Position numbers and translations under genes: made by a program
In this document: in pieces, positions 1 through 37,922 of the stretch
How positions within the stretch are numbered: the stretch's first letter is position 1
How the letters are laid out: each line of letters begins with the position of its first letter
Notes under the pieces: model-generated
Told to the model about the DNA's origin: nothing
Seen by the model: only the letters and a program-made list of their open reading frames with translations
Database searches by the model: none
IMG/VR virus record: IMGVR_UViG_3300044626_000173
Location: 1 to 37,922 of that record
DNA: 37,922 bases
DNA from: a virus
Direction: 5' to 3' (one strand)

Positions 1-327
1 CTGGATGAGGACTATATCGAGCGTAAGGCCTTCAAGGGCATTCGTCGTATCTACAGGAGCGACCTACTTGATGGTACGCTAGCGTGTGAAGCAGTCGAGC
101 AGCCGGTAGATGAGCCTACACCAGTGACAGTGGAGTCACCTGTTACGGAACCTAAGCACATACCGATAAATAACGAGTCTATGGAACAAAAGATTGTGTA
201 CTTGTATCCCAACAAGCGATGGGTGCGCACAGATGTCGAGGATATGGTGTTTGTCGGTATGAAGGGCGTCAACTTTCGCCAAGGTCAACGTATTTGGGTT
301 AAGAACAAGACGCTATGCATAAGATAA
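1..327 (+). CDS. 3' part of an unrecognised gene, cut by the window edge
   Basis: The reading frame is open from base 1 to the TAA at 325-327, giving at least 108 residues with no start inside the open part that is clearly preferred. An internal GTG at 124 could open a 67-residue protein, but the upstream codons look equally coding, so I treat it as truncated at its 5' end. The visible part has a basic, aromatic N-terminal segment, a Pro/Val/Glu-rich linker (about residues 37-55) and a compact C-terminal segment with KRWVRT and RIWVKNK. I do not recognise the family. The stop overlaps the ATG of the next small ORF at 315. Confidence 0.6.
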   Translation: MDEDYIERKAFKGIRRIYRSDLLDGTLACEAVEQPVDEPTPVTVESPVTEPKHIPINNESMEQKIVYLYPNKRWVRTDVEDMVFVGMKGVNFRQGQRIWVKNKTLCIR

Positions 328-518
328 CGCTTAAGGACAAGTTAGCGGTATACAACAAGCTTGAGCAGCTTAAGAGTAAGCTTAAGTCGCTTATAGCCGC
401 GTTAAGCGCAGGTTATGTTCTGCATATCGCACTTAAGTGGTGCTTAAGCTTGGTGAATGCACAAGAGATGCAGCTTAACACGTTTGAGTTGGCTATACTC
501 TGGATTATCTGTTCTTAA
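315..518 (+). CDS. Small Leu/Lys-rich hypothetical protein
   Basis: A 67-residue ORF whose ATG overlaps the end of the previous gene by 13 bases, the kind of overlap seen throughout this window. The first half is a Leu/Lys-patterned amphipathic helix, followed by two hydrophobic stretches (about residues 30-45 and 57-66). The DNA is unusual: CTTAAG occurs six times between 330 and 519, partly because CTT AAG encodes Leu-Lys. I do not recognise a family. It could be a small membrane-associated protein, or the sequence could be a non-coding repeat zone read as an ORF. Confidence 0.35.
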   Translation: MHKITLKDKLAVYNKLEQLKSKLKSLIAALSAGYVLHIALKWCLSLVNAQEMQLNTFELAILWIICS

Positions 519-1014
519 GCTTGAGCTTACTTCTTACTGTGTAGTTAAAGTTTGGCTTTATCTACTCTCTTACTCTTGCTTCGTGTTGCCGTGCGCACCG
601 GGCTCTGCCCAGTGCTTCACTCTCGCAGCTAACGCTGCTCACAGGAGGAGATAAACAATCCGGCAAGGAGAGTTGCGAGTGAGCATAGTACCCCCAAGAC
701 TCAGCATTACTGCCTATCTTGGGGGAGTACTATACAAAAATGAGATCAACGATCCGTATAAGTGTCGTCGTTTCGTTTCGCAATTACAGTCGTGAGTGAT
801 GGCTACCCGTTCGGGAAACTCTTGCCCTTCTCGTAGGCGTGACTGTCAGCACTCTGCAACTTTGAGACCGAAGCAGATGTTTAATCCAGCTCAAGAGGAA
901 TAGCTGGAACCATTTAGTCGCTCGTGCGTCCAGTGTTTCAGGTTGCGCAGAAGGTACACGGTCGTTATTTGACGACACTGAGAATCTAGAGCATCTTCAG
1001 GGAAAGTCAACACT
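519..1014. other. Gene-free, hairpin-rich leader before the large terminase gene
   Basis: About 500 bases with no convincing gene. It contains a strong hairpin (685-733, listed separately), a 7-bp hairpin TCCAGCT/AGCTGGA (885-891 with 902-908) and a possible closing stem ACAGTC/GACTGT (786-791 with 841-846). A 38-codon ORF starting GTG at 679 has AAGGAG about 9 bases upstream and ends at 795, but it runs through the large hairpin and has no recognisable features, so I do not call it. No sigma-70-type promoter or tRNA fold is convincing. Confidence 0.5.
685..733 (+). terminator. Strong stem-loop, terminator-like but without a T-run
   Basis: Bases 685-699 pair with 717-733 over 15 base pairs, interrupted only by a two-base bulge (AG at 726-727), around a 17-base loop. 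The core is CCCCCAAGA against TCTTGGGGG. No T-run follows on either strand, so a classical intrinsic terminator is uncertain. It may instead be a processing site or a stabilising 5' structure for the terminase-portal transcript. Confidence 0.5.
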
Positions 1015-2733
1015 ATGAATGAAGAAAAACAGGAAATTATCGAGAAAGTTTTAGCTTATAAGCTGGAAGAACATCCGACGTTGCCAGCGCCCAATAAGCG
1101 GCAGCGGCTGGAGATGATCGAGAACATTGGCCCGGAGAAGGTGCTTGATCTGTTCCTGATGCGGGAGAACAAGATTAAGGCTGAGCAGAACGATCCGATG
1201 CGCTATGGCCACGAGCTGCCGCACTGGCCGGATGCGGACAAGCTGCTCGATCGCTTTAACGAGATCGTCGTCCTTGGCGGGAACCGGTCAGGCAAGACTG
1301 AGTACGCAGCCAAACGTATGGCGCAGGCTTTTGTGGGGACAGATCTCAACGGCCAAGCGCCGTCTTGGGTAAAGGAACGCTACAACAAGCGCAACGTCCG
1401 TATCTGGTGCTTTCACACTAACCACATGACAAGCGTGTCTGCCCAGCAGAACGTCTTCTATAAGTACCTGCCGCCTGAGATCCGCAACATCAAGCGCACT
1501 AACCATACGCAGATTAGCTTTAGCCAGAAGAACGGGTTCAGCGACAATACTGCGGTGTACATGGGCAACCAGATCTGGTTTCTTAATTACGCCCAGGACA
1601 TCAAGGTCGTCGAAGGTGGCGAGGTGGACTACGTCTGGTGCGATGAACTTGTCCCGCAGAACTGGCTCGACACCCTGCGCTACCGTTTGGTCACCCGGTC
1701 CGGTAAACTCATCGTCACCTTTACGCCGGTGCAAGGGTACACCCAGGTCGTAAAGGAGTACATCAACAGCGCCAAGGTCACGGCTACCCGCAAATCTCCA
1801 TTGTTACCCAATAACAATGTTCTAACGGTCCCCAAAGGCGAAATGCCCTACCAAGCAGAGAACTTGTACGGTAGACACGCCTGTATCTGGTATCATACCG
1901 AATTAAACCCGTATAACAACTGGGAGCGCATGAAGCAAGAGCTGTCTGGCCGTTCCAGCCACGACATTAAGATTCGCGCTTATGGTTGGGCAGATCAGAC
2001 AGCCGGTTCCGAATTCCCCATGTTTGGTGACCATAACCTGTGGAAAGGTGACGCAGAGGACGTTATTCCTGACGGAAGTAACTATATGGCGGTCGATCCA
2101 GCAGGTGCTCGGAACTGGTTTATGCTTTGGGCTAGGGTAGACAAGTACGGTATACTATGGGTCTACCGTGAATGGCCGGACCAAAGCTACGGCGAATGGG
2201 CGCTGCCTAGTGACAAGGCCGACGGACGAGCTGGACCGGCACAGAAGGCTGGTGCAGGCCGTGGGGTGAACGAATATACCGAGCTTATCTGGAGCCTAGA
2301 GACAGCCGGAGACAAGCGTGAGATGATTGTGGACCGTTGGATTGACCCTCGGACGGCTGGCACAGAGACGATCACTAAGGACGGCGGCGTTACTGTCCTT
2401 GATTTGCTTAGTCAGGCTGACAATCCGCTTATCTTTACGCCTTCAGCAGCCCTGCCAATTGAGGAGCGAGTGCTATTAATTAATGATCTTTTGTCATGGA
2501 ATAGAGAAAAACCAATGGAAAAAGGTGTAAACCATCCAAAACTAATGATTCACGAGTCTTGCCAAAACTTAATATACAGTTTAAAGGAATGGTCTGGACA
2601 AGACGGACAAAAAGGTGCTAGTAAAGATCCAATTGACGCCTTAGGGTATATGGTTGTTATGCAGCCTATATACTTTGGCGGCTTGGATTGGGAAAAACAG
2701 TCCAAACGAATGTCTATGACAGGAAGTTATTAA
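1015..2733 (+). CDS. terL: Terminase large subunit (packaging ATPase and nuclease)
   Basis: This 572-residue protein is the motor that translocates DNA into the prohead through the portal and cuts concatemers. The N-terminal ATPase has Walker A GGNRSGKT (residues 88-95) and a Walker B strand ending in the acidic pair D210-E211 (VDYVWCDE). The C-terminal RNase H-like nuclease begins with MAVDPAG (D361) and has a late Asp in KDPIDALGY, as expected for metal-binding acids. Length fits the family. Start ATG at 1015 has only a weak purine stretch upstream. It is followed after one base by the portal gene. The last ~90 codons are much more AT-rich than the rest, see findings. Confidence 0.95.
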   Translation: MNEEKQEIIEKVLAYKLEEHPTLPAPNKRQRLEMIENIGPEKVLDLFLMRENKIKAEQNDPMRYGHELPHWPDADKLLDRFNEIVVLGGNRSGKTEYAAKRMAQAFVGTDLNGQAPSWVKERYNKRNVRIWCFHTNHMTSVSAQQNVFYKYLPPEIRNIKRTNHTQISFSQKNGFSDNTAVYMGNQIWFLNYAQDIKVVEGGEVDYVWCDELVPQNWLDTLRYRLVTRSGKLIVTFTPVQGYTQVVKEYINSAKVTATRKSPLLPNNNVLTVPKGEMPYQAENLYGRHACIWYHTELNPYNNWERMKQELSGRSSHDIKIRAYGWADQTAGSEFPMFGDHNLWKGDAEDVIPDGSNYMAVDPAGARNWFMLWARVDKYGILWVYREWPDQSYGEWALPSDKADGRAGPAQKAGAGRGVNEYTELIWSLETAGDKREMIVDRWIDPRTAGTETITKDGGVTVLDLLSQADNPLIFTPSAALPIEERVLLINDLLSWNREKPMEKGVNHPKLMIHESCQNLIYSLKEWSGQDGQKGASKDPIDALGYMVVMQPIYFGGLDWEKQSKRMSMTGSY

Positions 2734-2734
2734 C

Positions 2735-4846
2735 ATGATATCACAAGTTGACCCTTTAGCTATTGCTTCAGATACGCCTGACATTGGCGAGCTGTTGAGC
2801 GAGTACAATCGCTCAATGATTAACTCGTCGCAGGGTAACTTGGTAACGAAGTTTGATAATATTCGTTTTTCCAGATGGGCTGGACAGACTGATGACGGCA
2901 AAAAGCACAGCAATTCGCGTCCCGAGGGTAGTCCAGCATGGCCATTTGAAGGTGCAAGTGACGTTCGCAATCGCCTTATCGACTCTTCTTGTAACGAGTT
3001 GTCAGCTTTGCTAGTGACTGCGTTTCAGCGTGCAACCATTAGAGCGTCTGGTGTTACGCTTGACGATGCGCCGATGAGTGGCATTGCGACAAATCTTTTG
3101 CACTGGATTCGCGACTCTAAGATGCCGCAGGAGCTTCGTAAAGAGGCTGAGCTTGGCGCTCAATACGCTTTGCAGTACGGCTGGAGCGCTTTCTTTGTGG
3201 GCTGGCAGCAGAACATCAGCAAGCGTACACAAGAGATTACCGCTCAAGAACTGTTCCAGATGGCTGCACAAGCACAAGGGTCAGTCTTGGCTGAGTTGCC
3301 ACAGATGATCCTCGATGCGCCTGATCAAGCTGCTGCGATTCTTCAAGCTGCAATCCCTGACCTTGATGCTTCAGAAGCTAAGCGCATGGTTAATGAGATG
3401 GCTGAAACAGGCGTAGCGACGTATGACCAAGAGTACGTCAGTCGTAATCTTCCCGAGATCGTTGCGCTTAAGCCTTGGGATGAGATCATCGTTCCACCAG
3501 AGACGGCTGATTTGCAGCGATCACGGGTAATCTATCGCAGAACATGGATGTCTGAGGTTGAGTTGCGCGAGAAGATCACGACGGAAGGCTGGGATCCAGC
3601 TTGGGTTGATCGTGCGTTGCAACAGATCGGCAAGAGCAGTACTTTTTACAACATCAACCTACTGCCAACAACAAACATGTTGGTTTACAACGGTGTAAAC
3701 TACATGAACATGGTGGAGGTTGTTTATGCTTATACCAAAAGCCTCGACGGAAAAGCGCCTGCGATCTACTTCACCGTTTTTTGTCCGCAAGCAGCCTCAA
3801 ATCGAAAGGAAGATGCAGCCTCATGGGCCATTCATCAACGCCTTGATTACGCTCACGGCGAATACCCGTTTGTTGAGTTCCGTCGCGAGCAGTTGCGCCG
3901 TGCTGTTGTTGACACTCGTGGTATACCCGAGTTGGCTGTCACTGATCAAGACGAGATTAAAGCGCAACACGACTCCATCCGGGATCATACTGCCTTCTCG
4001 ACTCTTCCTCCCATCAAAGTCGTCAAACGAATTGGTGCCATCAACAAAGTGGGCCCTGGAGTACAGCTCCCTGTCGTAAGCCCATCGGACTACAGCTTCA
4101 TGGAGCCACCGGCTCGTGAACCTACGGTGGCGTTTAACTTAATCAATCGCGTCGAAGCAAATCACGCTGCTTACTTTGGCACGATTAATCCATTGGTGCC
4201 ACCGGCCAAGACGCAGATGTTGCAGCAGTTGCTCGTAAATAGTTGGCTGCTTAGCTGGCGCAGCATTTACAGGCAGATGTTTGCCTTGTGCTGCCAGTAC
4301 ATGAGTCCAGAAGAAATTCAGCGTATTACTGGCGGTCAGTTGCCACAGAGTATGTCTGAGATCCACAATGAGTTTGATCTTAACGTCCGCTTTGACGTGA
4401 TGGACATGGACAAGGAGTACATCGCGCAAAAGATCGACTTCCTTACCAAGGTCGCGCAACTCGACACAGGTGGCGTGCTTAACAGGACGCGCCTCACCGA
4501 GATGATGATTCAAGCTATCGCGCCTGAGATGGCAAGCGAGCTTATCGTCAACCAACAGCAAGCTAGTGCGCAAATGTTCAAAGATGTGCAGAGTGACATT
4601 GGCATGATGTTGCTTGGCAACGAGGCGCTTTACCAAGCTAACGACCCTGCTGCACAGACTAAGCTGCAATACACGCAGCAGGTTATGCAGGCTAACCCGA
4701 AAGCGCAGGCTGCGTTGCAGCAGGATGAGAACTTCCGTGCGCTGTTTGAGAACTACGTCAAGAGCTTGCAGATGTCGATTATGCAGCAGCAGAACGCGCA
4801 GATTGGCCGGATTGGTGTAACTCCAGTATCTCAACAGCAAGCTTAA
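2735..4846 (+). CDS. Portal protein, long podovirus type
   Basis: A 703-residue protein between the large terminase and the head genes, the normal place for the portal, the dodecameric ring at the capsid vertex through which DNA enters and leaves. Its length resembles the long P22-like portals (about 725 residues) rather than the ~400-550 of most siphoviruses. The N-terminal part has the Trp/Pro-rich AWPFEGASDVR region often seen in such portals, and the C-terminus is Gln/Ala/Met-rich (ending VSQQQA), consistent with a helical barrel or crown. ATG at 2735 has AGGAAG about 10 bases upstream, one of few SD-like sites among the head genes. Assignment rests on size, context and composition. Confidence 0.88.
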   Translation: MISQVDPLAIASDTPDIGELLSEYNRSMINSSQGNLVTKFDNIRFSRWAGQTDDGKKHSNSRPEGSPAWPFEGASDVRNRLIDSSCNELSALLVTAFQRATIRASGVTLDDAPMSGIATNLLHWIRDSKMPQELRKEAELGAQYALQYGWSAFFVGWQQNISKRTQEITAQELFQMAAQAQGSVLAELPQMILDAPDQAAAILQAAIPDLDASEAKRMVNEMAETGVATYDQEYVSRNLPEIVALKPWDEIIVPPETADLQRSRVIYRRTWMSEVELREKITTEGWDPAWVDRALQQIGKSSTFYNINLLPTTNMLVYNGVNYMNMVEVVYAYTKSLDGKAPAIYFTVFCPQAASNRKEDAASWAIHQRLDYAHGEYPFVEFRREQLRRAVVDTRGIPELAVTDQDEIKAQHDSIRDHTAFSTLPPIKVVKRIGAINKVGPGVQLPVVSPSDYSFMEPPAREPTVAFNLINRVEANHAAYFGTINPLVPPAKTQMLQQLLVNSWLLSWRSIYRQMFALCCQYMSPEEIQRITGGQLPQSMSEIHNEFDLNVRFDVMDMDKEYIAQKIDFLTKVAQLDTGGVLNRTRLTEMMIQAIAPEMASELIVNQQQASAQMFKDVQSDIGMMLLGNEALYQANDPAAQTKLQYTQQVMQANPKAQAALQQDENFRALFENYVKSLQMSIMQQQNAQIGRIGVTPVSQQQA

Positions 4847-4847
4847 T

Positions 4848-5837
4848 ATGGCAGGAAAGCCAAAACAAAAACAAGACTGGGGAAGCGCAGAGGCTGAAAA
4901 AGCACTTGTTCAACGTCTTAAAGATGAGGCGGAAAAAGAAAAAGTTAGAGATTACGCAAACCTTTTAGAGTACGCTAAACAAAACATACTAAATCCAGAA
5001 TTCTCAGCAAAAGGTAAAGTGTCTGGATATGACGTTGCTGCTCCATATTATGGAGAGCAGGCACAACCACAACTTCAAGCAGCATCTGAATACGCAAAGA
5101 TGCTTGCTGCGGATCAAGCTGCAAAAGTAACTGTTCCAGAAGAGTACTACGCTAACTTACAGCGTCAGGTTCCAGTTTTAGTTGACGCTTACGTTCCAGC
5201 ATACAATAAGACAAAAGACTTTGTTGGAATGCCGTCGTTTCCGTTGTTTCAACAGTACTATGTTAGTAACGAACAAAATGCTATTAAAAACAATTTTTCT
5301 CCACAAGCTGTAACTCAAGAAGCGGTTCAGCAAAACTTAATGAATTACTGGCAGAGTACGCTTGAGCATGAGGCTGGGCACGTTGCAGACTCAAGCGTTT
5401 CATTTGCAAAACGTCCATCTAGAACATTCGGAGAATACGATCCTAGCACAATACGAAATCTAGGATACATGGCTCAAGAGAACCACCTTGTTACTGGACT
5501 TGGAAAAGTTCAGCGGGAATACTACTCGCAAACTGGCAAGCGGTTTGAGTCTCCTGAAGAGTTCAAAAACTTCTTGTTTGATCTTACGCAAAAGAAAGAC
5601 ACGGAAGAGGCTATTTCTGGATTTTCTGAGGAAGCAAAACGAACACTTCGTTATCAGATTGAAAACGCAAAAGACGTAAAAACGTACTATGATAATTTGC
5701 AGAAGTGGGAAAAGGGCATTCCAATTTTAAGAGGCTTTGAACCACTTAAGCGAGGAGATCCAGACTTGCTAGAAAAAAGCGCACAGTTGATTCCGGCGCT
5801 TGTGCAAGTTGACAACCGCTACAATTCTAACGTATGA
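4848..5837 (+). CDS. HExxH metallopeptidase-like head-module protein
   Basis: A 329-residue protein directly after the portal, starting one base after its stop with no Shine-Dalgarno. It carries HEAGH at residues 174-178, the HExxH zinc-binding signature of zincins; the downstream QENH segment could provide a further Glu ligand, though this is a guess. The N-terminal ~45 residues are highly charged and probably helical; the C-terminal third is also helical. A maturation protease often sits between portal and capsid genes, but those are usually serine peptidases, so a zinc peptidase here would be unusual. Alternatives are a virion-carried peptidase delivered into the host or a degenerate, non-catalytic fold. 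The DNA is AT-richer than the portal gene. Confidence 0.7.
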   Translation: MAGKPKQKQDWGSAEAEKALVQRLKDEAEKEKVRDYANLLEYAKQNILNPEFSAKGKVSGYDVAAPYYGEQAQPQLQAASEYAKMLAADQAAKVTVPEEYYANLQRQVPVLVDAYVPAYNKTKDFVGMPSFPLFQQYYVSNEQNAIKNNFSPQAVTQEAVQQNLMNYWQSTLEHEAGHVADSSVSFAKRPSRTFGEYDPSTIRNLGYMAQENHLVTGLGKVQREYYSQTGKRFESPEEFKNFLFDLTQKKDTEEAISGFSEEAKRTLRYQIENAKDVKTYYDNLQKWEKGIPILRGFEPLKRGDPDLLEKSAQLIPALVQVDNRYNSNV

Positions 5838-6085
5838 CGGAAAATCAAAAGGACGCCTTTGGTTTTTCAGGGAAAAACAATACCTGGAGCGAAGTGCTTA
5901 GAGTTATCGAGCAGTTGCAGGAACAGCACTGGATGATGGCTATAAGTAAAGATTGCAAAGGAGAAGATAGAATACATTCAGCAGGGCAAGCTGATGGCAT
6001 TAATCTTACTTTAAGCACACTTATTGAATTAAGAAGACAAGCAAGAGAATTAAATGGCTTGACTAATAACGAAAATTTGGCATAA
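5834..6085 (+). CDS. Small conserved-looking head-module protein
   Basis: An 83-residue protein whose ATG overlaps the TGA of the previous gene (ATGA), suggesting translational coupling. It has a Trp-containing N-terminal half and a helical C-terminal half with a HSAGQADGINLTLSTL segment. Short proteins with a similar H-A-G-x-A-D-G pattern are, from memory, common beside phage portal genes, but I know no function. AT-rich like its upstream neighbour. Confidence 0.7.
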   Translation: MTENQKDAFGFSGKNNTWSEVLRVIEQLQEQHWMMAISKDCKGEDRIHSAGQADGINLTLSTLIELRRQARELNGLTNNENLA

Positions 6086-6117
6086 CGCCACTAGCGGGCT
6101 AACCAGCGTTACTGGTT
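6083..6117 (+). promoter_or_regulatory. Two mutually exclusive hairpins before the scaffold gene
   Basis: AACCAG (6101-6106) pairs perfectly with CTGGTT (6112-6117) around a 5-base loop. TAACGC (6083-6088) pairs perfectly with GCGTTA (6106-6111), which covers the loop of the first hairpin, so both cannot form together. The short hairpin is followed by TGATTATATAAAGG, too poor in T for a strong terminator. It may tune read-through or translation of the gene at 6149. Confidence 0.4.
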
Positions 6118-6148
6118 TGATTATATAAAGGACTTGCTACCTATTAGC

Positions 6149-7144
6149 ATGAACGAAACACAATCACAGCCTGACGCCGGGAGTCAGGAGGCAGGAACGA
6201 CACCCGTTGCACAAAAACTCGGTTTGCTGGATCAGCAAAGTCTTAGCGACTTGCTTAAATCTGGTTTCCTTGACGAGAAGGAGGCAACTCCCGCCAAAGA
6301 GGAGCAGGCTGAATCTGAGGTTGACACTGAGGAGCCAATTGTGGACTCGGAAGTGGAAGCTGAGGTTGAAGCCGATCAGCCCATTGAAGAAGCTGAAGTT
6401 GAAGAAAGTTCGTTAAGCAAAGGCGTACAGAAGCGCATCAACAAGTTAGTTGCTGCGAAGAAGGCCGCTCAAGCTGAATTGGAAACGCAAAAGTCGCGTT
6501 TATCTGAACTGCAAAGAGAACTTGAGACTGCAAAGTCTTCTGCTCCTGCACGCCAGGTTGACGTATCTGATGCTGTCGAGCGTTTAACCACCATCGAACA
6601 GGTGAAGGAAGAGCGCCAGAGAGCGTTGGATGTCATTTTGTGGTGCGAAGAGAACCCAGATGGAGGAGTAATTACCCTACCAGATGGATCTGAGCGGGAC
6701 TTAACCGATCAGGAAGTTCGCAGCATGAAACGATTGGCGATTCGGCGCAAGGAAATCGAGCTGCCAGCCCGCGAGGAATATCTGCAACAGCAGACATACG
6801 TCGATGGTGAAGTGGTAAAAGACTTTCCTTGGTGGAGCAAACCAGAGACTGAGGAGTATCAAACTGCTCAGCAGATTCTGCGTGAGTTCCCAGAGCTAAA
6901 GAAGCGCAGAGCAGATTGGAAACATGTTGCTGGATTACTAGTTATGGGAATCAAAGCCTACGGCGAAAAGAAAGCACAGAAAAAATCAACTGCACCAATC
7001 AAGCGTGCGCCAGTGCAACCGTCCATTAAGGCGGCTCCTGCGCGGACGACTCAAACGGACCTTCAGAAAGCCAAGCAATCGTTCGTTAGGAACAATTCAA
7101 GAGATGGGATGACTGACGTGATTAAAGCAATGGGACTTGTGTAA
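6149..7144 (+). CDS. Scaffolding-like protein
   Basis: A 331-residue protein immediately before the major capsid gene, where internal scaffolds are encoded. The first ~95 residues are very acidic (runs of Glu/Asp/Val), residues ~95-150 form a Lys/Glu/Gln/Leu coiled coil, and the C-terminal ~60 residues are basic and disordered-looking (KKSTAPIKRAP, ending VIKAMGLV). A helical body with a basic C-terminal capsid-binding tail is the usual design of scaffolds that organise prohead assembly. I chose ATG at 6149; a TTG at 6134 would add five residues but lies only one base after the AAAGGA stretch. The alternative is another acidic structural protein. Confidence 0.8.
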   Translation: MNETQSQPDAGSQEAGTTPVAQKLGLLDQQSLSDLLKSGFLDEKEATPAKEEQAESEVDTEEPIVDSEVEAEVEADQPIEEAEVEESSLSKGVQKRINKLVAAKKAAQAELETQKSRLSELQRELETAKSSAPARQVDVSDAVERLTTIEQVKEERQRALDVILWCEENPDGGVITLPDGSERDLTDQEVRSMKRLAIRRKEIELPAREEYLQQQTYVDGEVVKDFPWWSKPETEEYQTAQQILREFPELKKRRADWKHVAGLLVMGIKAYGEKKAQKKSTAPIKRAPVQPSIKAAPARTTQTDLQKAKQSFVRNNSRDGMTDVIKAMGLV

Positions 7145-7179
7145 GTCCTTAACAATCAAACTTAGTTTTACTCTTATTT

Positions 7180-8235
7180 ATGGCTATTCTTACTGAACCT
7201 AATCTTAGCGGTCGCGGTCTACGCGAAGATCTGATGGACATGATTGCGCTCGTTGACGCAAAAGACACTCCTTTTACGTCGATGGCTCGCAAAGGCAGCA
7301 AGCCCGGGAATATGTACTTCCGCTGGCAGTCTGACTCGCTTCCTACCCCTCAGGTAGGTGGTGTGGTGGACGGCACGGACGTTTCCACCTACGACAACTA
7401 CGTCGTTGGCTACCGTGCTGAACTCGCAAACTACGCACAGGTGTTCCGCCGTGCAGTGCGCGTGTCCCGCCTTACTCAGGACATCGCTGATGTCGCAGGT
7501 GTGCGTGACGAACTGGCTGACAACGTCAGCAAGGGGATCACTGGCATCAAGCGTGACATGGAAGCGACCTTCACGTCGAACCAGCTCTCGCAGCAGGACA
7601 ACGGCACGACTCAGGCTTACCGCACCGCTGGTGTGCAGACCTGGATCAGCAACGCTGGTACTGGCACACCAACTCCTGGAGACATCCCTTCGATCTTCCG
7701 TACTCCTACGACCTCGATCCTCACTGGTGCATCCAGCGGGTTGACGGATGCAGGTGTGCAGGGACTTCTGAAGTCGATCTTCGACCAGACTGGTCACTAC
7801 ACCAGCTTCGACGCCATCGTCGGAACTGACCTGAAGCGTGCTTTCACCGGCCTGCTCGGAACAACGGCTCTGACGACTGTCAGCAATGCTACTAACACGC
7901 TTGCTGCTGGTGCTACCAAGGTGCAGACCTTCCAGCGTGACGCTGCGGCTGACACCTTCATTCAGAGCTTGGACGTGTTCCAAGGTGACTTCGGAACGGT
8001 GCGTCTGCATCCTTCCACGTTCATCGGAACTGTGTCTGGCACAAGCTGGACGCCAACTCCTTATAAAGGTCTTGTGCTTGACATGAACCTCATCGAGGTT
8101 CGCTACGGCGGCAACGTCGCTAACGTCACTGCACTGCCAGATTACGGTGGTGGCCCTGCTCGCTTGATCGAAGCAGTTGCTGGCTTGGTTGTCGGCAACC
8201 CGCTCGGCCTCGGGAAATTCGACTACTCCTCCTAG
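7180..8235 (+). CDS. Major capsid protein, SU10/DUF5309 type
   Basis: A 351-residue protein with the N-terminal pattern DTPFTSMARKG, then WQSDSLPTP, a long helical region ending in RRAVRVS, and beta-rich domains thereafter. This arrangement matches the DUF5309 (SU10-type) HK97-fold capsid family as I remember it. It follows a scaffold-like gene after 35 bases. Codon choice is more GC-rich than its neighbours and dominated by preferred-looking codons, as expected for the most abundant virion protein. There is no Shine-Dalgarno: the start is preceded by a T/A-rich stretch (CTCTTATTT). It ends in two consecutive TAG codons, which would ensure tight termination. Confidence 0.9.
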   Translation: MAILTEPNLSGRGLREDLMDMIALVDAKDTPFTSMARKGSKPGNMYFRWQSDSLPTPQVGGVVDGTDVSTYDNYVVGYRAELANYAQVFRRAVRVSRLTQDIADVAGVRDELADNVSKGITGIKRDMEATFTSNQLSQQDNGTTQAYRTAGVQTWISNAGTGTPTPGDIPSIFRTPTTSILTGASSGLTDAGVQGLLKSIFDQTGHYTSFDAIVGTDLKRAFTGLLGTTALTTVSNATNTLAAGATKVQTFQRDAAADTFIQSLDVFQGDFGTVRLHPSTFIGTVSGTSWTPTPYKGLVLDMNLIEVRYGGNVANVTALPDYGGGPARLIEAVAGLVVGNPLGLGKFDYSS

Positions 8236-8454
8236 TAGTTGCTCGTAAGTGACACCTACTTTAGTGGTGTATGTGCCCGCTCCCGCAGTATACTAGGACG
8301 GATCGAACGCCGGAAGCCCGCTAGGCGTGACACTCTGGAGAGACAGAGACACCTTTGCGACACCTGCCATTCTGTATAAGGGAGTGCATGGTCCGAAAGT
8401 TCTCGGACGACGAGTGGTGTGACAATCCACGGAGAGACGCGGACCATTTTTACT
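8236..8454 (+). promoter_or_regulatory. Structured intergenic region after the capsid gene
   Basis: A 219-base gap with no gene, rich in potential RNA structure. ACACC (8252-8256) pairs with GGTGT (8266-8270); ACGCC (8307-8311) pairs with GGCGT (8324-8328); GTCCGA (8391-8396) pairs with TCGGAC (8403-8408); GTGG (8414-8417) pairs with CCAC (8427-8430). A long stem, listed separately, ends in five T. The likely role is to attenuate transcription after the capsid gene so that connector genes are made in smaller amount. I see no promoter. Confidence 0.5.
8388..8451 (+). terminator. Terminator-like stem with T-run and a competing hairpin
   Basis: ATGGTCCG (8388-8395) pairs perfectly with CGGACCAT (8440-8447), and TTTTT follows at 8447-8451, four bases before the next start codon. 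The same left arm can instead pair locally as GTCCGA/TCGGAC (8391-8396 with 8403-8408), which would break the long stem. The loop of the long stem is large (44 bases) and holds its own GTGG/CCAC stem. This geometry suggests an attenuator; a simple strong terminator normally has a shorter loop. Confidence 0.45.
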
Positions 8455-8799
8455 ATGATTACAATTCCTACTGATTTAGTGCCTCAGCTTGAGCAAGAGT
8501 TGCGTAAAGGCTGGCAAAAAAACCGTATTGAAGCGGAAGTTCAAGCCAAGCAAAACGAGAAGATCAACAAGCAGAAGCACAGGTCAATTGAAGGATTGGG
8601 TCAGCTTACCGCAAGGATTCCTCCCACTGCGTATCACTTCTGGGGACAAAAGCTCGGATACGAGTGCTGGAACGATAAAGCGTTCATGGATGAGTTTTTG
8701 CGTGACAATCCAGAGTGTCGAGTTAATAGTGGAGGAACTAAAGAAATCCACGTTGGCTGGACACCAACCAATGTTCGTTCCCGTACCGTTTATCAATGA
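8455..8799 (+). CDS. Conserved-looking connector-region protein of unknown function
   Basis: A 114-residue protein: a helical, charged N-terminal half (KQNEKINKQKH) and a C-terminal half with PPTAYHFWGQKLGYECW and a DNPECRVNSGGTKE segment. Proteins with this WGQKLGYECW-like segment occur, as I recall, next to capsid genes in podoviruses, without known function. I chose ATG at 8455; an upstream in-frame GTG at 8419 would place the start inside the terminator-like stem. The gene ends in ATGA shared with the next start. Confidence 0.75.
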   Translation: MITIPTDLVPQLEQELRKGWQKNRIEAEVQAKQNEKINKQKHRSIEGLGQLTARIPPTAYHFWGQKLGYECWNDKAFMDEFLRDNPECRVNSGGTKEIHVGWTPTNVRSRTVYQ

Positions 8800-9998
8800 A
8801 GACCGTTCCGTTTAGCGACATTCTTGCTTCTGTCTGCCAACTTGTTGGTTTGGATCGCGCTACGCTAAACGATAAGGCTTTCGGCGCAATACGCGACTTT
8901 ACGAGTCGCCGGTTGTCGGTTGTGTGGGATCGTGAGGAGTGGCCAGACGTTCAAAGGTACATGTACACTTGGCCTGGAATGCCGGTATCGTCGATTGAGC
9001 CTGAAATACAAGCAATTTCTACTGAAACAAACGTTGCGCTCGCCGCAGAGGATGACGAAGAATTGTCTGCTGAAAGCCAGCTTACTGCAACTAGAATTAA
9101 CTTTGACACAAGCTTCAAGCGCGTATACTTGCAAGACTTTGCAAACGACAGGTATAAGACTGGAACCATTGAAGAGTCTTACGTTAAGTTTCTTAATCCC
9201 TTTTACGGTTCAGTAGACGGCGGGGAACTAACATCTATTGCTGAAAACCAGTATCAGTTTACCTACGCAACGGCTACTGATGACATAGGGGAATATATCA
9301 CAAGCATTTTTATTGAAGTTGACTTTACCAGCACAAACTACTTTGCGTATGCTGGGCCAAACTCGCCGCTTACGACTAAAGTGCTGTTTATGGACAATCA
9401 GCAGTTGTTAATTCAGATTCCACAGGGCTCACTGCAAGGGCTGGCAATCTACACAAACGATCCACGGCAGACAACTAGAGCTATACCCCTGCCATTTATT
9501 GCGGAAGACTTTGCTGATCAAACGCCTGAGACGTTTAATGATGACGTAAGTTATTTGCGGACATTTAATACGTCGCAACAGTTTGTTCAATATCGCTTAA
9601 CGCCGCCGCGCATGTTTGGTGTGAAGTACGATGCAACAACAGTCTACTCAACAGGAGCACAAGTTTATTTTGACATCGGCCAAAATAGCGGAAGCTATAA
9701 CATACTTGACAAGTCAAAACCAAGCAGAGGAGATTTTTTCTTTGCAAACACAGGTATTATTGCTGGGGTAACTCCAGCAAATCAGATATCTGAAAGCTGG
9801 CAGATTCTTGAAATACCAGCAAGATTTCGAGACTACTTGGCAAACTCTGTGTCTTCTGACTTTTTAAAATCTGAAGGTCGCGCTGAAGAAGCTGTTGTTT
9901 TTGAGCAGTTGGCTGAAGGAGCAATTCAACAGCAAATTGATGTGCTGATTCGTCAACAAGGGCAAAATCAACGGCTAAACATGGTATACACTTACTAA
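8796..9998 (+). CDS. Putative head-tail connector or tail protein
   Basis: A 400-residue protein overlapping the previous gene by four bases. The N-terminal ~50 residues are helical with RRLSVVWDREEWPD, similar in style to adaptor proteins that dock under the portal. The middle is beta-rich and aromatic, and the last ~70 residues return to a helical Gln/Glu-rich region ending VYTY. Position between capsid and fibre genes supports a connector role. I do not recognise a named family, so the exact part (adaptor, stopper or nozzle) is open. Confidence 0.65.
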   Translation: MKTVPFSDILASVCQLVGLDRATLNDKAFGAIRDFTSRRLSVVWDREEWPDVQRYMYTWPGMPVSSIEPEIQAISTETNVALAAEDDEELSAESQLTATRINFDTSFKRVYLQDFANDRYKTGTIEESYVKFLNPFYGSVDGGELTSIAENQYQFTYATATDDIGEYITSIFIEVDFTSTNYFAYAGPNSPLTTKVLFMDNQQLLIQIPQGSLQGLAIYTNDPRQTTRAIPLPFIAEDFADQTPETFNDDVSYLRTFNTSQQFVQYRLTPPRMFGVKYDATTVYSTGAQVYFDIGQNSGSYNILDKSKPSRGDFFFANTGIIAGVTPANQISESWQILEIPARFRDYLANSVSSDFLKSEGRAEEAVVFEQLAEGAIQQQIDVLIRQQGQNQRLNMVYTY

Positions 9999-9999
9999 G

Positions 10000-10203
10000 A
10001 TGATTACTAGATTTCTTAGAAAGCGGAATGCAAACGTAGCATTGGAATTTAATAAGAACTTTGCGCGAGTTCAAGTCAGAGGAAACGCAAACACATTTTT
10101 ATACAAAAAAACTGCAGTTGACGCTCCTTTAACAGATAGAATATTGACAGAAGCTGGTAGCATTCTTAATACTGAAGCTAGTGATCGTATAAACATTGGA
10201 TAA
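10000..10203 (+). CDS. Small hypothetical structural-region protein
   Basis: A 67-residue basic N-terminal protein (MITRFLRKRN) starting one base after the preceding stop and ending three bases before the next gene. It is AT-rich in codon choice like its neighbours from 9000 to 12000. I do not recognise it; a small connector or fibre-attachment protein is possible from position alone. Confidence 0.6.
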   Translation: MITRFLRKRNANVALEFNKNFARVQVRGNANTFLYKKTAVDAPLTDRILTEAGSILNTEASDRINIG

Positions 10204-10206
10204 GCC

Positions 10207-11055
10207 ATGAGCATTAAAATTTCTAACCTTCCACCGGCTGTATCTGTTAATGATGCGGATCTTGTTCCAATTGTTCAAGATGGTGTTACAAAAAAAGCCG
10301 CTACCATTTTAATTCGCCCAGCATTTGGAGAAGCGGCAGGAACTGTATGTCAAGGAAATGATGCTAGATTAAGTAATTCTCGCATTCCAACTGGAGCTGC
10401 TGGCGGAGATTTAATTGAATCATATCCAAATCCAGTATTAACAACTACTGGCGTTGTTGCGTTGACGTATGGCAGTGCCGCTAATATTGGAGTGTTTTCT
10501 GTAGACAACAAAGGCAGAATTACTGGAGCAACATCACAAGCAATTGCGATTTCACCCACGCAAATTTCAACAGGTATCACATCTGCGCAAATTTCTGGAA
10601 TTTCCGCTGCTCAAGTTGCTTCCGGCATCACATCTGCGCAGCTTAGTGCAATAACCGGCACTGGATCTGTAGTGCTTACGTCTTCTCCGGCAATTGCAAT
10701 TCCTACTATTAATGGATACACAGAAGGAACAGTGGTAATTGGAACGGTTGGCACAACCCATACGTTAGCAATTACAGCAGGCACAGTTTTAACAGCCACT
10801 CTTACAGCTTCAACGCCTTGCATGTTTACAATGCCTCCTCTTGCTGCTGGAAAGTCTTTTGTTTTGTACCTTAAACAAGCAGCCGTAACAGGGAATGGGA
10901 CAGCTACATTTGTTCCAGCATCCGGTGGAATTGTTGCTTGGCCTAACGCTACTGCACCAATTATAACCGCCACCGCTGGAAGAATGGATATACTTTCGTT
11001 TGTTTCTGATGGGGCTAAGTGGTATGGAAGTGCAGTTCAAAACTTTATATACTAA
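10207..11055 (+). CDS. Tail fibre protein A
   Basis: A 282-residue beta-rich, Ala/Thr/Ser/Gly-rich protein. Its N-terminus (IKISNLPPAVSVNDAD, then GVTKKA) resembles that of the 1463-residue fibre at 11957 (IKISQLPVASVVNNAD, then GDTKTA), suggesting a shared particle-binding adaptor. The middle has a SYPNPVL segment and VDNKGRITGATSQAI, common fibre-shaft motifs, and repeats of the type ITSAQISGISAAQVAS. The C-terminal ~90 residues look like a compact beta domain. It is followed, with a one-base overlap, by a glycine-rich protein. Role: receptor-contacting or adhesin-holding fibre. Confidence 0.8.
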   Translation: MSIKISNLPPAVSVNDADLVPIVQDGVTKKAATILIRPAFGEAAGTVCQGNDARLSNSRIPTGAAGGDLIESYPNPVLTTTGVVALTYGSAANIGVFSVDNKGRITGATSQAIAISPTQISTGITSAQISGISAAQVASGITSAQLSAITGTGSVVLTSSPAIAIPTINGYTEGTVVIGTVGTTHTLAITAGTVLTATLTASTPCMFTMPPLAAGKSFVLYLKQAAVTGNGTATFVPASGGIVAWPNATAPIITATAGRMDILSFVSDGAKWYGSAVQNFIY

Positions 11056-11915
11056 TGTTTTCAAAATCGTTTGCATTTTCCAGTAGAAAATCTGCTCCGA
11101 TAAATGCGGCAATAGTTGGCGGCGGCGGTTCTGGGGGAAGCCTAAAATGGGGAGGTGGTGGAGGCGCTGGTGGCGTTGTTACAGCATCATCATTTTCAGT
11201 TCTTGTTAATGCAAACTTAATTGTAACTGTTGGTGCTGGAGGGCCATCAGATTTTATTAGGTCTAACCCTGGTGAACATTCTTCATTTTTTGATTATCAA
11301 GCAAGCGGCGGTGGTAAAGGATGTCCTGGGTATTATGCAGAAATTTCTACAGACTATGACACATCAGGCGCAAGCGGCGGGGGTGGAGCAACAAATGCTT
11401 CTGGGACAGTTGGGTTTCCTGGTGGCCTTGGAAATGTTCCTGCATTAACTCCAGCCCAAGGGAAAAATGGTGGTTCTGGATTTGCAAATAAATTTGGCGG
11501 CGGCGGTGGTGGGTATGGAGCGGTTGGAGCAAATGCAACATCAACAGCTGCTGGAGCAGGCGGCGCAGGAGCAGCAATTTCTCCAGGGGGAGTAGCGGAA
11601 ACTATAGCTGGGGGAGGGGGTGGAGGATCTAGCGCAGCAACAGCAAGCGCAGGCGGAGCAGGAGGCGGTGGAGCTGGCGGAACTGCGGCAAGTCCAAATG
11701 GAGTAGATGGAGCACCAAATAAAGGCGGAGGCGGAGGCGGGGTTGGAGGCGTAAATGATTTTGACGGTCAAGGCGGAAATGGCGGATCTGGAGTCGTAAA
11801 GATTTGGTATACAGGCGCATCGCGTGCAGCAATCACTGGAGGAACCACAGCTACCGTTGGCTCGTTTACGGTCCACACATTTAATACTTCTGGAACAATT
11901 ACGTTTACTTCCTAG
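11055..11915 (+). CDS. Glycine-rich adhesin-like protein A
   Basis: A 286-residue protein with many poly-Gly runs separated by Ala/Ser/Asn, as in polyglycine receptor-recognition domains of phage adhesins such as T-even gp38. It begins with an INAAIVGGGGSGG element typical of phage glycine-rich domains and ends with a non-glycine module (VVKIWYTGASRA...GTITFTS) shared with the second glycine-rich protein at 16345. I use ATG at 11055, which overlaps the previous stop by one base; an upstream in-frame start would lie deep inside the fibre gene. Likely sits at the tip of fibre A and determines host binding. Confidence 0.75.
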   Translation: MFSKSFAFSSRKSAPINAAIVGGGGSGGSLKWGGGGGAGGVVTASSFSVLVNANLIVTVGAGGPSDFIRSNPGEHSSFFDYQASGGGKGCPGYYAEISTDYDTSGASGGGGATNASGTVGFPGGLGNVPALTPAQGKNGGSGFANKFGGGGGGYGAVGANATSTAAGAGGAGAAISPGGVAETIAGGGGGGSSAATASAGGAGGGGAGGTAASPNGVDGAPNKGGGGGGVGGVNDFDGQGGNGGSGVVKIWYTGASRAAITGGTTATVGSFTVHTFNTSGTITFTS

Positions 11916-11956
11916 CAACACGTTGGTAAGTTTATTTTTGCAGCACACATAAAGTT

Positions 11957-14900
11957 ATGCCAGACATCAAAATCTCTCAACTTCCAGTAGCAAGTGTCGT
12001 TAATAATGCCGACATTGTTGTTCTAAACCAGGGAGGAGACACAAAGACTGCGACTAAAAGCTTAGTTGTAGCTGGATTAGCAACAACCACTCAGTTGTCT
12101 GGACTTGCTACTACAACTCAGTTGGCTGCGTATGTGCCAAAAGCTGGAACCACGATGGACGGTCGCCTTATCATGGCGGCTACCACAGATCAGGCTAAAG
12201 CAAACATTGGCGGATTTATTGGAGCTGCAACTCCAGCGTCAGTTTCGGTTGGTGATGTGTGGGTAAGCAATCAAAGTAAACTTACGTTTTCGCCAAGCAG
12301 TGGAGTTAATGTTGGAGTTGCTGGGCTTACTCAGTCCAATACATTTAATCAACCACAAACGCTTGGTGTTGGAGGCACTAGCACGGCATTTACAGTTAAT
12401 CAAAGCGGCACAGGCCGTGCTGCTACGTTTGCAGCCAACTCTACTGCGGCTGCGGTTGCGATCACGCAGACTGGCACTGGCGCTGCGCTTTCGGTGGACA
12501 ACAAGGGAGTGGCGTTTTACGACGGGTCCATCCAGTCAAGTGCAACTGGGCATTTTCAAGCAAGACTTGCATCCACCACTCACCATCCAGGGACTTCTAA
12601 TATTGGAGTAACGCCAAATACTTTTACTTACGAAACTTTTGGGAACCCGCAATGCGATGGAAGAAACATTGCGTTAAACGATCTTATTGTTTTTACTTCT
12701 CAAGCAGACCCAACTCAAAATGGGCCTTGGCTTGTAACCACAATGAATGTTGGTGGTGTGTCTGGTGCTGTATTGACCAGACCGGCTTGGTTTAGTGGGT
12801 CAAGTGTCAAACAAGGAATTTCGATTAATATAGGTGAAGGCATAACTCGTTTTGGGCAAATTCTTAATGTTGGAAAAGTTTTAAATGGATTAATTGCAGT
12901 TGGAACTGATTCAATTGTTGTTTCAGTTTCTAACTACAACCAGAACGCGCTTACCACAGCCCAAATTGCGGGGCTTGCTACAACCACTCAGCTTGGCGGA
13001 TACGCAACCACCGCGCAGATTTCTGGCATTGCTACGACAAGCCAGCTTAGTGGATTTGCAACTACAACTCAGCTTGGCGGATATGCCACGACAACGCAGA
13101 TTAGCACGCTTCAGCCTGCTTTGACCTCTGAAGCACCTTTGGCTATCAGCAAAGGAGGAACAGGGGCTACAACTGCTGCGGCTGCGCTAACAGCCATTGG
13201 AGCACTATCTGCTACGGCAGCAGCGGGCGGAGATTTATCTGGAACGTATCCCAACCCAACAGTAGCCAAGATTCAAGGGCAATCTGTGGCAGCTACAACT
13301 CCGACCAACGGACAAGTGTTGACGTGGAACGGGTCAGCTTGGGTAGCTTCAGCTCCCGCATCTGGAGGATCTGGCGGCGGCGGGGTGCTGTTTTACTTTA
13401 ATCAAGGCGTGCTTCCAACCGACCCGGCTCCTATTGGCTCAAAAGAACTTGGTCGCACTGCTGAAATTTCGCAGACAAGTGTTACAAGCGACACGCTAGT
13501 ATCTGGAGTGTGGACTCAGATTGCAGGGTTTGTTTCGGATCCGCTGGATCCAAATCTTGAGTTTTTGCCCGCAGGATTGTTTGATTTCAACGTCTGGTGT
13601 CGCGGAACTGCAAATACAAATGCACCCACCACACTGCGCGCAATCGTAAATATATGGAACGGCATAGAATCTACAGCTATTGCGACGTCTGGAAGTGCAA
13701 TTGTTAGCAACAACGGAACAAGCGTACAGACGGCTATTTCGCTGGTTATTGCGCAAAGAGACATTACTCTAACTGATCGTTTGTATATTGTCATTGAAGC
13801 GCAAGCGTCTGCCTCTAATCACACGGTTACCGTTGACTTTGGAGCAAGCACTCCTTCGCATGTTCACACGACGATTCCATCAGTTGGCGGCACTGGTGTA
13901 ATAAAGGTAATTAATGGAGTGCCAGTAAACCCAGCGTCGCAAATTATAGACTCCGACATCGCCTCTAATGCAGCTATTGCGCTAAGCAAACTTCAGATGT
14001 CACAAGTCAGTGTGTCTGCTGGCGGAGGCCTGACTGGCGGCGGTAATTTATCTGAAAATCGCACCATCGCACTGCAAACTACAGGCATCGAAGCCATATC
14101 AGGCGCGGGCTCATCAGCTTCAGTGCCTGTAATCTCGGCTAACATCTACGGTCAAATCACCGCAATTACAACGCAAGCGATTGCAGTTGGTGGATCTGGA
14201 ACAATAACGTCTATTACGGCTGGCACGGGCCTCACAGGCGGCACGATCACGGCATCTGGCACGATTGCGCTTGAGACTGCTGGGCCGGGTGTGTTGACGA
14301 ACGTAGGCTCCAGCGCAGCGGTGCCAGTCATTAGCGTGGATGCTTATGGGCGCATCAGTGCGCTTCAGACGGCTTCCTTGTCGCAGCTTGGCGCTGGCAC
14401 AGTGACAAGCATCGCAATGTCGAGCCAAGTGTCTGGGCTGTCATTTACGCCACCCAACGCAATTACTAGCAATGGCACGTTTAACCTTACCGGAACACTT
14501 GATATTACTGGTGGTGGAACAGGAGCCAGTACGGCTGCGGCTGCGCTAACAAATCTTGGCGGGATTACGTCTACGTCATTGGCAGGCTTGGCAACAACGG
14601 CCCAATTGGGAGGATACGCAACCACAGCGCAAATTGTTGGAATTGCGACCACATCACAATTGGCTGCATTTCAAAATAGCGCCCAAGTTCAATCTCTGGC
14701 CTCTGCTCAAATTGCTGCGATTACACCAAGTTCTATTGGCGCTGTGGCAACAAGCGCAATCATCGCTATTAGTAATGGCGGAACGGGCTCAAGTACAGCG
14801 GCTGCGGCACTAACAAACCTTGGAGCTTTGTCAGCCACAGCGGCGGCTTCTGGCGATTTGTCTGGCAATTACCCAGGCCCGACAGTTGCAAAGATTCGAG

Positions 14901-16348
14901 GAAATGCAGTTTCAGCCACAGCTCCAGTAAGCGGACAAGCGTTGGTTTACAACGGCACTGAGTGGGCTCCGGCCGCAACATCTGGAACAGGAACAGTAAG
15001 CAGCGTAACTGCGGGCGACGGATTGACTGGCGGCACGATCACGGCTAGTGGAACTATTGCACTGTCAACTACTGGACCGGGAGTAATCACAGCAGGATCA
15101 AGCGCCGCTGTTCCAGTTATTACTCTAGATGCTTACGGAAGAGTTAGCGCACTTACAACAGCGGCTATTTCTGGCGGTGGAGGCGGCGGCTCTGGCGAAG
15201 GAATGCAGTTTGCAGTTGTTCGTCACAACACGCAAGTCGTTCCAGCAAGTGCGGGAACAGTTAATGTAAGCGCATGGGCAAACGCAGCAACTACAATTAA
15301 CTTCTCTGCCACACCTTCGTTTACGTTGGTTCCTGGGATGGTTCTTAATATTGCTGGACTAAACACTATTGCGATTAGAACCGTTGTTAGTCCTACGCAA
15401 GTTATTTTGGCAACTGGAGCAACTGCTGCTGGATCTGCTACAAGCAATGTTACGGTTCAAAACACAACCACAACTACATTTACAGTTACTGCTGGAACAC
15501 TTCCAGCTTATGACGGAAGAACATTGCAGCTTAATGATGTTATTTATCTTTCAGCGCAAGGGGCTGCTGGGGCAACAACACCAACGGCGCAAAATGGGCC
15601 ATGGATTGTAACTACGCTTGGAGCAACTGGAGTTTCAGCGGTATTTACTCGTCCTTCTTGGTTTACAGGGACGTTGTCTGGGCCAAGACAAGTTGGCATT
15701 CAAGGTGGAACAAGTAATTACGGGTTTACGTTTTCAATTTCAGGAAGCATTTCTGGAAATGCTTCATATCTTGTTGGTGTTGATCCATTGTTATCTAATG
15801 CGATTTCTCAAAGAGCTACATTTGCTCTTTTAAGTGCAACAACTCCATTTTCTGCGCGTCAGACATTTGCTGCAAACACAACAACGGTTAATCCATTTAG
15901 CTTCTCTAGCACAGCTAGTCAGTCGCTATTGACTACCGCTACACTTGGCGCTGTCGAATGGGACAACCAGCAGATGTATGTTACCAGTTCAACGCCTGCT
16001 GCCGGGTTGACGCGGAATCCGATTGCTACGGCGATGGTGCCCATTAACAATCAGTTTACAAGCTACACGCTTGTAGCTAGTCCTGTTACTGACGCGGGAA
16101 AGATGATTGTTGTAAACGCAGATTTTGATACAACAGTAACAATTCCACTTAATTCTACCGCAGCGTTTCCAATAGGAACACAAATCCTTGTTCTGCAAAT
16201 TGGAATGTCGCAAACAACAATTGCTGGCGCAGTAGGAGTTACGTTAAACAATAAAAATGGACTTAAAACGGCTGGCCCATATGCATTAATTTCGTTAATT
16301 AAAATTAATACAAATACTTGGGTAATTGCTGGAGATTGCGCGATATGA
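11957..16348 (+). CDS. Long tail fibre protein B (1463 residues)
   Basis: The largest gene in the window. The N-terminal ~45 residues match the fibre at 10207. The shaft is built of repeats: blocks of ATTTQL/ATTAQI units (from about residue 35 and again near 335-380 and 875-910); a fibre linker of the SATAAAGGDLSGTYPNPTVAKI type occurring twice (about 420 and 960); and a TGLTGGTITASGTIAL unit occurring several times. A domain with LND...QNGPWxVTT occurs near residues 235-300 and again near 1187-1255, an internal duplication. The C-terminus is a compact beta domain. It probably forms a trimeric side fibre; the glycine-rich gene at 16345 overlaps its stop. Low-complexity shadow ORFs cover it in other frames. 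Confidence 0.88.
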   Translation: MPDIKISQLPVASVVNNADIVVLNQGGDTKTATKSLVVAGLATTTQLSGLATTTQLAAYVPKAGTTMDGRLIMAATTDQAKANIGGFIGAATPASVSVGDVWVSNQSKLTFSPSSGVNVGVAGLTQSNTFNQPQTLGVGGTSTAFTVNQSGTGRAATFAANSTAAAVAITQTGTGAALSVDNKGVAFYDGSIQSSATGHFQARLASTTHHPGTSNIGVTPNTFTYETFGNPQCDGRNIALNDLIVFTSQADPTQNGPWLVTTMNVGGVSGAVLTRPAWFSGSSVKQGISINIGEGITRFGQILNVGKVLNGLIAVGTDSIVVSVSNYNQNALTTAQIAGLATTTQLGGYATTAQISGIATTSQLSGFATTTQLGGYATTTQISTLQPALTSEAPLAISKGGTGATTAAAALTAIGALSATAAAGGDLSGTYPNPTVAKIQGQSVAATTPTNGQVLTWNGSAWVASAPASGGSGGGGVLFYFNQGVLPTDPAPIGSKELGRTAEISQTSVTSDTLVSGVWTQIAGFVSDPLDPNLEFLPAGLFDFNVWCRGTANTNAPTTLRAIVNIWNGIESTAIATSGSAIVSNNGTSVQTAISLVIAQRDITLTDRLYIVIEAQASASNHTVTVDFGASTPSHVHTTIPSVGGTGVIKVINGVPVNPASQIIDSDIASNAAIALSKLQMSQVSVSAGGGLTGGGNLSENRTIALQTTGIEAISGAGSSASVPVISANIYGQITAITTQAIAVGGSGTITSITAGTGLTGGTITASGTIALETAGPGVLTNVGSSAAVPVISVDAYGRISALQTASLSQLGAGTVTSIAMSSQVSGLSFTPPNAITSNGTFNLTGTLDITGGGTGASTAAAALTNLGGITSTSLAGLATTAQLGGYATTAQIVGIATTSQLAAFQNSAQVQSLASAQIAAITPSSIGAVATSAIIAISNGGTGSSTAAAALTNLGALSATAAASGDLSGNYPGPTVAKIRGNAVSATAPVSGQALVYNGTEWAPAATSGTGTVSSVTAGDGLTGGTITASGTIALSTTGPGVITAGSSAAVPVITLDAYGRVSALTTAAISGGGGGGSGEGMQFAVVRHNTQVVPASAGTVNVSAWANAATTINFSATPSFTLVPGMVLNIAGLNTIAIRTVVSPTQVILATGATAAGSATSNVTVQNTTTTTFTVTAGTLPAYDGRTLQLNDVIYLSAQGAAGATTPTAQNGPWIVTTLGATGVSAVFTRPSWFTGTLSGPRQVGIQGGTSNYGFTFSISGSISGNASYLVGVDPLLSNAISQRATFALLSATTPFSARQTFAANTTTVNPFSFSSTASQSLLTTATLGAVEWDNQQMYVTSSTPAAGLTRNPIATAMVPINNQFTSYTLVASPVTDAGKMIVVNADFDTTVTIPLNSTAAFPIGTQILVLQIGMSQTTIAGAVGVTLNNKNGLKTAGPYALISLIKINTNTWVIAGDCAI

Positions 16349-17208
16349 TTACACCATTAACATTAAGACCTCCAACCCCACCTACGCCAGTAGCGCCATA
16401 TGATTTGGACTACCTTATAGTTGGAGGTGGGGGAGGTGGAGGTGCTACTGGCAGTTGTACATGCGGAGGAGCTGGTGGATATAAATCTGGCCAATTGTTG
16501 TCTACAACTAATTCTGTATACACAATGTATATTGGTGCCGGAGGAGCAGCAGGAACAAGTGGTTTTTGTGGAGGCACTAGTGCATTGCAATCGTCTGTAT
16601 TTATAAATGCATTAGGTGGTGGAGCATTTGTCTGGAGAATAAATCCTGTATTAATTTCAACAAATACTGTACTTCCAGGATCTGGAAGAGGTGGACAAGA
16701 TACTTCAGAAAACTTAGGGACTGATGGTCAAGGAAATAGCGGTAGAGGCGCTAGGCCATCTCGCGGATTTGTTTGGGGTATGGGCGGTGGCGGTGGAGCA
16801 GGAGCGGCTGGAGATTGGGCTGAATTTACAGCAAAAGGTGGAGATGGATTGACTTGGCTAGATGGAATAACGCGAGGTGGTGGAGCAGGTGGATGGAGAA
16901 ACCTTAGCGCGCCAGAAGGCGTGCTCTCTGGAGCACCTGGAGCTGGCGGCGGTGGAAGAAGTTCAAATACTGAAGTGACTCCGGCTGTAGTTGCTGAAGC
17001 TGGAGCAGCAAATACAGGTGGAGGCGGAGGAGGTGGCTTTACCAACTCCAGCGGCAATAACGCCGGAACTGCTCAACCCGGCGGTTCAGGCATTATAAAA
17101 GTCCGTTACGCAGGCACTCCACGCGCAACCGGCGGCACAATCACTCAAGATGGCGGATTTACATATCACGCATTTACATCTTCCGGCAGACTGATATTTA
17201 CTTCTTAA
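16345..17208 (+). CDS. Glycine-rich adhesin-like protein B
   Basis: A 287-residue protein starting at an ATGA overlap with the stop of fibre B, with GGAGA about 9 bases upstream. After a Pro/Thr-rich leader it has DYLIVGGGGGGGATG, then repeated poly-Gly runs alternating with Ala/Ser/Asn-rich loops. The C-terminal module (IIKVRYAGTPRATGG...GRLIFTS) parallels that of the protein at 11055. The pairing fibre A/adhesin A and fibre B/adhesin B suggests each caps its own fibre. An in-frame upstream start at 16318 is possible but less likely given the tight overlap. Confidence 0.75.
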   Translation: MITPLTLRPPTPPTPVAPYDLDYLIVGGGGGGGATGSCTCGGAGGYKSGQLLSTTNSVYTMYIGAGGAAGTSGFCGGTSALQSSVFINALGGGAFVWRINPVLISTNTVLPGSGRGGQDTSENLGTDGQGNSGRGARPSRGFVWGMGGGGGAGAAGDWAEFTAKGGDGLTWLDGITRGGGAGGWRNLSAPEGVLSGAPGAGGGGRSSNTEVTPAVVAEAGAANTGGGGGGGFTNSSGNNAGTAQPGGSGIIKVRYAGTPRATGGTITQDGGFTYHAFTSSGRLIFTS

Positions 17209-17211
17209 CCT

Positions 17212-17544
17212 ATGGCACACTTTGCTGAAATCATCGACGGCGTAGTGCAACGAGTTATCGTTGCGGAACAAGACTTCATTGATTCCATTTCTGGTCAATG
17301 GGTACAGACTAGCTATAACACACGCGCTGGGCAGCACCCAGAAGGGCGACCATTGCGCAAGAACTACGCTGGCGCGGGTTATATCTACGACAGTGTTCGT
17401 GATGCCTTCTATGCGCCACAGCCGTACCCATCTTGGGTGCTAGACGAAGAAACATGTCAGTGGCAACCTCCTGTGCCTTACCCAACAGACGGCGGGCCGC
17501 ACAAGTGGAGTGAAGAGTCTTTGTCTTGGGTTGCAATGTCTTAA
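17212..17544 (+). CDS. Conserved phage protein of unknown function after the fibre genes
   Basis: A 110-residue protein beginning MAHFAEIIDGVVQRVIVAEQ, with KNYAGAGYIYDSVRDAFY and a Trp/Pro-rich end (PSWVLDEETCQWQPPVPYP). I recognise this composition from many aquatic phages, where it lies close to tail fibre genes, but know no experimentally assigned role. A fibre accessory or small virion protein is plausible. It lacks a Shine-Dalgarno and begins three bases after the preceding stop. Confidence 0.7.
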   Translation: MAHFAEIIDGVVQRVIVAEQDFIDSISGQWVQTSYNTRAGQHPEGRPLRKNYAGAGYIYDSVRDAFYAPQPYPSWVLDEETCQWQPPVPYPTDGGPHKWSEESLSWVAMS

Positions 17545-17548
17545 CCTT

Positions 17549-17809
17549 ATGCCGAAGAAATCTGTATCACTATCCGTTGGCCGAGGGGAGAAGTTGCCTG
17601 CATCTAAGGGCGCAGGTCTGACAGCCAAAGGTCGAGCTAAGTACAATCGAGCCACAGGCAGCAACCTCAAGGCTCCTGCACCTAGTCCCAAGACTAAAGC
17701 TGACGCTGGACGCAAGAAAAGCTTCTGCGCTAGAATGGCTGGAGTAGTTCGCAACGCTAAAGGCCCGGCAGAACGAGCCAAGGCAAGTCTCAAACGCTGG
17801 AAGTGCTAA
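17549..17809 (+). CDS. Small basic protein, DUF6321-like
   Basis: An 86-residue, strongly basic protein (MPKKSVSLSVGRGEKLP...GLTAKGRAKYNRATGSN...FCARM...SLKRWKC). The GLTAKGRAKYN and FCARM segments fit the DUF6321 family found in many phages, as I remember it. Function unknown; its charge suggests nucleic-acid or membrane-surface binding. The conserved Cys residues (in SFCARM and the terminal KC) could bind metal or form disulfides. ATG at 17549 is chosen over an upstream in-frame GTG/ATG at 17510 that lies inside the previous gene; the start is preceded by TTAACCTT with no Shine-Dalgarno. Confidence 0.75.
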   Translation: MPKKSVSLSVGRGEKLPASKGAGLTAKGRAKYNRATGSNLKAPAPSPKTKADAGRKKSFCARMAGVVRNAKGPAERAKASLKRWKC

Positions 17810-17813
17810 TTTT

Positions 17814-18029
17814 ATGAAGTACCTACTAGAACGGCTCAAAGAGCCATCCACATGGCGCGGTTTGTTTGCGCTACTCACAGCAGTTGGCCTCAAGCTGCAC
17901 CCCGAGATGCAGGAAGCCATCCTGACAACCGGGCTGGCGCTTATTGGCATGATTAACGTAGTGCGAAAGGAATCCAATGGTTCAAACGCTGCTGCAAATT
18001 CTGCGCCTGTGGCTGGAGATCAAGGCTAA
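17814..18029 (+). CDS. Holin-like membrane protein
   Basis: A 71-residue protein with a RLKEPSTWRGL N-terminus, two hydrophobic stretches (about residues 14-30 and 36-51) separated by a short polar turn (KLHPEMQE), and a polar Ser/Asn/Ala tail. The KEPSTWRG plus two-helix design is common in small phage holins that permeabilise the inner membrane and time lysis. It begins the lysis region, and the next ORF starts inside its 3' end. Which of the several membrane proteins here is the true holin is not decided by sequence. Confidence 0.7.
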   Translation: MKYLLERLKEPSTWRGLFALLTAVGLKLHPEMQEAILTTGLALIGMINVVRKESNGSNAAANSAPVAGDQG

Positions 18030-18198
18030 ACGAGCTTCTTGGGAACTTGAGCGTGACATAGCCAAATACTGCGATGATGTCGAAACTCAGATCCTCGAAG
18101 CTAGGGCTAATGGCCGCGATGCTCTTGCTGACAGGTTGCGCCACCAGTTCACACGTTCCAGCAAGATACTTATATCCACCCAACAAGGAAATCCTTGA
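17977..18198 (+). CDS. Small helical lysis-region protein, overlapping on both sides
   Basis: A 73-residue ORF that overlaps the holin-like gene by 53 bases and the lipoprotein gene by 125 bases in different frames. It begins with a short hydrophobic/amphipathic helix (VQTLLQILRLWLEI), followed by a charged helix (DIAKYCDDVETQILEARA) and a basic tail. It sits where the inner-membrane spanin (Rz-like) would be relative to the embedded lipoprotein, but the hydrophobic part is too short for a clear transmembrane segment. I regard the spanin role as possible, not shown. Confidence 0.55.
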   Translation: MVQTLLQILRLWLEIKAKRASWELERDIAKYCDDVETQILEARANGRDALADRLRHQFTRSSKILISTQQGNP

Positions 18199-18325
18199 GC
18201 TTCAGGCTGGGCAGACGTATACTGCCGAGGTGGCGCAGAAATGGCATTCAGATGCTCGATATCAACAACTTGAGTTGGACTTGCTGAATGCAGTTTCTGT
18301 CGCTAAACAGGCACAACACAGATGA
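18074..18325 (+). CDS. Lysis-region lipoprotein, candidate outer-membrane spanin
   Basis: An 83-residue ORF with a lipoprotein signal peptide: basic n-region (KLRSSK), hydrophobic core LGLMAAMLLL and lipobox LTGC with the lipidated Cys at residue 22. The mature part would be 61 residues, with coil-forming Gln/Leu/Ala-rich segments. Small lipoproteins overlapping another lysis gene out of frame are the hallmark of Rz1-type outer spanins, which fuse inner and outer membranes in the last step of lysis. It is less Pro-rich than typical Rz1. It implies a host with an outer membrane. Confidence 0.7.
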   Translation: MMSKLRSSKLGLMAAMLLLTGCATSSHVPARYLYPPNKEILELQAGQTYTAEVAQKWHSDARYQQLELDLLNAVSVAKQAQHR

Positions 18326-18642
18326 TCAACCTTAAAGATGCTGGCATTGATATTGGCCTTGCTATTGCTGGTTTGTTTGGAGCAATCCTAATGTCTTCCA
18401 AGCAGGCCGGTCAGAATCTTGGCCGCACAATCGCGTCTCTTGTGGGTGGAGCAGCGTCAGCAAACTACGTTACTCCGCTTCTGCTTAAGGTTGCGCATCT
18501 TGATGGTGAACCTCAGTACGGCTACGCAGCCGGGTTTTTATTGGGCTTTTGCGGACTTAGGGCCGTAGAGAACCTTTCAGAGAAGCTTTTATCCAGTCAT
18601 GACGTTAAGCCCAATAGTCCTACTAAACGCCTGCGCAAATAG
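18322..18642 (+). CDS. Membrane protein, second holin candidate
   Basis: A 106-residue protein with hydrophobic stretches at about residues 9-27 (IDIGLAIAGLFGAILMSS), 38-55 (a GGAASANYVTP segment) and 68-82 (AAGFLLGFCGL), and a charged C-terminal tail ending KRLRK. The start overlaps the previous stop by four bases. Its location before the endolysin fits a holin or antiholin. The GAASANYxTP segment occurs, as I recall, in other predicted phage holins. Confidence 0.65.
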   Translation: MINLKDAGIDIGLAIAGLFGAILMSSKQAGQNLGRTIASLVGGAASANYVTPLLLKVAHLDGEPQYGYAAGFLLGFCGLRAVENLSEKLLSSHDVKPNSPTKRLRK

Positions 18643-18952
18643 TGTCCTGGCTATTTCAGCAATTCACTTGTGGCTAAAGGTATTTGGCCACGAGGATAGT
18701 GCTATTTACAGGCACAAGTACGCTTCTTATCTTTGCAAGCTTGCAACTACAGTGACGATCTGTGGCAGCGTAGCTAACATCTTTGCACACCAAGAACCGC
18801 CTGTTACTGAGTTCATCCTTAACATTGGAGTAGCCTGTAACTATGTGTGGCTATCTTGGTTTAGTTCAATCTCAGAGCCAGTTAAACCCGCAGCTAAACC
18901 ATCAGCCCCTAAGACCAATGGAAAGCCCAAGCGAAATGTTCGAAGACCTTAA
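18599..18952 (+). CDS. Three-helix membrane protein
   Basis: A 117-residue protein with hydrophobic segments near residues 6-28, 45-62 and 72-88, ending in a basic Pro/Lys-rich tail (KPAAKPSAPKTNGKPKRN). It overlaps the previous gene by 44 bases in another frame. Function not recognised; within this cluster it may modulate holin timing or be a superinfection-exclusion type membrane protein. Confidence 0.6.
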   Translation: MTLSPIVLLNACANSVLAISAIHLWLKVFGHEDSAIYRHKYASYLCKLATTVTICGSVANIFAHQEPPVTEFILNIGVACNYVWLSWFSSISEPVKPAAKPSAPKTNGKPKRNVRRP

Positions 18953-19094
18953 GGAGATTGGCTCCGTCTTGGGAGTCAACTTTGCTGCTATCGCTCTGTC
19001 TCTGTCCGAGATTGAACAGACGGTCCGCATTGTTGGCGGCATTGCTGCGATTGTATACACTTTGGCGAAGATCTATAAACTGCTGCACAAATGA
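18918..19094 (+). CDS. Small single-span membrane protein
   Basis: A 58-residue protein: acidic N-terminus (ESPSEMFEDLKEIG), then hydrophobic helices (VNFAAIALSLSEIE and RIVGGIAAIVYTLAKIYKLL) and a basic end. I place the start at ATG 18918; the frame is open further upstream to 18843 but that part overlaps the previous gene. It overlaps the endolysin start by four bases (ATGA), so it is probably coupled to it. Fourth membrane protein of the lysis cluster. Confidence 0.55.
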   Translation: MESPSEMFEDLKEIGSVLGVNFAAIALSLSEIEQTVRIVGGIAAIVYTLAKIYKLLHK

Positions 19095-19567
19095 TTGACG
19101 AACGCTCGGCTAAATACCTAGACACTTTACTTCCTGAAGTACGGGACGCTTTTGCCGACTTTTTGATCGAGGCAAAGGAGTTGGTTGCCAAGGAAGGCTT
19201 AGACTACAAGATTATCTGTGGCACTCGCTCTTGGGAGCAGCAAGAGGCGCTGTACGCTAAGGGACGCACTGCACCAGGGCCAAAGGTGACTAACGCCAAG
19301 GCTGGATCCAGTATGCATAACTTTGGACTGGCTATTGACTGTGGCGTTTTTAAGGGTAAGGCGTACATGGACGATGGCACGCCTGCGGACAAGAAGATTG
19401 CTGATATGATGCACAAACAAGCCTCGACACTAGCTGCAAAGCATAAGCTACGTTGGGGTGGCAACTTTAAATCGCTTTATGATGCGCCTCATTTTGAGTA
19501 CAATACTCCTTACACTCTTAGTGAGCTGTGCGCTCGCCGGGAAGCCAAGAAATCCTTAATCGCTTAA
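19091..19567 (+). CDS. Endolysin, M15-family L-alanyl-D-glutamate peptidase type
   Basis: A 158-residue peptidoglycan hydrolase that cleaves the stem peptide during lysis. The zinc-binding pattern of the VanY/M15 family is visible: S73-S74-M75-H76...D83 (SMHNFGLAID) and H134 in DAPHFEY, with D131 placed where the T5 endolysin has its catalytic Asp. Arg46 in ICGTRSWEQQ is also family-typical. No signal peptide and no separate wall-binding domain, so it is a small single-domain enzyme that needs a holin for release. Starts at an ATGA overlap with the membrane protein gene. Confidence 0.92.
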   Translation: MIDERSAKYLDTLLPEVRDAFADFLIEAKELVAKEGLDYKIICGTRSWEQQEALYAKGRTAPGPKVTNAKAGSSMHNFGLAIDCGVFKGKAYMDDGTPADKKIADMMHKQASTLAAKHKLRWGGNFKSLYDAPHFEYNTPYTLSELCARREAKKSLIA

Positions 19568-19571
19568 TCTT

Positions 19572-19892
19572 ATGCCCAAGTCAATGTTTGATATCTTCAG
19601 TGGCAGTTTAAACGGAAAGGCGCGTTCTTGCCCAGAGTGTGAGTCTCCAATGGAATCTAATGGCTGCTGCTCAGAGTGTGGGTATGGTGAGGAGGAGGAC
19701 ATGGAGGAAGAAGAGGACGACAGCGTAGAAGACATGCATAAAGAGCGCATGATTGAGATTCGCGACGATTTACAGCGGCTTGTCGATAAGATGAGCAAGC
19801 TGGCTGGAGACAAAAAAGAAGAAGAGCCTGAGAATGAAAGCTACATGCTTCCTACAGTTTTTGCGGTAAGAAAGACGGTTGCACCTAACTAA
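19572..19892 (+). CDS. Acidic zinc-ribbon protein
   Basis: A 106-residue protein with two CxxC knuckles close together (CPEC at about residues 20-23 and CSEC at 33-36), followed by an extremely acidic run (EEEDMEEEEDDSVEDM) and a Lys/Glu helix. Zinc ribbons of this size bind nucleic acids or proteins; the acidic tail could mimic DNA. It sits between endolysin and a tail gene, an unexpected place for a regulator. Start preceded by TTAATCTT, no Shine-Dalgarno. Function unknown. Confidence 0.7.
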   Translation: MPKSMFDIFSGSLNGKARSCPECESPMESNGCCSECGYGEEEDMEEEEDDSVEDMHKERMIEIRDDLQRLVDKMSKLAGDKKEEEPENESYMLPTVFAVRKTVAPN

Positions 19893-19894
19893 CA

Positions 19895-21826
19895 ATGGCA
19901 CAAGAAATTCAGGCTGAAGGTGATGACATGTTCACCGGGTTTGCGAGTCGTCTTGACCCTGCAAACCTGAAGCCTAGCATCTTGCAGTCTAGCTTTAACG
20001 CTCGTTTGCAGCGTGGTATTGCCCAGCCAAGAAAGGGAACTAAGCGGCTTACAGAATATGACCTTATTGAGCTGACGATGGTTGGTTCTGGTTTGTACGT
20101 TGACGCTAATGGCCACGACAATATTGTACTGGTTTTTACAGACAGGATGTATCTGTACAAGCCTGCTCAAGGGCAAGATCCTGAAGAATTAGATGGGCCA
20201 TATTTATTTCCAACAGGAAGAACAATTGATATAGGCGGCATCTGCGACGTAGTAACGGCGCTTAATAAGGTGTACATCTTTCGCGGCAAGTACGACAAGA
20301 CGACATTTACTGCCACTGAATCAAACAGTGACATTCTTAATGGCGCTACTGGCACAATCACAATTACGACGACCCTGCCACATGGCTACTCTAACGGTGA
20401 CGAGGTCACAATTGGACGCACAGATGGCGCTGACGTGCCAGGACAAGCCGTTACCGGCAGCTATGTCATTACGGTGACTAGCCCAACCACGTTTACGTTT
20501 CAATATAAGAATACCACGGGAGTAACTTACACAACTCGGACTGCACAAACAGGCTGGACGGCTCGCCGTGGATTAGCGCCACTTGTTTGGCAGGATGGCT
20601 TAACGTCAGTTACGTTTGCGCAGCAGAAGTTCACTATAGACGGGACTACAGTAACAGGTATCACGCAGTCTGTGCCATGCGCTGATTTTGGACTGTACTT
20701 TCAGAACCGGCTTATCCTTAAGTACGGCGACTATCAGATGCTGGTAGGCGACATCTTAAGTGAACAGTGCGATACGACGCTGAATAACTTCGTCATCAAT
20801 ACTGGCGGGAATGACTCGATTGTAGGTGTGCTGCCATGGGTACAAGACCAGTTCTTGGTCTTTATGACCAACAGCATTTATATTGTTTATGTCGAGACGG
20901 ACAACTTTGCGGTAGATTCGCCTCCTGGGGCTAATAGCGCCACGACAGTAGTGACGACTGAAATTGGTTGCCTTGCTAGACGGTCTATCGTGTCTGCTGG
21001 ACAGTTTGTGTTTTTCCTATCTGCCAATGGTGTACACATGCTGACGCCACAGCTTGATCTAAAGCTGCTTGGCAACACACTGCCACTGAGCGAGCCAATT
21101 GCAGACTTTTTTGAGACTGTTAACTTTGACACTGTTCAAAACTCAGTGGCAACTTACTATAACAACCGCTTCTACATTGCCATGCCGACTGGCTCGGCTA
21201 CTAGGAACGACAAGATCCTAATCTACAACACGCTTAACCAAGCATGGGAGTCAATTGACTATTATCCTGCTGGGTTGTTCGCAGATAACTTGATCTTGTC
21301 TGCGTATATCAATCAGCGGCGGTTGATGATAATTACCAACTTTGCGGGAGCCACACAGTTTGGCGGCGTGTTCTTGTCTGAGGAGCAGGTGCAGGGTGAT
21401 GAGTTTAACTATTCCGATGCTCTGCCGGTTTTGCCATTCAATCTATTTCCTGCTTCGACTCAAATTACGGAATCAACCTTAATGCCAAGCACGCAAAACT
21501 TTGTGCATATACCGGCATCTGTTCGGACAAGAGAGTATACGTTTGGAGGAACTGCGGAGAAGCGATACAGTCGCGGCGAGTTTCAGTTTAACAACGTACA
21601 AACAGATTTTGTGCGAATTGACACCAATACACACGATCCAGATGTGCTGGAGACGGTGCTTGAGTACTCCTTTGGGGGCACTACAGACGGCACTCTTAGG
21701 CCTAGGATTGCAGCAAGGGGTGCTTCTATCGACTGCACAATTAATTTTATTGTAGGAAGACCTTCCTTGAAGAGTGCTGCTGTTTATGCTATAGCAGCTA
21801 ACAGACCAATGATTTCTCAGGAATAA
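19895..21826 (+). CDS. Large beta-rich tail protein, hub or nozzle candidate
   Basis: A 643-residue protein of alternating beta strands with many Gly/Thr/Asn turns and aromatic residues, consistent with a beta-propeller or stacked beta fold. The N-terminus has FNARLQRGIAQPRKGTKRL, similar in style to P22 gp10-type tail accessory proteins that close the portal channel. It lies before a collar-domain fibre and the internal virion proteins. Name and fold are inferred from composition and context; a receptor-binding beta-propeller is an alternative. Confidence 0.65.
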   Translation: MAQEIQAEGDDMFTGFASRLDPANLKPSILQSSFNARLQRGIAQPRKGTKRLTEYDLIELTMVGSGLYVDANGHDNIVLVFTDRMYLYKPAQGQDPEELDGPYLFPTGRTIDIGGICDVVTALNKVYIFRGKYDKTTFTATESNSDILNGATGTITITTTLPHGYSNGDEVTIGRTDGADVPGQAVTGSYVITVTSPTTFTFQYKNTTGVTYTTRTAQTGWTARRGLAPLVWQDGLTSVTFAQQKFTIDGTTVTGITQSVPCADFGLYFQNRLILKYGDYQMLVGDILSEQCDTTLNNFVINTGGNDSIVGVLPWVQDQFLVFMTNSIYIVYVETDNFAVDSPPGANSATTVVTTEIGCLARRSIVSAGQFVFFLSANGVHMLTPQLDLKLLGNTLPLSEPIADFFETVNFDTVQNSVATYYNNRFYIAMPTGSATRNDKILIYNTLNQAWESIDYYPAGLFADNLILSAYINQRRLMIITNFAGATQFGGVFLSEEQVQGDEFNYSDALPVLPFNLFPASTQITESTLMPSTQNFVHIPASVRTREYTFGGTAEKRYSRGEFQFNNVQTDFVRIDTNTHDPDVLETVLEYSFGGTTDGTLRPRIAARGASIDCTINFIVGRPSLKSAAVYAIAANRPMISQE

Positions 21827-21830
21827 CTTT

Positions 21831-22559
21831 ATGCCAGGACTACAAATACAAAAAGGCACGACATACGTCAATTACGGCACTCCTGGACAATCGCAGGTGA
21901 CTGCTGAAAACCTAAATAACCATGTTGATAACGCTGTATTGTTGCCAGGTGCTATTTCTGCTCAAATTGAAGATGTCGCTCAAATTAGCGATTATGTTAT
22001 AGTAGAACGCACTAATTACTTGTTTAAGTATGCGCTGAGCAGTATTCGTGATTTGTTTTCTGCTGTTTTTCTTTCTAAGTCTGGCGGTTCAATGACTGGC
22101 CCATTGACGCTAAATGCAAATCCAACTGTAGCACTTGGCGCGGCGACTAAACAGTACGTTGATGCTGCCGCTGCTGGATCAACACTTGTTGGGGCTGTCG
22201 TCATGTGGGGTGGAGCATCTATTCCATCTGGCTGGCTAGAAATGAACGGGCAAGCATCTCCAGCTTCGCTTATTCCCATTTACGGATCTAACCTTCCAGA
22301 CCTGCGTGGTCAGTTTGTCCGTGGTTGGGACAGTCAAGGCAGCATAGATCCAGGTAGGCAACTTAGGTCACTTCAGGGCGACTTGATTCGAAGTCATGCG
22401 CATGTAATTCCTAACACGCGAGGAGGAAGCCCAAATGGAGGTGCCCCTTATATTCAAGGAGCAAATGTCACAGGAGGCAGCAGCGATTTTACAAGTTCAG
22501 TAGGAGGCAGCGAAACCCGTCCAACCAACGTAGCCCTCAGGTTCATCGTTAAGACATAA
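21831..22559 (+). CDS. Short tail fibre with tail-collar domain
   Basis: A 242-residue fibre. The N-terminal half has the fibre linker GGSMTGPLTLNANPTVALGA followed by ATKQYVDAA, seen in many tail fibres. The C-terminal half is a phage tail collar domain: GAVVMWGGASIPSGWLEMNG and LPDLRGQFVRGWD, ending TRPTNVALRFIVKT. Collar domains form the tip of short fibres that bind the cell surface. It has an SD-like AGGAA seven bases before the ATG, one of few among virion genes. The next gene overlaps its stop by one base. Confidence 0.88.
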   Translation: MPGLQIQKGTTYVNYGTPGQSQVTAENLNNHVDNAVLLPGAISAQIEDVAQISDYVIVERTNYLFKYALSSIRDLFSAVFLSKSGGSMTGPLTLNANPTVALGAATKQYVDAAAAGSTLVGAVVMWGGASIPSGWLEMNGQASPASLIPIYGSNLPDLRGQFVRGWDSQGSIDPGRQLRSLQGDLIRSHAHVIPNTRGGSPNGGAPYIQGANVTGGSSDFTSSVGGSETRPTNVALRFIVKT

Positions 22560-22978
22560 TGACGCTAGAGAAATGGGAAGACTTTCTTAAACTTGCAAAC
22601 CATGTCGCACACAAACATCCAACACTGTTTCAGACTACAGACACAGATGTGCTGCGCGAATACCTTTCATTTCACCAGCTTCACGGAAATCTGTTTATTG
22701 TTGACGGAGCATTTGCTGTCATTCATCCCATCATTGACAAAGAAGATGACTTTGAGTGGGAGCAGCCTGAAAGCGATATATACAGGATGGATGTTCTTTA
22801 TGCTGACAGCAAAAAAGCTGGCAGGGAATTGCTACGAGAAATTATTAGAACTGATCGTAAGATGGCGAAAGCGTATGCCTTCCGTAGAGGCAAGCTCATT
22901 GAATGGGACGCAAGACTAACTAAAAGATTTTTGTATGGCAAAGAAAAAGGCACCAGCACCTCCAGCACCCGTAACTAA
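22559..22978 (+). CDS. GNAT-fold-like phage protein
   Basis: A 139-residue protein with an N-terminal helix (EKWEDFLKLANHVA), beta strands (NLFIVDGAFAVIHPI and YRMDVLYADSKKAG) and a helix followed by AYAFRRGKLIEWD. The order and the RRGKLIEWD end resemble the small acetyltransferase-like proteins encoded beside ejection-protein genes in podoviruses. Whether it is enzymatically active is unknown. It overlaps the next gene by 44 bases. Confidence 0.55.
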   Translation: MTLEKWEDFLKLANHVAHKHPTLFQTTDTDVLREYLSFHQLHGNLFIVDGAFAVIHPIIDKEDDFEWEQPESDIYRMDVLYADSKKAGRELLREIIRTDRKMAKAYAFRRGKLIEWDARLTKRFLYGKEKGTSTSSTRN

Positions 22979-23786
22979 AAGTTACGCCGAACAGCTTCAA
23001 GAAACGCTTGCAGCACAGAGGCTAATTGCTCCTGAGTTGTTTGCTCTTAGCCAAGAGTACATTCCTAAATACGCAGAGCTTGAGTCGCAAGTAGCCACAC
23101 AGATTGCGCAGGCTGATCTTGCGCGTACACAGGGCTTGCTGCCTGGCTACACTGCCCTTGAAGCCGACTACGCCAGAGCAAGACAACAGAACCAGCAACA
23201 GGCCCTGCAAGAACGTGGCGCAGGCTTTGTTGAGGCGTACCAAGCTGCCGGTGGAGCAAAGGACTTGCTTGGCGGGCTGCGCAAGTATGCAGAGCAGCAG
23301 CAGGCTCTTGGTGGCGACATCTCACCTGAAGAGCAGCGTATGATTGACCAGCAGACTCGTGCAGGGTATGCGGCTCGCAATACGCTTCTTGGCAATCAGT
23401 CTAATCTAGCAGAAGTGATGAACCGCTACGCTGCCCGTACTGGCCGCGAACGTGAGCGGCAAGGATTTGCAGCACAGACTGCTGGTTTCTTGCAGCAACA
23501 AGCAGCTCCCGCGATGGCTTCGTTCCAAGCCACACCTGACTTTGCTGGCTTGCTTGGCGGCGCTACGCAGCAGACATTTGCACAGCAGCAGTTGGCTGGG
23601 CCACAGTACTTCAACCCTGAGTCTGCTTTAAGCGCGCAGATTGGCTCACAGAACCTAAAGGCTCTTAATCAGTATACCATGGCTAAGTGGAAGGCTGACA
23701 ATACAAAAAGTAAGGGCTGGGGGCCAGCTATAGGAACTGCATTATTTGGCAAAACTATTGGAGAACCACTTGGAAGCATTTTTTAA
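22935..23786 (+). CDS. Internal virion (ejection-type) protein, Gln/Ala-rich
   Basis: A 283-residue protein with a Lys/Ala/Pro-rich N-terminus (AKKKAPAPPAP), then long Ala/Gln/Glu-rich helices (QQNQQQALQERGAG region) and a Gly-rich C-terminus. The composition matches internal proteins that leave the capsid with DNA and form a conduit across the envelope. It is the first of four genes in a row of this type. The start lies inside the previous gene, preceded by ATTTTTGT and no Shine-Dalgarno. I assign the class, not a homologue. Confidence 0.65.
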   Translation: MAKKKAPAPPAPVTKSYAEQLQETLAAQRLIAPELFALSQEYIPKYAELESQVATQIAQADLARTQGLLPGYTALEADYARARQQNQQQALQERGAGFVEAYQAAGGAKDLLGGLRKYAEQQQALGGDISPEEQRMIDQQTRAGYAARNTLLGNQSNLAEVMNRYAARTGRERERQGFAAQTAGFLQQQAAPAMASFQATPDFAGLLGGATQQTFAQQQLAGPQYFNPESALSAQIGSQNLKALNQYTMAKWKADNTKSKGWGPAIGTALFGKTIGEPLGSIF

Positions 23787-23788
23787 TT

Positions 23789-24448
23789 ATGGCGCAACCT
23801 ATCTCACCGTTTGAAGGAAAAGGCGGATATGGAGACATTATGTCTCCAAATTACGAACAAATATCAAGTCAAGTTGGAGACGCTTATATTGCTCGTCAAA
23901 ATGCAAAGGTTGACAATGCAGTAAAGGCGTTTGGAGAAATCCGAAATTTAGCAGCAAATGCATACGGTGCGCCAGCAGAAGGTGGTGGCTTTTTTGGAAG
24001 GCTAGGTAGAGCAACTGGATTTACGCAAGATGCTGGGTTGATGAACACAATGAACCCAAGCTCGATAAGTCAGTACTACGCTCAGTCTAGCGAGCTGGAC
24101 AAGAAGTCCAATGCCGCCAAGAAGATGCTTGAGCTTAACCCAGAGATGTTTGGCTTAAACCAAGATCAAGCCAAGCAGTTAGGTGATGTGACTAGCAAGA
24201 TGAGCAGCACTGAGCGGCATGCTTTCTTTCAAGACTATGTGCCCACGCTATTTAAGGCGCAGCAGTCTAATTTAGAGCGTCAATTTGCAACACAAAAAGC
24301 TCTTGCAGCTCAAAAGCCTCCGCTTGACCTTAGTGGAATAGATACTGCAATTGAATCAATTTGGGGAGGAGCGCCAAAAGTGGAATCAGTGCCACCTAGA
24401 GTTGCGCCAGTTTCTGGCGGGCTAGACATTGGCAATATGGGATTTTAA
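23789..24448 (+). CDS. Putative internal virion protein
   Basis: A 219-residue protein following the Gln/Ala-rich protein after two bases. It has a Gly-rich segment (GGGFFGRLGRATGF near residues 66-80) that could insert in a membrane, flanked by polar helices, and a Pro-rich C-terminal part. Context indicates the ejection-protein cluster. No family recognised. Confidence 0.55.
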   Translation: MAQPISPFEGKGGYGDIMSPNYEQISSQVGDAYIARQNAKVDNAVKAFGEIRNLAANAYGAPAEGGGFFGRLGRATGFTQDAGLMNTMNPSSISQYYAQSSELDKKSNAAKKMLELNPEMFGLNQDQAKQLGDVTSKMSSTERHAFFQDYVPTLFKAQQSNLERQFATQKALAAQKPPLDLSGIDTAIESIWGGAPKVESVPPRVAPVSGGLDIGNMGF

Positions 24449-24449
24449 T

Positions 24450-25517
24450 ATGCCGACATTTCCTTACACTTCAAACAACTTTACTGCTTTTGCTGATTAC
24501 TATATGGCAAACCAGCCGCAGTCTATGGATACCAGAATGGGTTATCCGTTGACGCCTCAACAGGAGGCTATGTATGCACAGGCATCTCCTCGTCGAGTCG
24601 TGCAGTTGACGCCGGAAGAGCTTGCAAAGTACAACTTGCCAAACGCTCCAATGGACACAAACTACAGTGGTTCTGGAGCAGACTTTGGTGAGCCACAAGC
24701 TGTACAAGCAGCACCCGCAGCGCCTCAAACTGAACCTACGACTCAAGTAGAACAGCCATTGTACCCAGAACGAGAACATGAGCTTCGCAGGCAAGAGTTG
24801 CGAGCAAAAGTGCTGGCTACAAATAAATTGATGGATTCACTGATTCAACGTAATCCTGATTATACGGAAGCTATAAAATCTAGCTTTAAAGGAAAACTTG
24901 AAGCTCTTGTTGATCCAGAACAACTTAAGTCTTTTGATGAAAGCAATGCCGCTAAATCGGTATGGGCTGAATTGCCATCCTTAAGAAAAGAACGCGACTT
25001 TGTTAAAACAATTCGCGAAGACATATTGCAGGCAGAAAAAATACGAAAAGACGATCCTAAAAATAAAGTTCGCCTTGTTAATTCACTGCAAACAATTCTT
25101 CCAAAGATGATTCAGTCTGCCGCTTCTGGTGGATCTGACGCAGTTCAGATGCAAGAATTTATGAAGCTTGCACCAGAGCTTGTTAATGGCTACGCAGAAT
25201 ATGCTACATCAATTGGAAAAGATCCACTTTCAAGCGGAACATATTTTCAATGGCTAAATTCAAGTCAGTTTAAAAAGACAGCAGATCCAGAAGCGTTTAT
25301 TCAAAAGGTAAAGGAAAAATACAACGTAATTGCATCTGCAAGAAATAGCGTTGTAGAAGAATTTCAAAACAGAACTTCACCTGAGTGGTTTAGTAAAACT
25401 GGAGTTAAAGAACTTCCATTGTTTAAGTCTGATATTGAATCAGAACTTAATGGAAAACAGTCAACAAAACAAATGGCTGCTCCAAGTGTTCAATCTCTCT
25501 TAGAGAAATACAAATAA
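24450..25517 (+). CDS. Putative internal virion protein
   Basis: A 355-residue protein. I start it at ATG 24450, one base after the preceding stop, rather than at the in-frame TTG 24429 inside the previous gene. Residues ~1-110 are Pro/Gln/Tyr-rich and probably disordered; the rest is helical with many Lys/Glu pairs (LRKERDFVKTIREDILQAEK). It overlaps the next, larger gene by one base. Role in DNA ejection is inferred only from position and composition. Confidence 0.6.
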   Translation: MPTFPYTSNNFTAFADYYMANQPQSMDTRMGYPLTPQQEAMYAQASPRRVVQLTPEELAKYNLPNAPMDTNYSGSGADFGEPQAVQAAPAAPQTEPTTQVEQPLYPEREHELRRQELRAKVLATNKLMDSLIQRNPDYTEAIKSSFKGKLEALVDPEQLKSFDESNAAKSVWAELPSLRKERDFVKTIREDILQAEKIRKDDPKNKVRLVNSLQTILPKMIQSAASGGSDAVQMQEFMKLAPELVNGYAEYATSIGKDPLSSGTYFQWLNSSQFKKTADPEAFIQKVKEKYNVIASARNSVVEEFQNRTSPEWFSKTGVKELPLFKSDIESELNGKQSTKQMAAPSVQSLLEKYK

Positions 25518-27733
25518 TGGCTACAATCCAAGAGCTTAGTGATGCGCTGGTAAAGGCTGACGCTGCTGGTAATACGCAGGACGCTAAAGCTCTTGCTGAT
25601 GCCATACGTCAAATGCAGTCTCAGCCTGAAGCAGCACAAGAGCCTGTCAGCACGACCGGCGACGTTGTCCGTGGATTTGCTCGCGGGATGGGGCCAGTCG
25701 CTATGGGTGCTGCTGCTGGGTTGGTTAGTCCTATTCCTGGTGGAGCGGCAATGGGCGCTACAGCAGTAGCAGCAGGACAACTTATTGGTGATCCACTGGT
25801 GCTTGGCCTAAACCACTTCATGGGCACTAACCTTAAGACGCCCACGGAACTCTTTGGCGAACTCTTTACTCAGCTTGGCATTGATCCTACTAGCACCGAA
25901 GCTGGTCGAGTTGCAGAATCCGTCGGCAGTTCGGTTGCGTCTACTGCGGCTGGCATCGGACTGGGTAACGTGCTTAAGGGTGCTGCATCTGCAACCGCAA
26001 AGAGGATTGGCGCTGTGCTTGCGGAGAAGCCGCTGCAACAGCTTGCATCCGCTACGGCTGGTGGAGCTACGGCTGAACTTGCTCGGTACGGCGCAGAAGA
26101 GCTTGGAGCAGGCACAAAGGGACAGATTGCTGCGTCGTTAGTTGGTGGCATCACTGGCGGGTTAACTGGAGCCAAGTTGGCTGGTCTACGGCCAACTGCA
26201 CGCACAGCTCCGGCGGTAGCAGGTATGACCGCCGCAGAAACGGCTCAAGCTGTAGCCGAAGCTGAAGCTGCCGGAAGACTCGTTCGTACATCTGATGTTA
26301 TTCAGCCAGGTGGGCCAATCAGTAAGCGGGCGCAGGATTTACGTGAAGCTGTTGGCGGCAGGCAGGCGCTTGTCAGGCAAGCTGAAGAACGGACGCAGGC
26401 TGTTCAGGATCTGCTTGGTCAGTTCAGCGCAAATGTTGGTGCTGACTCTATCCGAGATGTAACCGCTAATCTTAACAAGACAAGAGCAGCAGAGATTGCC
26501 GCAAATAAGGGCATTGTTACTGGCATCCTTCAAGACTTGGACAGCACCGGCGTTACAGTTCCAACCACAGGCGCAATCAAAGTAATCGACGATGAGATTA
26601 AGTACCTTAATGGCGTAAATGAAGACTTGCTTGCTCCAGTTACTGCAAGATTAGAAAGTCTAAAGAACTCGCTTCAGGGTAAGATTGCATCTCAAGTAGA
26701 CAACAACTTAAAGCTTGTTGGCGACTTGCTTGAAGAGCCCGGCTTGGCGTCGGTCAAGGGATTGTCTGGCAAATCAACAAAGCGTGTATACGACGCAATC
26801 AAAAAAGATCTTGGTGACTTTATTGACGCAAGTGGACGCGATAGGGGTGCTTGGGCAACCGCCAACTCGAACTTGCACGAAATGGCAAAAGAGTTGCAGG
26901 ATAGTGCGCTGAGAGCAGCATTGAATAAAGGCCAAGTAAATCCTGAAATTGCAGGTAAATTGCTATTCAGTAAGGCTAAAAGTGAAGTCCAATTGCTTTA
27001 CAAAAACCTTGATGTCGATGGTCGTGCAAACGCTCGCGCTGCAATTCTTGAGAACGTCGCAAGCAACTCGATTGACGCTCAATCTAATCAGATTGTCCCA
27101 AGACGTTTCTTAACCAACCTGCAAAAGGCAGAGCAGCAGACTGGCGTGTTCTTTAGCGGTGCAGACAAGAATGCAATTGATGGTCTTGCTCGTTACTTGA
27201 AACTTACTTCGCGAGCTGGCGAGTTCAATATCGACCCGGCCACTGGTCAGAGGCTGTTAATTCCAACCATAACTGGAGGCTTGGCTGGAGCCGTTGGCTT
27301 AACTGGTGCTGCTGCAACTTATGCCGGAGTTTACACATTAGGCCGCGCTTACGAAACGCCAGCAGTTCGCAAACTGCTACTCAAGCTACCAAAGCTTGCG
27401 TCTGGCTCACCTGAAGAGTTTGCCTTGTCTAAGCGCATCACGCAGGCAATTCAGTCTACCGTGCAAGAGCAGGCCGTTAGCGACATTGAGCGCAAGAAGA
27501 TGCCGGTGGCATTTATGCAGCAGGCAAGCAGCAAAGAGACGCTTGGCAATGGTTATGTGCTTTCTGACCCGGTTAATAACATGAAGATCGTCAGTAAAGA
27601 TAATGCGTCACACAAGCTGTTTGACGGCAGTGGCAGACTTGTAGGAGTGTACGGCAGCGAGCAAGAAGCTAAAGATAAAGCCAACAAGGCAGTTGTCTCA
27701 AGAATTAAGCAAGAACTTAAGCAGGCCAAATAA
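25517..27733 (+). CDS. Large internal virion protein with membrane-inserting segments
   Basis: A 738-residue protein with Gly/Ala-rich hydrophobic stretches near residues 48-95 (GPVAMGAAAGLVSPIPGGAA), 136-160 and 590-615 (TITGGLAGAVGLTGAAATYA), separated by long charged coiled coils. This pattern is expected of ejection proteins that are packed soluble inside the capsid and later line a channel through the host envelope, like the largest internal protein of T7-like or P22-like phages. No transglycosylase signature was visible to me. It closes the virion block, followed by a small basic protein. Confidence 0.7.
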   Translation: MATIQELSDALVKADAAGNTQDAKALADAIRQMQSQPEAAQEPVSTTGDVVRGFARGMGPVAMGAAAGLVSPIPGGAAMGATAVAAGQLIGDPLVLGLNHFMGTNLKTPTELFGELFTQLGIDPTSTEAGRVAESVGSSVASTAAGIGLGNVLKGAASATAKRIGAVLAEKPLQQLASATAGGATAELARYGAEELGAGTKGQIAASLVGGITGGLTGAKLAGLRPTARTAPAVAGMTAAETAQAVAEAEAAGRLVRTSDVIQPGGPISKRAQDLREAVGGRQALVRQAEERTQAVQDLLGQFSANVGADSIRDVTANLNKTRAAEIAANKGIVTGILQDLDSTGVTVPTTGAIKVIDDEIKYLNGVNEDLLAPVTARLESLKNSLQGKIASQVDNNLKLVGDLLEEPGLASVKGLSGKSTKRVYDAIKKDLGDFIDASGRDRGAWATANSNLHEMAKELQDSALRAALNKGQVNPEIAGKLLFSKAKSEVQLLYKNLDVDGRANARAAILENVASNSIDAQSNQIVPRRFLTNLQKAEQQTGVFFSGADKNAIDGLARYLKLTSRAGEFNIDPATGQRLLIPTITGGLAGAVGLTGAAATYAGVYTLGRAYETPAVRKLLLKLPKLASGSPEEFALSKRITQAIQSTVQEQAVSDIERKKMPVAFMQQASSKETLGNGYVLSDPVNNMKIVSKDNASHKLFDGSGRLVGVYGSEQEAKDKANKAVVSRIKQELKQAK

Positions 27734-27737
27734 CACT

Positions 27738-27890
27738 ATGCCACTAAAGAAATCCGCATCAGAAAAAGCTTTCACCGAGAACCTTAAGCGCGAGATCGGC
27801 GCTGGTAAGCCACAGAAGCAGGCCGTCGCAATCGCGTACAGCGTCCAACGTGAGGCTGCGAAGAAAGCCGCTGCTACCAAGCGCAAATAG
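27738..27890 (+). CDS. Small basic protein with KQAVAIAYS motif, DUF6496-like
   Basis: A 50-residue, Lys/Ala-rich protein. The segment GKPQKQAVAIAYSVQR matches a short family found in many phages and bacteria (DUF6496 as I recall it). The function is unknown; nucleic-acid binding would fit its charge. I start it at ATG 27738, four bases after the preceding stop; the upstream in-frame extension lies inside the previous gene. Confidence 0.7.
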   Translation: MPLKKSASEKAFTENLKREIGAGKPQKQAVAIAYSVQREAAKKAAATKRK

Positions 27891-27893
27891 CCT

Positions 27894-28646
27894 ATGGCGA
27901 ACATAACACGGAAGTGGAAACGCTTCCTTGCAGTATCATGCAGCCACGGCTTCATGGCCGATCAGGCTGTACTCAAGGAAGTACTCCGCTTTCGTGACCG
28001 ATGGAAGCCGGACACGACGCTGCATCTTGGTGATGCCATCGATATGACGTGTCTGCGCACCGGCGCTATCACCAACGACAGTCACGATGCTACGGTTGAC
28101 CCAGAGGCCGATCTCAATGATGGCCTAGCGTTTATCTCTGCACTTCGTCCACAACACTACCTGCTTGGCAACCATGAGGCTCGGCTTGTCACGCTAATGA
28201 GCCACCCTAAAGCGATTATCTCGGCTCTAGCGACTCGCGTCTATCACCAGATCCACGACCGGGCTAAGTCGATTAAATGCAAGGTGTACGACTACAAGCT
28301 TAAGACTGGATTTGTCGGCTTAGGTGACGCTCTCTTCCAGCACGGCTATCTGCACAGCGAGCAGGCACTCAGAGACAGCGCCGAGCGCATGTGTCACGGC
28401 AAGTACACCAAGCTTGTCATGGGGCACATCCACCGCGTACAAATCGCTGAAGGTCGGCGCATTAAAAGTGTCACTGGCTACTCTGTTGGGTGGCTTGGAG
28501 ATCCAGAAATGGCTGGCTACGCGGAGAATAGGATCGCAACTACGACCTGGAGCAGAGGTTGGGCGTGGGGTGAATATACTGACAACGAGACAATTGTATG
28601 GCTGACAAAAGAACTAAAGGACGGAAGCTTCAAGCTGCCGGTGTAG
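27894..28646 (+). CDS. Calcineurin-like metallophosphoesterase
   Basis: A 250-residue enzyme-like protein with most motifs of the two-metal phosphoesterase fold: LHLGDAID (D47), LLGNHE (N93, H94), FQHG (H150) and MGHIHR (H178, H180). The first motif, normally D-x-H, reads SCSHG here (C16-S17-H18), so one metal-binding Asp appears replaced by Cys. The substrate cannot be read from sequence; phage relatives act on nucleic-acid ends or small phosphodiesters. It lies at the border between virion and early genes, and the HTH gene at 28598 overlaps its last 49 bases. Confidence 0.82.
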   Translation: MANITRKWKRFLAVSCSHGFMADQAVLKEVLRFRDRWKPDTTLHLGDAIDMTCLRTGAITNDSHDATVDPEADLNDGLAFISALRPQHYLLGNHEARLVTLMSHPKAIISALATRVYHQIHDRAKSIKCKVYDYKLKTGFVGLGDALFQHGYLHSEQALRDSAERMCHGKYTKLVMGHIHRVQIAEGRRIKSVTGYSVGWLGDPEMAGYAENRIATTTWSRGWAWGEYTDNETIVWLTKELKDGSFKLPV

Positions 28647-28855
28647 AGAAAGACTGGCTTACGGAACTTGCGCAGACCTTGAACATAAGGCCCGCTCCAG
28701 CAGGCTGGTACACGATTACGCAGATTGCTGACCGGCTTGGAATTGGCCGCACCGCTGTGCGCACTATCCTCAGTGAGCGCAAAGCTTCCGCTCAACGCTT
28801 TTACCAAGTGACAAGTGACGGCAGGAAGGTTCTACTGACACACTACCAACTATGA
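28598..28855 (+). CDS. Helix-turn-helix protein, putative regulator
   Basis: An 85-residue protein with a helix-turn-helix near residues 39-60 (YTITQIADRLGIGRTAVRTI), preceded by a short helical region and followed by a small beta wing (FYQVTSDGRKVLLT). This winged design suggests DNA binding, perhaps control of the early operon that begins here. It overlaps the phosphoesterase gene upstream and, by four bases, the acidic gene downstream. Confidence 0.7.
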   Translation: MADKRTKGRKLQAAGVEKDWLTELAQTLNIRPAPAGWYTITQIADRLGIGRTAVRTILSERKASAQRFYQVTSDGRKVLLTHYQL

Positions 28856-29124
28856 CACCTGAAGAACGCGAGCGCCAAGCCATCATACAACGAGCCAAAG
28901 ACATTCTGTGCGAGTACTTTGAGTGCGGCGAGATCCTAGTCCAGGCTCAAGATGAGCGCGATAATGACAACACGAATCGCTACGAGGCCGGTTGGGGCAA
29001 CCGATTTGCCCGCGACATGCACATTAACCTCATGCACAAAGAACGTGTGCTGGAGCACTCCTGGGCAGAAGAGTGTGATGATGAGGATGATGACGATGAC
29101 GACGAAATTCGTGCAAAAAAGTAG
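28852..29124 (+). CDS. Small acidic hypothetical protein
   Basis: A 90-residue protein with a helical charged N-terminus, a WGNRFARDMHINLMH segment and a very acidic Asp/Glu run near the end (ECDDEDDDDDDE) before a short basic tail. Acidic stretches of this kind can mimic DNA or bind basic host proteins. No family recognised. Its ATGA overlaps the previous stop. Confidence 0.6.
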   Translation: MTPEERERQAIIQRAKDILCEYFECGEILVQAQDERDNDNTNRYEAGWGNRFARDMHINLMHKERVLEHSWAEECDDEDDDDDDEIRAKK

Positions 29125-29195
29125 TTGCGCGTAGAAAAGCAACGTGTAGCTTGCTCGGCATTCGGTGAATGGTTCACTGATGAAACACAACAAAA
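29125..29195. promoter_or_regulatory. Short gap with a hairpin before the ssDNA-binding gene
   Basis: A 71-base gap, one of the longer ones in the early region. CGGTGAA and TTCACTG (around 29163-29179) form a 7-bp stem with one G:T pair and a 3-base loop. A promoter for the replication genes could lie here, but no -35/-10 pair is convincing. Confidence 0.25.
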
Positions 29196-29837
29196 ATGAA
29201 AGTAGCACAAATTAGCGACATTCAGAACTTGGCCGATGGCAGCGTCATCGGGGAAATGCGGGTGACGATCAAAGCGACGTTCCCGCCCAAAACAGGCGAA
29301 GGTAAGTTTGGCCCTTGGCGGGTACAGAATTGCGTCCTTCAGGACTCCACCGGCGAGTGCCGAGCATCGTTCTGGTTGCCAGACGAGATGGGTGACCTCA
29401 AGGGACAGATGGTGACCCTCAAGAGCCAAGCTGGCAAGAAGGGGCTTCAGGGTATCAGCGTGAAACACTCGACCCACAGTGGCGAGAACGAGCTAAAGAT
29501 CACCGACCAATGCGCAATCATCGACGACGCTGGCGGTGCAGTTGCCGCAGCAGGCCCACGCAAGCCTGTGCAGGCATCGTCGCCTGTCTCGATCACCGTA
29601 GCAGACGCTAAGCGTGCGCTCTTTCAAGCTGCACAGCTTATGGCTGAAGCCATCAAGGCTGCTGAGTGGGTTGGTAAGGAAGTTAAGGCGCTTTCGCCAG
29701 AGCATCTCCAGGCTATCGCTACGTCACTCTTTATCTCCGCAGATCGTGCGGGCTTTGCGAAGGCATTCCCGTCAGCGCAGATTAAGCCTGCGAAGGAAGA
29801 AGCCCCTGAGTTAGAGGAGGACGATCTAAAATGGTAA
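29196..29837 (+). CDS. OB-fold single-stranded DNA-binding protein candidate
   Basis: A 213-residue protein. Residues ~15-105 read as an OB fold (GEMRVTIKATFPPK, then WRVQNCVLQDSTGECRASFW, then LKGQMVTLKSQ), resembling RPA-type ssDNA-binding domains. A helical domain follows, and the C-terminus is a short acidic tail ending in an aromatic residue (ELEEDDLKW). Acidic tails ending in Phe in bacterial SSB and T7 gp2.5 recruit replication partners; this tail looks analogous. Its place upstream of helicase genes supports a role in replication or recombination. Confidence 0.72.
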   Translation: MKVAQISDIQNLADGSVIGEMRVTIKATFPPKTGEGKFGPWRVQNCVLQDSTGECRASFWLPDEMGDLKGQMVTLKSQAGKKGLQGISVKHSTHSGENELKITDQCAIIDDAGGAVAAAGPRKPVQASSPVSITVADAKRALFQAAQLMAEAIKAAEWVGKEVKALSPEHLQAIATSLFISADRAGFAKAFPSAQIKPAKEEAPELEEDDLKW

Positions 29838-30019
29838 AAGCTAAAGACATCGCCCAGCTCGCAAACGTGTCACTTCAGACGGTCCTAAAGTGGGCGCGCG
29901 AAAACCGTATTCCTCATCATCGCATCAGCCCACGCTGCTTGCGGTTCTCGATCGAGGAGGTCAACCACTGGCTGCAACAAAAGCGCGATGCCAATAAACT
30001 CAAGAGCCAAGGGGTGTAG
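29831..30019 (+). CDS. Excisionase/MerR-like HTH protein
   Basis: A 62-residue protein: VKAKDIAQLANVSLQTVLKW forms an N-terminal helix-turn-helix, followed by RISPRCLRFSIEEVNHWLQQ, the wing and helix pattern of small excisionase-family DNA-binding domains. It may bend DNA or regulate the early operon. It has a strong GAGGAGG upstream and overlaps the ssDNA-binding gene by seven bases. No integrase was found, so an excisionase function proper is not supported. Confidence 0.78.
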   Translation: MVKAKDIAQLANVSLQTVLKWARENRIPHHRISPRCLRFSIEEVNHWLQQKRDANKLKSQGV

Positions 30020-30317
30020 GGGTGAGCGTCTCTGGCGTGACGAGTTGCGTGCGGCGGGCTTTACGGCCCGTCGCGGGCAACAGTTCGCCGGAGGCACGGA
30101 CAGCCCGGACGTGATCTGTGAGGAGCTTGCAGCACTACACCAAGAGGTGAAGTTCGTTGAGAACCTGAATCTGATTAAAGCCACTGAGCAGGCTGAACGT
30201 GACGGCGCTGGCAAGGCGTGGATTGTGGCTCACAAAAAGAATCGTACACCTTGGCTAGTGACGATGAACAGCGAACTGTTTTTTCGGCTACTAAGGGATG
30301 GGATGGAGGGTATTTAA
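29988..30317 (+). CDS. PD-(D/E)xK nuclease, resolvase-like
   Basis: A 109-residue protein with the layout of small PD-(D/E)xK nucleases: an N-terminal helix with E13 in GCRGER, then D41 in GTDSPDVI, then E53-V-K55 in HQEVKF, followed by a helix with KATEQAERD and a final strand (GKAWIVAHKKN). Size and motif spacing fit Holliday-junction-type or VRR-like nucleases. A role in resolving replication or recombination intermediates before packaging is likely but inferred. It overlaps the HTH gene by 32 bases. Confidence 0.75.
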   Translation: MPINSRAKGCRGERLWRDELRAAGFTARRGQQFAGGTDSPDVICEELAALHQEVKFVENLNLIKATEQAERDGAGKAWIVAHKKNRTPWLVTMNSELFFRLLRDGMEGI

Positions 30318-30318
30318 C

Positions 30319-30579
30319 ATGATTGCTGACCTTGAACAATCAGAGCAATCGCTTGAGCTTTTAGAAAAAGCACTGGCCATGCTTGACGAAAGAGATCGAG
30401 TTATCCTGGTTGCCCGCTATGGGCTAGACGGCACAAAGCCCAAGACCTTGTTTGAGACTGGTGCTTTGATACGTCGAACTAGGGAGCGAGTTGCAACTCT
30501 TCAGCAAAAAGCATTGCGCAGATTACGTTTGCAAATAAGCAATCTTAAAGGCTTTGCTTACGTTGAAGGCTGCAAGTAA
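30319..30579 (+). CDS. Stand-alone sigma-70 region 4-like protein
   Basis: An 86-residue protein. Residues ~26-76 align by eye with sigma-70 region 4: LDERDRVILVARYGLDG, then RRTRERVATLQQKALRRLR, which corresponds to the bacterial pattern of R-E-R-x-R-Q-I-x-x-K-A-L-x-K-L-R. Region 4 binds the -35 element and the beta-flap of RNA polymerase. No region 2 is present, so it cannot act as a full sigma factor. It might redirect host polymerase, like T4 gp33 in principle. I chose ATG 30319, one base after the previous stop with GGAGGG ten bases upstream; an in-frame ATG at 30298 is the alternative. Confidence 0.82.
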   Translation: MIADLEQSEQSLELLEKALAMLDERDRVILVARYGLDGTKPKTLFETGALIRRTRERVATLQQKALRRLRLQISNLKGFAYVEGCK

Positions 30580-30587
30580 ACACTTCT

Positions 30588-30619
30588 GCACCATGCAGGG
30601 GTGCGCCTGCACAACGCAC
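30588..30619 (+). promoter_or_regulatory. Competing hairpins before the loader-like gene
   Basis: GCACC (30588-30592) can pair with GGTGC (30600-30604), while GTGCG (30601-30605) can pair with CGCAC (30615-30619). The two stems share bases and exclude each other. ACATTTT and the start codon at 30627 follow. Stems are only 5 bp, so a chance occurrence is possible. Confidence 0.3.
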
Positions 30620-30626
30620 ACATTTT

Positions 30627-31139
30627 ATGAACATCAGCATCAATATAACATACACGTCAGGAACCAAGGTCGAGCTTATCGTCCCGCTGGAAGAGCCCTG
30701 CAAGATTGCGAGCGAACCACAGCCAGAGTCGCAGCCAGAGTCAACGCCGGTACAGCCTGCGCAGGACTTGGCAGATGCGATTCGCAAGTACGACATCTCG
30801 CCAACATTTCCAAGCAACGCCGCACTCGATGGCCAGACTCACAACATGTACAACATGACGTTTGTCACTCAAGATGGCAAAGAGTGGACGGTGCCAGCAG
30901 GCTTGATGAAAGACCTCGTCATCATCTACGGCGAGAAGACTGTCGAGCAGGAGCTACTCAAGGCCCACGCCTGGCTTGAGGCGGACACACACCGGCGCAA
31001 GACTTCACGCGGCATGGGTCGCTTCCTCAACGGCTGGCTTTCCCGAGCATCATCAATGGTGCGTACACCGATCAAGACCCTACTCAAACGTGACACTAGC
31101 TTACTAGTAACCAATGGAAGTACACAAGAAAGCTGGTAG
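30627..31139 (+). CDS. Replication initiator or helicase-loader-like protein
   Basis: A 170-residue protein. After a beta-like N-terminus and a Pro/Gln/Glu-rich linker (residues ~30-48), the C-terminal ~75 residues contain a helical segment with EQELLKAHAWLEAD and SRGMGRFLNGWLSRA. This WL...RR...R(F/I)xNxWL pattern is common at the end of phage replication proteins acting with DnaB-type helicases. The helicase N-part begins 26 bases before its stop. Function as loader is inferred from motif and neighbour. Confidence 0.6.
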   Translation: MNISINITYTSGTKVELIVPLEEPCKIASEPQPESQPESTPVQPAQDLADAIRKYDISPTFPSNAALDGQTHNMYNMTFVTQDGKEWTVPAGLMKDLVIIYGEKTVEQELLKAHAWLEADTHRRKTSRGMGRFLNGWLSRASSMVRTPIKTLLKRDTSLLVTNGSTQESW

Positions 31140-31824
31140 ACGTAGGCCGGTGGAGTTGCCGCCTGACACGGTGGTCCCAACTGCGAGCGAGGCAGAGCGT
31201 GGTATAGCGTCGATTGCGCTCAACCACCCAGAGGTGTTCTTGCATCACATTAGCGAGAAGAACTTCAAGGTGAGTGACATCTTCGATCCGCTCAGTCACC
31301 GGGTATGCGAGATCATCTTGCAGCAGCAGTCCCGCAATGCTAGCTCGGAGATTCGCGTGGTATTTGAGAAGGTGCGCGAGACTCTGCCGGGCACGGAATT
31401 TCACCAACTCAGCGACCTGTACACGCTCATGCCTATTGCGGCGGCGATTGGCGACCTCGTAGACATCGTTAAGAACACGGCCAAACGTCGCACCTTGCAG
31501 CATGTGGCCTACGAGACGCTGATGGCCATTAGCGACGCTACCGTGCAGACGCCGGAGCTACTCAGTGATGTGGTGATGAAGGTTGAGGGGCTATCTCGTG
31601 AGCTTGCTCCGCCGAAAGTGATGGACACTAAGGCGCTCCTGCTCAACGCGCTGACACGCTACGAGACAGGCGACGATGAGTCCATGCGGATAAAGACTGG
31701 ATATTCTGCTATCGACAACATCTGTCCGATCAGATACGGAGACTTCGTAGTGATCGGTGGCGAAACCAAATCGGGCAAAACCATGCTGGCACTCAACATA
31801 ATTGCAAACTTAATAAATGAATAA
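31114..31824 (+). CDS. DnaB-type replicative helicase, N-terminal part (split gene)
   Basis: A 236-residue protein covering the helical N-terminal domain (about residues 22-130), the linker helix and the start of the RecA-like motor: GYSAIDNICP, then Walker A GGETKSGKT (residues 215-223, K222). It stops 13 codons later, after the P-loop helix, with ...LINE. The rest of the motor is encoded 1.7 kb downstream at 33515 and begins with the next expected strand. In intact relatives these pieces form one protein of about 430-460 residues, which is what the two parts add up to. Each half alone lacks a complete ATPase site. The next gene starts within the last eight bases. Confidence 0.88.
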   Translation: MEVHKKAGRRRPVELPPDTVVPTASEAERGIASIALNHPEVFLHHISEKNFKVSDIFDPLSHRVCEIILQQQSRNASSEIRVVFEKVRETLPGTEFHQLSDLYTLMPIAAAIGDLVDIVKNTAKRRTLQHVAYETLMAISDATVQTPELLSDVVMKVEGLSRELAPPKVMDTKALLLNALTRYETGDDESMRIKTGYSAIDNICPIRYGDFVVIGGETKSGKTMLALNIIANLINE

Positions 31825-32131
31825 ACTCGTAAACCTTACACCTCACGACATTACCATCACTGGTTACGGCGTGATCGAGCCGAGCGGTTACTCGGTGAAA
31901 GTACACTCACATTTGAGCAAGGTAGCAGACGTCGATGGTGTCCCCATCATGTGCTGCAAGGACGCAAAGGTGAGCAACCTGCCTGACCCTGTGAACGGAA
32001 TCCTTTACATTGTGCCTGGCTATGTGCGCACTGCGCTGCCCAACAGGACAGATTTGGCTAGTCCAACAAAACTTATCCGCGACGGAGCTGGCAAGATCGT
32101 CGGCTGCGGTGCGCTTGAAATTAACCCATAA
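31817..32131 (+). CDS. LTPH-family protein of unknown function
   Basis: A 104-residue, beta-rich protein starting MNKLVNLTPHDITITG. The NLTPH start, a Pro-Ser-Gly segment (EPSGYSVKV), a GILYIVPGYV strand and a GxIVGCGAL end match a widespread phage/plasmid family that I know only as uncharacterised. It is the first of four genes lying between the two helicase parts and begins inside the end of the helicase N-part. Confidence 0.7.
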   Translation: MNKLVNLTPHDITITGYGVIEPSGYSVKVHSHLSKVADVDGVPIMCCKDAKVSNLPDPVNGILYIVPGYVRTALPNRTDLASPTKLIRDGAGKIVGCGALEINP

Positions 32132-32135
32132 CAAA

Positions 32136-32915
32136 ATGAAAAACGAAATACACTACAATTGGGAAATGCAGAAGTATCGGGGAACTCCGGGGCTATCTAA
32201 ACACAGCCTCGACTCGTTTGCGGTCTGTCCGGCGTACTACAAGTGGAAGGAGCGTCAAGAGTGGAAGCCTAGCCGAGAGATGGAGCTTGGCACGCTTGTC
32301 CACAGCCTCGCTCTCGAGGGCCGCTGCGAATACGCTATTGCTCCAGCGTGCGATCGTCGCACTAAAGAAGGCAAGCTGACGTGGGAGAACTTTTGCCAAG
32401 AGAATATCGGCAAGGTGATCCTGACTGAAGACGAAGGAGCGCGTGTCGAAGGTGCCTGTGCCGCCGTGGAGCCGTTGCTTGAGATGGTGACAGCAGCCAA
32501 GATCATTGAAGCGTCGCTATTCTGGGAGCGTGATGGTGTGCAGTGTAAGGGCAGGCCGGACATGATCACGGAGATTAAGGGTCGTCCAGCTATCGTGGAT
32601 CTTAAGACGACGAGCGATTGGTCTAAGTTTGACCATAAGTTCTTTGGTTTTGGGTACGACAAGCAAGCTGCTTGGTACGCCTACGGTCTTGAGCAGATCA
32701 CTGGCCAAGAGGACATCGACTTCTACTTTCTCGTCGTGGACATGCAAGCACCTCACTTGTCGCAGTGGGTGAAGGCGTCTACGGAACTTATCAACATAGC
32801 CAACGAGCAGCTCGACGTGACGCTGGCGCAGTACAAGCTGTGTCTTGATCAAGATGTTTGGCCCGGTCCACCAACGATGCGCGTGATGTTGCCACGTAGA
32901 TGGGAGGAGGCGTAA
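32136..32915 (+). CDS. PD-(D/E)xK exonuclease, RecE/Cas4-like
   Basis: A 259-residue protein. It has an N-terminal GLSKHSLDSFAVCPAYYKWK, where substrate-binding helices of RecB/Cas4 nucleases begin, an H in GTLVHSLALEG, then RPDM (metal-binding Asp), IVDLKTT (the D-x-K motif) and QAAWY, the Q-x-x-x-Y element typical of RecB-family nucleases. DUF3799/RecE-type phage exonucleases look like this. It would resect DNA ends for recombination; no separate annealing protein was recognised nearby. Start at ATG 32136; an open frame continues upstream inside the previous gene. Confidence 0.82.
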   Translation: MKNEIHYNWEMQKYRGTPGLSKHSLDSFAVCPAYYKWKERQEWKPSREMELGTLVHSLALEGRCEYAIAPACDRRTKEGKLTWENFCQENIGKVILTEDEGARVEGACAAVEPLLEMVTAAKIIEASLFWERDGVQCKGRPDMITEIKGRPAIVDLKTTSDWSKFDHKFFGFGYDKQAAWYAYGLEQITGQEDIDFYFLVVDMQAPHLSQWVKASTELINIANEQLDVTLAQYKLCLDQDVWPGPPTMRVMLPRRWEEA

Positions 32916-32916
32916 T

Positions 32917-33279
32917 ATGCAAGACATACCAAGAAATCAACTGCTGGATAATATAGCTCAAGGCTGGACTGTTCGCAGAAAAGATTGGGTAGAAGCAAAA
33001 GTATTCTGCCTACATCCTTATAAGCCTAAAGGTTCAACTGTCATTTTTCTTGATTGGGCTGAGTTGGTGCATCAAGACGATTGGGAAGGCTGGCCGCCGC
33101 CTGTGTGCATGTATTCTGATCACTCAATTGAACCTGCCCTTGGCAAGTTAAACAAAATTAAAAAGGGCTTTGTGCGGAGAAAGGCATGGCAATCAGAAGA
33201 ACACATTCAATTTGGCCAAAAACATATATCTTTAGAACCCTCGGATATCCTTGCCATGGATTGGGAGGTATGGGCATGA
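32917..33279 (+). CDS. DUF2829/Tad2-like protein, possible anti-defence
   Basis: A 120-residue protein with two similar halves: QGWTVRRKDWVEAKVFCL near residue 15 and KKGFVRRKAWQ near residue 86, the latter followed by LEPSDILAMDWEVW at the C-terminus. The RRKxW start and the D-x-x-A-x-D-W-E-V end resemble DUF2829, the family that includes Tad2, which sequesters the signal of Thoeris defence. The spacing is unusual and I cannot align it fully, so the anti-Thoeris role is a hypothesis. It has a strong GGGAGGAGG upstream and lies between the helicase halves. Confidence 0.5.
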   Translation: MQDIPRNQLLDNIAQGWTVRRKDWVEAKVFCLHPYKPKGSTVIFLDWAELVHQDDWEGWPPPVCMYSDHSIEPALGKLNKIKKGFVRRKAWQSEEHIQFGQKHISLEPSDILAMDWEVWA

Positions 33280-33518
33280 GCGACTGGGTACTCATCCGCC
33301 GCACCAACGTGCTGCAAAACGTGGAGCTGCCACGTCCAAAGAAGACGCAGGACGTCATCTGTATCGGCCCGAAGGACGCGCTAGGCTCAAAGATGGAGGC
33401 GCTTATGCTTCTGCCGGAGAATCAATCGACGGATCTTATCGAGGTGAAGTATGTGCTTGAGCCGTACACGGGCCAGCACAGTCACACGTCTGCAAGGCCA
33501 ATGAATGGACTGCGATGA
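33276..33518 (+). CDS. Hypothetical protein between the helicase halves
   Basis: An 80-residue ORF from ATG 33276 (ATGA overlap with the preceding stop) to a TGA that itself overlaps the start of the helicase C-part. The N-terminal half is beta-like with RRTNVLQNVELPRPKKTQD; the C-terminal part is polar. No family recognised. The two ATGA junctions suggest it is translated in step with its neighbours. Confidence 0.6.
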   Translation: MSDWVLIRRTNVLQNVELPRPKKTQDVICIGPKDALGSKMEALMLLPENQSTDLIEVKYVLEPYTGQHSHTSARPMNGLR

Positions 33519-34099
33519 ACAAAGGAATACTCGTCATCTCTTTGGAGATGCCCGCTAATCAGATCATCGACCGTCTCGTCGCCCGGTTAGGCAGCGTTAG
33601 CCTGCGTGCGCTCGCTGAAGGTGCGAAGCACGAGCGCGACATCCGAGGCGTCCACAGTGCCATCCAGAAGCTCAATAATAGCCGTCTCGTGGTGCGCGAC
33701 GATCTCTATGACATCGCTAACATCTGCGCCACTGCGAGGGCTATGGCGAAGTCGCCGGATGGCCTCGGCGTGCTGTTCGTAGACTACATTCAGCTTGTGC
33801 GCTGTGACCTTGGCAAGGATAGCAGCCGTGAGCGTGAGGTGGCCGAGGTCAGCCGGAGCCTGCGACTGCTTGGCATCGAATTAGGTTGCTTAGTCATCTC
33901 GATTACGCAACTAAATGAGCAGGGTAAAGCTCGCGAAAGTCGCGCAATCGGGCAAGACGCTACAGCCGTGATGGTTGTGAAGTTGTCCGACGACCCGGAG
34001 TTTCGCGAGATTGGGATACCCATACAACGAAACGGTCCGTGCGGCGTGAGTGCAAACTTACGTTTCACCGGCAAGACAGCAACATTCCACAATGAATAA
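33515..34099 (+). CDS. DnaB-type replicative helicase, C-terminal part (split gene)
   Basis: A 194-residue protein beginning MNKGILVISLEMP, the strand and catalytic-Glu motif (E11) that in DnaB directly follow the Walker A helix. It also has Walker B VLFVDYIQL (D90), the H3 region VISITQLNEQG, the RAIGQDATAVM segment (normally S-x-x-I-x-Q-D) and QRNGPCG near the end, so the rest of the RecA-like motor is complete. It has no Walker A of its own. It starts in ATGA shared with the upstream gene, without Shine-Dalgarno. It probably co-assembles with the N-part; alternatives are a spliced intervening sequence or a decaying gene. Confidence 0.88.
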   Translation: MNKGILVISLEMPANQIIDRLVARLGSVSLRALAEGAKHERDIRGVHSAIQKLNNSRLVVRDDLYDIANICATARAMAKSPDGLGVLFVDYIQLVRCDLGKDSSREREVAEVSRSLRLLGIELGCLVISITQLNEQGKARESRAIGQDATAVMVVKLSDDPEFREIGIPIQRNGPCGVSANLRFTGKTATFHNE

Positions 34100-34322
34100 A
34101 GTAAAACACTACCAAGCATATATGAAGATTGAACCCGACAACACAAACAAAGCACTGCCTTATCTGTGGGCGTTTGCGTCACTTGCAGTCTTTGACGGAC
34201 TTGCTATCGCTTACTTTGCGCAAGAGCTGTGGGAGGCGATTGTCTTGTTCATCCTGTTTTGGGCTAGCGCACTGTTTGCCGTGTCAGCCATGCAAGAATA
34301 CAACGGAGGTAGCAAATGGTAA
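34092..34322 (+). CDS. Small two-span membrane protein
   Basis: A 76-residue protein starting MNKVKHYQ, with hydrophobic segments near residues 25-45 (YLWAFASLAVFDGLAIAYFA) and 49-67, and a short polar end. The start lies in AATGAATAAA, the same ten bases found where the gene after the helicase N-part starts. No family recognised. Confidence 0.6.
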   Translation: MNKVKHYQAYMKIEPDNTNKALPYLWAFASLAVFDGLAIAYFAQELWEAIVLFILFWASALFAVSAMQEYNGGSKW

Positions 34323-34471
34323 GTACGGGATTCCCAGGTGATAGCGATCCAAGAGATGAGCATCCAGTCTGCTGCGAGTGCCGAGAAGACCTAAGTCAAG
34401 ACTTCTGGGGAGACTGGTTCTGCGCTGAGTGCGATGCAAAGAAAAGCCAAAAAAATGAAGAATCCGCCTAA
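34316..34471 (+). CDS. Small zinc-finger protein
   Basis: A 51-residue ORF with GGAGGT five bases before its ATG, the best ribosome site in this part. Two knuckles, CxxC at residues 19-22 (CCEC, one spare Cys) and CAEC at 36-39, are separated by an aromatic/acidic stretch (DLSQDFWGDWF), which is a good treble-clef or zinc-ribbon layout. It overlaps the membrane protein gene by seven bases. Function unknown; a small RNA-polymerase or DNA-binding factor is conceivable. Confidence 0.65.
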   Translation: MVSTGFPGDSDPRDEHPVCCECREDLSQDFWGDWFCAECDAKKSQKNEESA

Positions 34472-34541
34472 AATTCAGGTTGCTATTGCTGTGTTGAGCA
34501 TCATAGCTTTGGCCCTGAGTCTAATCTTCGACAAAGAATGA
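34455..34541 (+). CDS. Tiny single-span membrane peptide
   Basis: A 28-residue ORF, MKNPPKIQ followed by one hydrophobic helix (VAIAVLSIIALALSLIF) and DKE. It overlaps the zinc-finger gene upstream by 17 bases and the next start by ATGA. The clean topology and the coupled junction make it more likely real than chance, but no family is known to me. Confidence 0.5.
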   Translation: MKNPPKIQVAIAVLSIIALALSLIFDKE

Positions 34542-34819
34542 GTGCTCAATTAATCAACACTCTCATGGAGCGTATCCATGAATTAACACAAGAAAATAAA
34601 CGACTAACAAATGAGAATCAGAAACAAAAAGAGACAATCGAACGGCTGGGTAGCCAAGTTGCGGAAGGTAGATCCACGCGAGTGGAGATCGCGGATTATG
34701 GAACTGCCGGTGAAGGTGCAGGTGTTTGTGGCGCAGATTGTGTGGTGGGATTACTTCGCCGACAAGATGGTGCCGGACCGTTGGCCGGAGATGGACATGT
34801 GGCTCCGCGCACATCCTAG
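34538..34819 (+). CDS. Coiled-coil ORF overlapping the next gene
   Basis: A 93-residue ORF at an ATGA junction. Residues 1-45 are a clear coiled coil (LTQENKRLTNENQKQKETIE). From about residue 50 the sequence turns Gly/Ala-rich and unnatural, and that part overlaps the next ORF (34611-34952) in another frame by 209 bases. The real product may be short, may continue into the next frame by a +1 frameshift, or the genes may truly overlap. Confidence 0.4.
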   Translation: MSAQLINTLMERIHELTQENKRLTNENQKQKETIERLGSQVAEGRSTRVEIADYGTAGEGAGVCGADCVVGLLRRQDGAGPLAGDGHVAPRTS

Positions 34820-34952
34820 CACTTTCCGTAAGGAAATGTGGCCCTCAAACAAGGAGATGGTCGAGGCGCTTATGAGCATCGGGTACGAGGACAAGACGGC
34901 CCTTCGTCGGATGGGCGTTAACCAAAACACAAAATGGCACAAATTCAACTAA
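34611..34952 (+). CDS. Hypothetical Trp-rich protein
   Basis: A 113-residue protein with a basic N-terminus (MRIRNKKRQ), a Trp-rich centre (VWWDYFADKMVPDRWPEMDMW) and a helical end with GYEDKTALRRMGV. The composition is protein-like over the whole length, unlike the overlapping frame. I do not recognise the family. It overlaps the coiled-coil ORF upstream and the next gene by 19 bases. Confidence 0.6.
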   Translation: MRIRNKKRQSNGWVAKLRKVDPREWRSRIMELPVKVQVFVAQIVWWDYFADKMVPDRWPEMDMWLRAHPSTFRKEMWPSNKEMVEALMSIGYEDKTALRRMGVNQNTKWHKFN

Positions 34953-35188
34953 GGCAATACATGGACGCACACAATCGGCAGGCCGAGCTTATCGGCAATC
35001 TTAAGGCGGAGCTTATCATGCACCGGCATCTTGCCGTACAGGCTGCATCAGCGATCGAGCAGCTTAAGCATTGTTTGCTCAAGCACTACGATGCTCACTC
35101 AGCGTTTCCGAACGACCGGGCTGCGCTGCTTGACGCTGACCTTGTATTGGCGGAGGCGTATAAGCTGACACAGAAGGAGGGGAAATGA
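34934..35188 (+). CDS. Small helical hypothetical protein
   Basis: An 84-residue, mostly helical protein (NRQAELIGNLKAEL, later LLDADLVLAEAYKL). It belongs to a run of small overlapping genes up to 36842 with similar coiled-coil composition. No family recognised. Confidence 0.55.
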   Translation: MAQIQLRQYMDAHNRQAELIGNLKAELIMHRHLAVQAASAIEQLKHCLLKHYDAHSAFPNDRAALLDADLVLAEAYKLTQKEGK

Positions 35189-35589
35189 TTAACACACAAG
35201 AATGCCCATGTGATTGTGGCGGAATGTGCGTTTTGAACGCCGATCTTGTTGCGGCCGAGGCAAAGGTAGAGCAACTCAAACAAGCCCTGCACGATGCTAG
35301 GCTGGAGAATAACAGAAAGGCGGCAAAAATTGAAGAGCTAAAGAAAAACAATGAAATTATCACAGCAGCCGTTTGTAGTGGAAACAGCATTGAAGTTGAG
35401 CGCGCCATACAGGAACGAGATGCAGCGATTGTTGAAGCTAAACGCACCCGCCCAGAACCCTCGCGGCTTGAGATTGCGGCGCTGTTGATGGCGCACTCAT
35501 GGCCGCATGATGGCGTGTACTCGATCATCTGTAAGAAGGCACTGGAGCAGGCAGACGCACTCATCAAAGCAGCAAAGGAGGCGAAATGA
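35185..35589 (+). CDS. Coiled-coil protein with N-terminal Cys cluster
   Basis: A 134-residue protein with CPCDCGGMC near the N-terminus, a possible metal site, then a coiled coil (about residues 20-90) and a helical end with AHSWPHDGVYSII. The segment RLENNRKAAKIEELKK resembles RLENSAQAAMIEAIKK in the gene at 36376. A strong AAGGAGG precedes the ATG. Function unknown. Confidence 0.6.
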   Translation: MINTQECPCDCGGMCVLNADLVAAEAKVEQLKQALHDARLENNRKAAKIEELKKNNEIITAAVCSGNSIEVERAIQERDAAIVEAKRTRPEPSRLEIAALLMAHSWPHDGVYSIICKKALEQADALIKAAKEAK

Positions 35590-36077
35590 CCGACGATTTA
35601 GTTAAGTACGGTCGATTTGCCTTTTACCCAGACGAGGAAGGATCTTGTCATGGTAGACTGGAGATACACGCTCACGGCAAACTAGTCAGCATTGCCGCAT
35701 GTGAAGAAATGCACAGGCGTTACACTACGTCATTCAACGCAGTGCGCACCGAGCTTAAGCTTGCTAACGAAGACTTTGTTAAGCTTAAGCGTGCCCAAGC
35801 AATCCGCGATAAGCGCATTGATGAAGTGAAAGAACTTAAGAAGCAGCTCAAGCAGAAGCACAGAGAAGACGCTGACATTGCGTTTGAGATTAGTTCCCTG
35901 CGAGCGGAGCTATCGTGCGTCACACTAAAGCTGCGTGCTTTGTTAGATCTAAGCGTGTCACTTGTGATGCAGTCGCAGCCTATCGATGAGTGTGACGATG
36001 CTGACTATGACAAGGTTGTCTCGGACATCTGGGACATGCACAACGCAATAACCGTGAAGGAGGAGGCGCAGAAGTGA
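35586..36077 (+). CDS. Coiled-coil hypothetical protein
   Basis: A 163-residue protein: a small beta-like N-terminal part with His/Cys residues (GSCHGRLEIHAHGK), then a Lys/Arg/Glu coiled coil (AIRDKRIDEVKELKKQLKQ) and an acidic helical C-terminus. It has AAAGGAGG upstream and overlaps the next gene, which starts with GTG, by four bases. No family recognised. Confidence 0.6.
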   Translation: MTDDLVKYGRFAFYPDEEGSCHGRLEIHAHGKLVSIAACEEMHRRYTTSFNAVRTELKLANEDFVKLKRAQAIRDKRIDEVKELKKQLKQKHREDADIAFEISSLRAELSCVTLKLRALLDLSVSLVMQSQPIDECDDADYDKVVSDIWDMHNAITVKEEAQK

Positions 36078-36379
36078 GCGCATTTGCAAACCGTCGTAAG
36101 CTGTGGGTCTACCGCATGGAGAAGCTGAGTGGTGTAGCACCGCTCGACTTCAAAATGGCTCGGTACATCGAGAAGCTGAACATCCGTAGCCCCGAGCAGC
36201 TTAAGTATGCGCTCGAGCACAACCAAGAGGTGATCTGGGTTGGGTTCAAGGCGATGAATAAGCTGCGGGTACTTGCCGGTATCCCTGAGGTTCAGAAGGA
36301 ATACTCTTGGAAGGATGAAGCACAGCGGCTATACAAGCTGTTAGATAAAGCAGGAATAGAGTACATAAAACAAAAATGA
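36074..36379 (+). CDS. Hypothetical protein with helix-hairpin-helix-like segment
   Basis: A 101-residue protein with a GTG start in GTGA shared with the previous stop; AAGGAGGAGG lies upstream. The segment IRSPEQLKYALEHNQEVIWV followed by GFKAMNKLRVLAG resembles helix-hairpin-helix DNA-binding modules (a helix, a W-V-G-F turn and a second helix). That reading is tentative. The C-terminal helix is charged. Confidence 0.55.
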   Translation: MSAFANRRKLWVYRMEKLSGVAPLDFKMARYIEKLNIRSPEQLKYALEHNQEVIWVGFKAMNKLRVLAGIPEVQKEYSWKDEAQRLYKLLDKAGIEYIKQK

Positions 36380-36600
36380 CACAACACGAAGAAAACTGTT
36401 GGATTGAAGCTGGTCTTCAATGCGATGGCGTTGAGCTAGACGACTGGACAAAAGAAGCAATCATCCGGTATGGGCGACTGCTAACACAAGACCTAGTGCA
36501 AGCTGGCAGAGATGCTCGAAGTGAAAGCTTTGATCTGCGGCTGGAGAACAGTGCTCAGGCTGCGATGATTGAAGCTATTAAAAAACAAATACAAAAATGA
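36376..36600 (+). CDS. Small helical hypothetical protein
   Basis: A 74-residue protein coupled by ATGA to its neighbour. It is acidic in the N-terminal half and ends in a coiled coil (RLENSAQAAMIEAIKKQIQK) similar to part of the protein at 35185. Function unknown. Confidence 0.55.
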   Translation: MTQHEENCWIEAGLQCDGVELDDWTKEAIIRYGRLLTQDLVQAGRDARSESFDLRLENSAQAAMIEAIKKQIQK

Positions 36601-36842
36601 CACCGGAACACGCAATTGCCACAGAGATGCTTCTACTTCAGGCTGAAGAAGAGATTTCGAAATTGAAAAATGAAATTCAAATTTTGAAAAAGGAACGCGA
36701 ACAAGAAGCTGACATTCAGCTTCGCATTGCCCTCAAGGCTGACCACTACTACATGCAGCTCCAGGCTATCCGTGAGGCGGCGTTTGGTGAGATCCATGGT
36801 ATTGTTGCTGAGGATCTGTCATTTATGAGCGAACGAGAATGA
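36597..36842 (+). CDS. Small coiled-coil hypothetical protein
   Basis: An 81-residue protein with a coiled coil (EEEISKLKNEIQILKKEREQ). The coding DNA contains GAAATTCAAATTTT (36672-36685), an AT-rich motif that also occurs in the repeat after the small terminase gene at 37453-37581. It overlaps the neighbours by four bases on each side. Function unknown. Confidence 0.55.
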   Translation: MTPEHAIATEMLLLQAEEEISKLKNEIQILKKEREQEADIQLRIALKADHYYMQLQAIREAAFGEIHGIVAEDLSFMSERE

Positions 36843-37420
36843 GCGAGAAGCCTAAGCGTAAGAAGAGAAACGCAGTCTATCGCAGTCCAGAGTCCCGTGC
36901 GAGGCAGCTCGCCGGGCTTTCTGGTGTAAAGATAGAAAAGCATGTGCCAGGTGTCATACAGGAGAAGGTCAATGGTCAAGGTGCTTTGGCCGGGATCCCG
37001 CCGGAGATACAAAAGAAAGTGCTCGATTTGTTCATCACAGGACAGCACAGCCGAGCTATAGCCATGCAGCTCGGGATCAGCGAGCGAAGTGTAGACGAGA
37101 TCAAGGTATCGGCGCTCGACATGGATAGCCAGTTCAGGAATGCGTACTTCAACACGAACTTGAAGGCGAAGCTGCAATCGGTGATCGACGGCGCTGCACA
37201 GCGGGTCATGGAGCTAATGCCCGAGATGTCCGCCAAGGACGCTGTGCTGGCGCTAGGCATCACACTGGACAAGTATGCTAATCTAGAGAAGAACAAGACG
37301 CCGGACGCGCTGCATCAGCATGTCCATCTGCACACGAATCAAGACATCTCTGCCGCTTTCATGGCGGCCCTTAAGCCGCCGAAAGCACAAGACCATGTTG
37401 GAACGATTGAAAACGAGTGA
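36839..37420 (+). CDS. Putative terminase small subunit
   Basis: A 193-residue protein. After a basic N-terminus (EKPKRKKRNAVYRSPES) comes a helix-turn-helix (IPPEIQKKVLDLFITGQHSR, then AIAMQLGISERSVDEI), then a helical oligomerisation-like region (MELMPEMSAKDAVLALGITL) and a His-rich C-terminal segment (HQHVHLH). This resembles DNA-recognition subunits of terminases, which choose the packaging start. The position, at the far end of the window from the large subunit and followed by AT-rich repeats, is compatible with a terS-pac arrangement. An alternative is another HTH regulator. Confidence 0.6.
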   Translation: MSEKPKRKKRNAVYRSPESRARQLAGLSGVKIEKHVPGVIQEKVNGQGALAGIPPEIQKKVLDLFITGQHSRAIAMQLGISERSVDEIKVSALDMDSQFRNAYFNTNLKAKLQSVIDGAAQRVMELMPEMSAKDAVLALGITLDKYANLEKNKTPDALHQHVHLHTNQDISAAFMAALKPPKAQDHVGTIENE

Positions 37421-37712
37421 TGCGATAGCCGAAATGCGTTGCAAATCGGAGATTCCAATTTCAAATTGCCAGGCAGAATTTGAAAATCAAAATTACTTTG
37501 GTTGGACCGAAATGCATCGTGGCTTTTCCAATTCAAATTTGCCCTGCGAAATTCGAAATTCAAATTTGGTTTTACCGAACGGGATTGACCTGGCCAATGA
37601 GGTCCTGGACCTGCGCGATTTGACCGAGCGGTATTGGCGCATCATCCAAGCGCAGCATGTCAAGATAGCACGCTTGCAAAGCGAACTATGTGCGAAGACT
37701 GTGAATCCCTAG
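37395..37712 (+). CDS. Hypothetical protein containing an internal repeat
   Basis: A 105-residue ORF from ATG 37395; the upstream open frame lies inside the small terminase gene. Its middle is encoded by two imperfect copies of an AT-rich 74-base unit, giving related protein segments (SNCQAEFENQNYF and SNLPCEIRNSNLV). The C-terminal ~40 residues are a helix (LANEVLDLRDLTERYWRI). It could be a real gene that has taken up a repeat, or a frame crossing a functional DNA site. Confidence 0.45.
   Translation: MLERLKTSDAIAEMRCKSEIPISNCQAEFENQNYFGWTEMHRGFSNSNLPCEIRNSNLVLPNGIDLANEVLDLRDLTERYWRIIQAQHVKIARLQSELCAKTVNP
37453..37581. repeat. Imperfect tandem repeat, about 74-base unit, AT-rich
   Basis: Unit 1 begins at 37453 (TTCCAATTTCAAATTGCC) and unit 2 at 37527 (TTCCAATTCAAATTTGCC). 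Each continues with a GAAATT/GAATTT-type stretch and ends in TTGGTTNNACCGAA. The whole is clearly richer in A/T than flanking sequence and holds overlapping short palindromes such as AATTCGAAATTC. A similar GAAATTCAAATTTT lies at 36672. Location just after the small terminase gene suggests a packaging or replication site. Confidence 0.6.
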
Positions 37713-37870
37713 AGGAAGAGGCTGAGTTTTATGCGAGTGAGGCCGCGAAATGGCGGAGCATGTATGAGCTAGCTCATAGGCGTGAGGGTAGGTTAGCGCG
37801 ACAGCTCGCGACATTGCTCGAGAGCCTGCGTAGGGTAGCGCGAGAGGTGCGTGGAGTAGGGCGGAATTAG
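37688..37870 (+). CDS. Small helical hypothetical protein
   Basis: A 60-residue ORF starting MCEDCESLEEEAEF (a CxxC plus acidic coil) and ending in an Arg-rich helix (RRVAREVRGVGRN). It overlaps the previous gene by 25 bases. The frame is open further upstream to 37634, but the ATG at 37688 gives a better protein. The last 52 bases of the window hold no gene and contain the palindrome CGCATGCG at 37913. Confidence 0.5.
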   Translation: MCEDCESLEEEAEFYASEAAKWRSMYELAHRREGRLARQLATLLESLRRVAREVRGVGRN

Positions 37871-37922
37871 AAGCTGATCAGTCCCGATTGCAGCAACGTA
37901 GCCGCGTGCATCCGCATGCGCA

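Follow-up and report, generated by a model that had tools for sequence, protein, structure and literature searches.

A stand-alone sigma-70 region 4 protein with replaced -35-reading residues on an optional cassette of an environmental phage

A small gene in the replication module of a phage known from environmental DNA only encodes an 86-residue protein that consists of sigma-70 region 4 alone, lies in an exchangeable cassette that most close relatives lack, and has replaced two residues of the helix that reads the -35 element. The record is a linear 37.9 kb IMG/VR phage contig, analysed here over its full 37,922 nucleotides (the window). We assign a probability of roughly 0.5 to the reading that the product is an accessory protein, carried on a swapped single-gene cassette, which would compete with region 4 of the host sigma factor at the beta-flap of RNA polymerase with altered -35 reading.

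Results

The reading frame (30319..30579, plus strand) opens with the ATG at 30319, closes with the stop codon at 30577-30579 and contains RERVATLQQKALRRLR. It begins 1 nt past the stop of a gene for a RusA-like Holliday junction resolvase, within the 3' end of which lies a Shine-Dalgarno-like GGAGGG (30305..30310, plus strand; 8 nt 5' of the ATG), and with initiation at an alternative in-frame ATG at 30298 the protein would be 7 amino acids longer. The frame is kept in four related contigs at amino acid identities of 92-98%; variable codons of the core (residues 13-73) comprise five synonymous versus one non-synonymous, conservative change, and the core is under purifying selection.

The match to sigma-70 region 4 is far above chance. 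Residues 18-70 (30370..30528, plus strand) match Pfam Sigma70_r4 at 4e-9 and 36.2 bits (cut-off 24.1) over profile positions 1-49 of 50, the sole Pfam family to reach its cut-off; the match is limited to region 4, and region 2 is absent from the protein. PHROG 351, 'RNA polymerase sigma factor', matches at 4e-11, and every one of the best sequence matches among solved structures is a sigma region 4, from RpoD, SigA, RpoS and SigB (1tty, E 4e-10). An AlphaFold model built on a 55-sequence alignment that included sigma sequences is helical and confident (pLDDT 87.9, with residues 84-86 below 50), superseding a model from four near-identical sequences only (pLDDT 66). VIA-align placed it on residues 340-423 of Thermus thermophilus sigmaA with Z 11.2 over 82 residues (rmsd 3.7), and Foldseek gave the same protein a probability of 1.00, with further matches that include the -35 DNA complex 1ku7 and the sigma4/flap-tip chimeras 7kuf, 8cwr and 8d5v. 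Relative to region 4 of T. maritima and T. aquaticus, the frame of the helix-turn-helix (HTH) and the first helix of region 4.1 are kept, the latter as ELLEKALAML, close to EELEKALSKL in T. aquaticus. In sigma the flap tip is touched by H5; the corresponding C-terminal stretch of the present protein has diverged, and its end is modelled poorly. The preliminary description, made from the sequence alone, had recognised the protein as region 4 alone and proposed a structural comparison; the identification stands, with a Pfam score above the cut-off and a pLDDT 88 model that fits sigmaA region 4 by both structural methods.

The second HTH helix, RERVATLQQK (residues 55-64; 30481..30510, plus strand), was aligned to Escherichia coli numbering. 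R55 and E56 correspond to E. coli R584 and E585 and are kept, as is R57, and A59 and T60 occupy the positions of R588 and Q589. R584 and E585 contact positions -31 and -33, and changes at R588 relax specificity at -33 (PMC2613000), while Q589 is a -35-reading residue (PMC8407463). R588 and Q589 are invariant in all 51 other viral region-4 sequences compared, a set that is not wholly unbiased, having been retrieved by a reading-helix pattern allowing R/A/H and Q/T, and both are lost in all four members of the present family. Residue 45 is Phe where Glu is usual, and residue 53 is Arg in place of the usual Val or Ile. The protein thus shares with the primary sigma factor (RpoD/SigA) its region 4 fold, the region 4.1 helix and R584/E585, and differs from it in the Ala/Thr replacement of R588/Q589, in Phe45 and in the absence of regions 1-3, without which it would not be able to open promoters. 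Because R584/E585 are kept, R588/Q589 are replaced and the family shows a single conservative change in the core, the protein looks like a functional domain with altered DNA reading and not like a relic.

Stand-alone region-4 genes for products of 73-101 amino acids were found at about 15 of the 76 viral loci examined, some of them cut by a contig end. These proteins (e.g., L149, L134, L142, L162 and L194) resemble ours in architecture, and region 2 was likewise not found in the 13 records with such genes that were searched; in contrast to ours, they keep TRER[IV]RQ, and they have different gene neighbours. Our search of the open-access literature found no study of phage proteins consisting of region 4 only. 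Stand-alone region-4 proteins therefore already exist as a kind that is apparently unstudied, and the altered reading helix together with the cassette habit marks the present protein as a variant of it.

Using the neighbouring gene for the N-terminal half of DnaB as bait, 80 related loci were obtained. Gene order in the relatives is kept as SSB-like, HTH, RusA, a variable slot, a gene of unassigned function, DnaB-N, a gene, a RecE-like exonuclease, a gene and DnaB-C. The slot is bounded on the left by the RusA-like gene (29988..30317; PHROG 244, 4e-16) and on the right by the conserved unassigned gene (30627..31139), and the interval between them varies among relatives from about 50 to more than 900 nt. 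Within it lies a conserved 37-nt linker, CTGCACCA.GCAGGGG.GCG.CTGCACAACGC.CACA (30586..30622), present once in nearly every close relative with the slot visible, with cassettes placed before or after it. Because the slot of ten relatives (e.g., L026, L033 and L037) holds the linker alone, the cassette borders can be placed at approximately 30308..30585; all these features are on the plus strand. The replication module of the window has two variable stretches, about 30308-30622, which holds the linker, and 32916-33515, and in relatives such stretches carry HNH-like endonucleases and small proteins of the MPKIK, MTKQQ and MKTEK families.

The whole slot is visible in 65 close relatives. Three of these (the window, G001 and G004) have the region-4 gene, and the slots of the other 62, ten of them clean empty sites, are without it; further copies occur in the fragment G003 and in G002, whose gene does not differ from the one in G001. 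As far as these sequences reach, the gene is optional in the phage group. This distribution does not support the earlier proposal that the protein was the foremost candidate for switching transcription from early to late, a role for which presence throughout the group would be expected. The late genes of these 62 of 65 relatives cannot depend on the region-4 gene, which is missing from that place, and no other region-4 match above the cut-off was found in 50 relatives; on this evidence the protein cannot be the switch of the group, and nothing in the sequences points to a switch role in the carriers alone. In favour of a switch, no full sigma factor was found in the record or in any carrier of the gene, and Sigma70_r2 (region 2) was absent from 47 related records including the 43.9 kb G001, although a highly diverged copy could escape such a search. 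We judge it very improbable that the protein is this phage's early-to-late switch. A full sigma factor in a part of the genome outside the record, which the preliminary description had named as evidence against its reading, did not appear in G001 or the other relatives. A search of 11 records for single-subunit RNA polymerase (PF00940) returned no match and was uncontrolled, the control genomes having given none either. Weak Sigma70_r4 matches at 28709-28774 of the window and in G045, the latter in an HNH-like protein, look like generic HTHs; the first falls within 28598-28855, which encodes a small HTH protein with a sub-threshold Sigma70_r4 score of 15.5 bits, common in relatives and probably a generic HTH.

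At the nucleotide level the region-4 gene is 95-99% identical between phages, versus about 80-85% for neighbouring genes. At its 4-fold-degenerate sites, 36 to 39 out of 38 to 40 are identical; set against the backbone, the identity is 0.95 versus 0.58. Most genes fall at 0.4-0.7, and the RusA gene directly upstream at 0.43-0.46. Identity of 95-97% at such sites might suggest an RNA or DNA element hidden within the gene as the cause of its extreme conservation. However, the unrelated slot cassettes of the MPKIK, MTKQQ and MKTEK families are alike in this respect (0.91-1.00 versus 0.54-0.68 for the backbone), the folding z-score is just -1.9, inverted repeats are weak only and no long alternative frame was seen; we find a hidden element scarcely credible. 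No such excess was seen in the four backbone genes tested. Since the other slot cassettes are equally conserved, recent exchange of cassettes between phages is the simplest account; the conserved flanks presumably served as sites of recombination. The GC content of the region-4 gene (45.6%, versus 54-56% in its neighbours) fits an outside origin. Between the window and G001, high 4-fold-site identity (0.90) was also observed at 7180-8235, by its place probably the major capsid protein gene, for which recombination or codon bias is possible; the terminase and portal genes of the same pair stand at about 0.6.

Discussion

Several phages target the junction of sigma4 and the beta-flap with small proteins, among them AsiA of T4, gp39 of P23-45 and P7 of Xp10 (PMC7403470, PMC2988021). 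The present protein differs from these in being a copy of sigma4 and not a sigma4 binder. The phage proteins known to target sigma4 bear no relation to sigma, and AsiA, gp39 and P7 are, to our knowledge, not homologues of region 4. The late co-activator gp33 of T4, positioned on the beta-flap, would occupy the sigma4 flap site, as the present protein is predicted to do, and works with the sigma-like gp55; unlike that system, no gp55-like partner was found here, and the region-4 gene is optional.

The region-4 gene is probably co-transcribed with the replication genes, and its product would be translated from the Shine-Dalgarno site inside RusA. Beyond the domain identity, conservation and optional status observed above, we infer that the beta-flap of host RNA polymerase, the usual seat of host sigma region 4, is the most likely docking site of the protein; a protein of this fold would be expected to bind there, and flap binding is putative here. 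Docking could weaken -35-dependent host transcription or tilt the polymerase to promoters that do without the usual -35 contact, and the changes of R588 to Ala and Q589 to Thr in the reading helix may relax or change the preferred sequence. The protein would then be an optional aid to host takeover, and not an essential switch. We offer only tentatively, and as somewhat unlikely, the fuller proposal that a mobile single-gene cassette spreads a sigma-region-4 decoy: seated on the beta-flap in place of host sigma4 and reading another -35 sequence, the decoy would give its carrier an optional means of redirecting the host polymerase. Counting against the accessory, flap-competing reading, the affinity of region 4 for the flap may be low once it is no longer tethered by the remainder of sigma, and the stretch equivalent to H5 has diverged, as described above.

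The loss of R588/Q589 could equally reflect a new DNA target with no polymerase contact. The protein might then be a plain DNA-binding regulator, a region-4 HTH freed from the polymerase that acts, through DNA binding alone, as repressor or activator at a promoter of the phage or the host, as the changes at A59, T60, F45 and R53 alongside the retention of R55, E56 and R57 in all four family members would allow; a pure DNA binder, however, would not need region 4.1 or the first helix, which faces the flap, and both are conserved; we hold this alternative to be rather unlikely. There is a small chance that the gene is a functionless remnant, in decay, of a sigma gene captured from a host, as its GC content below that of its neighbours and its sporadic presence might suggest; the intact frame with its own Shine-Dalgarno site, the preponderance of synonymous over non-synonymous variable codons in the core and the unusual residues common to all four members argue otherwise. 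Smaller still is the chance that the protein is a subunit of a two-part sigma factor, acting with a separate phage region-2 protein in the manner of SigO/RsoA of Bacillus subtilis. Region 4 alone would indeed need a partner for initiation, yet the Sigma70_r2 searches found none, either in the related records, where a diverged region 2 could be missed, or in those with other stand-alone region-4 genes.

As a captured sigma4 with changed -35-reading residues that travels as optional cargo, the protein would amount to a simple dominant-negative of natural origin and a ready means of learning what region 4 by itself can do on RNA polymerase. The coexistence of natural carriers and non-carriers makes the effect of the gene testable. 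A hint of the host comes from L101, a 13 kb contig binned as Pedosphaera that holds a relative of the terminase (67%) together with the exonuclease and DnaB-C; this hint is weak, and too weak to name a host.

The replication module also contains a DnaB-type replicative helicase that is split into two genes (31114-31824 and 33515-34099) just past Walker A, with Pfam DnaB_C positions 2-44 in the first and 49-255 in the second, and with the RecE-like exonuclease and other genes between the halves. No intein was seen by eye. Both halves are visible at 67 loci, the window included, and every one of these has the split, with the two parts 1.3-3.6 kb apart, even in relatives of only about 58% identity; a RecA-core helicase made as two polypeptides would be unusual.
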